From positions 124,001 to 188,000 of the forward strand of contig CACLAC010000001.1 in NCBI GenBank assembly GCA_902604785.1: a DNA stretch of 64,000 nt. Direction: 5' to 3'. Numbering within the stretch: position 1 is the stretch's first letter; each line of letters starts with the position of its first letter. A program made the translations under genes and the position numbers. Below are positions 1 to 64,000 of this stretch, one piece after another. The notes under the pieces are model-generated. The model worked only from the letters and a program-made list of their open reading frames with translations. It made no database searches and had not been told where the DNA came from. The stretch comes from an uncultured Pelagibacteraceae bacterium. Its GTDB lineage: Bacteria; Pseudomonadota; Alphaproteobacteria; Pelagibacterales; Pelagibacteraceae.

Positions 1-164
1 CAAGGCAAAACTTAAGAAAATTTTTTGAAGTAGACAAACAGCACATAGTTGCATACGGCTTAAGTGTTTTGGCGAAAGAACAGCTAATAGCATCAAAATA
101 TGCCGAGGATGCAATAAAAAAATATAATATTGATAAAAATAAACCAATGCCAACAAAGTTGTAA
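1..164 (+). CDS. aceE: Pyruvate dehydrogenase E1 (homodimeric AceE-type), C-terminal fragment, truncated by window start
   Basis: Open frame from window start reading ...RKFFEVDKQHIVAYGLSVLAKEQLIASKYAEDAIKKYNIDKNKPMPTKL*, resembling the AceE C-terminus; followed immediately by an E2 gene. Confidence 0.7.
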   Translation, partial: RQNLRKFFEVDKQHIVAYGLSVLAKEQLIASKYAEDAIKKYNIDKNKPMPTKL

Positions 165-165
165 A

Positions 166-1083
166 ATGAATGATTTAGTGGAAAAAAATAATCAAAATGT
201 TTTATCTAGCCCAAAAGCTAGAAAGTTTGCAAGAGAAGTAGGTGTTGATGTTAGGGATGTTGTTGGCAGTGAGAGATTAGGAAGAGTTATCGAAAAAGAT
301 ATTAAGGAGTTTGTTTCTTCAAAATTAAATAAAAAAGAAAATATTAATATAAATAAAGAATATGATCATTCTGAATTTGGGAAAGTTGAAATTAAAGAAA
401 TACAAAGAATAAAAAAAATTGCAGCGCCACATTTAGTTAATTCTTGGAAAAATATTCCTCACGTTACAAATCATGATGAGGCTGATATTACTGAAATGGA
501 AGAATTTAGAAATTCTTTAAAAGATATTTATACTGGCGAAAAAAAAAAAATTACTCCATTAGCTTTTATAATTAAAGCAGTTGTATCTTCACTTAGAAAA
601 TTTCCAAGTTTTAATTCCTCAATTGATGATATTGAAAATGGCAAGATCACTTTAAAAAAATATTATCATATTGGTATTGCAGTTGATACTTCTCACGGTT
701 TAATGGTACCTAAAATAAGAAATGTAGATAAAAAAAATATAAATGAAATTAGTGAAGAATTAAAAAAAATTAGCGAAGATTGTAGAAATTTAAAAATAGA
801 TAAAAAAGAATTTTTTGGAGGCTCAATCACAATAACTAGTTTGGGTGGCATAGGTGGTTCTTTTTTTACTCCAATTATAAATTATCCAGAAGTAGCAATA
901 CTTGGTGTTGGAAGATCTTATAAAAAACAACTATTTATAAATGAAAAATTCACAACTAGAAACGTTTTACCACTTTCTTTATCTTATGATCATAGAATTA
1001 TAGATGGTGCAGAAGCAGCTAGATTTAATAATGATTTAAAAGATAATCTTGGAAGCAATTTTGCTTATAAGTTAGCAATTTAA
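166..1083 (+). CDS. Dihydrolipoamide acyltransferase (E2) with peripheral subunit-binding and catalytic domains; no N-terminal lipoyl domain
   Basis: PSBD-like SSPKARKFAREVGVDVRDVVGSERLGRVIEKDI; catalytic SYDHRIIDGAEAARF; likely start at internal ATG 166 directly after the aceE stop. Confidence 0.85.
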   Translation: MNDLVEKNNQNVLSSPKARKFAREVGVDVRDVVGSERLGRVIEKDIKEFVSSKLNKKENININKEYDHSEFGKVEIKEIQRIKKIAAPHLVNSWKNIPHVTNHDEADITEMEEFRNSLKDIYTGEKKKITPLAFIIKAVVSSLRKFPSFNSSIDDIENGKITLKKYYHIGIAVDTSHGLMVPKIRNVDKKNINEISEELKKISEDCRNLKIDKKEFFGGSITITSLGGIGGSFFTPIINYPEVAILGVGRSYKKQLFINEKFTTRNVLPLSLSYDHRIIDGAEAARFNNDLKDNLGSNFAYKLAI

Positions 1084-1087
1084 AAAA

Positions 1088-1984
1088 ATGTCAAAACCAG
1101 CATCATTGCTTTCAGCTTTATTGTGTACATTTATATGGGGCACCACTTTTATTGCTCAAGATACGGGCATGGATACTATTGGACCACTTACTTTTAATGC
1201 TGTAAGATTTTTAATTGGTTTTATATCAATTATCCCTATCGCATTTATTTTTGAAAGTAAAAAAATCACTAATGAAATAAACAATAATAAAAAACTATTT
1301 TTAAAATTATCATTTTGGATAGGTTTGTTTTTATTTTTAGGAACTTTTTTACAACAAGCAGCTTTACTTTATACAGATGTAGCAAATGCAGCTTTTTTTA
1401 CTGTTTTTTATGTTCCTATGGTCCCAATTATTCTATTTATGTTTTATTCAAAAAATATTCATTGGAGCATATGGCCCTCTGTTTTGTTATGTGTGGCTGG
1501 CGTTTATCTATTAAGTGATTTTACAGATGCTACAGTAAGATTTGGAGATGGATTGGTAATATTGTGCGCTCTTTTTTGGGCTCTCCATATAATTTTTATT
1601 GGAAAATTTATTCAAAACTTTAATATACCTTTATTTTTTGGTGCTCTTCAAGGTTTAATCGTTTCACTATTCTCTTTTTTATTTGCAATATTTTTTGAAG
1701 ATATTTCATTTATTAATATATTAAATGAGTCTACCTCAATAATTTATGCAGGAGTTTTATCTGGAGGAATTGCATTTACTTTACAAATATATGCACAAAA
1801 AAAAATTTCTCCCGCTCCATCAGCAATTATTTTTTCTCTAGAGGGTGTATTTGCAGCAATTGCAGCGTGGATAATTTTAGATCAAGTATTAGGTTTAAAT
1901 AATTTAATTGGATGTTTTTTCATATTAGTTGGAGTAATAATTTCTCAAATTTTGCCTGAAATCAAATTTTCTAGGAATAAATAA
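1088..1984 (+). CDS. EamA/DMT-family transporter
   Basis: Multi-TM protein with duplicated EamA-like repeats (LLCTFIWGTTFIAQ). Confidence 0.85.
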   Translation: MSKPASLLSALLCTFIWGTTFIAQDTGMDTIGPLTFNAVRFLIGFISIIPIAFIFESKKITNEINNNKKLFLKLSFWIGLFLFLGTFLQQAALLYTDVANAAFFTVFYVPMVPIILFMFYSKNIHWSIWPSVLLCVAGVYLLSDFTDATVRFGDGLVILCALFWALHIIFIGKFIQNFNIPLFFGALQGLIVSLFSFLFAIFFEDISFINILNESTSIIYAGVLSGGIAFTLQIYAQKKISPAPSAIIFSLEGVFAAIAAWIILDQVLGLNNLIGCFFILVGVIISQILPEIKFSRNK

Positions 1985-2762
1985 TAACAAATAAAATTAA
2001 TGCTAAAAAAATTCTATAGTAAACAAAAAATTTTAAGTCAAATTTTTTTACATAAATTAAAAAATATTTAATTGTTAAGTATGAAATAAAAAATGAAAAA
2101 ATAATTGAAATTAAAAAAATTAAATTAAAATTTGTACTAGTTTCTAAAATTTTTTTAATTCCTAAAAAACTTGCACCTGCTAAAGCAGGAATGGATAAAT
2201 AGAAAGCAATTTTTGAAGAGTCTACTCTATCAAAACTTAAAAACCTTGAAGCTGTAATAACTATTCCTGATCTACTAACACCTGGTACTATAGCTAATAC
2301 TTGAAATAAACCAACAATTAGAATATTTTTATAATTAAGGTTTGTATCTAACTTTCGTTTTATTTGTGATCTATCTGCGAAAAATAAAAGCAAACCAAAT
2401 ATCAAAGTAGTCCAAGCTATTATTTTTAAGTTTCTAAAATAATCAATTAATCCTGTTGTAAAAAATATGTATCCAATAATTATTAATGGTAATGATCCTA
2501 CTATTATTAATGAAAATAGATTTTTATTTTGTCTAATATTTAATAGATCATTTCTAAAATAAAATATTATCGCAAACAAAGAGCCTAAGTGAAAGCTAAT
2601 ATCTAACTGTAAAGAACCAACATTAAAATTATAGATTTCAGAAATTATTATTAAATGACCTGACGAACTTACTGGAATAAATTCAGAAAACCCTTGAATA
2701 AATGCTAAAATTAGAACTTCAATGTATTGTGAAATCATTAAAATATTATCTTGATAATCCAA
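1971..2762 (-). CDS. uppP: Undecaprenyl-diphosphatase
   Basis: FIQGFSEFIPVSSSGHL and PGVSRSGIVITASRFL signatures. Confidence 0.9.
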   Translation of the reverse strand: MDYQDNILMISQYIEVLILAFIQGFSEFIPVSSSGHLIIISEIYNFNVGSLQLDISFHLGSLFAIIFYFRNDLLNIRQNKNLFSLIIVGSLPLIIIGYIFFTTGLIDYFRNLKIIAWTTLIFGLLLFFADRSQIKRKLDTNLNYKNILIVGLFQVLAIVPGVSRSGIVITASRFLSFDRVDSSKIAFYLSIPALAGASFLGIKKILETSTNFNLIFLISIIFSFFISYLTIKYFLIYVKKFDLKFFVYYRIFLALILFVIIYS

Positions 2763-2789
2763 AGATAATTAAAATAAAGCAATAACTTA

Positions 2790-2810
2790 AATGCATAACA
2801 AATATGCATT
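2790..2810. promoter_or_regulatory. Perfect inverted repeat AATGCATA-ACAAA-TATGCATT upstream of gltD; contains 17-bp TGCA-N9-TGCA
   Basis: Direct sequence palindrome in the 152-bp intergenic region; spacing resembles an NtrC-type site. Confidence 0.5.
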
Positions 2811-2914
2811 ACATTATAAAATCCTTTAAATATTAGGTTTTTCAAAAATATTAGTCATATATTATGACCTAATTACGGTTTATTTGTTTTATTTATTAAT
2901 ATATATCACGTTTA

Positions 2915-4348
2915 ATGAATGAAAAAATGTTGAAATTTGTTGATATAAATCAGGAAAATCCCTCAAAAAGGGATAAAATTGTGAGAAAAGTTGATTTCAA
3001 TGAAATATATGGAGAATTCATTAATGAAAAAGCCAGAAAACAATCAAGTAGGTGCTCGCAATGTGGTGTTCCTTTTTGCCAGGTACATTGCCCATTAAGT
3101 AATAATATTCCTGATTGGCTAAAACTTACAGCAGAAGGAAGGTTAGAAGATGCCTATCAATTGTCCCAAAGCACAAATAACATGCCTGAAGTATGTGGAA
3201 GAATTTGTCCACAAGATAGATTGTGTGAAGGAAATTGCGTAATTGAACAATCAGGTCATGGCACTGTAACAATTGGATCGATTGAAAAATATATTACAGA
3301 AACTGCATGGGATAAAGGTTGGGTTAAACCAATTGAGGTTGCTGAAGAACTAATTCAAAGTATTGGAATTATAGGTGCTGGTCCAGCAGGACTAGCATGT
3401 GGAGAAGAGCTTAGAAAAAAAGGTTATCAAGTTACTATATATGATCGTTATGACAGAGCAGGAGGTTTACTAATTTATGGTATTCCAAACTTTAAATTAG
3501 AAAAACATGTTGTCAATAGAAGAATTAAACTTTTAGAAGATGGAGGAATTAAATTTATTCTTAATTTTGAAGTCGGAAAAAATTTATCTTTAAAAAAATT
3601 AAAGGAAAAGCATGATGCAATTTTAATTGCTACAGGAGTTTATAAACCAAGAGAAGTTAATATACCAGGAAATAATCTTAAAAATATTTTTCCAGCTATG
3701 GAATTTTTAACGGCATCAAATCGAAAAGGCCTAGGAGATAAAGTTGAAATGTTTGATAATGGAACACTCGATGCTAAAGAAAAAGATGTAATAGTAATTG
3801 GAGGCGGAGATACAGCAATGGATTGTGTTAGGACTTCAATAAGACAAAAAGCAAAATCTGTAAAATGTATTTACAGACGTGATAAAGAAAATATGCCAGG
3901 GTCAGCAAGAGAAGTTTTAAATGCAGAGGAAGAAGGTATAGAATTTATTTGGTTAAGCAGCCCAAAAGAATTTAAAGGTTCAGATAAAGTTGAAAGTTTG
4001 GTTGTTGATAGAATTAAACTTGGTGAACCTGATGAGAGTGGAAGGAGAAAGCCACTTATACAAAAAAATTCAGAATTTGAAATTAAGGCAGATATTATAA
4101 TAAAAGCATTAGGTTTTGATCCTGAAGAGCTTCCTAAATTATTTGATGAAGAAAAATTACAAGTTACAAAATGGGGAACAATAAAAGTAGACTTTGATAC
4201 AATGGAAACGAACATATCAGGTGTTTTTGCTGCAGGGGATATAATAAGAGGAGCATCATTGGTTGTTTGGGCAATCAAGGATGGAAGAGATGTTGCAATA
4301 TCAATAGAAAATTATTTAAAATCAGTTCAAAATCAAAAAGTAGCATAA
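2915..4348 (+). CDS. gltD: Glutamate synthase small subunit
   Basis: CxxCxxxxC Fe-S motifs, FAD/NADPH-binding GAGPAGLACGEELRKKGYQVTIYD. Confidence 0.93.
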   Translation: MNEKMLKFVDINQENPSKRDKIVRKVDFNEIYGEFINEKARKQSSRCSQCGVPFCQVHCPLSNNIPDWLKLTAEGRLEDAYQLSQSTNNMPEVCGRICPQDRLCEGNCVIEQSGHGTVTIGSIEKYITETAWDKGWVKPIEVAEELIQSIGIIGAGPAGLACGEELRKKGYQVTIYDRYDRAGGLLIYGIPNFKLEKHVVNRRIKLLEDGGIKFILNFEVGKNLSLKKLKEKHDAILIATGVYKPREVNIPGNNLKNIFPAMEFLTASNRKGLGDKVEMFDNGTLDAKEKDVIVIGGGDTAMDCVRTSIRQKAKSVKCIYRRDKENMPGSAREVLNAEEEGIEFIWLSSPKEFKGSDKVESLVVDRIKLGEPDESGRRKPLIQKNSEFEIKADIIIKALGFDPEELPKLFDEEKLQVTKWGTIKVDFDTMETNISGVFAAGDIIRGASLVVWAIKDGRDVAISIENYLKSVQNQKVA

Positions 4349-7300
4349 TGAAATTAAGAATAAAAAATTTAAATATTTTAAAAAAAAACCATATTTATAA
4401 CGACGCTATGGAACATGACTCTTGTGGAGTTGGTTTAGTAGCATCCACCGAAGGTTTGAAATCAAGAAAAGTAGTTGAGCAAGGAATTGAAGCGCTTAAG
4501 GCAGTTTGGCATAGAGGTGCAATTGATGCAGATGGAAAAACTGGAGATGGTGCAGGCATACATATAGAAATACCAACCAAGTTTTTTATAGAAAAAATTG
4601 AAAATTATGGTCGTAAATATGATGAAGGAAAAATTTGTGTAGGAATGATTTTTTTACCCAGAAACGAATATAGTTCACAAGAAAAATGCAAAGCAATCAT
4701 TGAAACTGAACTATTAAAAAATAATTTTTCTATTTATAGATGGAGACAGGTTCCAATTAACACTAAAGTTTTAGGTACAAAAGCTGAGATAACAAGACCC
4801 GAAATTACCCAGATTTTATTTAAACCTAAAGATAATTCAATAGATGAAAAAACATTAGAACGTAGACTTTATGAAACTAGAAGAAAAATAGAAAAAGAAA
4901 GTTTAAAAAATCAATTAAATCAATTTTATATTTGTTCATTCAGCTCTAAGTCTCTCATTTATAAAGGAATGTTCTTAGCTGAAGCATTATCTGATTTTTA
5001 TTTAGATTTAAAAGACGAGAGATTCATTTCAAGATTTGCAATTTTTCATCAGAGATTTTCTACCAATACAGCCCCTAGTTGGGATCTAGCTCAACCATTT
5101 AGATCAATAGCACATAATGGAGAAATAAATACTTTAAAGGGAAATCTTAATTGGATGAAAGTTCATGAAGAAGAAATGTTTAGTCCTTATTTTGAAGATA
5201 TGGAAAATTTAAAACCAGTAATTCCTTCAGGAAATTCTGATTCAGCATCCCTAGATAATGTATTTGAATTACTTAATATGTCTGGCCATTCTGCTCCTTT
5301 AGCAAAACTTATGTTAATACCTGACGCATGGTCTAAAAAAAGTAAAATACTACCCAGGGATCATCTGCAGCTATTTAATTTTCTTAATAGCACAATGGAA
5401 CCTTGGGACGGGCCTGCTGCGATTGCTGCTACTGATAATGAATGGGTTATCGCTGCAACTGATAGAAACGGTTTAAGACCCCTAAGATTTACGGTCACCA
5501 AAGATAAATTATTATTTGCTGGTTCTGAGACAGGAATGGTTGATATAGATGAAAAAAAAATTGTTACTAAAGGAAGATTAGGACCTGGTGAAATTATAGG
5601 AATTAGAATTAAAAAAGGAAAAGTTTATACAAATAATCAAATCAAAAATTATTTAGCAAAAGGATATAAAAATTTTAATAATCAAATTATAGATCTAAAT
5701 AAAAAATTCATTATTAAAAATGAAAAGCATGAATTTTCAGGACAAGAACTTAGAAATTTGCAGCATTGTTTTGGTTATAGTATCGAAGATTTAGAAACAA
5801 TTCTGCATCCAATGGTAGAAGATGCCAAAGAAGCCACAGGATCAATGGGTGATGATACGCCTTTAGCAGTTTTATCAGACAATTATAGACCTCTTTATCA
5901 TTTTTTTAGACAAAATTTTAGTCAAGTTACAAACCCACCTATAGACTCTTTGAGAGAAAATAAAGTTATGAGTCTTAAAACTAGATTTGGAAATCTTGGA
6001 AATATTTTAGATTTTGATAATTTAACTAAAGAAAATATTTATGTTCTTGATGGACCAATACTATCGAATTTTCAATTTGAAAAATTTCTTAACTATTTTG
6101 GAGGAGATTACAAAATTTTAGATTGTACTTTTGATATAGATGATAATTTAGAAGATGCACTTAATAAATTAAAAAAGCAAGTGGAACAATTGGTTAGAGA
6201 AGGAATTAAGCAAGTAGTTCTTACTGATAAACAATTATCAAAGAAAAAATTACCAATTCCAATGCTTTTGTGTATTGGTGCAATAAATTCACACCTAATT
6301 AACCTTGGGCTAAGAGGTTATGTCTCAATAAATGTTCAAACAGGAGACGCTCTCGATACTCATTCTTTTGCAACATTAATAGGAGTTGGAGCAACAACTG
6401 TAAATCCTTATTTAGCTTTTGATAGCATACATCAAAGATATTCAAAAATGCTTTTTGGAAAATTGAGTTTTGAAGAATGTATTTCAAGATATATTAAATC
6501 AGTAAATCTTGGATTATTAAAAATTATGTCTAAGATGGGTATTTCAGTATTAAGTTCCTATCGAGGTGGCTGTAATTTTGAAACAGTAGGTTTAAGTAGA
6601 TCGCTAGTTAAAGATTATTTTCCAGGAATGTTATCAAAAATTTCTGGAATTGGACTGAATGGAATCGAAAAAAAAATAAGAAAAATTCATAAGCAAGGAT
6701 TTGACTCAACTTCTAATATTCTCCCAATTGGTGGGATTTATAAGTACAGGAAGAATGGAGAAATCCATCAATATCAAGGTAAGTTGATTCATTTAATTCA
6801 AACTGCCGTTACAGAAAATTCTTATAGTATTTACAAAAAATATGCTGATGGAATCTATAATCTTAAACCAATTAACTTAAGAGACTTAATAGATTTTAAA
6901 GAAAGAAAATCAATAAATATTGATGAAGTAGAAACCGTAAAAAGTATTATGAAAAGATTTGGAAGTGGTAGCATGTCTCATGGTGCTTTATCTAAAGAAG
7001 CGCATGAAACTTTAGCAATTGGAATGAATAGAATTAAAGGTGCTTCGTGTAGTGGGGAAGGAGGAGAAGATGAAAAAAGGTTTAAAATTAATGAAAATGG
7101 AGATAGTGCAAATTCAAGAGTAAAACAAATAGCTTCAGCTAGATTTGGTGTAACAATTAATTATTTAAATAATTGCAATGAAATAGAAATTAAAATTGCT
7201 CAAGGTGCAAAACCAGGAGAAGGAGGGCAGCTACCAGGTTTTAAAGTAACTAATGAAATAGCAAGACTAAGGCATTCTACACCTGGAGTTACATTAATTT

Positions 7301-8844
7301 CTCCTCCTCCTCATCATGATATCTATTCAATAGAAGATCTTGCTCAATTAATTTATGATCTTAAACAAATTAATCCTAAAGCAAGAATAAGTGTAAAATT
7401 AGTTGCCTCTTCAGGAATTGGAACAATTGCAGCAGGTGTAGCAAAGGCAAAAGCAGATATAATATTAATTTCAGGACATTCCGGAGGAACTGGAGCAACT
7501 CCTCAAACAAGTGTTAAGTATGTAGGAATACCGTGGGAAATGGGATTAACAGAAGCAAATCAAGTGTTAACATTAAACAATTTACGTCACCATGTAACAT
7601 TAAAAACTGATGGCGGAATCAAAACTGGAAGAGATGTAGTAATTGCAGCAATGATGGGAGCAGAAGAATATGGTGTTGCAACAACAGCACTTGTTGCAAT
7701 GGGTTGTATAATGGTTAGACAATGTCATTCAAATACTTGTCCTGTTGGAGTCTGTACGCAAGATAAGAAATTAAGAGAAAAATTTTCTGGAACTCCAGAT
7801 AAAATTGTAAATTTATTCACTTTCATTGCGATGGAAGTAAGAGAAATATTAGCAAAATTAGGATTTGCAACTTTAAATGATATAATAGGAAGGGCTGATT
7901 TATTAAAACAAGTTAGCAAAGGCTCTTCAAATTTAGATGATCTAGATTTAAATCCATTATTTGTTCAAGCAGATTCTGGTTTAAACAAAAAATATTGTGA
8001 AAATCCAATTATTAATGGTGTTCCAGATACTCTAGATCAAAAAATATGGCCAGAAATTGAGCAATCAATCGATAAGAATGAAAATCTTGAAAAAGAATTT
8101 AAGATTAAAAATATTCACAGAGCAGTTGGTACAAGAATTTCTTATCATCTATATAAAAAGTTTGGAAATAATAAACTAAATGAGAATTCAATTTCACTAA
8201 AATTTGATGGATCTGCTGGCCAATCTTTTGGTGCCTTTGCAGCCAAAGGATTAAAATTAATTTTAAAAGGTGATGCGAATGATTATGTTGGTAAAGGATT
8301 ATCCGGTGGTACTATTGTAATTAAATTGCCAAATGAAAGCAGTCTAGTCTCTAGTGAAAATACTATAATCGGAAATACAGTTTTATATGGTGCAACATCC
8401 GGATATTTATTTGCCGCAGGACAAGCTGGAGAGAGGTTTGCTGTTAGAAATTCTGGAGCAACAGCAGTAATAGAAGGGAGTGGCTCAAATGGATGTGAAT
8501 ATATGACTGGTGGCAATGTTATAATTTTAGGAGAAGTTGGAGATAATTTTGCAGCAGGTATGACTGGTGGTATGGCATTTGTTTATGATGCTCACAATAA
8601 TTTTGAAAAGAAAGTCAATCCAGATAGTGTTATATGGCAAAGACCAAAAACAAAATATTGGATAAAGTTTCTTAAAGATTTAATTTTTGAACATTTCAAA
8701 GAAACAAATTCAATTTTTGCAAATAATTTATTAAATAATTTTGAAAATGAAATAATAAATTTTTTTCAAGTATGTCCTAAGGAGATGTTAGACAAACTAG
8801 ATCAACCATTAACACTTAATAAAGCTTTAGGTGTCGCAAGTTAA
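4348..8844 (+). CDS. gltB: Glutamate synthase large subunit
   Basis: GATase II start region (MEHDSCGVGLVAS), FMN-binding and GXGXG domains; start at ATG 4348 overlapping the gltD stop (TAATG). Confidence 0.93.
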   Translation: MKLRIKNLNILKKNHIYNDAMEHDSCGVGLVASTEGLKSRKVVEQGIEALKAVWHRGAIDADGKTGDGAGIHIEIPTKFFIEKIENYGRKYDEGKICVGMIFLPRNEYSSQEKCKAIIETELLKNNFSIYRWRQVPINTKVLGTKAEITRPEITQILFKPKDNSIDEKTLERRLYETRRKIEKESLKNQLNQFYICSFSSKSLIYKGMFLAEALSDFYLDLKDERFISRFAIFHQRFSTNTAPSWDLAQPFRSIAHNGEINTLKGNLNWMKVHEEEMFSPYFEDMENLKPVIPSGNSDSASLDNVFELLNMSGHSAPLAKLMLIPDAWSKKSKILPRDHLQLFNFLNSTMEPWDGPAAIAATDNEWVIAATDRNGLRPLRFTVTKDKLLFAGSETGMVDIDEKKIVTKGRLGPGEIIGIRIKKGKVYTNNQIKNYLAKGYKNFNNQIIDLNKKFIIKNEKHEFSGQELRNLQHCFGYSIEDLETILHPMVEDAKEATGSMGDDTPLAVLSDNYRPLYHFFRQNFSQVTNPPIDSLRENKVMSLKTRFGNLGNILDFDNLTKENIYVLDGPILSNFQFEKFLNYFGGDYKILDCTFDIDDNLEDALNKLKKQVEQLVREGIKQVVLTDKQLSKKKLPIPMLLCIGAINSHLINLGLRGYVSINVQTGDALDTHSFATLIGVGATTVNPYLAFDSIHQRYSKMLFGKLSFEECISRYIKSVNLGLLKIMSKMGISVLSSYRGGCNFETVGLSRSLVKDYFPGMLSKISGIGLNGIEKKIRKIHKQGFDSTSNILPIGGIYKYRKNGEIHQYQGKLIHLIQTAVTENSYSIYKKYADGIYNLKPINLRDLIDFKERKSINIDEVETVKSIMKRFGSGSMSHGALSKEAHETLAIGMNRIKGASCSGEGGEDEKRFKINENGDSANSRVKQIASARFGVTINYLNNCNEIEIKIAQGAKPGEGGQLPGFKVTNEIARLRHSTPGVTLISPPPHHDIYSIEDLAQLIYDLKQINPKARISVKLVASSGIGTIAAGVAKAKADIILISGHSGGTGATPQTSVKYVGIPWEMGLTEANQVLTLNNLRHHVTLKTDGGIKTGRDVVIAAMMGAEEYGVATTALVAMGCIMVRQCHSNTCPVGVCTQDKKLREKFSGTPDKIVNLFTFIAMEVREILAKLGFATLNDIIGRADLLKQVSKGSSNLDDLDLNPLFVQADSGLNKKYCENPIINGVPDTLDQKIWPEIEQSIDKNENLEKEFKIKNIHRAVGTRISYHLYKKFGNNKLNENSISLKFDGSAGQSFGAFAAKGLKLILKGDANDYVGKGLSGGTIVIKLPNESSLVSSENTIIGNTVLYGATSGYLFAAGQAGERFAVRNSGATAVIEGSGSNGCEYMTGGNVIILGEVGDNFAAGMTGGMAFVYDAHNNFEKKVNPDSVIWQRPKTKYWIKFLKDLIFEHFKETNSIFANNLLNNFENEIINFFQVCPKEMLDKLDQPLTLNKALGVAS

Positions 8845-8850
8845 TAATTT

Positions 8851-9606
8851 TTAAGAATTTAAATATAAGATTTTATCTAATTCTCTATTAATTTTTTTTA
8901 AATTTATCTTACTTGAAAGACTATGATCACCATTTTTAATAACTAATATTGTTTTTTTTGCTTTATTAAAATTATTCAAAATTTTTTTTGAATAACTTAA
9001 AGGAACAACTTCATCTTTTGAGCCGTGAACCATTGTAACAGGAATTTTTGAACTATATTTTTTGTTTAAAATTTTATTTTTTCTTCCATCTTTTATTATT
9101 TGATGAGTAATTGGGTATTCGTATTCACCATGCTTTAATTGATAAATTTTTTTTTCAATAATTTCTTTCTTTATTTTTTTTGAAAATTTTTTCCACATGA
9201 GTCTTTCCAAAAACTCTGGTGCTGATCCAATACCTAAAAATCCCTTAATTTGTTTTTTATAGTATTTGAATATATTTAAAGCTATCCAAGAACCCATACT
9301 TGAACCAACCAAAATAAAATTATTTTTTTTTATTTTTTTTTTTATTGCAATTTTTACTTCCTTAGTCCATTTTGATATATTGCCTTTTATAAATTCTCCT
9401 GAAGATTTTCCATGACCAGAATATTCAATTGCTAAAAATCCTAATTTTCTTTTTTTACAATATTTTAAAAAATTTTTTGGCTTATCCCCCTCAATGTCAG
9501 ACATAAAACCATGTAAAAAAACAACATATAATTTTGTATTTTGATCAAATGATAAATATCTTAATTTTATAGATTTAGAGATTTTTAAAAATTTAAATTT
9601 ACTCAT
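8851..9606 (-). CDS. Alpha/beta hydrolase
   Basis: VFLHGFMSD, nucleophile elbow GSSMGS, C-terminal GDHSL. Confidence 0.8.
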   Translation of the reverse strand: MSKFKFLKISKSIKLRYLSFDQNTKLYVVFLHGFMSDIEGDKPKNFLKYCKKRKLGFLAIEYSGHGKSSGEFIKGNISKWTKEVKIAIKKKIKKNNFILVGSSMGSWIALNIFKYYKKQIKGFLGIGSAPEFLERLMWKKFSKKIKKEIIEKKIYQLKHGEYEYPITHQIIKDGRKNKILNKKYSSKIPVTMVHGSKDEVVPLSYSKKILNNFNKAKKTILVIKNGDHSLSSKINLKKINRELDKILYLNS

Positions 9607-9647
9607 AAAAAATTTTTAAATATTGTGATAATATATTACTTTATTAA

Positions 9648-10802
9648 ATGCCAACTAAATTAAAAGTTTTACAAGTTATTCCAAGTTTAGGATATGGAGG
9701 AGCCGAAGCAGGCTGTTATGATATTGCACATTATTTATATGAAAATGATTGCAAGTCATACTTAATTACTAGTGGAGGTGAATTAACAAGGTTTATAGAC
9801 AAAGAAAAAGTAAAATTGATAAGACTTCCTGTTCAATCAAAAAATCCAATAATCATGTTATTTAACACTATAATGATTTTTTTAATTATTCTTTTTTTCA
9901 ATATTAACATAGTTCATGCAAGGAGTAGAGCCCCGGCTTGGTCTTGTTTTCTAGCAACAAAATTGACGCGTAGAAAATTTGTTACTACTTTTCATGGAAC
10001 TTATAATTTTAAAAGTAAATTAAAAAAATTTTATAATTCAGTTATGGTCAGATCTGATCTAATTATAGCAGGATCAAATTTTATTTTTTCACATATTAAT
10101 GAAAATTATTCTGAGTATTTAACTACAAAAAAGAAATTTTTAGTAATTTTTAGAGGAATAAATACTGATTACTTTGATCCTTCTACAACTTTAGAAAAAG
10201 AAGAAGATGCGTTGTTTAAACTGTGGGAGCTTAAAGTTGGAAAGAAAATTATTTTATTTCCAGGAAGGCTAACTTCTTGGAAGGGCCAAGAAATGTTTTT
10301 AGAATCAATAAATAAAGTTAATATACAATTAGGGCATGATGCTTTTATTGCAGTAATACTTGGCAGTGATCAAGGAAGAGATTTATATAAAAAAAAACTT
10401 ATCAGATTAGTAGAGCAATACAGGTTAACCAATCAAATAAAATTTATTGAAAACTGTAAAAATATGCCAGTGGCATATAAAATTTCAAATTTTGTAGTGT
10501 CAGCGTCAACTGAGCCAGAGGCTTTCGGAAGAATATCCGTTGAAGCTCAATCAATGCAGAAACCAATTTTAGCGAGCAATATTGGCGGATCAAAAGAAAC
10601 TATTATTGATAATAAAACTGGTATTTTATTTGAGGCAGGAAATTCGGAAGATATGGCAAGAAAAATTATTGAATTGTTTAATTTAGATGAAAGTACACTA
10701 AATCAAATGGGTATTGAAGGTAGGAAAAACGTGATAAACAAATTTAATGTTGAAAAAATGTGTTTTTCTACTTATTCAGAGTACAAAAAATTAATAAATT
10801 AA
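9648..10802 (+). CDS. Glycosyltransferase family 4
   Basis: IPSLGYGGAEAG, FPGRLTSWKGQEMFLES, EAFGRISVEAQSMQKPILAS. Confidence 0.85.
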   Translation: MPTKLKVLQVIPSLGYGGAEAGCYDIAHYLYENDCKSYLITSGGELTRFIDKEKVKLIRLPVQSKNPIIMLFNTIMIFLIILFFNINIVHARSRAPAWSCFLATKLTRRKFVTTFHGTYNFKSKLKKFYNSVMVRSDLIIAGSNFIFSHINENYSEYLTTKKKFLVIFRGINTDYFDPSTTLEKEEDALFKLWELKVGKKIILFPGRLTSWKGQEMFLESINKVNIQLGHDAFIAVILGSDQGRDLYKKKLIRLVEQYRLTNQIKFIENCKNMPVAYKISNFVVSASTEPEAFGRISVEAQSMQKPILASNIGGSKETIIDNKTGILFEAGNSEDMARKIIELFNLDESTLNQMGIEGRKNVINKFNVEKMCFSTYSEYKKLIN

Positions 10803-12719
10803 ATGCCTAATATAACTCTTCCCGATGGAAAAAAACTAGATTTTGCAGAAAGTATTACAGGTTTAAAGATTGCAGAAAAAATTAGTAAGTCTCTAATAAA
10901 ACAAGCTCTTGTTATGAGTGTCGATGGCGAATTAAAAGATTTAGAGCATGAAATCACAAAAGACTCTGTAGTTAAAATTTATACATCTAAAGATAAGGAA
11001 GGTCTTGAAACAATAAGACATGATACTGCTCATATTTTAGCTATGGCGGTTCAAGAACTTTTTCCAGGAACTCAAGTAACAATTGGTCCAGTTATAGAAG
11101 ATGGTTTTTATTATGATTTTGCAAGAAAAGAACCTTTTACAAATGAAGATTTAGAAAAGATTGAAAAAAAAATGAGAGAGATAGTTGATAGAGATGAAAA
11201 AACTTATAGAGAAGTTTGGAAAAGAAAAGATGCTGTGGAACACTTTAAAAAAAAAGGTGAAATATATAAAGCTGAAATAATAAATAGTATTCCAGAAAAT
11301 GAAGAAGTTTCAATTTATTTCCATGGCAAATGGCATGACCTTTGCAGAGGTCCTCATTTAATTTCAACTGGAAAAATAGGAAAATATTTCAAATTAACAA
11401 AAGTTTCAGGGGCATATTGGAGAGGTGACTCCAATAATGAAATGTTACAAAGAGTTTATGGGACAAGTTGGTCTTCTCAAAAAGAATTAGATGAATATTT
11501 AAAAAGAATTGAAGAGGCAGAAAAAAGAGATCATAGGAAACTAGGTAAAGAAATGGATTTATTTCATTTTAGGGAAGAAAGTCCAGGTTCAGTTTTTTGG
11601 CATCAAAAAGGATGGAGTCTTTTTCAAAAATTAGTTTCTTATATGAGAATGAAACAAGATAATGCAGGATATAAAGAAATTAATACGCCTGAAATCCTTG
11701 ATAGATCTTTATGGGAGAAATCTGGTCATTGGGAAAAGTTTGGAGCCAATATGTATACATCAGAAACTCCAGATGAAAAAATATTTGCAATCAAACCTAT
11801 GAATTGTCCAGGATGTGTTCAGGTTTTTAATCAAGGTTTAAAAAGTTATAGAGACTTACCATTAAAAATGTCAGAGTTTGGAAAAGTGCACCGTTATGAA
11901 CCTTCAGGAGCTCTCCATGGTCTATTAAGAGTTAGAGCTTTTACACAAGATGATGCACACATTTTTTGTACAGAAGAACAAATTACAGAAGAATGCTTGT
12001 CTGTTACAAATTTAATATTAGAAATTTATAAAGATTTAGGTTTTGAAAATGTAATTTTAAAATATTCAGATCGACCAGATATAAGAGTGGGAGATGATAG
12101 CGTGTGGGATAAATCGGAAGCCGCATTACTTGAAGCTATAAAAGCATCAAAATTAGAATATACAATAAATAAAGCAGAAGGAGCATTTTATGGGCCAAAA
12201 ATAGAATTTGTACTAAGAGATGCAATTGGAAGAGATTGGCAATGTGGTACATTGCAAGTTGACTTAAATTTACCTGGAAGACTAGGAGCAACTTATGTCG
12301 CAAAAGATGGTACAAAGAAAGTTCCTGTTATGCTTCATAGAGCATTGTTTGGTTCATTAGAAAGATTCATAGGTATATTAATTGAAAACTATGCTGGTAA
12401 GCTTCCTTTTTGGCTCGCTCCTCTTCAAACAGTTGTAATACCAATTTCTAATGATTTTGATGATTATGCAAAAAATGTTTATAAACAAATAAAAAGAGAA
12501 GGAATATCCTCAGAAGTAGATCTCAAAAACCATAATTTAAATTATAAAATTAGAGATCATTCATTAACAAAAGTACCTTTGCTTTTAATTTGTGGAAAAA
12601 AAGAAGTTGACACTAACTCATTAACTATTAGAAGATTGGATTCAAATAAACAAGAAAATATGGAATTAAAAGAATTTCTAACAAAATACTCTGCTTTTAA
12701 TAAAGCACCTTCAATTTAA
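10803..12719 (+). CDS. thrS: Threonyl-tRNA synthetase
   Basis: TGS domain plus class II aaRS motifs (NCPGCVQVF, FYGPKIEF). Confidence 0.95.
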   Translation: MPNITLPDGKKLDFAESITGLKIAEKISKSLIKQALVMSVDGELKDLEHEITKDSVVKIYTSKDKEGLETIRHDTAHILAMAVQELFPGTQVTIGPVIEDGFYYDFARKEPFTNEDLEKIEKKMREIVDRDEKTYREVWKRKDAVEHFKKKGEIYKAEIINSIPENEEVSIYFHGKWHDLCRGPHLISTGKIGKYFKLTKVSGAYWRGDSNNEMLQRVYGTSWSSQKELDEYLKRIEEAEKRDHRKLGKEMDLFHFREESPGSVFWHQKGWSLFQKLVSYMRMKQDNAGYKEINTPEILDRSLWEKSGHWEKFGANMYTSETPDEKIFAIKPMNCPGCVQVFNQGLKSYRDLPLKMSEFGKVHRYEPSGALHGLLRVRAFTQDDAHIFCTEEQITEECLSVTNLILEIYKDLGFENVILKYSDRPDIRVGDDSVWDKSEAALLEAIKASKLEYTINKAEGAFYGPKIEFVLRDAIGRDWQCGTLQVDLNLPGRLGATYVAKDGTKKVPVMLHRALFGSLERFIGILIENYAGKLPFWLAPLQTVVIPISNDFDDYAKNVYKQIKREGISSEVDLKNHNLNYKIRDHSLTKVPLLLICGKKEVDTNSLTIRRLDSNKQENMELKEFLTKYSAFNKAPSI

Positions 12720-13265
12720 GTGGCAGAATTTAAACAAAATTATTTTCAAAGAAAAACTAAACCTAGGGGTCCAAGGTCAAATAACAGAATTACTTCTCCA
12801 GATGTGCAAGTTATCGGTAGTGATGGAGAAAACCTTGGAATATTAAATTTGAATGATGCAATCAATCGAGCAAAAGATCTTGGGTTAGATTTAATCGAAA
12901 TTGCACCAAATGCTAAACCACCAGTATGTAAAATTATGGATATGGGTAAATATAAATATAATGCTCAGAAAAAAGCAAATAAAGCAAAAAAAAAACAAAA
13001 AAAAATTGAATTAAAAGAAATTAAATTGAGACCTGTCACCGAAACTCATGACTATAATTTTAAAATTAAAAATGCAAAAAAATTTATTACAAAAGGAGAT
13101 AAAGTAAAGTTTACGATAAGATTTAAAGGAAGAGAACTTCAGCATTCAAGTCTTGGTAGTGAATTAATGGAAAAAATAAAACAGGATATGCAACAAATTG
13201 GAAGAGTTGAGATGGAACCAAAGTTTGATGGTAAGCAAATGATTATGGTAATTCAGCCTTTATAG
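12720..13265 (+). CDS. infC: Translation initiation factor IF-3 (GTG start)
   Basis: Characteristic IF3 N and C domains; GTG at 12720 immediately after the thrS stop. Confidence 0.93.
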   Translation: MAEFKQNYFQRKTKPRGPRSNNRITSPDVQVIGSDGENLGILNLNDAINRAKDLGLDLIEIAPNAKPPVCKIMDMGKYKYNAQKKANKAKKKQKKIELKEIKLRPVTETHDYNFKIKNAKKFITKGDKVKFTIRFKGRELQHSSLGSELMEKIKQDMQQIGRVEMEPKFDGKQMIMVIQPL

Positions 13266-13319
13266 CATATAATTCTAGTTGTAAAACAATATTAATATTT
13301 GTATAACCCCGAGAAAATT

Positions 13320-13526
13320 ATGCCTAAATTAAAAACAAAAAGTTCAGCTAAAAAAAGATTTAAAATATCAGCAAAGGGTAAAGTTATAACTGCCCAGGCT
13401 GGCAAAAGACATGGCATGATCAAAAGAACAAATTCACAAATTAGAAAACAAAGAGGAACAACGGTTATGTCAAAACAAGATGGTAAAATTGTTAAATCAT
13501 ATATGCCGTACAGCTTAAGAGGATAA
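13320..13526 (+). CDS. rpmI: 50S ribosomal protein L35
   Basis: [22 protein letters not shown]; start at ATG 13320. Confidence 0.93.
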
Positions 13527-13527
13527 T

Positions 13528-13884
13528 ATGGCTAGAGTAAAAAGAGGTGTAACAAGTAGGGCAAAGCATAAAAAAGTTCTTAAGACAGTTAAAGGTCAAT
13601 GGGGACGTAGAAAAAATACTATAAGAGTTGCAAGACAAGCAATGGAAAAGGCTATGCAATACGCTTATAGAGATAGAAGAAATAAAAAAAGAGAATTTAA
13701 ATCTTTATGGATTCAAAGAATAAATGCAGGAGTTAGGTCTGAAGGATTAACATACTCAAAATTTATCAATGGATTAAGTAAATCAGGCATTAAATTAGAT
13801 AGAAAAATACTTGCTGAAATTGCATATGATAACCCACAAGCATTTAAAACTATAGTTAAAAAGGCTCAGGCAGCTTTAAATTAA
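13528..13884 (+). CDS. rplT: 50S ribosomal protein L20
   Basis: [19 protein letters not shown]... Confidence 0.95.
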
Positions 13885-13927
13885 TCTTCTCTATTGTTTT
13901 TCTAGAGTTAACAAATATTCTACTAAT

Positions 13928-14995
13928 ATGTCTGATATTAAAAAAATCAAAGATGAATATTTAGATAAGTTGCAAGGTGATTTAAATCTAGAAAAAGTAA
14001 ATAAAATTAAAACAGAATTATTTGGTAAAAATGGTGCAATTTCTAATTCATTCAAGAAACTTGGTTCGATTCAATCAGAAGATAGAAAAAAATTTGCATC
14101 AGACTTAAATTTTATAAAAGATGAGTTACAAGAAAAAATTAATAACAAACTTCAAGAAATTGAAACTAAAGAAATCAATTCTAAGCTTAAAAATGAAAAA
14201 GTAGATGTAACTTTGCCCGAGAGAGATATTGATCAAGGAAAAATACACCCTGTCTCACAAGTAATCGACGAAATATCATCAATTTTTTCAGAAATTGGAT
14301 TTAGTGTTGAAGAAGGACCAGATGTAGAAAATGAACATTATAATTTTACCGCATTAAATACTCCTGACAATCATCCAGCAAGAGATATGCATGATACTTT
14401 TTATTTAGATAATAATAAAGAGTTACTTTTAAGAACACACACTTCTCCAGTTCAAGTAAGAACGATGCTTAAAGGAAAACCACCTTTTAAAATAATAGCA
14501 CCTGGCAGAACATACAGATCGGACAGTGATCAAACTCACTCTCCAATGTTTCACCAGGTTGAGGGACTTCACATTGATAAAGACATCAATATGGGTCACT
14601 TAAAAGGTTGTTTAAATTATTTTATAAAAGAGTTTTTTGAAGTTGATAAAATACAAATGAGATTTAGACCAAGCCATTTTCCTTTTACTGAACCATCCGC
14701 AGAAGTAGATATTGGTTACGAATTAAAAGATGGGAAAATAGTTATTGGCGAGGGTGATAAATGGTTAGAAATTTTAGGATGTGGAATGGTCCATCCAAAT
14801 GTGCTTAAAAATGTAAATGTTAATCCAGATAAATATCAAGGTTATGCTTTTGGCATTGGTATTGATAGACTTGGAATGCTTAAATATGGAATAAATGATT
14901 TAAGAGCTTTTTTTGAGACCGACTATAGATGGCTTAGACATTTTGGATTTGATCCATTGGATGTACCATCAAACTATAGAGGCCTTAGCAGATGA
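13928..14995 (+). CDS. pheS: Phenylalanyl-tRNA synthetase alpha subunit
   Basis: [29 protein letters not shown]. Confidence 0.95.
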
Positions 14996-17400
14996 AATTT
15001 ACAATAGGTTGGCTTAAGGAACATTTAGATACAAAACATAAAGATAATAAAATTGTTGAAAAGTTGACTGATGTTGGACTTGAAGTCGAAAGTTTCGAAA
15101 ATGTTAGTTCTGAACTTGATAGTTTCAAAGTTGCAAAAATTATAAACGCTGAGCAGCACCCAAATGCTGATAGGCTGAGAGTGTGTGATGTTGATATTGG
15201 TGAAAAAAATACAATTAAAGTGGTGTGTGGTGCACCAAATGCAAAAAAAAATCTTTTAACAGTCTACGCTGGTCCAGGATCTGTAATACCAAAAAATAAA
15301 ATGAAACTTACAGTAAGTAAAATTAGAGGAATCACCTCTTACGGAATGTTATGCTCTGAGTCAGAATTAAATTTGTCCAATGATAGTGAAGGCATAACAG
15401 AACTTAAACAAGCAAAATACTCTGACCAAGTTGGAAAAAATTTTTTTAAAAATAATAGTGAAAAAGTAATTGACTTATCAATAACTCCAAATCGTCCTGA
15501 TTGTTTAGGTGTTAGAGGTGTTGCTAGAGATCTTGTAGCTGCTGGAGTCGGTAAATTAAAAAATATCTCAAATAAAAATATCAAAAAAGAAGGTTATCAA
15601 AATATTAAAGTTTCAATTATAAAAGATAAAAATCAAGGCTGTACTATATTTGGTAGTTGTTTAATTAAAGGTGTCACAAATAAAGAAAGTCCAAAGTGGT
15701 TAAAAGATAAAATCGAGTCTATTGGGCAGAAACCAATCTCTGCAATAGTTGATATAACAAATTATGTAATGTTTGATTTAAATAGACCACTCCACGCTTA
15801 TGATGCAGATAAAATTGATAAAGAAATCATTGTGAGAAATTCTAAAAAAGGTGAAACTTTCGAAGCTCTTGATAACAAGGAATATAAACTCTATGATAAT
15901 ATGTGCGTTATATCTGATAAGTCGGGTGTACTAGGTTTGGGTGGTATAATTGGAGGTACACGATCAGGAACTGAATTTAATAGTAAAAATATTCTTTTAG
16001 AGGCTGCATATTTTATTCCAAGATCTATAAGAAAGACATCAAAACTCTTAAATTTAGATACAGATGCAAAGTTTAGATTTGAAAGGGGAATAGATCCAAA
16101 ATCTATCGAGGAAGGTTTAACGAGAGCAGCATATTTAATTACTGAAATTTGTGGAGGTAAAATTAGTAAATTCGATGTTCAAAAAACTGAAAAAGATAAA
16201 AAAAATAAAATTAAATTTAAACTTTCTCTATTTGAAAAAATTGCTGGTTTTAAAATAAAAGATAAAGACATTGTAAAAATTTTAATTTATTTAGGTTTTG
16301 AAATATCTAAAAAAAAACAAGAATTACAATTGACAATACCTACTTGGAGACCTGATATAACACAACCAATTGATATTGTAGAAGAAATAGTAAGAATTAA
16401 AGGATATAATAACATAAAGACTTTAGAACCAGAGAAAATAAGAATTAAAGATACTTTAAACAAAAAACAAAAACTTTTTCATTTTCTTCAGCGTTCAGTT
16501 GCATCAAAAGGATATTATGAGACTGTTACCTGGTCTTTTACTGATTCAAAAATAAATAAATTATTTAAAGAAGATAGAGATGAAGTTAAAATTGTAAATC
16601 CAATTAGTTCAGATCTAGATGTTTTAAGAAATTCTATTCTACCTAATCTAATTTTTTACGTAAAAAAAAATTTAGATAGAGGATTCAAAGATATTTCTCT
16701 TTTTGAAATAGGTCCAATTTTTAAAGGCAAGCAACCAGGGCAACAATTAACTGTTATAGGAGCTATTAAATCTGGAAAGGTATCTAGATTAAGTTGGAAT
16801 GAAAAAGATAGATTAGTTGATGTTTTTGATGCAAAAAAAGATGTTATTCAAACATTGAATGAAGCAGGATATGATAAAAATGATTTTTTTATTGGAGACA
16901 AATCTCCACCATATTATCACCCTGGAAAGTCTGGCTCAATTTATCTAGACAAAGATGATATTGATCCTGTAGCTTATTTTGGAGAAATTCATCCAAATAT
17001 TGTAAAAAAATTAGATATTAATACAGAGGCATTAGTTAATTTTGAAATTTATTTAGATCACTTAAAAGATAATAAAATAATGCTAAAAGATAGGAAGTCT
17101 AATTTTGAATACTCAGATTATCAAAAATCAGAAAGAGATTTTGCTTTTATTGTTAATAAAAATATAAAAGCCCAGGATTTAATAGAAATAATTAAATCTA
17201 TAGATAAAAACTTAATTAAATCTGTAAAAGTATTTGATGTTTATGAGGGTGAGAACATTCCTTCTGATAAGAAATCAATAGCTTTGAATGTTACAATTCA
17301 ATCGTCAGTGAAAACATTAAATGATAATGATCTAGAAAAAATTAATAGTTTAATTATTTCTACAGTAGAGAACAAGTCTGGCGCAAAAATTAGATCCTAA
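14992..17400 (+). CDS. pheT: Phenylalanyl-tRNA synthetase beta subunit
   Basis: tRNA-binding OB domain, B3/B4, ferredoxin-fold anticodon-binding C-terminus; overlaps pheS. Confidence 0.95.
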
Positions 17401-17402
17401 AA

Positions 17403-19214
17403 ATGTCCAATACTCTCGAGAACATTAGAAATTTTGCAATTATTGCACATATTGATCATGGAAAATCAACAATTGCAGATAGAATAATTCATACATGTGG
17501 AGGTCTTACTGATAGAGAGATGAAAGCACAAGTTCTCGACTCAATGGATATAGAAAGGGAAAGAGGTATAACAATTAAAGCACAAACAGTTAAATTAAAC
17601 TATAAAGCTAAAGATGGAAAAAATTATGTTTTAAATATTATTGATACACCAGGCCATGTAGATTTTAGTTATGAAGTAAGTAGATCTTTGTATGCATGTG
17701 AAGGCTCAATTTTAATAGTAGATAGCACTCAAGGTGTAGAGGCGCAAACACTAGCAAATGTTTATCAAGCGTTAGATATTAATCATGAAATAATACCAGT
17801 ACTAAACAAAATTGATCTGCCAGCATCTGATATTGAAAAAACAAAAAAACAAATCGAGGACGTTATTGGTATTGATACTTCCATTGCAGTTCCATGTTCA
17901 GGAAAAACTGGAGATGGGATAGACGAGATTTTAGAAAAAATCGTTAGCTCTTTACCTGGTCCAAAAGGAGTAAAAGATGATAAATTAAAATGTTTGTTAG
18001 TAGACAGTTGGTATGACACATATTTGGGTGTAGTAATTTTAGTTAGAGTTATTGATGGTAAAATTTCAAAAAATATGAAAATTAAAATGATGTCCACAAA
18101 CCAAGATTATATTGTTGAAAAGGTTGGTGTTTTTACTCCTAAACCAAAAGACATTAATGAATTAAATGCCGGAGAAATAGGTTTTATCACAACTGGTATA
18201 AAAGTTTTATCTGATACCAAAGTTGGAGATACAATATGTGATGCCAATAATATTTTAAAAGAAGCTCTACCTGGATTCAAACCTAGCAAACCCGTTGTTT
18301 TTTGCGGCCTGTTTCCTGTTGATAGTTCAGAATATCAGAAATTAAAAGATGGTTTAGCAAAACTTCAATTAAATGACGCAAGTTTTTCATTTGAGCCTGA
18401 ATCATCTTCTGCTTTAGGATTAGGTTTTAGGTGTGGTTTTTTAGGTTTATTACATCTTGAAATTATAACAGAAAGACTTGAAAGAGAATTTGATATAAAT
18501 TTGTTAACAACTACGCCAGGAGTTGTTTATAAAATTCATATGAATAATGGAAAAGTTCAAGACCTTCAAAACCCTTCAAGTTTACCAGACCCAACATACA
18601 TAAAGTTTATTGAAGAACCTTGGATAAAAGCTACAATTATTACACCTGATCAATATCTTGGCTCAATCATTAAGATGTGCCAAAGTAAAAGAGGTATTCA
18701 AACAAATTTAAGCTACTCAGGAAATAGAGCTGTTATAAATTATGAGTTACCTTTAAATGAAGTGGTTTTTGATTTTAATGATAGACTTAAATCTATGACT
18801 AGCGGATATGCTAGTTTTGATTATGAACTAATAGGCCACAGAGAAGGAGAATTAGTAAAAATGGGAATTTTGGTAAATGGCGAACCTGTAGATGCTTTAG
18901 CAATGATGATTCATAAAGATTTTGCTCAATCCACGGGGAGAGAAGTTTGTGAAAAATTAAAAGATTTAATACCAAGACATAATTTCATGATACCCATTCA
19001 GGCAGCAATAGGAGGCAAAATTATTGCGAGAGAGACTATAAAGGGATTTAAAAAAGATGTATTAACTAAAATTCATGGTGGAGGCGCAACCGATAGAAAG
19101 AGAAAATTATTAGAAAAACAAAAAAGAGGAAAAGCTAGGTCAAAACAATTTGGCAAAGTTGAAATACCCCAAGAAGCTTTTATAGGTGTATTAAAAATTA
19201 ATAAAGATCTATAG
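17403..19214 (+). CDS. lepA: Elongation factor 4
   Basis: [14 protein letters not shown], GTPase motifs, LepA C-terminal domain. Confidence 0.95.
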
Positions 19215-19220
19215 AATTTA

Positions 19221-20012
19221 ATGGATGAATTAACTGAAATATCAAAAAAATATGATACTGATAAAAGCAAAGAGCATCAGTACACAAAAATTTATAATAA
19301 ATATTTTTTAAAAAAAAAAAATCAAGAAATAAAATTATTTGAAATTGGAATTGGCTATCCAGAGGATCCGAAAAAAGGTGGAGGATCGTTGCAAATGTGG
19401 AGAGACTATTTCCCAAAAGGAATTATTTATGGAATAGATATTGTCATAAAAAATTTAGACTTAGGTGAGAGAGTAAAAATATACCAAGGATCACAAGATA
19501 ATCATCAAGACCTTAATAAAGTAGTAAATGACGCTGGAAAATTTGATATTATAATTGATGATGGGAGTCATTTTAATAATCACCAAATAAAAACTTTTGA
19601 ACATTTATTTAAATTTTTAAACTTTGGAGGTTATTATGTAATTGAAGATACACAAACAAGCTATATGTTAAAGTATGGAGGTGATGGTTTCTACCTTAAA
19701 AATAAAAAAACTGCAGTAAATTATTTTAAGGATTTTATAGATAGAATTAATTTTAGAGAAATAGAAAATCCATATAATAAATTTAAAAATGATGAATTTT
19801 CAAGTTCAATTACTGAAATTCATTTTTACCATAACCTTATCATAATAAAAAAGGATTTTAATAAAGAACCAAGTAATCTACTTACTGAAAATCAATTTAA
19901 GGTAAAAGGAAAAACTGCTATTGGTATAAGAAATATATTAAAACAAATGAAATATTTTTTTCATTTTTTAAGGTCTATTATAAATAAATTTTTAGATATT
20001 TTAAAAATATAA
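19221..20012 (+). CDS. Class I SAM-dependent methyltransferase (sugar O-methyltransferase-like)
   Basis: KLFEIGIGYPED, GIDI, FDIIIDDGSHFNNHQ. Confidence 0.7.
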   Translation: MDELTEISKKYDTDKSKEHQYTKIYNKYFLKKKNQEIKLFEIGIGYPEDPKKGGGSLQMWRDYFPKGIIYGIDIVIKNLDLGERVKIYQGSQDNHQDLNKVVNDAGKFDIIIDDGSHFNNHQIKTFEHLFKFLNFGGYYVIEDTQTSYMLKYGGDGFYLKNKKTAVNYFKDFIDRINFREIENPYNKFKNDEFSSSITEIHFYHNLIIIKKDFNKEPSNLLTENQFKVKGKTAIGIRNILKQMKYFFHFLRSIINKFLDILKI

Positions 20013-20032
20013 TTAATAATTTAAAGTGTAAA

Positions 20033-20863
20033 ATGGAAATAGAAAATATTACATTCGTAATAACAACTTTTAATAGTGAAAAAATAATATTATCTTGCAT
20101 AAAAAATCTTCCTAAATATTCAAAAAAAATAGTTATAGAAAATTCTGGAAATCATAAGCTAAAAAAAATATTAACTGATCAATTCACAAATATTAGAGTT
20201 GAAGTAATGGATGAAAACTTAGGCTATGGTAGAGCTAATAATATTGGTATTAAGCTATCTACAACAGATTATGTTTTTATTTTAAATCCAGATGTATTTA
20301 TAAAAACTGAAGAGCTAAATTTTATTTTTGATACTTTAAAAAATATTAATTTTGCTATTGCATCACCAATTGAAAAAAAAGAAATTAATAAATTTAATTT
20401 TAATAATGAAATTTATAAAGATGTTAATGAAGTTAAAGGATTTGCAATGATATTAAATAAAAATAGAATGAAAGGTGAATTATTTGATGAAAATTTTTTT
20501 TTATATTTGGAAGAAATTGATTTATGTAAAAGAATAAAAAAATTAAAAGAAAAAATATTATTATTGAATATTGGTATAGATCATTTAGGAGGCAAATCCC
20601 ATGACAGCCATTACAACCTGGAAATGGAGAAATCAAGAAATTGGCATTGGATGTGGTCTAAATTTTACTTTTACAAAAAACACTATGGATATTTGTATGG
20701 ATTTATAAAAACTTTACCTAATTTAATAAGTTCGTTTATAAAATTTTTATTCTTTTTTTGTATAAATGAAAAAATAAAAAGCCAAAATTATAAAATGCGA
20801 TGTCTAGGGTTGGCTTCATCTTATTTACTCAAAAAATCTTATTATAGACCATTATTTGACTAA
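20033..20863 (+). CDS. Glycosyltransferase family 2
   Basis: FVITTFNSEKIILSCIKNL, ENLGYGRANNIGI, DYVFILNPDVFI. Confidence 0.85.
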   Translation: MEIENITFVITTFNSEKIILSCIKNLPKYSKKIVIENSGNHKLKKILTDQFTNIRVEVMDENLGYGRANNIGIKLSTTDYVFILNPDVFIKTEELNFIFDTLKNINFAIASPIEKKEINKFNFNNEIYKDVNEVKGFAMILNKNRMKGELFDENFFLYLEEIDLCKRIKKLKEKILLLNIGIDHLGGKSHDSHYNLEMEKSRNWHWMWSKFYFYKKHYGYLYGFIKTLPNLISSFIKFLFFFCINEKIKSQNYKMRCLGLASSYLLKKSYYRPLFD

Positions 20864-20880
20864 TTATTATAAATTCTTTT

Positions 20881-21909
20881 TTATTTTAGCCATCTATCAT
20901 TTTTCAAAGTCCACTGAACTACCTGATTAATTCTTTCTGTAATATCTATTTTTGGTATCCAACCCAAATTCTTCATTAAATTACCATCCAATGCATACCG
21001 TAAATCATGACCTGGTCTAGAACTATGAAAATCCACCATTTCATACTTCAATTCTTTATTTTGAGCTTTTGCAATCATTTTTGCTAATTCTAAATTATTA
21101 ATTTCTTCGGGTCCAACTAAATTAAATTTTGGACATTTAGCACCTCCAAAATCTTTTTTTATTTTTGAAATTTTTTTTTCATTTTGAAGTAAAAATAAAC
21201 ATCCGTCCGCAACATCTGAAGCATGTATATAGTGTCTACTTCCAGGAATTTTTTTTGTTTCATCACTATGGATTGTGACAGCTTTATTTTTTTTAATTTT
21301 ACTTATGGATAAAGGAATAAACTTTTCTGGATGCTGTCTTTCTCCAAAAACATTCATTGTATGAGTAATATAAATTGGCATGTTATATGTATTCTCAAAA
21401 GCAACAGCTAATTCTTCACCCCCAGCCTTTGTGGCACTATATGGGTTTGTTGAATTATATCTATCTCTTTCTTTATAGTTGATCCCTTTAGGTGCGGGCC
21501 CAAATACTTCATCAGTAGAAAAATATATAAATCTTTCTAAGTTATTATTCTTTCTAGCAAAATTTAAAATATTACAAGTCGCAACAACATTATCCATAAC
21601 AAATGAAAGAGGGTCTTCTATTGAACGATCTACATGTGATGATGCCGCTAAATGAATAATATAATTAAAGTTACCTAAATTATTTTCAAGCATTTCATTT
21701 ATTTCAGACTTTAAATCGTGAAAAATTATCTTAACTCTTTTTTGTTTATTTTTATCAAATTCTGTCATCATATCTGATATCCTGTTTAAATTTCCTGAAT
21801 AATCAAGCCTATCTAAAGAAGTAACTTCCCAATCTGTGTTTAACAATAAATGCCTTATCAAATGATGTGCGATAAATCCAGCCCCACCAGTAACTAAAAC
21901 TTTTTTCAT
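20881..21909 (-). CDS. dTDP-glucose 4,6-dehydratase-like NAD-dependent epimerase/dehydratase
   Basis: GGAGFIAHHL, STDEVFG, YSATKAGGE. Confidence 0.85.
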   Translation of the reverse strand: MKKVLVTGGAGFIAHHLIRHLLLNTDWEVTSLDRLDYSGNLNRISDMMTEFDKNKQKRVKIIFHDLKSEINEMLENNLGNFNYIIHLAASSHVDRSIEDPLSFVMDNVVATCNILNFARKNNNLERFIYFSTDEVFGPAPKGINYKERDRYNSTNPYSATKAGGEELAVAFENTYNMPIYITHTMNVFGERQHPEKFIPLSISKIKKNKAVTIHSDETKKIPGSRHYIHASDVADGCLFLLQNEKKISKIKKDFGGAKCPKFNLVGPEEINNLELAKMIAKAQNKELKYEMVDFHSSRPGHDLRYALDGNLMKNLGWIPKIDITERINQVVQWTLKNDRWLK

Positions 21910-22049
21910 ATTTTTTTAATTTGATATATTTATTATATAATAATATAGAAAAATATATTATATATTTAATTATTTCTATATAAAACATTTCAAAAAAATT
22001 ATAAATTTTAGCAACATTAAATTAATAATATAAATTAATTTTAACCGAT

Positions 22050-22139
22050 GGAGAGGTGGCCGAGTGGTTTAAGGCGCACGCTTGGAAAGTGTGTGTACTG
22101 TCAAAGGTACCGTGGGTTCGAATCCCACTCTCTCCGCCA
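22050..22139 (+). tRNA. tRNA-Ser(GGA)
   Basis: GGAGAG acceptor, long variable arm, canonical GTTCGAATC T-loop, anticodon GGA, encoded CCA. Confidence 0.95.
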
Positions 22140-22182
22140 AATTTGTGGTCAAAAATTGCATTTTTTTGAGCAAAAATAATAA

Positions 22183-24363
<2,181 letters not shown>

Positions 24364-24366
24364 CTA

Positions 24367-25647
24367 ATGGAGCTAGGAAAGATCTCCGAAACTTATTCTT
24401 TAAATAGGTCAACATATATAAATCTAAGATGGATAGGAATACTTGGTCAACTTATAACTATTAATTCTGTAAAGTTTATATTTAATTTTGACTTTGATTT
24501 TATATCAGCAAATATAATTATATTTATTGGTGCAGTTAGTAATATTTTTTTAATATATAATTATAAAAAAATACAATTATCAAATAGATCGGCACTTAAT
24601 TTTCTTTTATTAGATATTATTCAGCTAAGTTCACTATTGTATTTAACAGGAGGAGTTGTAAATCCTTTTTCTATTTTTTTGTTAATTCCAAGCGTATTTG
24701 CTTCGTCTCATTTAAAAATTAAAACAAATTTGTTTCTTATATTTTTGACATCAATTTCAATTATTTTTCTTACATTTTTTTCTTTGGATTTACCAAAACC
24801 TTTAAGCGAACATTTTCATGTTAGTCCATATTATTTTTATGCTATTCCAATCGGCTTGATTATTGCATTATTATTTTTAAATTATTTTGCTGTAATTTTT
24901 GGCAAAGAATCAAATCTTAGAAAAGAAGCATTAAATAAAATTCAAGAATTGATTTCCAAAGAGCATGAATTGGTATCTTTAGGAACTCAAGCTGCAGCAG
25001 CAGCGCATTCTTTAGGAACACCATTATCTACAATAAAAATTATATCCCAAGATCTGTTAGAACAATTAAATAATAATAAAGATTTAAAAAAAGATATTCA
25101 ACTTTTAGTAAGTCAAGTAGATAGGTGTAATGATATTTTAAAAAGATTGTCAATAAATTCAACCCTTGAGGATGATTTTATTGGCAAAGACTTAAGCTTA
25201 AATAGTTATTTAAAAGAAGTAGTAATTTCTTTTAAAGAAATATCAAATAAAAATTTTAATATAAATTCTGAACAAGATACCAATTCATTTAATATTAAAA
25301 AATCTATAGAGATTATTTATGGAATAAGAAATTTTATAGGAAATGCAAATAAATATGCAAAAAAAAATATTTATATCACTATTAAAAGTGATAGTAAATT
25401 TTCAGAAATTACAGTTGAAGATGATGGTCCTGGATTTTCTAAAGATATTTTAACTAAAATCGGAGAACCTTATATAAAATCTTTAAGATCAGATGATAGT
25501 AAAAAATCGGGATTGGGTCTGGGTATTTTTATCGGGAAAACACTATTAGAAAAAAATTATGCAAAAATTTTGTTCAGAAATTCTGAAACAAGAGGTGGAG
25601 CAGAAATTAAAATAGAATGGTTGAATAAAAATTTATCTAAAATTTAA
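24367..25647 (+). CDS. Sensor histidine kinase, RegB/PrrB/ActS-like
   Basis: N-terminal TM region; [17 protein letters not shown]-box; HATPase DDGPGF and GLGLGIFI. Confidence 0.8.
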
Positions 25648-27446
25648 TGTAGTTTTTTTTTGTTATCAAACAATCCACTTAATTGACTAATCATTACATC
25701 CCCAAGTTCTTGAACATCTGTAATTTTTATTGCTTTTTTGTAATATCGAGAAACATCATGTCCAATACCAATAGCTAAAATTTCAATTTCACTTCCATTT
25801 TCAATAAATTTAACTACTTTTTTAAGATGCTTTTCTAAAAAATCTCCAGAGTTGACTGAAAGTGTAGAGTCGTCAACTGGTGCTCCATCCGATATTACCA
25901 TAAGAATTTTTCTTTCCTCTTTTCTTTTATTTAGTCTATTGAAAGCCCAAGTTATAGCCTCTCCATCAATATTTTCTTTTAGTAATCCTTCTTTAAGCAT
26001 TAATCCTAAATTTTTTTTTGATTGTCTCCAGTGAGTATCAGCAGATTTATAAATTATATGCCGTAAGTCATTTAATCTTCCTGGAAATTTTTGTTTACCT
26101 TTTTTATTCCATTCTTCTCTACTTTTGCCACCTTTCCAATTCTTTGTTGTAAAGCCAAGTATTTCTACTTTAACCGAACATCTTTCTAATGTACGAGAGA
26201 GTATATCAGCACATATTGCAGCTATTGTTATAGGCCTTCCCCTCATTGAACCAGAATTATCAATTAACAAAGTGACAATTGTATCTTTAAACTCTAAATC
26301 TTTTTCTTTTTTAAAAGATAATGAATTATATGGATCAATTATGATTCTAGGTAACTTGGAACTATCCAATAATCCTTCTTCTAAATCAAATTCCCAAGAT
26401 CTATTTTGTTTTGCCAATAATTGTCTTTGCAGCTTGTTTGCTAATTTTGTAATTAAATTTTGAAAATTTGTTAATTGTTGATCTAAGTTTTTTCTAAGTT
26501 TTAGTATTTCTTCCTGATTTTCTAACATTTCTGCTTTTGCTATTTCATCAAATTCTGTTGTAAATACTTTATATTCCTTATCACTGATACCCATGTTTAA
26601 TTTTTGTATTATATTTTCTGAACTTTCATTTTCTTTTTCACCATCCATTAATTGTTCATCTAATCTAAATTCATTATTATCATCCATCCCATCCAAGCCT
26701 TCTTTTACACCATCATCTTCACTCGTTTGTTCAGATCTTGAAGTTTCATTTGGGTCATCTTTATTTGAATTATTTTTATCTTGATTATTGTCTTCTTCTG
26801 TTTTTTCATTATCTTCATTATTTTCTGAATCAAAAATTTCCATATTTTGTAAAATTTCAGAAAATTTTGAATTATAAGACTCTTGATTTTCTAAATTTTT
26901 ATATAAATATTCAATATGTTTATAAAATGAATCTTGAAAATCTTTTTCCCAATAACTTAATATTTTTTCCGACAATGCATTTAGTTTAATACCCAGAAAG
27001 TTTTTTAGCATATATAGCTCAAATGCCTCTCCTATTTGTACATCATCTTTTGATTTTAGTTGTTCTTTCTTTTTAAGTAAAATTTTACGAGAATAGTTTT
27101 CTTTTAAATTTTTTGATATACCATTTAACATTTTTGTTCCAAGTACTTCGTATCGTATTTTTTCTGAAAAATCGTAAAGTAATTTGCATGAACTATTTTT
27201 TGGTAGATTTTTTTTATAAATAATATCATTTGAAAATTTTCTTTTTAAAGCCTCGGAGTCTGCTTCGGCTCTAAATTTAGTAAAATCTTCTTTAGTATTT
27301 AGTTCTCCAAGTTCGAAAAAGTTATAGTTTTTTGAATTTAAGTTATCTAATTGCTCCTTTTTTATTTTGTAATCTTCAGATATTACTTTAACTGTGGAAA
27401 TTAAAGCTTGTTTAAATTTTTCTTTAGAAATATCTTCTTTATTCAT
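25644..27446 (-). CDS. CobT-like VWA-domain protein
   Basis: Acidic central region; [30 protein letters not shown]; downstream of a CobS-like AAA+ gene. Confidence 0.85.
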
Positions 27447-28421
27447 TTATATCTGAATGTTTATCATTGATTCTGGTAAATCTTCTCCAAAGCATCTTTG
27501 ATAATATTCAGCAATTGTACTTTTCTCTGAATCATCACATTTATTTAAAAAAGTTATTCTAAATGCATATCCAAAATCTTTAAAAATTTCTGAATTACTG
27601 CACCAATTCAATACAGTTCTTGGGCTCATTACTGTTGATATATCTCCTGCAATAAAACCTTTTCTGGTCAATGATGCAACTTTTATCATATTTGCTACTT
27701 TCTCTTTTCCTTTTGGATTATTAAATTTTTTATTTTTTGATAAAATTATTTCCATTTCTTTTTCTAAACTTAAATAGTTTAGTGAAGTTACTATTTCCCA
27801 TCTATCCAATTGAGCTTGGTTAATTTGTTGTGTTCCAGTGTACAAACCAGATGTGTCTCCTAATCCAATTGTATTAGCTGTTGCAAATAGTCGAAAATAC
27901 TTATTTTGTTTTACAACCTTATTTTTGTCAAGCAGTGTAAAGAAGCCATCACTTTCTAGAATTCTTTGTAATACGAACATAACATCACTTCTCCCAGCAT
28001 CATATTCGTCAAAGACTAATGCAACAGAAGATTGAAATGCCCAAGGGAGTATACCTTCTTTAAATTCTGTCACTTGTTTTCCATCCTTTAAAACAATTGC
28101 ATCTTTTCCAATTAGATCTATTCTACTTATATGTGAGTCAAGGTTTATTCTTACACATGGCCAATTTAATCTTGCAGCGATTTGAGTAATATGAGTAGAC
28201 TTACCAGTTCCATGGTAGCCATGAACAATCACTTTTTTGTTATGTAAAAATCCGCTAAGGATTGCAAGCGTAGTATCACGATCAAATTTATAATCTTTGT
28301 CAATATCTGGAACAAATTCATTTTTTTTTGAAAATGCCTTTACTTCCATTTCACTTTCTATTCCAAAAGTTTGCTTAACTGAAATATTTATATCTGGCTC
28401 TATATTTAAATTACTTGTCAT
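27447..28421 (-). CDS. CobS-like AAA+ ATPase
   Basis: HGYHGTGKSTHITQIAARL Walker A; LVFDEYDAGRSD Walker B. Confidence 0.88.
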   Translation of the reverse strand: MTSNLNIEPDINISVKQTFGIESEMEVKAFSKKNEFVPDIDKDYKFDRDTTLAILSGFLHNKKVIVHGYHGTGKSTHITQIAARLNWPCVRINLDSHISRIDLIGKDAIVLKDGKQVTEFKEGILPWAFQSSVALVFDEYDAGRSDVMFVLQRILESDGFFTLLDKNKVVKQNKYFRLFATANTIGLGDTSGLYTGTQQINQAQLDRWEIVTSLNYLSLEKEMEIILSKNKKFNNPKGKEKVANMIKVASLTRKGFIAGDISTVMSPRTVLNWCSNSEIFKDFGYAFRITFLNKCDDSEKSTIAEYYQRCFGEDLPESMINIQI

Positions 28422-28938
28422 TTTTTTCTCTATATGTATTTTTTAGTTGAGTATAAGCTAAAGTAATCACTTTTAGCTTTTCTTCAAATTTTTTATTTCC
28501 AGAATTCATATCAGGATGAAATTTTTTAACAAGTTTTTTGAATTTTTCTTGTACTTTTTCCCATTTTAAACCCACTTCCACACCTAAAATGCTAAAAGCT
28601 TTTATGTCATAATGATTAAATTTAAATTGATTCATATGATTAAATCCATTTTTAAATTTCAGTACATCTTTTTCATCTTTTAAGGCATCATTCCATAATA
28701 TTTTGAAAAAATTATCAGAAGAGCTAAAGCTTTGAGTTGGTTTATGCCAGACCATATCAGATTTTAAAAATTCCATTATTTGATCATCATTCATTCCTGA
28801 AAAATAATTCCATTTTTTATTAAATTCTTTTACGTGTTCTAAACATAATAGTCTAAAATTCTTACTATTATCTCTTTCTTTTGGTGCTTTGTAACTCCCT
28901 TCTTTAGAACAATTATTCCAATCACAAATATTTTTCAT
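28411..28938 (-). CDS. J-domain (DnaJ-like) protein
   Basis: C-terminal J domain with HPD (KKLVKKFHPDMNSG). Confidence 0.8.
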   Translation of the reverse strand: MKNICDWNNCSKEGSYKAPKERDNSKNFRLLCLEHVKEFNKKWNYFSGMNDDQIMEFLKSDMVWHKPTQSFSSSDNFFKILWNDALKDEKDVLKFKNGFNHMNQFKFNHYDIKAFSILGVEVGLKWEKVQEKFKKLVKKFHPDMNSGNKKFEEKLKVITLAYTQLKNTYREKNDK

Positions 28939-28958
28939 GGTATATATTACTTTATAAT

Positions 28959-29219
28959 ATGGATATAAATCAACTTTCAGAAATTGTAAAAAAAAAAATA
29001 TTGGATAACAAAATTATTGAAAACGTAGAATTAGAGGATAAATCATTTCTCCATAAAAATCATAAAAATAATAACCCAAATAAATTTCATATTAAACTTA
29101 AAATAAAATCGAAAACTCTTAAAAATATGAGTCGAATTGAATCTAATAAATTTATATTTAGAATTTTAGATAAAGAAATAAAAAGCTACATTCATTCTTT
29201 ACAAATATTATTTATTTAA
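28959..29219 (+). CDS. BolA-family protein
   Basis: Size and fold pattern; HFHIKLKIKS-like core, RI..N.FIF.... Confidence 0.65.
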   Translation: MDINQLSEIVKKKILDNKIIENVELEDKSFLHKNHKNNNPNKFHIKLKIKSKTLKNMSRIESNKFIFRILDKEIKSYIHSLQILFI

Positions 29220-30314
29220 TTCAGAAATAAGAAATTTCTTTAGTGAATTATCATTAATTTGATAACTTATTTTTATTTTTCCAAAATCTTGAATTAAAAT
29301 AATATTAATTTTTTTTGAAATATTTTTTTTGTCAGATTTCATAAAAGATATAATTTTGTTCATATCTTTTATCTTAAAGAGTTCATTAAAATTTTTATTT
29401 AAAGGAATTTTATCAAGGTGTTTTATAATTAAATTATAAGGTTTATTTTTTAGAATTTTAGATTGATAACTAAATTTAACGGCATTTTTTATTCCAATTA
29501 AAACAGCTTCACCGTGATTTAATTTATTTGAAAAACCCAATTTAGACTCATAAGCATGTGCAAATGTATGACCTAAGTTAAGTGCTTTTCTCAAATTTTT
29601 TTCAGTTTCATCTTTTTGAACAATTTTTTTTTTCAGATTACAACTGTTGAGAATTGCATTACCTATTTGTGGTTGTTTTAAATTAATTATTTCATTAAAA
29701 TTTTTGTCCAAGTATTTAAATTTTTTAAAACTGTCTAGTAAACTGCTTTTAAAAATTTCTGCATAACCACAAATTATTTCTCTAAAATTTAAAGATTTAA
29801 GTACATCTATATCTGAAATAACTATATTGGGTTGATAAAAACTTCCTACAAGATTTTTACCGTAAGAATTGTTTATGCCAGTTTTACCACCAATAGATGA
29901 GTCAACTTGAGAAAGTAAAGTTGTTGGAATATTTATAAATTTAATTCCTCTTTTGAAAGTACTTGCACAATAACCAACCACATCTCCAGTAATACCACCT
30001 CCAAAAGCAATCAAACAGTCATCTCTATTAAATCTATTTTTAAATAAAATTTTTTGGATCAAATCTACATTTTTTTGATTTTTATTTCGTTCATTAGCTT
30101 TAAAAATATAAGTTTTTTTTATATCAGATTTTAAATTTTTGATTAATTTTGATTTAAATTTTGATGGAATATTTTTATCTATAACAACTAAAACTTTTGA
30201 AAATGACAATTTTTGAGAGGATAAAATTTTATTTATTTTTGAAATTAAACTAGTACCTATAAAGATTGAATATTTTTTTGTTTTTGTATTGATCTGAATT
30301 TTATGAATTTTCAT
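29208..30314 (-). CDS. aroB: 3-dehydroquinate synthase
   Basis: GGGITGDVVGYCASTFKRGIKFINIPTTLLSQVDSSIGGKTGIN. Confidence 0.95.
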   Translation of the reverse strand: MKIHKIQINTKTKKYSIFIGTSLISKINKILSSQKLSFSKVLVVIDKNIPSKFKSKLIKNLKSDIKKTYIFKANERNKNQKNVDLIQKILFKNRFNRDDCLIAFGGGITGDVVGYCASTFKRGIKFINIPTTLLSQVDSSIGGKTGINNSYGKNLVGSFYQPNIVISDIDVLKSLNFREIICGYAEIFKSSLLDSFKKFKYLDKNFNEIINLKQPQIGNAILNSCNLKKKIVQKDETEKNLRKALNLGHTFAHAYESKLGFSNKLNHGEAVLIGIKNAVKFSYQSKILKNKPYNLIIKHLDKIPLNKNFNELFKIKDMNKIISFMKSDKKNISKKINIILIQDFGKIKISYQINDNSLKKFLISELNK

Positions 30315-30813
30315 AAAGATTTATAATTTTTTCTACAATTTCTTTCTTATTTAATTTATCACAATTAATTCTGTAGTCAGATAAATTATACATTACCGAT
30401 CTTTTAATTATTAAACTTTTTAATTTTAAGTTATCCAATTTGATTGCCAAAGGTCTTTTTTTACTATTCTTGATTCTATTTATTAACGTTTCATTTTTCC
30501 AATCAAGCCATACTGAAATACATTTTTTTTGAACATATTTTCTAATATTTAAATTGATGAAGCCACCCCCACCTAATGCTATGACTTTATTGTTTAATTT
30601 TAAAAATTTTAAAGAAATAATTTCTTCAATATTTCTAAAGTATTTTTCTCCATTTAATTTAAAAATTTCAGAAATAGTTTTTTTTTCTATTTCTTCGATT
30701 TTATTATCAGTATCAATAAATTCATATTGTAGTTTTTTTGACAATATTTTGCCTATTGAGGATTTTCCAGATCCCATCATGCCTACTAAAACTAAATTTT
30801 TATTTAATTTCAT
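30301..30813 (-). CDS. aroK: Shikimate kinase
   Basis: LVGMMGSGKSSIGKILSKKL, GGGGFIN. Confidence 0.93.
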   Translation of the reverse strand: MKLNKNLVLVGMMGSGKSSIGKILSKKLQYEFIDTDNKIEEIEKKTISEIFKLNGEKYFRNIEEIISLKFLKLNNKVIALGGGGFINLNIRKYVQKKCISVWLDWKNETLINRIKNSKKRPLAIKLDNLKLKSLIIKRSVMYNLSDYRINCDKLNKKEIVEKIINLYENS

Positions 30814-30870
30814 GAGTTTCTATATTGAAATAACACAAATTTGTCGTATTTTTGAAATTACTTAAAGTAT

Positions 30871-31056
30871 ATGCAATTTACAAAAAAAACAAGCTCAGGA
30901 AAAGTTAGTGCAGTAGGTAAATTTATAATAAAAATTGTTTTAGCAGTTTTTGTTATTTTTTTAGCAATAATTTTTATTTCTAAAATTGAATTTCCCGCAC
31001 CAAACAAAAAAATTGAAAAAATTATACCTAATGAAAATTTTAAAACAATTAAGTAA
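30871..31056 (+). CDS. Small single-TM hypothetical protein
   Basis: 61 aa ORF with one hydrophobic helix, upstream of and overlapping the next ORF. Confidence 0.55.
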   Translation: MQFTKKTSSGKVSAVGKFIIKIVLAVFVIFLAIIFISKIEFPAPNKKIEKIIPNENFKTIK

Positions 31057-32770
31057 ATTTTTTATAATTTTATTTATATCAAGTACTTTTGTTAAATCAG
31101 CAATTTCAAATGAACCTGTTGATATTTGGAATATTGAGAAAAAAAAAAATGTTATTGAAGAAACATTATTAGAAAATAATGAAAGCATTAACAATGAAAA
31201 TATTCAAGAAATAAATATTTTAGATAAAAATAAAAATATAATTATCAATGACTCTTCTAATTTGAATGATATTAAATTGGCTGGTTTATATGATCCGGCT
31301 GACAATGGATTATCCATTGATATGTGGTCTAATAGTAATGGTGAAGAAATAAAATATTTTTTAGATAAATTAAGTTCTAAAAAATTATCAAACTTTTCAG
31401 AAAAAATATTGGATATTGCTTTACTTACAAACTCATATTTGCCTTCAAATAATATTTCAAATGAAGAATTTTTAGATTTCAAGTTTCAGTATTTAATAAA
31501 TAAAAAGGATTTTAAATTAATAAAAAATTTTATAATTAAAAATCCTTCATTAAAACATAATCATAAAATAATACGTTTTTACACTGACTATTATTTATCA
31601 AATTCTCAATTGGATAAATCGTGTGAAATTTTTGAACATATCAAGGAAGTTTCCAGTAATTATTTAAATAATTTTAAAATTTATTGTCTTATAAATGCAA
31701 ATAAAAAAGAAGAAGCTCAACTTTTAATAGATCTTAAATCAGAATTTGGAAGTTTAGATGATTTTTTTTTAAAGAGATTTAATATTTTAATGGGTTATGA
31801 AAAAAAGGATGAATTAATTTCTGACAAAAATATATTGAAATTTCATTTATCACATAAAACAAATAAAGATTTTTTATATGAACCAACAATTGATACACCA
31901 AATTATTTATGGAAATATTTATCGGCTTCAAACTTATTAAAAGACTCTGATCTAATAAATATTGAAAACTCTGATCAAGTTAAAATAATTGAAAAAGCAA
32001 CAAATGAAGGAGCTTATGAGGAACAAGAATTATTTAATTTATATAAAAAATTTCAATTTGATATTAATCAATTAATTAATGTTAATGATGCTTATAAACT
32101 TCTTCCAGATTATCAAGGAAGAGCTCTTATCTACCAAAGGCTATTATTAACATCTGATAGTTTTCTTAAAGTTAACTTATCTTCAATGTTAAATAAATCA
32201 TTTGATGAATCTAATTTATCAAATATATTTGACGAAGAATTATCAAAAATATTGAAGACAATAAATGAGGATGAAATTCCATCAAATTTAACAAAATTTT
32301 ATGAGCAAAACAAAGAGTCAGAAAAAGAAAAAGAGTTAAAAATAAAATTTAACAATAAAATATTTCATCAATCTAAATTATTGAATTATTTTTTAAATAA
32401 GACAAGTCTTCCAAAAGTAGAAAAAGAAGCCAACGATCTATTAAAAAAAATTAAAAAAAATAAAAAATATTCTTTCTCAAAGAAAGATATCATGATGGTA
32501 GAATCTTTAAAATCTGATGGTGTTCAAATTTTGAAAAAATATGATAAATTATATCAATTTAAACCAAATCTTCCTGTTGAAATTAATTCTATGATTGTAA
32601 ATGGAGAAACAGGCTTGGTACTTCTTAAAATAGCAGATATTGTAGGAGAAGATGAACTAGAGGATATAGATTTAGAATCTGTTAGTTTTATAGTTGGAAT
32701 CTTAAATGAATTAAACACTATTAATTTAAGAAATGAAATTTTGTTAAAAGTTCTTCCTTTAAAAGTCTAA
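31031..32770 (+). CDS. Hypothetical secreted/periplasmic protein with signal peptide
   Basis: MKILKQLSKFFIILFISSTFVKSAISNEP signal-like N-terminus at ATG 31031. Confidence 0.65.
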   Translation: MKILKQLSKFFIILFISSTFVKSAISNEPVDIWNIEKKKNVIEETLLENNESINNENIQEINILDKNKNIIINDSSNLNDIKLAGLYDPADNGLSIDMWSNSNGEEIKYFLDKLSSKKLSNFSEKILDIALLTNSYLPSNNISNEEFLDFKFQYLINKKDFKLIKNFIIKNPSLKHNHKIIRFYTDYYLSNSQLDKSCEIFEHIKEVSSNYLNNFKIYCLINANKKEEAQLLIDLKSEFGSLDDFFLKRFNILMGYEKKDELISDKNILKFHLSHKTNKDFLYEPTIDTPNYLWKYLSASNLLKDSDLINIENSDQVKIIEKATNEGAYEEQELFNLYKKFQFDINQLINVNDAYKLLPDYQGRALIYQRLLLTSDSFLKVNLSSMLNKSFDESNLSNIFDEELSKILKTINEDEIPSNLTKFYEQNKESEKEKELKIKFNNKIFHQSKLLNYFLNKTSLPKVEKEANDLLKKIKKNKKYSFSKKDIMMVESLKSDGVQILKKYDKLYQFKPNLPVEINSMIVNGETGLVLLKIADIVGEDELEDIDLESVSFIVGILNELNTINLRNEILLKVLPLKV

Positions 32771-32790
32771 ATAATATTATAAAATTGGTT

Positions 32791-33315
32791 ATGGCAATTA
32801 AAACAATTATTACAGAACCAAATAAAATTTTGAGACAAAAATCATTACCAGTTAATAATGTGGGTAAACAGGAACAACAATTAATGGATGATATGTTGGA
32901 TACAATGTATGCAGCAAATGGAATTGGCCTTGCTGCAATTCAAATAGGAGTTCCAAAAAGAATAATCGTAATGGATATTTCAAAAAAAGATGAAAAAAAT
33001 AGTCCAAAGTATTTTGTTAATCCAATAATAAAAAATAAAAATATAGAAACTTCCACCTATGAAGAAGGCTGTTTATCTGTTCCAAATTTTTTTGCAGAAG
33101 TTGATAGACCTAAAAAATGTGATGTCGAATATCTTGACTACGATGGTAAAAAAAAAACATTAAATGCTGAAGGATTATTGGCCACTTGTATTCAGCATGA
33201 AATGGATCATTTAGAAGGAATTTTATTTATTGATTATTTATCAAAATTAAAAAAAACAATGATTGTTAAAAAATTATCCAAAAAAAAAGATAGACCAGAT
33301 AGAATTATTGTTTAA
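32791..33315 (+). CDS. def: Peptide deformylase
   Basis: GIGLAAIQIG, EEGCLSVP, QHEMDHLEG motifs. Confidence 0.95.
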   Translation: MAIKTIITEPNKILRQKSLPVNNVGKQEQQLMDDMLDTMYAANGIGLAAIQIGVPKRIIVMDISKKDEKNSPKYFVNPIIKNKNIETSTYEEGCLSVPNFFAEVDRPKKCDVEYLDYDGKKKTLNAEGLLATCIQHEMDHLEGILFIDYLSKLKKTMIVKKLSKKKDRPDRIIV

Positions 33316-33317
33316 CA

Positions 33318-34241
33318 ATGTATAGAAAGATTGTTTTTATGGGGACCTCACATTTTGCAGTTCCTATTCTTAAATCATTGTATCAAAATGGATATCCAAT
33401 TTCAGTTGTTTATACTCAACCACCAAAAAAATCTAATAGAGGTCAAAAATTAAATAAATCACCAATAAATTCATTTTCAGAAAATATAAGCCTAGATGTT
33501 AGAACTCCTCAAAAACTAAAAAATAATAATCATGAGGAAGAATATCTAAGTAAATTAAACCCAGATTTAATTATAGTTGTTTCTTATGGTCAAATTATTC
33601 CAAAAAATTTATTAAATATTCCTAAATATGGATTTTTAAATATTCATGCTTCTTTGTTGCCGGTATGGAGAGGGGCCGCACCCATACAAAGATCAATAAT
33701 GAATTTAGATAAAGAAACTGGAATTAGTATAATGAAAATAAATGAAAACTTAGACGAAGGTCCGGTTTGTAAACAATACTCTTTGGAAATTTCAGAAAAA
33801 ATGAATTCAGAAGAATTATCTGAAAAATTATCATTACTTGCTTCAGAAAAAATTTTAGATGTTCTAGACAATATTTATGATGGAAACATTAATTTTCAGG
33901 ATCAAGACCATTCAAAAGCAACGTATGCAAAAAAAATTGAAAAGACCGAGGGAAAAATTAATTGGAATGAAAATGCAAATAAAATAATTGGAAAAATAAA
34001 TGGTCTTTATCCATATCCAGGAGCTTTTTTCTTATTTAATGGAGAAAGATATAAAATATTGAATGCTGAAAAATCTTACTCAAGCGGAAAACCTGGAAAT
34101 ATTATAACTGAAGATTTTGAAATATGTTGCGGAGAAGGTTCTATAAAAGTATTAAGTATTCAAAGAGAAGGCAAAAAAGTTCAAAAAATTAAGGAGTTTT
34201 TGCTTGGAAGCAAAATAAATAAAGGCACCAATATCTCTTAA
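33318..34241 (+). CDS. fmt: Methionyl-tRNA formyltransferase
   Basis: NIHASLLPVWRGAAPIQRSI. Confidence 0.94.
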   Translation: MYRKIVFMGTSHFAVPILKSLYQNGYPISVVYTQPPKKSNRGQKLNKSPINSFSENISLDVRTPQKLKNNNHEEEYLSKLNPDLIIVVSYGQIIPKNLLNIPKYGFLNIHASLLPVWRGAAPIQRSIMNLDKETGISIMKINENLDEGPVCKQYSLEISEKMNSEELSEKLSLLASEKILDVLDNIYDGNINFQDQDHSKATYAKKIEKTEGKINWNENANKIIGKINGLYPYPGAFFLFNGERYKILNAEKSYSSGKPGNIITEDFEICCGEGSIKVLSIQREGKKVQKIKEFLLGSKINKGTNIS

Positions 34242-34981
34242 TGCATAGATATCAAATTTTAATTGAATATGATGGAACCCCATATGTAGGTTGGCAAATC
34301 CAAAAAAAAGGAAAATCTATTCAAAAAACAGTTCAATCAGTTTTAAAAAAAATATTTAAGCAAAAAATTATTTTATTTTCAGCTGGTCGAACTGATAGTG
34401 GAGTCCATGCACGAGAACAATCAGCTCATTTTGATGTAAAAAATAAAATTCAGAATATAGATAAAATAATTAAATCACTAAACTTTTTTTTAAATAATAA
34501 AAATATCTCTATAATAAAGATAAAAAAAAAAAAAAATAATTTTCATGCACGATATTTAGCAAAAGAAAGAATTTATTTATATATTATTTTAAATAGGCCA
34601 TCTCCTTCTACTTTAAATAAATATAGAGAATGGCATATTAGAAAAAAACTGGATATAAATTTAATCAGAAAAGGAGCGAAAAAATTAATTGGAACACATG
34701 ACTTTTCTACATTTAGAGCTTCTAATTGTAGTTCTAAAACTCCAATAAGGACTATAAATGAGATTATAGTTAGAAAGCAAAACAATCGAATTAAGTTAAA
34801 GTTTAAATCTAAATCTTTTTTAAAAAATCAAGTCAGATCAATGGTTGGTTGTTTAAAATATATTGGTGAGAAAAAATGGAATTTGAAAAAATTTGAAAAT
34901 ATAATTATACAAAAAGATAGAAAAAAAGTTGCTCCTCCTGCACCAGCATGTGGTCTATATCTTGAAAAAATTATCTACTAA
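34241..34981 (+). CDS. truA: tRNA pseudouridine(38-40) synthase
   Basis: EYDGTPYVGWQIQ, SAGRTDSGVHAREQSAHFD. Confidence 0.94.
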   Translation: MHRYQILIEYDGTPYVGWQIQKKGKSIQKTVQSVLKKIFKQKIILFSAGRTDSGVHAREQSAHFDVKNKIQNIDKIIKSLNFFLNNKNISIIKIKKKKNNFHARYLAKERIYLYIILNRPSPSTLNKYREWHIRKKLDINLIRKGAKKLIGTHDFSTFRASNCSSKTPIRTINEIIVRKQNNRIKLKFKSKSFLKNQVRSMVGCLKYIGEKKWNLKKFENIIIQKDRKKVAPPAPACGLYLEKIIY

Positions 34982-35453
34982 TTCTTAAATTTTTTTTGAA
35001 CTTTTTATTAATTCTCCAGCGACTTTCGGTTCTAACTATATAGCCACAGCAATTTTTAGATTTACAATTACAAGGAAATTGTTTGTAATCTGAATCATAG
35101 CCAAAACCATAATCACAAGTTAACTCCTCACCTTTTTTAATGTCTTTAACTGATACTACCCAAAGTTTTAATCCTTTTCCCTCATATTCACAGTTATTTG
35201 TACAAGAATGATTTATTAAACGGGCAGTGTTCCACGTAACATCTCCATCCATGTCATACCTAGTATTTAAGTTAAACAAGTAAATTGGTTTTGAATTATC
35301 AAACTTTTCAGAATTTTCTGTTTGTTTTTTTGTAATAATATTTCCAACATAATTTATAATTTTAGTGCCAGCCTTAATATTTTTGGCAGCATAAAGTCCA
35401 CGTCCTTTTCTATCAATATTTGATTTTTTAATTCTATATAACTTCACAAACAT
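34971..35453 (-). CDS. SET-domain protein (putative lysine methyltransferase)
   Basis: GRGLYAAKNIKAGT, ARLINHSCTNNCEY, GEELTCDYGFGYD, post-SET-like CNCKSKNCCGYI; likely internal Met start. Confidence 0.85.
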   Translation of the reverse strand: MFVKLYRIKKSNIDRKGRGLYAAKNIKAGTKIINYVGNIITKKQTENSEKFDNSKPIYLFNLNTRYDMDGDVTWNTARLINHSCTNNCEYEGKGLKLWVVSVKDIKKGEELTCDYGFGYDSDYKQFPCNCKSKNCCGYIVRTESRWRINKKFKKNLRISR

Positions 35454-35478
35454 TTCTTTAATGATTAATTTGATGATT

Positions 35479-36408
35479 TCAATCAAATTCTATTAATGCA
35501 TCAACGTGTCTCCTAGTATCGTCTTGAAGAGCCTGCAAGTCATATCCACCTTCTAGGATTGAAACAACTTTGCCATTACAAGATTTCTTAGAGGTTTCTA
35601 GAATTCTTTTTGTAATATGATAAAAATCTTCAGTTTCAAGTTTGAATGAAGCTAAAGGATCTCTTGCATCTGTATCAAAACCAGCACTTATTAAAACAAA
35701 TTCTGGTTTAAATTCTTTTAATTTTTTTAATGCGAATTCAAAAGCATTTAAATATTCTTCTGAATTTGTACCAGCTGGCAACGGTATATTGCAAATATTA
35801 TTAAATTTACCTTTTTCTTGTTCAGAACCAGTTCCAGGGTAAAAAGGATATTGATGAGTTGATATGAATAAAACATTTTCATTATCATAAAATATGTCCT
35901 GCGTACCGTTTCCATGGTGAACATCTATATCCACTATAGCAATCTTTTTATATTTATATTTTTTTAATAGATATTTTGCTCCAATAGCTATGTTATTAAG
36001 AATGCAGAAACCTGCTGCCTTGTTCTGATTACAATGGTGACCAGGAGGACGAACAGAACAAAAAGCATTTTTGAATTGTTTTTTTTGAACTCCATCTATA
36101 GCAGCAATAATTGAACCTGCTGCATCAAATGTAGCTTTTTTACTTCCAGGAGAAATGATTGTATCCCCATCTAATGATGAAAAACCTTTTGTAGGAAAAG
36201 AATTTTTAACTAAATCAATATAGCTAACATCATGGGTATCTTTGATTATATCATCTGTGATAATTGATGGTTTTTTCCATAAAATATTTTTATTATTTAA
36301 TTTTTTAAAGTTTTCAACAATTACAGATACCCTGGCTATTTGTTCGGGATGTCCAGGACCAGTGTCATGATCTTGATATGTGTCCGAAGTAATTAAACCA
36401 GTTTTCAT
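35479..36408 (-). CDS. Histone deacetylase/acetylpolyamine amidohydrolase family protein
   Basis: SVRPPGHHCNQNKAAGFCILNNIAI, IVDIDVHHGNGTQDIFY, SAGFDTDARDPL. Confidence 0.92.
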   Translation of the reverse strand: MKTGLITSDTYQDHDTGPGHPEQIARVSVIVENFKKLNNKNILWKKPSIITDDIIKDTHDVSYIDLVKNSFPTKGFSSLDGDTIISPGSKKATFDAAGSIIAAIDGVQKKQFKNAFCSVRPPGHHCNQNKAAGFCILNNIAIGAKYLLKKYKYKKIAIVDIDVHHGNGTQDIFYDNENVLFISTHQYPFYPGTGSEQEKGKFNNICNIPLPAGTNSEEYLNAFEFALKKLKEFKPEFVLISAGFDTDARDPLASFKLETEDFYHITKRILETSKKSCNGKVVSILEGGYDLQALQDDTRRHVDALIEFD

Positions 36409-37547
36409 TTAAAATAATTTTCTAAAATATTATAATATATTTTAGTTAATTTTTTTAAATCTGAAATAGAAGTTCTTTCATTAACCATATGTATTGTCGT
36501 ATTTCTTAAGCCCAACTCTAATCTTGGAATTAAACCTAAGAAACGAGAGTCACTAGTACCTCCTCTACAATTTAGTTTTGCAGAATTTCCTGTAATTTTT
36601 TTTACAATCTTCTTAACCATATATATTTCTTTATTTGGCCTTGTATAAAAAGCTTCACCGCTAACTTTATATTCTATTTTTGTTTTACATTTTTCTTTTT
36701 TTGCAATTAGATTAATTATTTTATTTATCTTTTTCTTTAAAGTAGATGATTTGTATTTTGAATTAAATCTTACATTAAATTTTGCACTTGCTGATTGAGG
36801 TACCACATTTTCTGACAAGTTTTCTACGTTCATTTTTGTAAATTCTAAATTTGATGGTGGCATAAATTCTGTACCATTATCTAGAGATATACTTTTTAAT
36901 TTTGCTATTATTCTTGCTAGAGCAGTACATGGATTAATATATGAACCATAAAATGCTGAATGACCACTTTTACCAAATACAATTATTGTTCCATTCATAG
37001 AACCACGTCTTCCAATTCTAATTTCATCACCAACGGATTTATTTGAAGAGGGCTCAGCAATAATTGAAAAATCAATTTTCTCTCTTCTTTTTTTAAGATA
37101 TCTAATAACTGCAGGAGTTCCCAAACCTGTTGTCTCCTCATCCGCTGCAATAATAATTGAAATAGATCCTTTAAATTTTTTATTTTTAATATAGGTAGTA
37201 ATTGCACTTATAAAGCATGCTATCCCACCTTTCATATCTTGAGATCCTCTGCCGTTTAAATACCCTTTACTTACAACACCTTTGAATGGAGGAATTTTCC
37301 AATTATTAAGGTTTGCTACTACATCTGTATGTCCTAAAAAATTTATATTAGGTTTTGATTTTCCAAATTTAGCATATAAATTTAAAGCATGTTTTGGTCC
37401 TATTCCTTTAGATTTAATAATTTTACATCTAAAACCAATTAAGGATAATTTTTTGGATAAAAATTTCATTATACCTTTATCTTCAGTTTTAACTGTTGGA
37501 AATCTTATTAGCTCTTGAGCTAACTTTACTTCATTATAAGTTTTCAT
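36405..37547 (-). CDS. dapE: Succinyl-diaminopimelate desuccinylase
   Basis: M20 peptidase motifs (GHTDVV, GRGSQDMKGG, GGTSDSRF); adjacent to dapD. Confidence 0.9.
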   Translation of the reverse strand: MKTYNEVKLAQELIRFPTVKTEDKGIMKFLSKKLSLIGFRCKIIKSKGIGPKHALNLYAKFGKSKPNINFLGHTDVVANLNNWKIPPFKGVVSKGYLNGRGSQDMKGGIACFISAITTYIKNKKFKGSISIIIAADEETTGLGTPAVIRYLKKRREKIDFSIIAEPSSNKSVGDEIRIGRRGSMNGTIIVFGKSGHSAFYGSYINPCTALARIIAKLKSISLDNGTEFMPPSNLEFTKMNVENLSENVVPQSASAKFNVRFNSKYKSSTLKKKINKIINLIAKKEKCKTKIEYKVSGEAFYTRPNKEIYMVKKIVKKITGNSAKLNCRGGTSDSRFLGLIPRLELGLRNTTIHMVNERTSISDLKKLTKIYYNILENYFK

Positions 37548-37549
37548 TG

Positions 37550-38371
37550 TTAATCTCTTAATAGATCATTAAGGCTAGTTTTTGATCTAGTCTTCTCATC
37601 AACAGTTTTAATTATTACTGCACAATATAATGAGGGCATGCCAGGTTTTTTAGAAGGTAATGTACCCGGTACAACAACACTACCCTCAGGAACTTCCCCC
37701 ATGATCACTTTACCAGTATCTCTGTAAATTATTTTTGTAGATGCTCCTATAAAAACCCCCATTGATATAACACTATTTTTTCTTACAATGACACTCTCAA
37801 CGATTTCACTTCTAGCTCCAATGAAACAATTATCTTCAATAATTGTTGGTCCTGCTTGAACGGGTTCCAAGACGCCCCCAATTCCAACTCCACCACTTAG
37901 GTGACAATTTTTTCCAACCTGCGCACCGGATCCAACAGTTGACCATGTATCGACCATTGTGCCGCTGTCTACATAGCATCCTATGTTCAAAAATGATGGC
38001 ATTAAAATACATCCAGGAGCAACGAAACACCCTTTGCGAGTCATGCCGTTTGGAACATATCTAAATCCTGCTCTTTTATGATCTTCTTCAGTCCACCCTG
38101 CAGTTTTAAATCCTACTTTATCATACCATACCGAATATGGGCCCGCCGTGGTGGTCATTTTATTAGTTCTAAATGATAATAAAATTCCTTTTTTTGCAGT
38201 TTCGTTGGTTACCCATTTTCCATCTGATTGTCTGTTAGCAACTCTTATCTTTCCTTGATCCAACTGTTCAATTGTCTCATTTACAGCATCAATAATGCTT
38301 TTATCTGAATCTGGTGAAATATCTTTTATATTATCCCAAGCTTCATTTATAATTTTTTCTATATCACTCAT
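37550..38371 (-). CDS. dapD: 2,3,4,5-tetrahydropyridine-2,6-dicarboxylate N-succinyltransferase
   Basis: Left-handed beta-helix hexapeptides; [24 protein letters not shown]. Confidence 0.94.
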
Positions 38372-38378
38372 AATATTA

Positions 38379-39065
38379 TTACTCTTTTAATAACCTTATT
38401 TTTTTTAAAAATAAAGCAAGATTATCAATTTTATAGTCAATCACATCTTTATATTTATCAATGTTATTTATTGGCTCATCATTGCTAAACCAAACTTTGA
38501 TCATATTTTTTGCTGTTTCAGATGAGAGGTTTTTTGCAATATCTTCTATATAAACAGTTTCTTCACTAGTAGGAATTTTAAACTTGTCGCACATTAATTT
38601 AAGTGAATCAGGGTTAGGTTTTGGTTTAAATTTAAAATCAACAATATCCATTATTTTTCCTTCTAATAAATCATCAATACCTATTTTTTTCATACAATTA
38701 ATTGCATGTTCTTTACTGCCATTAGTCGCACAAAATGTTTTCACATCTAATTTTAATAGTTCTTCTCTAAGCTCCATATCCTTTTCAAGACAGTCATAAT
38801 TGATATTATGTACATACTTAAGAAACTCTTCGCCATTTATCAAATCTGGGTAATTTTTAAGTAATCCATTTAGAGAAGTATCGTACTTATAAAAATAGTC
38901 AGCTTGAATTTCTTTTGCTTTAATTTTATCAATATTAAGTTTTAGCGAGATAAAATCTGTCATCCTATTAGATACTTGAGAAAATAAGGTTTTAAGATAT
39001 TTAGGATGATATATACATCCGTCCATATCTAAAATTAAGTATTTTACTTTTTTAAGATCTTTCAT
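38379..39065 (-). CDS. HAD-family pyrimidine 5'-nucleotidase-like hydrolase
   Basis: [32 protein letters not shown]. Confidence 0.8.
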
Positions 39066-39910
39066 TTTCTGATCAAAGTTCCAGCTCCCTTATCAGAAAA
39101 TATTTCAAACAATATTGAGTTTTGTCTTCGTCCATCGACTATAACTACACCAGTTACACCATTGTTAACAGCATCAATGCATGTTTTGATTTTAGGTATC
39201 ATTCCACCAGAAATAGATTGATCATTAATCATATTATTTGCTGTTTTAGAATTAATTTCTGAGATAAGTTTTTTATCTTTATCTAAAACTCCTTCTACAT
39301 CTGTCATTAATATCAATCTTCTAGAATTTATTTCTTTTGCAATCGCTGCAGCCACTACATCTGCATTAATATTATACATCTTTCCATCATCTCCAATTCC
39401 TAGTGGAACTACAATTGGAACTTTTTTTTCTTTAACTATGTTTAAAATTATTTCTTTATTAACTTCTTTAGGAGAACCAACAAATCCAAGTTCTTTTTTT
39501 TCGGGGATAATTTTAATTATATTCCCGTTTTTTGGAGTTATTGATTGTGCTTTTGCGTTTTTGTCATTTATGTTATTTAAAATTTCAGTATTTAACTCTA
39601 ATAAGGCTTCTTCAACAATTTTAATTGTTTTTTCATCAGTAACTCTTAAACCATCTATAAACTTTGTCTCTATATTATTTTGATTAAGTTTTTTTTTAAT
39701 ATTTTTACCACCACCATGAACAACGATAGCTGATAAACCTAATTTATTAATTATTGCTATGTTTTCTATAAGTTGATTAAATAAGTTTTCATCAAGCAAT
39801 ACCGAACCACCACACTTAATTACAATTAATTCATTGGAATATTTTTTAACGTATTTTTCAACCTCTTCGATAGATGGACCATCTTTAGGTATAATTTTCT
39901 CTAAATTCAT
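39062..39910 (-). CDS. argB: Acetylglutamate kinase
   Basis: VIKCGGSVL, VVHGGGKNI, GGMIPKIKTC. Confidence 0.94.
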   Translation of the reverse strand: MNLEKIIPKDGPSIEEVEKYVKKYSNELIVIKCGGSVLLDENLFNQLIENIAIINKLGLSAIVVHGGGKNIKKKLNQNNIETKFIDGLRVTDEKTIKIVEEALLELNTEILNNINDKNAKAQSITPKNGNIIKIIPEKKELGFVGSPKEVNKEIILNIVKEKKVPIVVPLGIGDDGKMYNINADVVAAAIAKEINSRRLILMTDVEGVLDKDKKLISEINSKTANNMINDQSISGGMIPKIKTCIDAVNNGVTGVVIVDGRRQNSILFEIFSDKGAGTLIRK

Positions 39911-39914
39911 TAAC

Positions 39915-41597
39915 TTAAACTGTTTTTACTTTGGTCTGCCTCAACACAATATATTGTTGTAACATTTGTAATAAATTATTTGCGCACCAATAGAGAAGTA
40001 AGCCGCTGGGAAAAGGTGCAAGTATCACTGTTAAAAATATTGGAAAAAACATGAAGATACGCGCTTGGACGGGATCTGTAGGAGCCGGATTGAGTTTTTG
40101 TTGTGCCCACATCGTCAAACCAAAAAATAGAGGAAGTGCTCCAATAAGTAAAAAGTCAGGAGGAGTCCAATTTATTAATCCAAATAAGTTAAACATGCTA
40201 GTTGGATCCCGACTCGAGAGATCGACCAAATATCCATAGAATGGTTTGTGCCTACCGTCCAACGTGACGAACAGAACTTTATATAAAGCAAAAAATATAA
40301 AGATCATCGGGACGATTGGAAGGCAGCCGCTTAAAGGATTTACTTTTTCTCTTTTATAAAGGGCCATCGTTGCGCGCTGAAGTTCTACCTTATCTTTATG
40401 AATAGATTTTAGACGAGTCAGTTCTGGATGTAATAATTTCATACGTCCCATCGACTTGAAGGACATTTGAGCTAATGGAAATAATGCAATTCTAATACAA
40501 ACAGTTACAGCTATAATTGCTAGTCCATAATTTCCTAACAGTTTAAAGAAATAATCAAGAGCAAACCACATAAATTTCGTGAGAAAGTACAAATAGCCCC
40601 AATCAATAACCAAATCTAACTTTTCTATATTTAATTTTTCAGCATATTCATCAATTACTCTTACTTCTTTTGCTGCTATTAAAATTTTTATTTCATTAGA
40701 TTTAGTTTCATTTGCTCTAATTTCAGTAGCACTTGTTTCAATAAAATTAGTTCTAAATTTATTTTTATAATCAAAATCAGCTCTAAATTTTTTATTTTCT
40801 TGAGGTATTAGACTGGTAATCCAAAATTTGTCAGTAATTCCCAACCATCCATTATCAGCATTTATAGAGAAAGGCTTGTCTTGGATATCATCATAGTCTT
40901 CCTCAACAAGCTCTGAATTAAAAACCCCCAAGGCGCCTTCATGTAAAATAAAAAAGTTAGTAATCTCAGGAATTTCATTTCTAATAATCTGTCCGTAAGG
41001 ATAAAAATTATATGTTTTTTCAGAATTATTTACTATTGTTTGTTTTACAGTAAATAGATATTGATCATCGATACTTATCTCTTTTTCGAATTTTATATTT
41101 TGGTTATTTAACCAAATTAATTTTATTGGTGTATTAGGTGTTAATTTTTTATTTCCTTCAATTTCCCAGGTTGATCCTGAATTAGGCATATCAATATTAC
41201 TTGTTGTTGCCCATCCTGTTTCTACATAATATCCATTTTTAACTTTACTTGGATTTAACAAAACAACATTATCTTCTCCATTTAATGTTTCTTTAAACTT
41301 TTTAAATTCTAAATCATCAATTTTACTACCAGATAGTGCGATTGAGCCTTTAATATTTTCATTTTCAAAGAATATTCTTTTGCCTTCCTTTAATGCTTCT
41401 TTTCTAGAAATTTTTATAGTTTCATAATTTTGATCAAGTGATGGAGCATCTGTGTTTGTTGTTTCAATACTTTTATTTTCTTTTGATTGAATCTTTTTTG
41501 GATCTTGAGGCATTGGTTTTTGGAAAAAAATCGAATAGAGAATAATTACAGCAGCGCTTAAAGATATTGCTGCTATTATATTTTTCAAATTATCCAT
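39915..41597 (-). CDS. yidC: Membrane protein insertase YidC
   Basis: C-terminal 60KD_IMP domain; cluster with yidD-rnpA-rpmH. Confidence 0.94.
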   Translation of the reverse strand: MDNLKNIIAAISLSAAVIILYSIFFQKPMPQDPKKIQSKENKSIETTNTDAPSLDQNYETIKISRKEALKEGKRIFFENENIKGSIALSGSKIDDLEFKKFKETLNGEDNVVLLNPSKVKNGYYVETGWATTSNIDMPNSGSTWEIEGNKKLTPNTPIKLIWLNNQNIKFEKEISIDDQYLFTVKQTIVNNSEKTYNFYPYGQIIRNEIPEITNFFILHEGALGVFNSELVEEDYDDIQDKPFSINADNGWLGITDKFWITSLIPQENKKFRADFDYKNKFRTNFIETSATEIRANETKSNEIKILIAAKEVRVIDEYAEKLNIEKLDLVIDWGYLYFLTKFMWFALDYFFKLLGNYGLAIIAVTVCIRIALFPLAQMSFKSMGRMKLLHPELTRLKSIHKDKVELQRATMALYKREKVNPLSGCLPIVPMIFIFFALYKVLFVTLDGRHKPFYGYLVDLSSRDPTSMFNLFGLINWTPPDFLLIGALPLFFGLTMWAQQKLNPAPTDPVQARIFMFFPIFLTVILAPFPSGLLLYWCANNLLQMLQQYIVLRQTKVKTV

Positions 41598-41599
41598 TT

Positions 41600-41839
41600 T
41601 TATTTATTTTTTTTTACAGGGTCAAAACCTTCTCCACCCCCTAAAAATTTTATTGGGTGACAAGATAAAATTCTTTTTGATCCTTTTATCGTTCCTTTAA
41701 AAACACCATGTTCATTTAAACTGTCAATAAAATATTCAGAACAAGTTGGTAAATATCTACAATTATTACCAAGGTAAGGAGATATAAATAATTTATAAAA
41801 TTTAATTATTTTGATTAATATGAATTTTATTATTTTCAT
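41600..41839 (-). CDS. yidD: Membrane protein insertion efficiency factor
   Basis: YKLFISPYLGNNCRYLPTCSEYFIDSL. Confidence 0.93.
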   Translation of the reverse strand: MKIIKFILIKIIKFYKLFISPYLGNNCRYLPTCSEYFIDSLNEHGVFKGTIKGSKRILSCHPIKFLGGGEGFDPVKKNK

Positions 41840-42180
41840 TATTTTATTTTCTCAAAATCAGCATGTAAAGTTTGCTTAATATTTTCATAAGGATCATTTA
41901 AAACTGATACTTTTGCAATTAATAAATAACAATATTTTAAATTAATATTTATTTTTTTTACAGCATCATTCATTATAGCCCTAAGTATTCTCTTGATCCT
42001 ATTTCTTCGAGTTGCATTACCAATTTTTTTTTTAGTTACAAAAGAAATGTTTAATTTTTTACTATCTTTATCAGACAACTTTTTAAAGAAAATTGTTAAA
42101 TATTTATTGGAAATTTTTCTTCCACCAAGAATTGATTTAAAATCTTCACTTTTAGAAAGGCTAACAATCTTACTACTCAT
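41839..42180 (-). CDS. rnpA: Ribonuclease P protein component
   Basis: [16 protein letters not shown] motif; gene context. Confidence 0.9.
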
Positions 42181-42313
42181 CTGAAACAGTCAGTTTTTTT
42201 CTTCCTCTTGATCTTCTTCTTCTTATTAGTTTTCTCCCACCTTTTGTTTTCATTTTATTTCTGAAGCCATGTCGCGACCTTTTTTTTTTGCTAGGTTGAA
42301 ATGTACGTTTCAT
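42173..42313 (-). CDS. rpmH: 50S ribosomal protein L34
   Basis: Own reverse translation: [46 protein letters not shown]; below the ORF-track length cutoff. Confidence 0.95.
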
Positions 42314-42395
42314 TGTTTGTTATTTATTGTTAAATTTAGGTAGTTATAGAAATATATATATATAAGTAAAGCTATTTTTAATAAACTTAAGTTAT

Positions 42396-43118
42396 ATGAA
42401 AAAAGAAAAAAAAATAAAAATTTTTTTAGGTTTAACTTATATTATTGTAATTATAAGTTTTTTATGGGCATTTTTTGATAAATTTTCATTAAGTGAATTT
42501 ACTAGCTTCGAATTTATTAAAAATAATATCGATTATTTTAATCAACTTAAAAATAAAAATTTTTTAATAATAAGTTTATTATTTTTCATTTTCACAGTTC
42601 TTTGGGTAACACTTCTCCTCGGATTCGGATCTCCGATATTACTTTTATCAGGTTTTATTTTTGGAAAATGGTTTGGATTCATTTATGCAGCTCTAGGTTT
42701 AAGCTTAGGAGCCACCTTACTTTATATTTTTGCAAATTATTTTCTTAAAGATTTAGTTGAAGAAAAATTTTCTAAAAAATTTTCTAATTTAAATAAAAAA
42801 TTTAAAAAAAATGAATTTATATTTTTTGTAATATACAGATTTGTAGGAGGAATTCCGTTTCAGATTCAAAATATTTTGCCAGTTTTATTTAATATAAAAT
42901 TAAAAAATTATTTTTTTGGATCCGTATTAGGAATGTCCCCTCAAATTTTCGTTGGTGTAACTCTTGGTGCTGGTATTAATGAAATAATCCAAAAAAATAT
43001 AGAAGTTCCATCATTAATAGATCTTTTGTTTTCACAAGAAATCTATGTTCCAATAATTGCTTTTATTATCTTAATTATAATTGGGATAATTATTAAAAAT
43101 ATTTTTTATAAAAATTAA
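42396..43118 (+). CDS. TVP38/TMEM64-family membrane protein
   Basis: SNARE-associated/VTT-like GSPILLLSGFIFGKWFGFIYAALGLSLGATLLYIFANYF. Confidence 0.8.
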   Translation: MKKEKKIKIFLGLTYIIVIISFLWAFFDKFSLSEFTSFEFIKNNIDYFNQLKNKNFLIISLLFFIFTVLWVTLLLGFGSPILLLSGFIFGKWFGFIYAALGLSLGATLLYIFANYFLKDLVEEKFSKKFSNLNKKFKKNEFIFFVIYRFVGGIPFQIQNILPVLFNIKLKNYFFGSVLGMSPQIFVGVTLGAGINEIIQKNIEVPSLIDLLFSQEIYVPIIAFIILIIIGIIIKNIFYKN

Positions 43119-43192
43119 TGGTGCCCCGACCCAGAATCTAACTGGATTCTACGATTTACCATACCGTTGTTTTGACATTAAACTACCGGGGC
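43119..43192 (-). tRNA. tRNA-Thr(GGU)-like gene with non-canonical D- and T-loops, encoded CCA
   Basis: Reverse strand folds by eye into a full cloverleaf: acceptor GCCCCGG/UCGGGGC, D-stem GUUU/AAAC, anticodon stem ACGGU/AUCGU with loop AUGGUAA, T-stem UCCAG/CUGGG with loop UUAGAUU, discriminator A, CCA. Confidence 0.75.
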
Positions 43193-43277
43193 CTTTTTTG
43201 GTAGAATAACGAATAAAACTCAATTTGACAAACTTCTACCTTAATTTATAAGTATTTTTTAGGTTTAGGTAATTGTA

Positions 43278-43559
43278 ATGAAAATTTATACAAAAATAAT
43301 TTTAGATAAAAATAACAATATAATTGAAGAGAAATACTTTAACTATTCAGGCCCAATGTCTTATGCAGGTATTCACTATGATTTTAAATCGACCCGCGGG
43401 GCGAAGGCAATGGAAAAGCAAGCTAAACGTGAAAAAAAATTAGCGGAGAGAAAAAAAAAGAGAGAAGCTAAAATGGGTAATCAAAACAAAGAAGAGGACA
43501 AAACAATTCCTATATCTGAAACTATTACTTTAGATCACTTAACACGTAATAATAAATAA
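43278..43559 (+). CDS. Hypothetical protein, basic C-terminal half
   Basis: 93 aa ORF in co-directional cluster. Confidence 0.55.
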   Translation: MKIYTKIILDKNNNIIEEKYFNYSGPMSYAGIHYDFKSTRGAKAMEKQAKREKKLAERKKKREAKMGNQNKEEDKTIPISETITLDHLTRNNK

Positions 43560-43567
43560 TTTGATAA

Positions 43568-43684
43568 ATGCACAAAAAAAAAAGAGCTTCGGAGCTTGAT
43601 TTTAAAAGTGCTCTTCGTAAAAATTTAATTAAAAGAAAAAATTTCCAAAAAAAATACAGAAAAAAAAATGATACTAAACGATAA
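43568..43684 (+). CDS. Small basic protein (38 aa), overlaps dcd start
   Basis: MHKKKRASELDFKSALRKNLIKRKNFQKKYRKKNDTKR*; own reading, below ORF-track cutoff. Confidence 0.45.
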   Translation: MHKKKRASELDFKSALRKNLIKRKNFQKKYRKKNDTKR

Positions 43685-44225
43685 AAAAATAAAAAAATTA
43701 GCAGAAGAAGAAGGAATGATAACTCCTTTTGTAGATAAATCAGTTCAAGATGGGGTAAGTTATGGTTTGCAAAGTTTTGGTTATGATCTGCGTGTTGGCT
43801 CTGAATTTAAAATTTTTACTAATATAAAAGGAAATGTTATAGCAGATCCAAAAAATTTTTCTGAAGATAATTTTATTACTGTTAAAGATGAAAAATCAGT
43901 TTTAATACCTCCTAACTCCTTTGCATTAGCAAACTCACTTGAAACATTTTCGATCCCAAGAAATATTACTGGTCTCGTAACATCCAAAAGTAGCTATGCT
44001 AGAGTAGGTTTGGGAAACCCACCCACTGTTTTGGAAGCAGGTTGGAGAGGTGTCCTGGTGCTCGAGCTTGTCAACCACACAAGTAACAGTATAAGGGTTC
44101 ATTCTAACGGTGGAATAAGTCAAATATTATTTTTTCAAGGTGAAGATCCAAAAATATCTTACGCAGATAGAGAAGGAAAATACATGGACCAGGTAGGAAT
44201 CACTTTTTCTAAAACAAAGTATTAG
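43668..44225 (+). CDS. dcd: dCTP deaminase
   Basis: SSYARVGLGNPPTVLEAGWRGVLVLEL. Confidence 0.93.
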   Translation: MILNDKKIKKLAEEEGMITPFVDKSVQDGVSYGLQSFGYDLRVGSEFKIFTNIKGNVIADPKNFSEDNFITVKDEKSVLIPPNSFALANSLETFSIPRNITGLVTSKSSYARVGLGNPPTVLEAGWRGVLVLELVNHTSNSIRVHSNGGISQILFFQGEDPKISYADREGKYMDQVGITFSKTKY

Positions 44226-44229
44226 TTTA

Positions 44230-45495
44230 ATGAAGAAATTTATTATAAGAGGTCCTAACAAAGCTGTTAAGGGTGAAGTAGATATAAGTGGGGCTAAAAA
44301 TTCTTGCCTACCTTTAATGGCAGCATCTATTTTATTTAAAAATAAAGTTACTTTAAAAAATGTTCCATTTGTAAAAGACGTTTTTAGTATGAAGGATCTT
44401 CTAATCTCTTTAGGAGCCAATGTTGATTTCTCAATTTCAAAAAAAATGATGACAATAACTAATAAAAAGATACACAAATTGACTGTTCCGTATAATTTAG
44501 TTTCAACCATGAGAGCCGGAGTTTTAACCATGGGACCTTTATTAGCTCGATATCCACATAAAAAAATTAAAGTAGCCTTGGGAGGCGGCTGTGCTCTTGG
44601 AGTAAGAGATACAAATTGGCACCTAGCAGGCTTTAGAAGTTTGGGCGCATTAAACAGCCTAGATAAAGGTTATGTGAATATATCAACAAAGAAAGGATTA
44701 ATTGGAAGTAAATATAAATTTCCAAAAGTAACAGTTACAGGAACATCAAATTTAATTATGGCTTCAATTTTTGCAAAAGGATCACACACCATCAAACAAA
44801 TATCAATTGAACCAGAGGTAATTGATTTAATAAATTTTTTAAATAAATCTGGAGCAGATATAAAATTTATAGGAAAAAGATCTATTAAAATAAAAGGTGT
44901 AAAAGAATTAATAAATGGAACACATAATATTATTGGCGATAGAATAGAGGCTTTCAGTTATTTATGTGTTGGAGTAATAACTAATGGGAAAATTAAAGTA
45001 AAAAATTTTAATCCTAATCATCTAAGATCAGAAATAAGCATTTTAAAAAAAATTGGTTGCAAAATTTTAGTTAAAGAAAATTCAATAATACTTTATTCAG
45101 CAAAAAAATTGAAACCAACAAAAATCAAAACTGGCCCTTGGCCTTCTTTCGCCACTGATAATATGCCTATAATATTAGCAGTTCTAGCTTCGATATCTGG
45201 TAAAAGTCAAATAGAAGAGACAATATTTTCTAATCGTTTTATGGCAGCACCAGAATTAAATAGAATGGGAGCTTTGATTAAAATTAAAAAGAATAACGCA
45301 ATTGTAATTGGTCAAAAATTAACAGCAGCATCTTGTATCTCATCGGATTTAAGAACAACATTTTCGATTATCTTAGGTGCTATTGCGGCAAAAGGCGAAA
45401 GTACGCTCTTTAGGGTCTACCATGGTTTACGCGGTTATTATAAACTTGAGACAAAATTGAGAAAAATAGGAATTAAAATCAAATCAAAAAACTAA
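44230..45495 (+). CDS. murA: UDP-N-acetylglucosamine 1-carboxyvinyltransferase
   Basis: SGAKNSCLPLMAASIL, RAGVLTMGPLLARY. Confidence 0.94.
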   Translation: MKKFIIRGPNKAVKGEVDISGAKNSCLPLMAASILFKNKVTLKNVPFVKDVFSMKDLLISLGANVDFSISKKMMTITNKKIHKLTVPYNLVSTMRAGVLTMGPLLARYPHKKIKVALGGGCALGVRDTNWHLAGFRSLGALNSLDKGYVNISTKKGLIGSKYKFPKVTVTGTSNLIMASIFAKGSHTIKQISIEPEVIDLINFLNKSGADIKFIGKRSIKIKGVKELINGTHNIIGDRIEAFSYLCVGVITNGKIKVKNFNPNHLRSEISILKKIGCKILVKENSIILYSAKKLKPTKIKTGPWPSFATDNMPIILAVLASISGKSQIEETIFSNRFMAAPELNRMGALIKIKKNNAIVIGQKLTAASCISSDLRTTFSIILGAIAAKGESTLFRVYHGLRGYYKLETKLRKIGIKIKSKN

Positions 45496-45894
45496 ATGGC
45501 TGAGAAATTTTTAAAGAAAATAATTACTCAAAACCAAGATGACCTCAGAATTATCTCAGCCTTATGTTCTGGGGCAAAAATTAAACAATCAGAAATTAAG
45601 TTTTTGAAAGAAAATAAAATTTTTTTAATATCTCTCCAAAGAGAAAATAAAGAAAAAAGCAAGAATAAAGAAAGTATTAATAGTATTTTAAAATTTGAAT
45701 ATATTATGGAATCTAGGTCAAAAAACATTAATCAAAACAATGAAGAAAATGTTTTGGAGTTATTGGCTATAGAATCTTATAAAAAAGGAAATAATTTTGA
45801 AATTATTCTATTATTTTCAAAAAATAGATTTATAACCTTTTCATCTGAAGTTATTGAAGTAACTTTAGAGGATCAAAAATATAATAATGCTTAA
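45496..45894 (+). CDS. DUF2948-like hypothetical protein
   Basis: Size, position between murA and hisD. Confidence 0.55.
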   Translation: MAEKFLKKIITQNQDDLRIISALCSGAKIKQSEIKFLKENKIFLISLQRENKEKSKNKESINSILKFEYIMESRSKNINQNNEENVLELLAIESYKKGNNFEIILLFSKNRFITFSSEVIEVTLEDQKYNNA

Positions 45895-47149
45895 AATTAT
45901 ACGTTGTTCAAAAAAAAATTATTTAAGTCAAATAACTAAGATATTAGAAAAAAGAAGATCTAGAAATGATATTGATACATCTATTGTACCAAAGATTTTA
46001 AAAGATATTAAAAGAGATGGCATTAAAGCTGTACTAAAATATGAAAAAAAATTTAGCCATAACACAAAAATTTTTCCTACAAAAAGTGAGACAAGTAAGG
46101 TTATAAAAGATTTAGATCCCAAGGTTAAAAAAGCAATAGACTTTTCCTATGCCAGAATTATGAAATTTCATAAATTACAAAAAACTAAAGATTTAAGTTA
46201 TGTTGATAGATATAAAAATAAAATACAGTATAAAAGTATTCCAATGCAGTCAGCAGGCTGTTATGTACCTCAAAATTTACCTTCAAGTTTACTGATGCAG
46301 GTTATTCCCGCTAAAATTGCTAATGTTAAAAAAATAGTTGTTGTTAATCCAAGAGTAGATGGAAAACTGAATGCGGCTGTAGCATATGCAGCAAAAAAAC
46401 TTAATGTTAAACTTGTAAATTGCGGTGGTGCTCAAGCTATTGGATATTTGACCTATGTAGAAAAAGTAAATAAAATTACAGGACCTGGCAATGCATATGT
46501 AACTAAAAGTAAACAATTGGTATCTGGAACCGTAGGTGTAGAAAGTGGAATTCTTGGAGCAAGTGAAATTTGTATAATTGCTGATGATAAAACTGATATT
46601 AATGCGATAACATGGAGTTTAATTTCTCAAGCCGAACACGGGGAAGACTCTGAATGCATATTAATTACTAAATACAAAAATATTATTAATAAAGTTATTA
46701 ACAAAATTGAAGAAGATATAAAAGCTATTCCCACAAAAGAAGTTGCAATTAAAAGTTTAAAAAATCATGGAAAAATAATACTATGTAAAAATGATAAACA
46801 AATAGTCGATGTTACGAATGCATGCTCGCCTGAACATCTTGAACTCAATTTAAAAAATTACAAAAAATATATTTCTAAGATACACAATGCAGCATCTATA
46901 TGTATTGGCAAGTATACGCCGATGTCAGTAAGTGATTTTTCTGTAGGGACAACGCATCTTTTGCCATGCTATGGCAGTGCAAAATTTTCATCTGGATTAA
47001 ATATAAATGAATATTTAAAAAAAGTTTCACACATAAATTTAACAAAAACAGGTGTTGAAATTATTGGAAAATCAGCTACATATCTTTCAAATTATGAAAG
47101 AATGTTTGCACATAGTGAAAGTATAAAATCTAGAATGAGGAGAAAATAA
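45887..47149 (+). CDS. hisD: Histidinol dehydrogenase
   Basis: [29 protein letters not shown]. Confidence 0.93.
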
Positions 47150-47151
47150 AT

Positions 47152-47411
47152 TTGTCAAAACAAGATCTTCTTACATATGAAGGACGTGTAATTGATTTAC
47201 TTCCCAACGCCATGTTTCGCGTTGAGTTAGAAAATGGACACACAGTAACAGCTCATACGGCAGGGAGGTTACGGTACTGTCCCCCAACTTTAATAAGTTG
47301 GGGGTAGTAAATTAAAGAAAAGCGCGCATAAGAGTCCTTCAAGGTGATAAAGTGAGAGTCGAGATGACCCCATATGATCTATCAAAAGCGAGGATTATAT
47401 TTCGGTTATAA
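47152..47411 (+). CDS. infA: Translation initiation factor IF-1, interrupted by a 44-nt hairpin-containing insertion (approx. 47275-47318)
   Basis: TTG start: [41 protein letters not shown], then 44 nt with in-frame TAG at 47305, then [30 protein letters not shown]. Confidence 0.9.
47281..47304 (+). repeat. Perfect hairpin CCCCCAACTT-TAAT-AAGTTGGGGG inside infA, extended by outer TACT/AGTA pairs
   Basis: Direct inspection of inverted repeat. Confidence 0.95.
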
Positions 47412-47421
47412 ATTTGGAAAC
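47404..47421 (+). repeat. Direct repeat copy 1 (GGTTATAAATTTGGAAAC) at infA end/tRNA-Phe-like start
   Basis: Matches 48159-48177 (GGTTATAAATTATGGAAAC) with one extra A. Confidence 0.8.
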
Positions 47422-47490
47422 CTGGTGTATGTGGTCGGCACGAACGCCTGAAAAGCGTTAGGTCCTGGTTCGATTCCAGGGGTTTCCACC
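47416..47490 (+). tRNA. tRNA-Phe(GAA)-like, 3' end ACC followed by T (CCA not fully encoded)
   Basis: Acceptor GGAAACC/GGTTTCC, D-stem GTGT/GCAC, anticodon stem AACGC/GCGTT with loop CTGAAAA, T-stem CCTGG/CCAGG with loop TTCGATT. Confidence 0.75.
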
Positions 47491-47687
47491 TTCGTGACGA
47501 GTGCAAAAAATAATCTTATCTAATTAAAAAATATATTTATTAATACGTCATAGATAAATTAAATTTAAAGTAACTACTTTAGCTTTTAGAATATAATTAT
47601 ACTTGCAATTAATTAAAAAATCTTTTAATTATCCAGCAAGCTGAAGTTTAGCTTAAGTTTAATACAACAAAGAAAGAGTAAAAGAGT

Positions 47688-47900
47688 ATGAGTACACTAA
47701 AAGGAAAAGTTAAGTGGTTTAATGGGAAGAAGGGATATGGATTTATCGAGCGTCAAGACGGTGAGAAAGATTGTTTTGTACACGCTAGTGCGGTTCGTGA
47801 CGCTGGCCTAAGATTCCTTAACGAAAATGATGAAGTTGAATTCGAGATTCAAGACGGTGAGAAAGGACCTTCAGCTGTAAATTTGAAGAAGCTTTCTTAA
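47688..47900 (+). CDS. Cold-shock domain protein
   Basis: [31 protein letters not shown]. Confidence 0.95.
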
Positions 47901-47932
47901 ATTCATTTCATTAAAATTGATTAGGGATACAT

Positions 47933-47961
47933 ACCACTTAACATTAAGTATATTTATCCCT
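47933..47961 (+). terminator. Structured 3' hairpin after the cold-shock gene (AGGGATA...TATCCCT with nested ACTTAA/TTAAGT)
   Basis: Nested inverted repeats; no strong U-run so terminator function is uncertain. Confidence 0.45.
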
Positions 47962-48158
47962 ACTCAAACCTCTTGCATTTTAAAATTTAAGTGTTATTTA
48001 CTTTACAATGATTAAAAATGTTAAAATACCTATAAACACAAAAAGACACCATAATTTCCATGGTAGCTTCGCGCTATCATTTTAATCATATAAAAATTTA
48101 ATTTTAATAATAATTAGTATAAAAAGAAGGAATGAGGACGTTGGCTTATGATTTGTAG

Positions 48159-48177
48159 GGTTATAAATTATGGAAAC
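48159..48177 (+). repeat. Direct repeat copy 2 (GGTTATAAATTATGGAAAC) upstream of tRNA-His
   Basis: See copy 1 at 47404-47421. Confidence 0.8.
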
Positions 48178-48185
48178 GTCACGAA

Positions 48186-48259
48186 GCCCGATTGGTGTAG
48201 TAGAAGCACACGAACCTGTGGAGTTCGGGGGCCAGTTGCGAATACTGGATCGGGTACCA
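48186..48259 (+). tRNA. tRNA-His(GUG), no G-1, A73, encoded CCA, atypical D/T-loops
   Basis: Acceptor GCCCGAT/ATCGGGT, D-stem GTGT/GCAC, anticodon stem CGAAC/GTTCG with loop CTGTGGA, T-stem CCAGT/ACTGG with loop TGCGAAT. Confidence 0.9.
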
Positions 48260-48272
48260 AGACGAGTGCATT

Positions 48273-49673
48273 ATGAATAAATTAACAGCAAAACTACCAA
48301 AAGGCTTTCAAGATCAATGGGGTAAAACCCTGTCTTTACAAAAAAAACTTTTGGTGGCTATTGAGGATAATTTTAAAAGATATGGATTCAGTGCTTTAAG
48401 CACATCTCCAATGGAACTAAGTTCTGTTATAGGGAATTCTTTATCTGAAGACGAAAGCAATCCAATGAGTGATGTTTTCACTTTCGATGAAGATGGAGAA
48501 AAAATTAGTCTTCGTTATGACCTTTCTCTTCCACTTTCTCGTTTTTATGCTCAAAATTATTTAAATTTACCAAATCCATATAAACGTTATCAGATTGCAG
48601 AAAATGTTTTTAGACGAGAAAAACCAGGTCCGGGCACTAGACTAAAAGCTTTCGGGCAGTGCGATTGTGACATCATAGGAAAATTTAATTCTACAGTTGC
48701 TAATGCAGAACTATGTAATCTTATAGCTAGCACACTTTTAAGTTGTGGACTAAAAAAAGATCAATTTTTAATTAATATTAGTAATAGAAAAATTATTGAG
48801 GGGTTATTAAATCAATTAAAGATAACAGATCAAAAACAAAAACAAAAAGTTTTAAGAGCAATAGATAAGCTTGATAAACTCGGTTTTGGAATTTCAGGTG
48901 TTACAGATTTGTTAAAGGAAAAAAGGACTGATGCAAGTGGTGCAATAACAGTTGGAGCAAAATTAAGCGAAACACAAACATCCGAAATAATCAGTTTCTT
49001 AAAAACAAAAGATTTAAAAGAATTAAAATTAAATTTAAAAGACTCACTATCTCAAGAAGGTATTAAAGAAACAGAGGATTTATTAAAAAATCTAAACTAT
49101 GGAGAATATAGTGATCTTATTAATTTTTCTGGAAAAATCTGTAGAGGTTTGGACATATATTCGGGTTTTATAGTAGAAACTAATCTTACTTTTGATGTTA
49201 AAAATTCTAAAGGAAAAGTTATTGCACCTGGAGCTATAGCAAGTGGAGGCCAATATCTGGTTTCAAAATTTAAAGGAGATGATTTTTTAGGTTCTGGAAT
49301 TAGTATAGGAATTTCTCGGCTAACATATTGCGTTGAACAACTTAATCAAATTGAAGTAGATGAAAATCAACCAGTTTTAATATGTGTAATGGATGAGAAT
49401 TTACTTCCAAAGTATTATGAATTAATAAATTTATTGAGAAATAACAATATTAATTGTGAAATATTTTTAGATCCCAAAAAGAACTTAACTAAACAACTTA
49501 CTTATGCAAATAAGCGTCAGCTTCAGCTGGCAATTATAGTGGGAGAAAATGAGATCCAGAACAATACAGCTACTATAAAAAATTTGTTAGGTACTAAAGG
49601 AGAAGAAAACCAGTTCACAGTTTCCATGAAAGATTTAATAGATGAAATCAAAAAATTTATCAAAAATAATTAA
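48273..49673 (+). CDS. hisS: Histidyl-tRNA synthetase
   Basis: LRYDLSLPLSRFYAQ, YKRYQIAENVFRREKPGPGTRLKAFGQCDCDIIG. Confidence 0.92.
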   Translation: MNKLTAKLPKGFQDQWGKTLSLQKKLLVAIEDNFKRYGFSALSTSPMELSSVIGNSLSEDESNPMSDVFTFDEDGEKISLRYDLSLPLSRFYAQNYLNLPNPYKRYQIAENVFRREKPGPGTRLKAFGQCDCDIIGKFNSTVANAELCNLIASTLLSCGLKKDQFLINISNRKIIEGLLNQLKITDQKQKQKVLRAIDKLDKLGFGISGVTDLLKEKRTDASGAITVGAKLSETQTSEIISFLKTKDLKELKLNLKDSLSQEGIKETEDLLKNLNYGEYSDLINFSGKICRGLDIYSGFIVETNLTFDVKNSKGKVIAPGAIASGGQYLVSKFKGDDFLGSGISIGISRLTYCVEQLNQIEVDENQPVLICVMDENLLPKYYELINLLRNNNINCEIFLDPKKNLTKQLTYANKRQLQLAIIVGENEIQNNTATIKNLLGTKGEENQFTVSMKDLIDEIKKFIKNN

Positions 49674-50646
49674 AATATTAAAATCTAGAGGATTTAAAAA
49701 TATTGAATTAAATCCCATAATAGAAACAAAATATATTCGCGATCAAAAGTTAAAAAAATATTTATTTACATTCCGTGATGAAAAATCAAACAAAACATAT
49801 GCATTAAGACCCGATCTAAGCTTAATGAGTCTTATTCAATTTTCAAAATCAAAAATTAATAAAAAAACAAAAATTAGTTATGCGGGAGAAAGTTATAGAA
49901 AAAATAAAACGATTAATTCACAGATTGGATGGGAGATCTATAATTCTAAAAATCAATCAGATGAATACGAAGTTATAAAAAATAGTATAGATGTTTACAA
50001 AAAAATAACAAAAAAAAGAGGTTGTTTAAGAATTAATAATTTGGAATTACTTTCATCAATTGTAAACCAATTAGAAATTCCTTCGAGATGGAAAACCCGA
50101 GTTTTGAACGAAATATATAATAAAAGATATTTTTATGAAGTTTTAAAAAGATTAGAAACAAATGAAGATGAAGCAAAAGTTGAAGTAGATAGAAAGTTAT
50201 ATAATAAAATGAAAAATTTAAATCCAAATACACTAATAGGAAATAGAACAGTTAAAGATATTCTTAAAAGATTTGAAACTAAAGTTTATAAACAGCCAAG
50301 ACCATTAGATGGAAAGAAAAGTGTAAAAATTATAAAAAATTTCTTAAAATTAAAATGCCCTATAGAGAAAGCTCCAAAATTATTAAGTGAATTTTTTAAA
50401 AAAAATAAATTAAATATAAAAATCTCAAATAATTATTTTCCAGTAAGAAAAAACAAGTATAGAAATTTAAGAATAGAATTTAATAGCTCTGAAATACCAG
50501 ATGTTGAAATTTATAGCGGTCTTTACTTTTCAATTAATAATAAGAAATTTTCTAAAATAATCAGTGGAGGAGCATTTAACATGCTATCAAGTTCACTTGG
50601 ACTAAGACAAATAAATGCAGTTGGAGCTGCAATAAATTTATTATAA
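49642..50646 (+). CDS. hisZ: ATP phosphoribosyltransferase regulatory subunit-like
   Basis: HisRS-like fold (ALRPDLSLMSLIQ), between hisS and hisG, overlaps both neighbours. Confidence 0.8.
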   Translation: MKSKNLSKIIKILKSRGFKNIELNPIIETKYIRDQKLKKYLFTFRDEKSNKTYALRPDLSLMSLIQFSKSKINKKTKISYAGESYRKNKTINSQIGWEIYNSKNQSDEYEVIKNSIDVYKKITKKRGCLRINNLELLSSIVNQLEIPSRWKTRVLNEIYNKRYFYEVLKRLETNEDEAKVEVDRKLYNKMKNLNPNTLIGNRTVKDILKRFETKVYKQPRPLDGKKSVKIIKNFLKLKCPIEKAPKLLSEFFKKNKLNIKISNNYFPVRKNKYRNLRIEFNSSEIPDVEIYSGLYFSINNKKFSKIISGGAFNMLSSSLGLRQINAVGAAINLL

Positions 50647-51314
50647 TGAAAAAAGAAATTATAGTGTGTTTAAGCTCAAAGGGAAGACTTAAACCAGAAT
50701 CATTAAATATTTTCAAAAAAAAAAAATTAAAAATTTTTTCTGAGAAAGGTGAAAGAGATTTAATTGGTTACGTCAAAGATAAAAATTTCTCTTTGAAAAT
50801 TTTATTTGTTCATGCACGTAACGCTATAGATGCGCTCGCTAATTCAACTGCTGACGTAGCAATTTCTGGAAAAGATTTATTATTTAATTCAAATACAAAC
50901 ATACAACAAAAAATTAAATTATATAAAAATTTAGATTTTGGTCATGCTTCTTTAAAAATTTTTCGTTCTATTTATTGGATTGATTGTCGGTCCCTATTAG
51001 ATGTTTCAGAGATAGCCAAAAACAAACCAATTAAATTGATAACAAAATATAGACATTTAGTAGAAAATTTCTTAGCTGAAAAAAATGTAAGGAATGTTGA
51101 AGTTATAGATAGTAATGGTGCAACAGAGATTGCTGTAAGAATAAATCAGGCCAGTTTAGTGGGAGATATATCAAGCAGCGGTTCTACCGCCGCCGCAAAT
51201 GATCTTATTGAATTAAGTGATGGATTGATACTTAAAACTTCTGCAGCAATAATGGTATCAAAAAAATCTTATAAAAGAAAAGAAGTACAAAAATTTTTGA
51301 AGTTTATTGCTTAA
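50646..51314 (+). CDS. hisG: ATP phosphoribosyltransferase (short form)
   Basis: SKGRLKPESLNIF, ADVAISGKDLL, DSNGATEIAVRI. Confidence 0.9.
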   Translation: MKKEIIVCLSSKGRLKPESLNIFKKKKLKIFSEKGERDLIGYVKDKNFSLKILFVHARNAIDALANSTADVAISGKDLLFNSNTNIQQKIKLYKNLDFGHASLKIFRSIYWIDCRSLLDVSEIAKNKPIKLITKYRHLVENFLAEKNVRNVEVIDSNGATEIAVRINQASLVGDISSSGSTAAANDLIELSDGLILKTSAAIMVSKKSYKRKEVQKFLKFIA

Positions 51315-51337
51315 TTGTTAATTTATTTAAAACTTTT

Positions 51338-51961
51338 TTATCCTTTTTTTATTAATTTGTATTGTTGAGAAGATCTTTTTTCATCTAAAACTTTAGCCAC
51401 TAATTTTCTATTACAATTAATACCCACAACTTCAGAAACCTTTTCTGCTAAAGATGTTTTGGAATAACATTTGTCCCATTTTTCATTTAAAATTTCATCA
51501 ATTTGTTTTCTAATTATTGCTTTTTCTTTTAAATTCTTTTGCTTCTTCAATTTTTCTTTTGCATCTTCAATTTTTTTATCATAATCCTTTGCACTAGGAG
51601 CACTGTCAAAAATTTCTAAAATTTTTTCCTTTTTTTTCTTTAATATTTTACGACCCATTAGGCTATTGTTATTATTATTCATAACTAAAATAATTTCTTC
51701 TATTTTAGTGTCAGAAGGAATTTTATATGCGTAAGGTGTAGAACCAAACTTGCCTTCTCTTTTAATTTTAACCATTTGAATATTATTGTTGTTACAAAAA
51801 CGTCCAAGGTTATCACTTCTATCAATTAGTACTTTTTTTCTGTTTAAATAATTTATAAATTCTTCAGAATCTAAATATCCGGTTGGAATATCTTCATATA
51901 AAAAACCTTTATCAGGCTTAGTTTTTAAGTTGTAAGGATTAAAATTTCTCAATTTACTCAT
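51338..51961 (-). CDS. Hypothetical protein (207 aa), last gene of left arm of the cassette
   Basis: Intact ORF, no recognised family. Confidence 0.7.
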   Translation of the reverse strand: MSKLRNFNPYNLKTKPDKGFLYEDIPTGYLDSEEFINYLNRKKVLIDRSDNLGRFCNNNNIQMVKIKREGKFGSTPYAYKIPSDTKIEEIILVMNNNNNSLMGRKILKKKKEKILEIFDSAPSAKDYDKKIEDAKEKLKKQKNLKEKAIIRKQIDEILNEKWDKCYSKTSLAEKVSEVVGINCNRKLVAKVLDEKRSSQQYKLIKKG

Positions 51962-51966
51962 TTATA

Positions 51967-53115
51967 TTAATTTTTATAATTTATAACCTTCTTTTCTTCT
52001 CGTTCAGGGTCCTGAATATAATCTAATTTTTTATCATTGTCTGTAGATTCTTCTAAGTCTCGTGTATTTAAACCATGCTCATCTCTTAATTTTTTAAGTT
52101 TTGACTCTAAACCTTGATTTGATCCATAAGTAGTGTTTATAACTTCTTCAAGAGCTTTTGTGTGTGTTCGATGACTGCTTATTGCAGTTTTTAAACTATC
52201 TTTCAAAATTGAATATTTATCAAAAATAACTTCTGCTTTTTCAATTATCTCGCCCACCCTTGAAATTTGTTTTTTTTGGTTTTTAATTGAAGAAGCAGTT
52301 GATATTAAACCCATAATACTAATTGGTCCAGCAAGTAAAATTTTTTTCTCAAAACATTTATCTAAAATGGACTCTTGCTCTTTTTCAAGAAGTGCCAAGT
52401 AGCATGCATCAAATGGCATAAATAGAACAATATATTGAAAACTTTGTAAATTATAAATTTTTAAATAATCTTTGCCAGATAACTCATCAATATGATTTTT
52501 CACACTTTCAATATGTTTTTTTAAAAATTGTTCCCTGGAACTTTTATCCTTTGAATTAGCAAATCCTTCAAACGCTTTAAGAGAAACCTTGCAATCAATT
52601 ATTATTTTTTCGTTTTCTGGTAAGTTTAGAATAAAATCAGGCATAACTTTTCTCTCTTTGCCAGTTACTGTATCAATAATTTTTTGCCCTTTTCTTTCAT
52701 CAAAATCACCATCTTCTTGTTTGAAACCATGTTTTTCTAAAATTCTTCTCAATTTTAATTCATTAAATCTCCCTTGATATTTTGCATCTCCTGTTAACTT
52801 TTCATGAAAATTTTTATATTCAGATACAACTGCTTGATATTCTTGGAAACTTTTATTGCTTATCTCTTTAAAACTATCTACATCAGTTCTGTTTTGAATT
52901 AATTCTTGTTTGTCTTTCTTTAAATCAGAAATATATTGGTCTTTTAAGTTTTTTTCTTTTTCTAATCCTTCATAATCCTTTTGCAGCTTAATAAAATCTG
53001 GATCATTATCTTTGTCAATTGTTTGAGTACCTTTATTAAATTTAAATATATAAACAATCAATGCTGCCAAAACTGCTGAAAGTATTGTTACTGATATTGA
53101 TAAAATTGTAATCAT
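51967..53115 (-). CDS. RmuC-family DNA recombination protein
   Basis: N-terminal TM plus coiled-coil; KIIDCKVSLKAFEGF, YIVLFMPFDACYLALLE, ILAGPISIMGLIST. Confidence 0.85.
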   Translation of the reverse strand: MITILSISVTILSAVLAALIVYIFKFNKGTQTIDKDNDPDFIKLQKDYEGLEKEKNLKDQYISDLKKDKQELIQNRTDVDSFKEISNKSFQEYQAVVSEYKNFHEKLTGDAKYQGRFNELKLRRILEKHGFKQEDGDFDERKGQKIIDTVTGKERKVMPDFILNLPENEKIIIDCKVSLKAFEGFANSKDKSSREQFLKKHIESVKNHIDELSGKDYLKIYNLQSFQYIVLFMPFDACYLALLEKEQESILDKCFEKKILLAGPISIMGLISTASSIKNQKKQISRVGEIIEKAEVIFDKYSILKDSLKTAISSHRTHTKALEEVINTTYGSNQGLESKLKKLRDEHGLNTRDLEESTDNDKKLDYIQDPEREEKKVINYKN

Positions 53116-53131
53116 TTATTTCTATTATACC

Positions 53132-54733
53132 TTAATTAATTAATTTACTCCATTGGTTACTGTATTTTTTTACTGAAGCATTATTATCAATACATTTTTG
53201 AATTAGCACTGTTAGGCAATCACTAAATGATCTGTCTCCATCCGAGCCTGCAAAACTGTGACTCAATTCATGAAGCCACACGCTGAAAAATTTACCAAAA
53301 GACTCTTTAAAAAGACTCTTGTTCAAGTATATAATTTTTGAATTTACACCACTGTCACGAAGTTCACCTAATAACAAATTGCAAGTAATAGTTTTAAATT
53401 TAGTTTCGTAGATTGGATCATCATACTCATCACCTGCAAATAGCTTTGCAAAAGTTGGACTTATAGATTTTGCAGCATCAAAACAGAAATTGATTACTTT
53501 TTGTTCTTTAGGAGTTAAATCCTTTGTTTTTTTATTTTTAATTCTATTTTCAGCATTTTTTTTATTTCTAATAAAATTTTCTAGGGCAGACATAACGCCG
53601 AAAGAAGTAAAGTAGGCAGGAAGAATCTTTTTCTTTTTCTTTTCTTTTTCTGTTTTATTTCTAACCCAATTCTGTGTATTGGTTGAAAACCAATCATTGT
53701 AAGAAATATCCCTAGAATAAGTCCATCTTGACTCTGCATAGTACTCTTTTCCAAACAATTCTTTTAGAGATTGATCATCTTTTAATCTTCCATAAGAGTT
53801 TGAAGCTATTGCAGATAGAAGAAGGTGTCCTTTAGGCCAAATTTCCTTTGAAGACTTTAAAATATATTTAATTGCAGGGTTATTTTGTAAATCATGATAA
53901 TAAAAACCACTTCTTGAAAAAATTGAATAAAATGTACTCTGTAATTTTGAGTCAAAAGCTTTTCGGTCCCTGTCAATCTTAACCTTTTTATCAAGGGCAG
54001 CATAAGATTTATCAATTGAAATAATAATAGGTATATCCTTTATATCAATTCTTTTAAGCCCTTTATAAAATCCATAACCATTTTTTTTATCATTAGATTT
54101 ATAAATAGTAATATCATTATAACTATGAAGCACCTCTCCGACTAAAGGGTTTTTGTTATAAAAAAAGTTTTTTAAACCAAATTCATAGGCTTTTTTTAAT
54201 TTTTTATCTATTGTATTCAAAATAAAATAATTTCCTTTTAGTTTGTTTATTTGAAAATAATTATAAACAAGTGGTCTTAGTGAGTCTGTGCCTGAAATTT
54301 CTTTTCCTACAGAAACAATCAAAGCTTTATCAGAAGAAATTAAAATTGGGTTAAAAATACCCATTCTAGCTAGATCCGAGAAGCATTTTTTTATACCTTC
54401 ACCATGTGCACCAATTTGTCTGTAATCTTTTTCTGATTTACTTGATCCAATGTAATAAAGTTTTTCTAAATTATATTCATTTGGAGCATAAACTCTTATT
54501 TGATCATTATCCGTAGTAATTTTTATTTGTTCAATTTCTAATTTTGACTCAATACAACCATCATACATATTTTGAAGCGTGTCTCTTGCAATCATGTCAT
54601 GGTTCCAAATTTCTTCAGACCAGGCAGTGGTTACTGCACTTTCTACACTTTTAATATGTTCTGCAGATTTTATTTCTGGTAATTCTAATAATAGTTCTTT
54701 AAGTTTATTTATATTTGACATTATTTTCTCCAT
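53132..54733 (-). CDS. GHKL (Hsp90/MutL-like) ATPase-domain protein with C-terminal HExxH motif
   Basis: N-box ARDTLQNMYDGCI and GAHGEGIKKC glycine motif; VWLHELSHSFAGSDGDRSFSD near the C-terminus. Confidence 0.7.
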   Translation of the reverse strand: MEKIMSNINKLKELLLELPEIKSAEHIKSVESAVTTAWSEEIWNHDMIARDTLQNMYDGCIESKLEIEQIKITTDNDQIRVYAPNEYNLEKLYYIGSSKSEKDYRQIGAHGEGIKKCFSDLARMGIFNPILISSDKALIVSVGKEISGTDSLRPLVYNYFQINKLKGNYFILNTIDKKLKKAYEFGLKNFFYNKNPLVGEVLHSYNDITIYKSNDKKNGYGFYKGLKRIDIKDIPIIISIDKSYAALDKKVKIDRDRKAFDSKLQSTFYSIFSRSGFYYHDLQNNPAIKYILKSSKEIWPKGHLLLSAIASNSYGRLKDDQSLKELFGKEYYAESRWTYSRDISYNDWFSTNTQNWVRNKTEKEKKKKKILPAYFTSFGVMSALENFIRNKKNAENRIKNKKTKDLTPKEQKVINFCFDAAKSISPTFAKLFAGDEYDDPIYETKFKTITCNLLLGELRDSGVNSKIIYLNKSLFKESFGKFFSVWLHELSHSFAGSDGDRSFSDCLTVLIQKCIDNNASVKKYSNQWSKLIN

Positions 54734-55017
54734 GTTTGATTTTTATTAATTAAATCTATTTCTTCTTTAAGAACAGATATTACTGTTAATACTTTATTAT
54801 AAACGTGCTGAGCTCTTTTTTTTTTATAATATTTTAAAAAATTAAGTGGTAAAAAATAAAAATTTATAATTAAACTAAAAAGTTTTTTATCTTCATAAAA
54901 TTTTCTTTTAGCCTTTTCGTTTATTTCTTGTTGTTTGAACCAATCTTGCCAATCTGCTTTCCATTCAAGATAATAAGTTAAACGATCTTGTAATAAATGT
55001 TTATAGTTTTTTTCCAT
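54721..55017 (-). CDS. Hypothetical protein (98 aa)
   Basis: Intact ORF abutting neighbours in operon. Confidence 0.6.
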   Translation of the reverse strand: MEKNYKHLLQDRLTYYLEWKADWQDWFKQQEINEKAKRKFYEDKKLFSLIINFYFLPLNFLKYYKKKRAQHVYNKVLTVISVLKEEIDLINKNQTWRK

Positions 55018-55020
55018 TTC

Positions 55021-55263
55021 TTAATTTATCTCCACATATCCTTTGTTAATCTTTTCTCTTATTTTTTTTTCACAAAATTTTTTAGCATCTTCTTTTGTTT
55101 TAAAACCTTCTTTTGAATTAGTAGTTGGAAATTTATAAGTTTTTATAGCTGGATTATTTATTCCAATTCGCCCATATGTCACAATAAGTTTTTTTGATTC
55201 TAAATTTACTTTCCAGAACTTACTTGAATTTTCTGTTAAATCTTTATATTCAAAGTGTCTCAT
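55021..55263 (-). CDS. WGR-domain protein (80 aa)
   Basis: KFWKVNLESKKLIVTYGRIG... KEGFKTKEDAKKFCEKKIREKINKGYVEI. Confidence 0.85.
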   Translation of the reverse strand: MRHFEYKDLTENSSKFWKVNLESKKLIVTYGRIGINNPAIKTYKFPTTNSKEGFKTKEDAKKFCEKKIREKINKGYVEIN

Positions 55264-55265
55264 AT

Positions 55266-55619
55266 TTAGAAATTCCTTTGAAAAAGTTTAAATAAAAATT
55301 GGTTATAAATTCTCATCAGCATATTGTAATTAAATGCGATTGCGAAACCACCTATGAAGCCATGTGTGAATGCCCACAGTCCATTCATTAAAGTACTGCT
55401 AACGTCATGTGCCCAAGCTGGATAAACTAAACTGAATAATCCTTTAAACAGTAAAACGGAATTTATTACTTCTTCAGGCCAGCCAGAATTGTAGCCGCTC
55501 GCTAACATATGTTGTGCAAAGATACCTACCCCAACTACTGCAATGCCCCACGTTAAACCAATTGCTATTCCTAAACCAATAGATGATAATTTATTCATTC
55601 GCTCTTTATTTCCTTTCAT
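55266..55619 (-). CDS. Small membrane protein resembling marine holin-like proteins
   Basis: Hydrophobic segments, LGIAIGLTWGIAVVGVGIFA, GFIGGFAIAFNYNMLMRIYNQF. Confidence 0.6.
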   Translation of the reverse strand: MKGNKERMNKLSSIGLGIAIGLTWGIAVVGVGIFAQHMLASGYNSGWPEEVINSVLLFKGLFSLVYPAWAHDVSSTLMNGLWAFTHGFIGGFAIAFNYNMLMRIYNQFLFKLFQRNF

Positions 55620-56039
55620 TTAATGTAATATTTTGTCTTTATTTGCTTTTTTGCTTCGACCAAAAAGATCTGTTTCTTCATCTGGATCGCCAGTCCATTC
55701 ATCAAGAGAATTCATGAAATCTTTATGATGCTTAAGTAGTTGTCTTGAAGTCCAGTTTGTATAGTATTTAAATGCTGGATAAGACATTTCAAACATCATT
55801 GTTTGCATTAAACGGTAGTAAAAGATATACCAACACTCGTCAGAGCTTAAAGCTTCTCTGGTTGCTACTTTTTTAAATTCATCTACCAACTCTTTTGAGA
55901 AAGAATCTACTTTGTTCCAAGTTTCAATCTCAGTTTCGACTTTTTGCTCTTTTAAGGATTTAGTTTTAAAGGGGACTACATTCGTTTCTTTTAATTTTTT
56001 TTTCTTAAATCCCTTTTTTTTATCATTTTTGTTGCTCAT
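55620..56039 (-). CDS. Hypothetical protein (139 aa), first gene of left arm
   Basis: Intact ORF adjacent to divergent promoter. Confidence 0.65.
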   Translation of the reverse strand: MSNKNDKKKGFKKKKLKETNVVPFKTKSLKEQKVETEIETWNKVDSFSKELVDEFKKVATREALSSDECWYIFYYRLMQTMMFEMSYPAFKYYTNWTSRQLLKHHKDFMNSLDEWTGDPDEETDLFGRSKKANKDKILH

Positions 56040-56144
56040 AAACGTGTATTACTATAAAAATAATACAGTGTCAATACAGTATTTTAATATAATTTAATAT
56101 TGATTTATTATTTATATACTGTATATATATAAAGAATAAATAAT
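56040..56144. promoter_or_regulatory. Divergent promoter with ATACAGT direct repeats (56063, 56074) and inverted copy ATACTGTAT (56116-56124)
   Basis: Sequence motifs; two copies spaced 11 bp apart start-to-start. Confidence 0.55.
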
Positions 56145-57344
56145 ATGATTCGAGAAAAAAGTAATAAAATAAGCAAATTAGGTAGTATTTTATGGGAATT
56201 GCTCAAGGAATCTAAAATTTCACAGGCTGTAGCCTCTCAAAATATGGGTCAATACGAAAATTATCTAACTAATTATATCTATAAATACAAACTAGACATA
56301 TTTCCTAGGTCATTTTGTTATAATTTTCTATCAGCAGTTTATCACTCAATAAAAAGAGATAAAATTGATAAGAACCAATCTTTTATATCAATACTAAGCA
56401 GAGTAGTTAATAAGAAATTAGATGTTATAAAAATTTTAATTCTCCCAGCTCTTGATCATCATATTGCAGCATTAACTAAATTAAAAAATATTGATTTTAT
56501 TGAAACCTCAAATTTATTAGAAAGTTATATTGCTGAAGTAGCAACTAAAGAAAAATATGATGAGTATAAATCATTTTTAATTGAGATGGATTGCGAAGAC
56601 GAGGGTTTTGACAATCTAAATAATATTCGTTTGAAGGGGGATCCAATACTAGATGAGAAACGATTTGAAAAAAATATTGAATTTGAAAATCTAGTAAAAT
56701 CAATCCAAGATTTCTATTACCTATGTGAACAACTTAGATTGATCTTTGTTCCAAATTTTTATTCACCAACAGATTATCAAAAAATAGAAATGGAAAATGT
56801 TAGAAAAGGAACTTTTTTAGTAAAGAAAAATTTTGTAAAACAATTAAAACGTTCAGATAAAATTGGTGGAGAGCTTAGCTGGAATTCAGGAAAATTTTCC
56901 TTTAGTAAAAATTCTGAGAATGATTATGAAATTCCAGAATTTTTATCTAAAAATGAATCTCAAGAAATCAAAACTAAAGAAAATCTTTCTGGTTTACCAT
57001 TTGTAGATATCCCAATAACAAAAGAACAAAAAAAGGAGATAGATGATGTAATGGCCAAAAAGGATAAAATAAGATTATTTGAAATAGATGAATTAGTTAA
57101 CAAATATCGAGGTTCGTATTATTTAGAATTGGCTTTTAAGAATAGCAAATACATGAAAGAGCTTGGATTAGATGATTTAGCAGGAACTTTTGAAGAGGCT
57201 AGACTTTTTGAATTAAACAAAAGAATAAATCACTTTATAAGTTCAAATAAACAAGAAGAAAAAATTTCTAAAGAGGAAACTTTTACTAGTCTTTTTGATG
57301 AAATGATTATTCCTGATTTTAAAGAAGGAAAAAAGATTGCATAG
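56145..57344 (+). CDS. Hypothetical protein (399 aa), first gene of right arm
   Basis: Intact ORF, no recognised family. Confidence 0.7.
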   Translation: MIREKSNKISKLGSILWELLKESKISQAVASQNMGQYENYLTNYIYKYKLDIFPRSFCYNFLSAVYHSIKRDKIDKNQSFISILSRVVNKKLDVIKILILPALDHHIAALTKLKNIDFIETSNLLESYIAEVATKEKYDEYKSFLIEMDCEDEGFDNLNNIRLKGDPILDEKRFEKNIEFENLVKSIQDFYYLCEQLRLIFVPNFYSPTDYQKIEMENVRKGTFLVKKNFVKQLKRSDKIGGELSWNSGKFSFSKNSENDYEIPEFLSKNESQEIKTKENLSGLPFVDIPITKEQKKEIDDVMAKKDKIRLFEIDELVNKYRGSYYLELAFKNSKYMKELGLDDLAGTFEEARLFELNKRINHFISSNKQEEKISKEETFTSLFDEMIIPDFKEGKKIA

Positions 57345-57363
57345 TTTTAAATAATTTAATTCA

Positions 57364-58818
57364 ATGGAAAATTCTTTTACTTTTTATGATATGGAAGCTG
57401 ACTCTGGATCAGCAGTTAAAGCAACTTGTTTAAGTTGCAGCTATGTAACAGTAAATTCAAATTTTAAAACCATAGAAGAAGGAACTTTTAACTCTAAATT
57501 AAGAAAGTCTAGAGCTTTTGAAATCGATGCAATGTTAGCACACAACATTCCTTTAAGTAAAATTCAAAATGAAGAATTATCTAATGGAGAACTTGTAGAC
57601 AAACTAGAAGCAAAATTTATTGAACTAGCAAAAAAAGGAACTACTTTTGTTGGTTATAATTCATCCTCATACGATATGGTTCTTTTACATCATATGCTTC
57701 ATTTAAATTTAAAATATCCATTTATAACCAGCAGTAGTCAATTCGACTTATTACCAGCTGTACGTTCAGCATCAGTTTTTGCCAATGGAGCATTAAAATA
57801 TGAAAAAAATAGTAAACTTAACACGTCATATAAATTGCAGGATATGATTAAGGCAAATAATATAAAATCTGAAATTGCACATGATAGTCTTTGGGATACT
57901 AGGGCAACAAAAGATTTAGGAAAGTTATTATTTCAAAATGCACCAGAAATATTTAATGCCTCTATTGCCTTAAGAAAAAAAGCAGATGTACTGCCACAAA
58001 TTAAAGATGGAATATTTTGTTGGAATGAATTTTTCTTCGCAAAAGCACGCATTTTTTGTGGTTGTTATTTAGGAAATACAATTTATCCAAATTGGTATTA
58101 TCTTTATGACCTGCGCCAGCCGCCTGAAGAAATTGTATCAATAATGAATGATAGAGAAGAACTTAGAAAAAAAGTAGATTCTAGTCCTCGGTTTATTAGA
58201 ATATGTAAAGGAAATCGAAGTCCAATTTTTTTGGAACAAGAAAATGCATTAATTGATCAAGAGTATAAATCTATTGGGATTAAAGAATTAGAAAAAAGAT
58301 ACAAATATTTAATAAAATACCGCGAAGAATTATCAGTTAGATTAAGAGATATTGCACAAGAAAAAATAGAGGAAAAAAATCAATTTGATCAAGAATTAAA
58401 ACAACCAGAGGAAAATCTTTATGGTTTAATGTTTGAAATAAATAAAGATAGAAAAAATATGAATGATTTTAATTTAGCAAAAGAGCTTTCTGATAAAAAA
58501 AAAATATTTAATAATTTTAAGAATGAAGAAGTTAAAATGTTAGCAAAAATGAAACTTTATGAAGATTTGAATGAAGATGATTTTTGTAAAGTCCTTTCAA
58601 AAAAAGAATTTAATAGATTAAAAAAAAGAATAGCCAATTATTTGTTAGATACATCTAATAATTTTTCACCTTTTACAAAAATACCCGAACAACTAGCAAG
58701 ATTAGATACCCTTAAACTTTATGCAGAAAATGCTAAGGATGATAAAAAAAGTGAACAACTGCAAGAACTAGACAATTATCTTGTAAAAATGATGAATGAT
58801 TATGAGCAATATCGTTAA
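57364..58818 (+). CDS. SbcB/exonuclease I-like DEDDh exonuclease
   Basis: TFYDMEADSG (DxE), FVGYNSSSYDMVLLHHM, YKLQDMIKANNIKSEIAHDSLWDTRATKDLGKLL. Confidence 0.75.
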   Translation: MENSFTFYDMEADSGSAVKATCLSCSYVTVNSNFKTIEEGTFNSKLRKSRAFEIDAMLAHNIPLSKIQNEELSNGELVDKLEAKFIELAKKGTTFVGYNSSSYDMVLLHHMLHLNLKYPFITSSSQFDLLPAVRSASVFANGALKYEKNSKLNTSYKLQDMIKANNIKSEIAHDSLWDTRATKDLGKLLFQNAPEIFNASIALRKKADVLPQIKDGIFCWNEFFFAKARIFCGCYLGNTIYPNWYYLYDLRQPPEEIVSIMNDREELRKKVDSSPRFIRICKGNRSPIFLEQENALIDQEYKSIGIKELEKRYKYLIKYREELSVRLRDIAQEKIEEKNQFDQELKQPEENLYGLMFEINKDRKNMNDFNLAKELSDKKKIFNNFKNEEVKMLAKMKLYEDLNEDDFCKVLSKKEFNRLKKRIANYLLDTSNNFSPFTKIPEQLARLDTLKLYAENAKDDKKSEQLQELDNYLVKMMNDYEQYR

Positions 58819-58824
58819 CGTAAA

Positions 58825-61800
58825 ATGATCAAACAAAATAAAAAAAATTTTTATTCTCCCAGTATGCTTAAAAAATATCTAAGTTGTAAGCATATTATAT
58901 TTAATGAAAAATATGAAAAAGAATTAAAACTTAAAAGAAAAGAACATTCTAATATTGATTTATTAAGATTTGATAAGGGAAATATTCATGAAGCTAAATA
59001 TTTTGAAAAATTAAAAAAAAAATACTCCAAAGTTAAAGATATAAAAAAATTAAAAAATGTAGATAAATTTAAAGAAACTCTAAATGCCATGAAACAAGGA
59101 TATGAGATTATTTATGGTGGTTGGCTTTCAGATGGAAAATGGAGTGGGGAAGCCGATTTTCTTGAAATTAATAAAAAACACAAATCCAATTTTGGAGACT
59201 ATTTTTATGAAGTGATAGATACTAAAAATTCAAAGAAAATTCGTGGTGATCATATCTACCAGGTCGGAATTTACTCCTATCTTTTAAAAAAATCTCAAGG
59301 AGTATCTTCAGAAAATTTATATATTTTATTAAAGGACGGAACTAAGGAAAAAGTAAAAATAAATGAGATTTATGATTTATTTAATTTTCACAAAGAAAAA
59401 TATGAACAGTTTCTTAAAAATGGAGTAGACAAAACAAAACCTGAAAAATGCTCATTTTGTGCACTGTGTGATTGGGAAAATGTATGTTCAGATCAGTGGA
59501 AGAAAAAAAGACACATAAACCAAACAGGAGGCATTAATAGAGGCAACCAAAAAAAAAGATTTATTAATAGCGGTATTGATACAATAGATAAATTAGCAAA
59601 ATTAAATCCTAAAACAAAAATTGAAGGTTTAAGAGATGAAATAAAAAATAAAAGAATTGAACAGGCTAAATTACAAATAGAATATGAAAAAACTGGTAAA
59701 CCAATATACAAAATTATAGAGGAAAATTTAATTGTTAGAAAAGGTTTTAATTTAATACCAAAACCATCAAAGTCGGATCTGTTTTTTGATCTTGAAAGTT
59801 CCACATGGGTTCACGATGAAAAATTAGAATATCTTTTTGGAATTTATTATGAAGAAGATGGTAAACAAAAATACAAGAGTTTTTGGGCAAAAGATAAAGA
59901 AGAAGAAAAAGAAAATTTAATAAAATTTTTTGATTTTACAAAAGCACATTTCAAGAAGCACAAGGATGCAAAAATTTACCATTATGGCAATTATGAAATT
60001 CAAAATCTTGAACGGTTAACATCAATGTATAAAGTTAAACATATTGAATATGATCAATATTTAAGATCATATAAATTTGTTGATTTATTATCAATATGCC
60101 AGGAAGCAATCATGATTTCAGAAAATAGCTATTCACTAAAAAATATAGAAAAATTTTATCCTTTTAATAGAACTGGAGATGTACAAAAAGGGGAACAATC
60201 AGAAGAATTTTATTTAGAATGGGTGCAAACAAATAATAAAAAATTTAAAGATCAAATAATTGATTACAATAAGCAAGATTGTTATTCAACATTTAAGCTA
60301 AGAGAATGGCTCTTAGATATAAAGAAAAAAACAGGAACTAGATTTCTTGAAGAAATAGAAAAAGCTGAGGATGATGAAGAATTAATGGATCATGAAGAAG
60401 AAATAGTTAAATATCAAGATAAAATTAAAAATTCAAAATTAAAGGATAAAAAAATTTTAAATCTATTATCAGATGTTATTGGATTCTATGTAAGAGACAA
60501 TAAACCAAAATGGAGAGAATTTTTTGATAGAAGAAATTTATCTGATGATGAATTATTAGATGACCGAGAATGTATAGCGAAAATGCAATTAGTTTCTTCT
60601 TACAAAGATCCCACACCTAAAAAAAGATCTATGATTTACAAATATGTGTTTCCAACTCAAGAATACAAGCTAAAAAAGGGAAGAGTAGTAACCATAGCCA
60701 ATAATGTGGATTTAGAACGTCCAGATGCTGCAGGCACAATTGAAGATTTAGATCAAATTAAAAAAATTGTAATATTGAGAAAAGGAATATCAAAAAATGG
60801 TCAAACTTTGCCTAATATTTTATCTATAGGTGAAAAACCTCCTAAACATACTCGATATACCAAGCTAAACAATAATATTTATAAATACTGTGACAACATT
60901 TTGGAAAATAAAAATAATTATAAAGCTTTAACAAGTTTATTGAATAAATCTACTCCATTAATAGATGGAATGAAACAAGGAGAAAAAATTATAAAAACTG
61001 AAAATTTTGAAGAAGAAATTCCAAATGTAGTTTCTAGATTAAAAGATGGATGGATTTTTATACAGGGGGCACCAGGTACCGGAAAAACTTACCATTCAGC
61101 AAATACTATAATTGAATTAATTAAAAAGAAAAAAAGGATAGCAGTTACTGGAAACTCTCACAAAGTAATTCACAATTTATTAGATAACATAGAATATTTT
61201 GCTAATAAGAAAAAAATACAATTTAAGGGTCTAAAAAAAGTTAATGAAAAAGATGAGGAGACATATTTTAATGGAAAATATGAATATATTAAAAACGCTT
61301 CAAAAGATCCACCATTTATGGATGGATTGCTTGATAAGTCGGTTTCGCTTTTTGCGGGAACAAAATATCATCTTGCTAGTTCTTATTATCATGCAAAATT
61401 TGATTATTTGTTTGTTGATGAAGCGAGCCAAATGTCTTTAACCGATATAGTTGCTTTGGGCAGCATAACAAAAAATATAGTTCTTATTGGTGACCAGCTA
61501 CAGCTTGGACAACCTACTCAAGGATCTCATCCGGGAGAGTCTGGAAAATCAGTTTTAGACTATCTTCTTGAGAATAATGATACTGTTGCTGAGGATAGAG
61601 GTATATTTTTAAATAAAACTTACAGATTACATCCAAAAATAAATAATTTTATCTCTCCAAGTTTCTATGAAGGCAGATTATTAACACATAGTGATAACAA
61701 AAAAAGAAAAATTAATTTTATTAAAGGAAGTTCAATTTTATCAGAAGGCGTACATTATATTCAAATGGATCATGAAGACAGAACCCAAACATGTGATGAA

Positions 61801-62220
61801 GAATATCAGGTAATAAGTAAAATTATGAAACAATTATTAGCATCAAAATTTGTAGATGTAGATAACAAAGTAAGAGATTTAACCATCGAAGATATTTTGA
61901 TTGTAAGTCCTTACAACGCTCAGGTTAACTATCTTAAAGAACGGCTAGATAAGAATTCTCGGGTCGGCACGGTGGACAAATTTCAAGGACAAGAATCTCC
62001 AATTTGTTTAATAAGCATGACCACTTCAGATATTGAAAATCTTCCTAGAAACAAAAAATTTTTTTTCAACCGTAACAGGCTAAATGTTGCCGTCTCTAGG
62101 GCCAAATGTGCTTCAATTGTATTGTTCAATCCAAGATTACTAGATACTGCTCCTGACGATTATGAAGAAATGAAAATGCTTAATAATTTTTATAAATTAC
62201 AAAAATATAAAATTAATTAA
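58825..62220 (+). CDS. TM0106-type RecB-like nuclease / RNase H-like domain / SF1 (Upf1/Dna2-like) helicase fusion
   Basis: PD-(D/E)XK-like WSGEADFLEI..YEVIDTKNSKK; CSFCALCDWENVC cluster; DLFFDLESSTW..NKQDCYSTFKLREWL; QGAPGTGKTYHS, DYLFVDEASQMS, VGTVDKFQGQESP, NRLNVAVSRAK. Confidence 0.88.
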   Translation: MIKQNKKNFYSPSMLKKYLSCKHIIFNEKYEKELKLKRKEHSNIDLLRFDKGNIHEAKYFEKLKKKYSKVKDIKKLKNVDKFKETLNAMKQGYEIIYGGWLSDGKWSGEADFLEINKKHKSNFGDYFYEVIDTKNSKKIRGDHIYQVGIYSYLLKKSQGVSSENLYILLKDGTKEKVKINEIYDLFNFHKEKYEQFLKNGVDKTKPEKCSFCALCDWENVCSDQWKKKRHINQTGGINRGNQKKRFINSGIDTIDKLAKLNPKTKIEGLRDEIKNKRIEQAKLQIEYEKTGKPIYKIIEENLIVRKGFNLIPKPSKSDLFFDLESSTWVHDEKLEYLFGIYYEEDGKQKYKSFWAKDKEEEKENLIKFFDFTKAHFKKHKDAKIYHYGNYEIQNLERLTSMYKVKHIEYDQYLRSYKFVDLLSICQEAIMISENSYSLKNIEKFYPFNRTGDVQKGEQSEEFYLEWVQTNNKKFKDQIIDYNKQDCYSTFKLREWLLDIKKKTGTRFLEEIEKAEDDEELMDHEEEIVKYQDKIKNSKLKDKKILNLLSDVIGFYVRDNKPKWREFFDRRNLSDDELLDDRECIAKMQLVSSYKDPTPKKRSMIYKYVFPTQEYKLKKGRVVTIANNVDLERPDAAGTIEDLDQIKKIVILRKGISKNGQTLPNILSIGEKPPKHTRYTKLNNNIYKYCDNILENKNNYKALTSLLNKSTPLIDGMKQGEKIIKTENFEEEIPNVVSRLKDGWIFIQGAPGTGKTYHSANTIIELIKKKKRIAVTGNSHKVIHNLLDNIEYFANKKKIQFKGLKKVNEKDEETYFNGKYEYIKNASKDPPFMDGLLDKSVSLFAGTKYHLASSYYHAKFDYLFVDEASQMSLTDIVALGSITKNIVLIGDQLQLGQPTQGSHPGESGKSVLDYLLENNDTVAEDRGIFLNKTYRLHPKINNFISPSFYEGRLLTHSDNKKRKINFIKGSSILSEGVHYIQMDHEDRTQTCDEEYQVISKIMKQLLASKFVDVDNKVRDLTIEDILIVSPYNAQVNYLKERLDKNSRVGTVDKFQGQESPICLISMTTSDIENLPRNKKFFFNRNRLNVAVSRAKCASIVLFNPRLLDTAPDDYEEMKMLNNFYKLQKYKIN

Positions 62221-62222
62221 TT

Positions 62223-62987
62223 TTACTTCTTTTTTATAAAATCAAAAAATTTGCTCATATATTTACAAAGGTCACAATCCGGAGAAGAGGATGGTATCTT
62301 ATTGGTTTCTAAAAAATTCTTTATTTCAACAATAGTATTTTCAACCCAATTATAATCTTTAGTAGTGTAAGGTATAATTGCCCATTCAAATTCTAATGAA
62401 TTATCAAAAATTTCTTGATCTGGCTTTGCATTAACATAAAAAAAATAACTAGTATTATCTATTTCCAATCCAAGTTTTGATAATATCCACGAATAAATTT
62501 CTGCCTGTCTTTTGTAACCAATTAAATAAGGCGCATCAAAAGATTTTAGCTTATCAAATTTATCTGTATGGGTGGATTTGTAATCCACTATATGAATTTT
62601 TTTTGTATCTAAATTTTCCCATAAATCGTCTACGGATCCAGCTATTACAATATTTGTATCTTTATGATGAAATCTTGCCGCTTTAAAGGGCTCTCTCCAG
62701 ACATCTAATTCTGCATGAGAAAATGGAATAGCGTTAATATTAGCTTCTTTTTGATAAATAGTTTGTTCTTTATTTTTTCTAGCAACGTCAAATTCATTTT
62801 TTAACAATGTATCTATTCTAGAATTAAGATTATAAGGGAAAGGTTTTGGTCCTTTTATTTGAAGCCGCATATCAAGATATGCACACCTTTTACATCTCAA
62901 GTACAAATCAATTTTAGATCTACTCATTATATAAGGATCTTTAGATTTAGGGTCGTATTTATATGACCAAGGAAAGTTTTTATCCAT
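62223..62987 (-). CDS. PD-(D/E)XK nuclease-family protein
   Basis: SKIDLYLRCKRCAYLDMR, GSVDDLWENLDTKKIHIVDYKS, C-terminal CDLC. Confidence 0.8.
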   Translation of the reverse strand: MDKNFPWSYKYDPKSKDPYIMSRSKIDLYLRCKRCAYLDMRLQIKGPKPFPYNLNSRIDTLLKNEFDVARKNKEQTIYQKEANINAIPFSHAELDVWREPFKAARFHHKDTNIVIAGSVDDLWENLDTKKIHIVDYKSTHTDKFDKLKSFDAPYLIGYKRQAEIYSWILSKLGLEIDNTSYFFYVNAKPDQEIFDNSLEFEWAIIPYTTKDYNWVENTIVEIKNFLETNKIPSSSPDCDLCKYMSKFFDFIKKK

Positions 62988-63092
62988 TAAACATGTATAT
63001 TACAAAAATAATCATTTTATAAAAGAAATTAAATTGTTAATAAATGCATTTTTGTAAATTGACATTAAACTATAATTGACTATTAAAACATT

Positions 63093-63413
63093 ATGACAAT
63101 AAAAAATTCTACAGATGAAGACTTTGATAAAACAATAAAAGAAAATAATTTAGTTTTGGTTGATTTTTGGGCATCTTGGTGTGCGCCCTGCAAGGCGTTG
63201 ACACCAATACTCGAGCAAATTGATGTAGAACTAAAAGATAAAATTTTAATTTTAAAACATAATATTGATGAACAGCCCAACGTCCCGACGGCCAATGGAG
63301 TTAGAGGAATTCCTACGCTTCTTTTATATAAAAATTCTGAATTGGTTGAAACTCAAGTTGGTTTATCTAATAAAGCAAAGTTGTTAGAAGTAATTAATAA
63401 ACATCTATCTTAA
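63093..63413 (+). CDS. trxA: Thioredoxin
   Basis: VDFWASWCAPCKALTPILEQI, GIPTLLLY. Confidence 0.94.
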   Translation: MTIKNSTDEDFDKTIKENNLVLVDFWASWCAPCKALTPILEQIDVELKDKILILKHNIDEQPNVPTANGVRGIPTLLLYKNSELVETQVGLSNKAKLLEVINKHLS

Positions 63414-64000
63414 TTAAATTTTAAAACTGATCCTACTCCATAAAGTGAGCCGAATACTAAAATTATTTTTTTTGACTTCGAAGATATAATCTTTAATCCT
63501 TCTTTAAAATTTTTTGCATCAACTGTTTCGTATCCAAGTTTATTTGCAATTTTTTTTAATTCTTTAGATTCCATAGCATTTGGTTCATTTTCAATTTTAA
63601 AGGTTACTATTTTTTTAAATATTCCATTAAAATTTTTTAAAAATTGATGTGGAAATTTGTTTTTTTGCATTCCCCATAAACCATAAATGGGTACATTTAA
63701 TTGTTTTAAGTAATTATACAAATTAGATGCACTCTCATTAGAATGACAACCATCCAACAATAAATCTTCTTTTCTATGGATTAACTTTCTTAATTTACCT
63801 TTTGTAATATATTGTATTCTTCCTTCATATGAAATTTTTGGAATAGTTTTTTCAATTATTTTTGGCTTTATATTTAAATCTAAAGCAATTTTTATAGAGA
63901 GACCTAAATTATCAATCAATCCTTTACTATGAATATATTTAGATTTTATTTTAATTATATTTTTATTGTCTTTGTAAAATAATTTTTTGTTCTTACTAAT
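63410..64000 (-). CDS. folC: Folylpolyglutamate/dihydrofolate synthase C-terminal part, truncated by window end
   Basis: LLLDGCHSNESASNLYNYL, ILVFGSLYGVGSVL; frame stays open to 64000. Confidence 0.8.
   Translation of the reverse strand: MSKNKKLFYKDNKNIIKIKSKYIHSKGLIDNLGLSIKIALDLNIKPKIIEKTIPKISYEGRIQYITKGKLRKLIHRKEDLLLDGCHSNESASNLYNYLKQLNVPIYGLWGMQKNKFPHQFLKNFNGIFKKIVTFKIENEPNAMESKELKKIANKLGYETVDAKNFKEGLKIISSKSKKIILVFGSLYGVGSVLKFN

Follow-up and report, generated by a model that had tools for sequence, protein, structure and literature searches.

Hairpin inserts in infA and five other genes of one bacterial genus, and their probable skipping by the ribosome

The window analyzed here, a stretch of 64,000 nucleotides (64 kb) from the genome of an uncultured Pelagibacteraceae bacterium, carries an infA gene whose coding sequence for initiation factor IF1 is broken by 44 nt and continues in another reading frame. 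Is this a defect of one draft genome, or does the gene still yield its protein, and at which level is the interruption then overcome?

The interrupted infA gene of the window

The first part of infA occupies positions 47152–47274 of the forward strand and comprises 41 codons beginning with a TTG start, as judged from the open reading frames and from profile scores. The same frame runs on to a TAG stop at 47305–47307, giving an open reading frame of 51 aa with 41 IF1 residues and 10 others. IF1 coding resumes at 47319–47411 on the same strand, with 30 codons and a stop, in a frame different from that of the first part. The 44-nt gap in between (47275–47318, forward strand) is missing from the infA of intact relatives, and its removal (or that of 47272–47315) produces a gapless IF1 of 71 aa. 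This had been stated in the initial annotation for the gene at 47152–47411, and both the coordinates and the profile scores agree with it: against TIGR00008 (cut-off, 61.15 bits) the joined protein reaches 103.8 bits, and the halves alone remain below the cut-off with 49.1 and 44.1 bits. The claim that no single frameshift can connect the halves was also borne out, because the landing frame has its own TAA stop at 47313–47315, downstream of the frame-0 TAG. The annotation was less exact about the junction, which is gapless as described but corresponds to GKLRKNRIR in the relatives, not to GKMRKNRIR; the IF1 of the window has unusual residues (K-A-R and S-K-A-R-I).

Most of the gap is a hairpin (47275–47309, forward strand) with the stems TACTG/TAGTA and CCCCCAACTT/AAGTTGGGGG and the loop TAAT, supported by folding and by the leave-one-out model described below. 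The structure CCCCCAACTT-TAAT-AAGTTGGGGG with its outer pairs has a folding energy of -22.3 kcal/mol (z from -3.4 to -5.4), and no pattern like it occurred in 100 shuffles of the 64-kb window, in keeping with the hairpin proposed earlier. On the 3' side follows a G-free tail, AATTAA (47310–47315), which contains the landing-frame stop. The gap is flanked by a putative takeoff codon, CGG (Arg; 47272–47274), and ends with a putative landing triplet, AGA (47316–47318), all on the forward strand; the first matches in position the takeoff codons of 18 related inserts, and the second is placed as their landing triplets are. Apart from tRNAs, the window contains no Rfam matches.

The hairpin is present as a single copy, as no second one was found in the window's own genome (G000; 1.04 Mb in 47 contigs, 70% complete). 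The same genome has no intact infA elsewhere, which disfavors the second functional copy that the annotation had named as a competing explanation; relatives mostly have one intact infA each.

A family of inserts in six genes

The element, which had been presented as a single case, turned out to be one of 19 related inserts in 14 genomes of one genus (probably SAR11), those of the window bacterium and 13 related species, distributed over 10 sites in six genes, namely, infA, trxA, rpsA, gcrA, an exonuclease-I-like gene, and a gene of the HDAC family. Genomes of 1.0–1.5 Mb and a genus very rich in species agree with SAR11. All 19 were re-read from the DNA, and each joins to a gapless conserved protein. 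When 197 genomes of the order were searched with the window hairpin, allowing up to three mismatches, the matches fell in the same genus only and led to G188 (91% complete), where infA is split at the window's site by GGCTAGTCCCCAACTTTAATTAGTTGGGGACTAGTC and a short tail. A Pfam search for split infA in 399 genomes of the genus extended this site (site A) to five separate species (the window genome, G188, G241, G285, and G330) and detected a second one, site B (VLQG|DNV), in G385, G431, and again G330, whose infA therefore has two gaps with its codons still intact. A motif search then placed the same hairpin unit, together with a second, shorter insert, in trxA of G253, and a translated comparison of roughly 1 Mb from G188 and as much from G253 revealed a split rpsA (ribosomal protein S1) and a split gcrA-like gene in G188 as well; the comparison for other split genes took in about 460 kb of G000. 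G188 and G253 also contain single-nucleotide frame changes in long conserved proteins (G188 C13 12085 and G253 C4 93286), which may be natural frameshifts or sequence errors. Finally, a covariance model retrieved trxA inserts in G442 and G534 (two inserts), a split HDAC-family gene in G251 and G381, and a split exonuclease-I-like gene in G262 and G382.

The window insert is itself a member of this family. With a model built without it, it was the best match in the 64 kb (E 7.2e-7), and it is placed at site A like four others. It is a divergent member: TAC follows its takeoff codon, and its outer stem is shorter.

Outside these genomes, the other 189 genomes searched in the class gave no match, and the exact window hairpin was absent from the viral contigs searched. 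A looser pattern in three viral contigs was rejected on reading: the hairpins of L076 (1629–1661 and 2234–2266), L077 (6309–6344), and L078 (786–823) share the GGCTAR...YTAGTC ends and are intergenic and terminator-like, probably convergent and not coding gaps. In L076, such a hairpin follows each of two near-identical tandem gene copies. Those weak covariance-model matches within the genus that were read were likewise discarded, as L219, L220, L222–L225, L227–L243, L252, and L254–L257 look like intergenic terminators and L226 like a chance match within a gene. A second infA match in G457 is a fragment at a contig end, not an insert; this genome has an intact infA besides the fragment (L065 1–174), which is fused to unrelated sequence and is probably an assembly chimera.

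Each genome has one to three detected copies, all in one region; the genome-scale comparisons and model searches covered more than this stretch. The six genes lie in one conserved syntenic stretch of about 40 kb in the order gcrA, rpsA, trxA, exonuclease, infA, and HDAC (G253 C2 70.0–106.4 kb, G188 C4 21.4–53.9 kb, and G000 C1 159.5–201.8 kb). In the window, the HDAC-family gene (35482–36408, reverse strand), which marks one edge of the element-bearing neighborhood, and trxA (63093–63413, forward strand) are both intact, as is the exonuclease-I-like gene (57364–58818, forward strand), which is distantly homologous (about 22% identity) to the one split in G262 and G382.

The stretch encloses a variable island, in which RmuC, exonuclease, and helicase-nuclease genes are located. 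In the window, it lies between hisG and trxA (51338–62987) and encodes an RmuC protein (PADLOC RTasRmuC), an exonuclease-I-like protein (RTasSbcB), a nuclease-helicase of 1131 aa, and a PD-(D/E)XK nuclease; in G188 and G253, the island has other gene content. Next to it, the genes of G000 (C1 188.7–191.7 kb, compared with G188 C4 31.3–34.2 kb) have diverged unusually far from those of its relatives, to 27–43% identity, a hint that distant homologues have taken their place. One may guess at a link between the elements and recombination or a mobilizing factor.

Anatomy of the inserts and how they may be skipped

The inserts are 44–53 nt long, with a single one of 28 nt. They occur in all three frame classes, and 17 of the 19 change the frame; a constant length of 2 modulo 3, true of infA, fails in the other genes. 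Every insert contains an in-frame stop. Simple frameshifting can be dismissed for 12 of the 13 tabulated elements, where the frames of the two parts do not overlap and one shift could not join them. The hairpin starts at, or adjoins, the codon that immediately precedes the gap, and several copies have a hairpin reaching into that codon and the upstream coding sequence. Its stability greatly exceeds that of shuffled sequence, with z values of -3.7 to -8, and only trxA-1a is weak (-1). In alignments of nine elements, 95–99% of the cells pair, against 38–65% in slid controls; 7–8 of 17 pairs have changed on both sides, and one G-U pair close to the base (5' GGC with 3' GTC) does not vary among the nine. 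The tail on the 3' side has 0–8 unpaired nucleotides and, in total, one G in 98 nt, compared with about 17% G in the coding DNA of these genomes.

The codons bordering the gap follow a pattern as well, with the junctions placed to within one residue more or less. In 12 copies, GGG precedes the gap and GGA or GGT stands at the landing site; the remaining pairs are AGG-AGA (two), CGG-AGA (two, the window included), and CGG-TGA, TGG-TGC, and TGT-TTT (one each). The two triplets share their first two bases in 15 of 19 cases, the mismatches being CGG-AGA twice, CGG-TGA, and TGT-TTT, and they are never identical. A stop directly follows the takeoff codon in trxA-1a and trxA-1b only and is the second codon in 10 copies; in the 17 copies besides trxA-1a and trxA-1b, the takeoff codon is followed by GGC, CGC, CGG, or TAC, all of which are used in these genomes. 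The codon phase is the same at all 10 sites, for which the chance, computed post hoc from genomic phases (GG 57% in positions 1–2, NG 25%), is about 3e-4.

The hairpin seems to be held by selection while the tail drifts, since G188 and G285, with 95% identity in the flanks, differ at one loop position of the hairpin but at 5 of 11 positions of the tail and landing triplet. Moreover, site-A hairpins are almost identical between lineages with flanks only 64–73% identical, which suggests that they are very strongly constrained or that the same site has received them by transfer more than once.

That related inserts occupy the same site in five separate species, and six genes in 14 genomes, with compensatory changes in the stems, makes an assembly or amplification artifact exceedingly improbable, even for a 47-contig draft such as the window genome; this disposes of much of the annotation's concern about a misassembled single genome.

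IF1 and S1 are essential in well-studied bacteria, and the interrupted genes appear to work. In the site-A genomes, pN/pS is 0.069 over the 30 post-gap codons (with synonymous divergence saturated), compared with 0.105 before the gap, and intact infA genes give 0.046 and 0.110, respectively, so that the coding sequence beyond the gap is under normal purifying selection. The window copy is less typical, because its inclusion lifts the post-gap value to 0.138. An alternative is that the interrupted copies are decaying and that each genome has an intact gene in its unassembled part; the carriers are 52–91% complete, and the odd residues of the window IF1 would fit. This is improbable, as no intact infA was found in any of the seven genomes with a split one, and the chance of missing it in all seven, from their completeness, is about 4e-5 (0.30 x 0.09 x 0.42 x 0.35 x 0.48 x 0.12 x 0.18). 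Relatives have one infA, and the post-gap pN/pS of 0.07 and the preserved codons of the doubly interrupted gene in G330 likewise speak against decay. The decay of the locus across relatives that the annotation had allowed for is thus disfavored, and the insert that it proposed to look for in relatives splits infA at the same site in four other genomes.

The halves might instead be made separately, by termination and reinitiation, as was offered for IF1 in the annotation. Stop codons do follow the first part, and in some carriers, a start codon lies within 10 codons of the point of resumption. Nevertheless, 5 of the 13 tabulated elements lack any start codon in this interval, and the sole candidate in three others is a TTG within the hairpin; the remainder have their first start 4–8 codons downstream, which would cost conserved residues. 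The sites are, furthermore, inside small compact domains (IF1 and thioredoxin). For IF1, there is no suitable start ahead of the point of resumption, and conserved residues would be missing; split proteins are accordingly hard to credit.

Removal of the insert from the RNA is somewhat easier to entertain, although still unlikely. An activity would cut the hairpin and tail from the mRNA and rejoin the ends, making the inserts mini-introns of 28–53 nt. The conserved hairpin and the fixed position of the junctions relative to it are compatible with such a process, to which mismatched takeoff and landing triplets would be irrelevant. However, the inserts are far shorter than known self-splicing introns and without Rfam matches in the window except tRNAs, and excision would require neither a common codon phase at ten sites nor a G-free tail nor similar triplets. 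We know of no bacterial machinery that excises and religates such short mRNA segments. If true, a free-living bacterium would have mini-introns in its essential genes, and no known splicing system would be like it.

Programmed ribosomal bypassing, as in T4 gene 60 and the byps of yeast mitochondria, is probably the way in which the inserts are skipped. The common codon phase favors a codon-aware mechanism, as a codon-blind one would not need it. The ribosome would read to the takeoff codon at the base of the hairpin (CGG in the window, usually GGG), with the next codon locked in the hairpin. There, the peptidyl-tRNA would let go of the mRNA, the hairpin would re-form behind the ribosome, and the ribosome would slide across the nearly G-free tail to the first similar triplet (AGA in the window, usually GGA or GGT), where the peptidyl-tRNA would re-pair and reading would resume in the frame set by that triplet. 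The only Gly tRNAs found in G188 and G253 are GCC and UCC, so that UCC, whose cognate is GGA, would read GGG by wobble; the move would lead from a weaker takeoff pair to a stronger landing pair.

Counted against bypassing are the triplets that are never identical, the lack of an adjacent stop in 17 of 19 copies, the absence of an apparent common nascent-peptide signal (none was seen by eye among ten different upstream peptides), and, in the window, the divergent element with its unusual IF1 residues. That hopping is due to the absence of ribosomal protein L9 was considered and rejected; a full-length L9 is present in G253, and none was found in the examined, incomplete parts of G188 and G000. 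On balance, the 14 genomes and six genes, the covariation, the purifying selection, and the common layout of takeoff codon, hairpin, tail, and landing triplet give good support to the annotation's proposal of bypassing in a core translation factor; that the skipping occurs at translation, between these exact codons, and with tRNA re-pairing is what we infer from this layout.

Significance and comparison with known systems

According to a 2016 review, bypassing in use is established for T4 gene 60 and the mitochondria of Magnusiomyces capitatus, and the few bacterial reports were not followed up or were spurious (PMC5009743). No bacterial chromosomal family of such inserts was found in the literature searched, which mostly did not extend to subscription journals, so that an earlier description is possible. 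If the interpretation is true, this would be the first known family of bypassed inserts in a bacterial chromosome, and cellular ribosomes would bypass as a matter of course in a group of bacteria that is probably the ocean's most abundant. Many natural variants would then be available for deriving the rules that govern takeoff codon, hairpin, tail, and landing, and gene callers would be labeling working genes as broken. The family also raises the question of how the elements spread and why they are clustered in one chromosomal region.

Among known inserts, group I and II introns differ in having a conserved catalytic core, for which the present inserts, 28–53 nt long and with no Rfam match in the window except tRNAs, leave no place. 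Rickettsia palindromic elements are palindromic inserts inside bacterial coding sequences that keep the frame and are translated; unlike them, the inserts described here all have an in-frame stop, and 17 of 19 change the frame. A 29-nt hop reported in an adhesin gene of Prevotella loescheii, cited in the review as a single report without follow-up (PMC5009743), is a bacterial bypass of similar size, but it is neither part of a family nor in a core gene.

The byp elements of M. capitatus mitochondria offer a closer parallel. They are palindromic, occur at 81 sites in many essential genes, and are transcribed but not translated, and their takeoff and landing codons are not always perfectly matched (PMC5009743, PMC6649704). 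In the same way, related hairpin inserts are found here at several sites in several genes (10 sites, 6 genes, and 14 genomes). In contrast to the byps, the family is bacterial, with one to three copies detected per genome in one region, and an ordinary sense codon follows the takeoff codon in 17 of 19 copies, whereas in M. capitatus an unused codon is in the A site at takeoff.

In T4 gene 60, the GGA takeoff codon lies in a stem-loop, the gap is 50 nt, and the hairpin refolds behind the ribosome (PMC5009743, PMC11194080), with sliding highly processive for gaps of <56 nt (PMC11194080). The family shares with it a similar gap length (28–53 nt, within the processive range), a Gly takeoff codon in a stem-loop, a Gly landing codon, and resumption in another frame. 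The differences are that the inserts are in chromosomal core genes, in many copies and at many sites; that their hairpin begins at the takeoff codon and fills the gap; and that no common nascent peptide is seen. Gene 60 also has identical takeoff and landing codons and an adjacent stop, and the family is set apart from it because both features were looked for and the codons proved similar but never identical, with no adjacent stop in 17 of 19 copies. The inserts would thus work like gene 60 and the byps, yet be members of neither.
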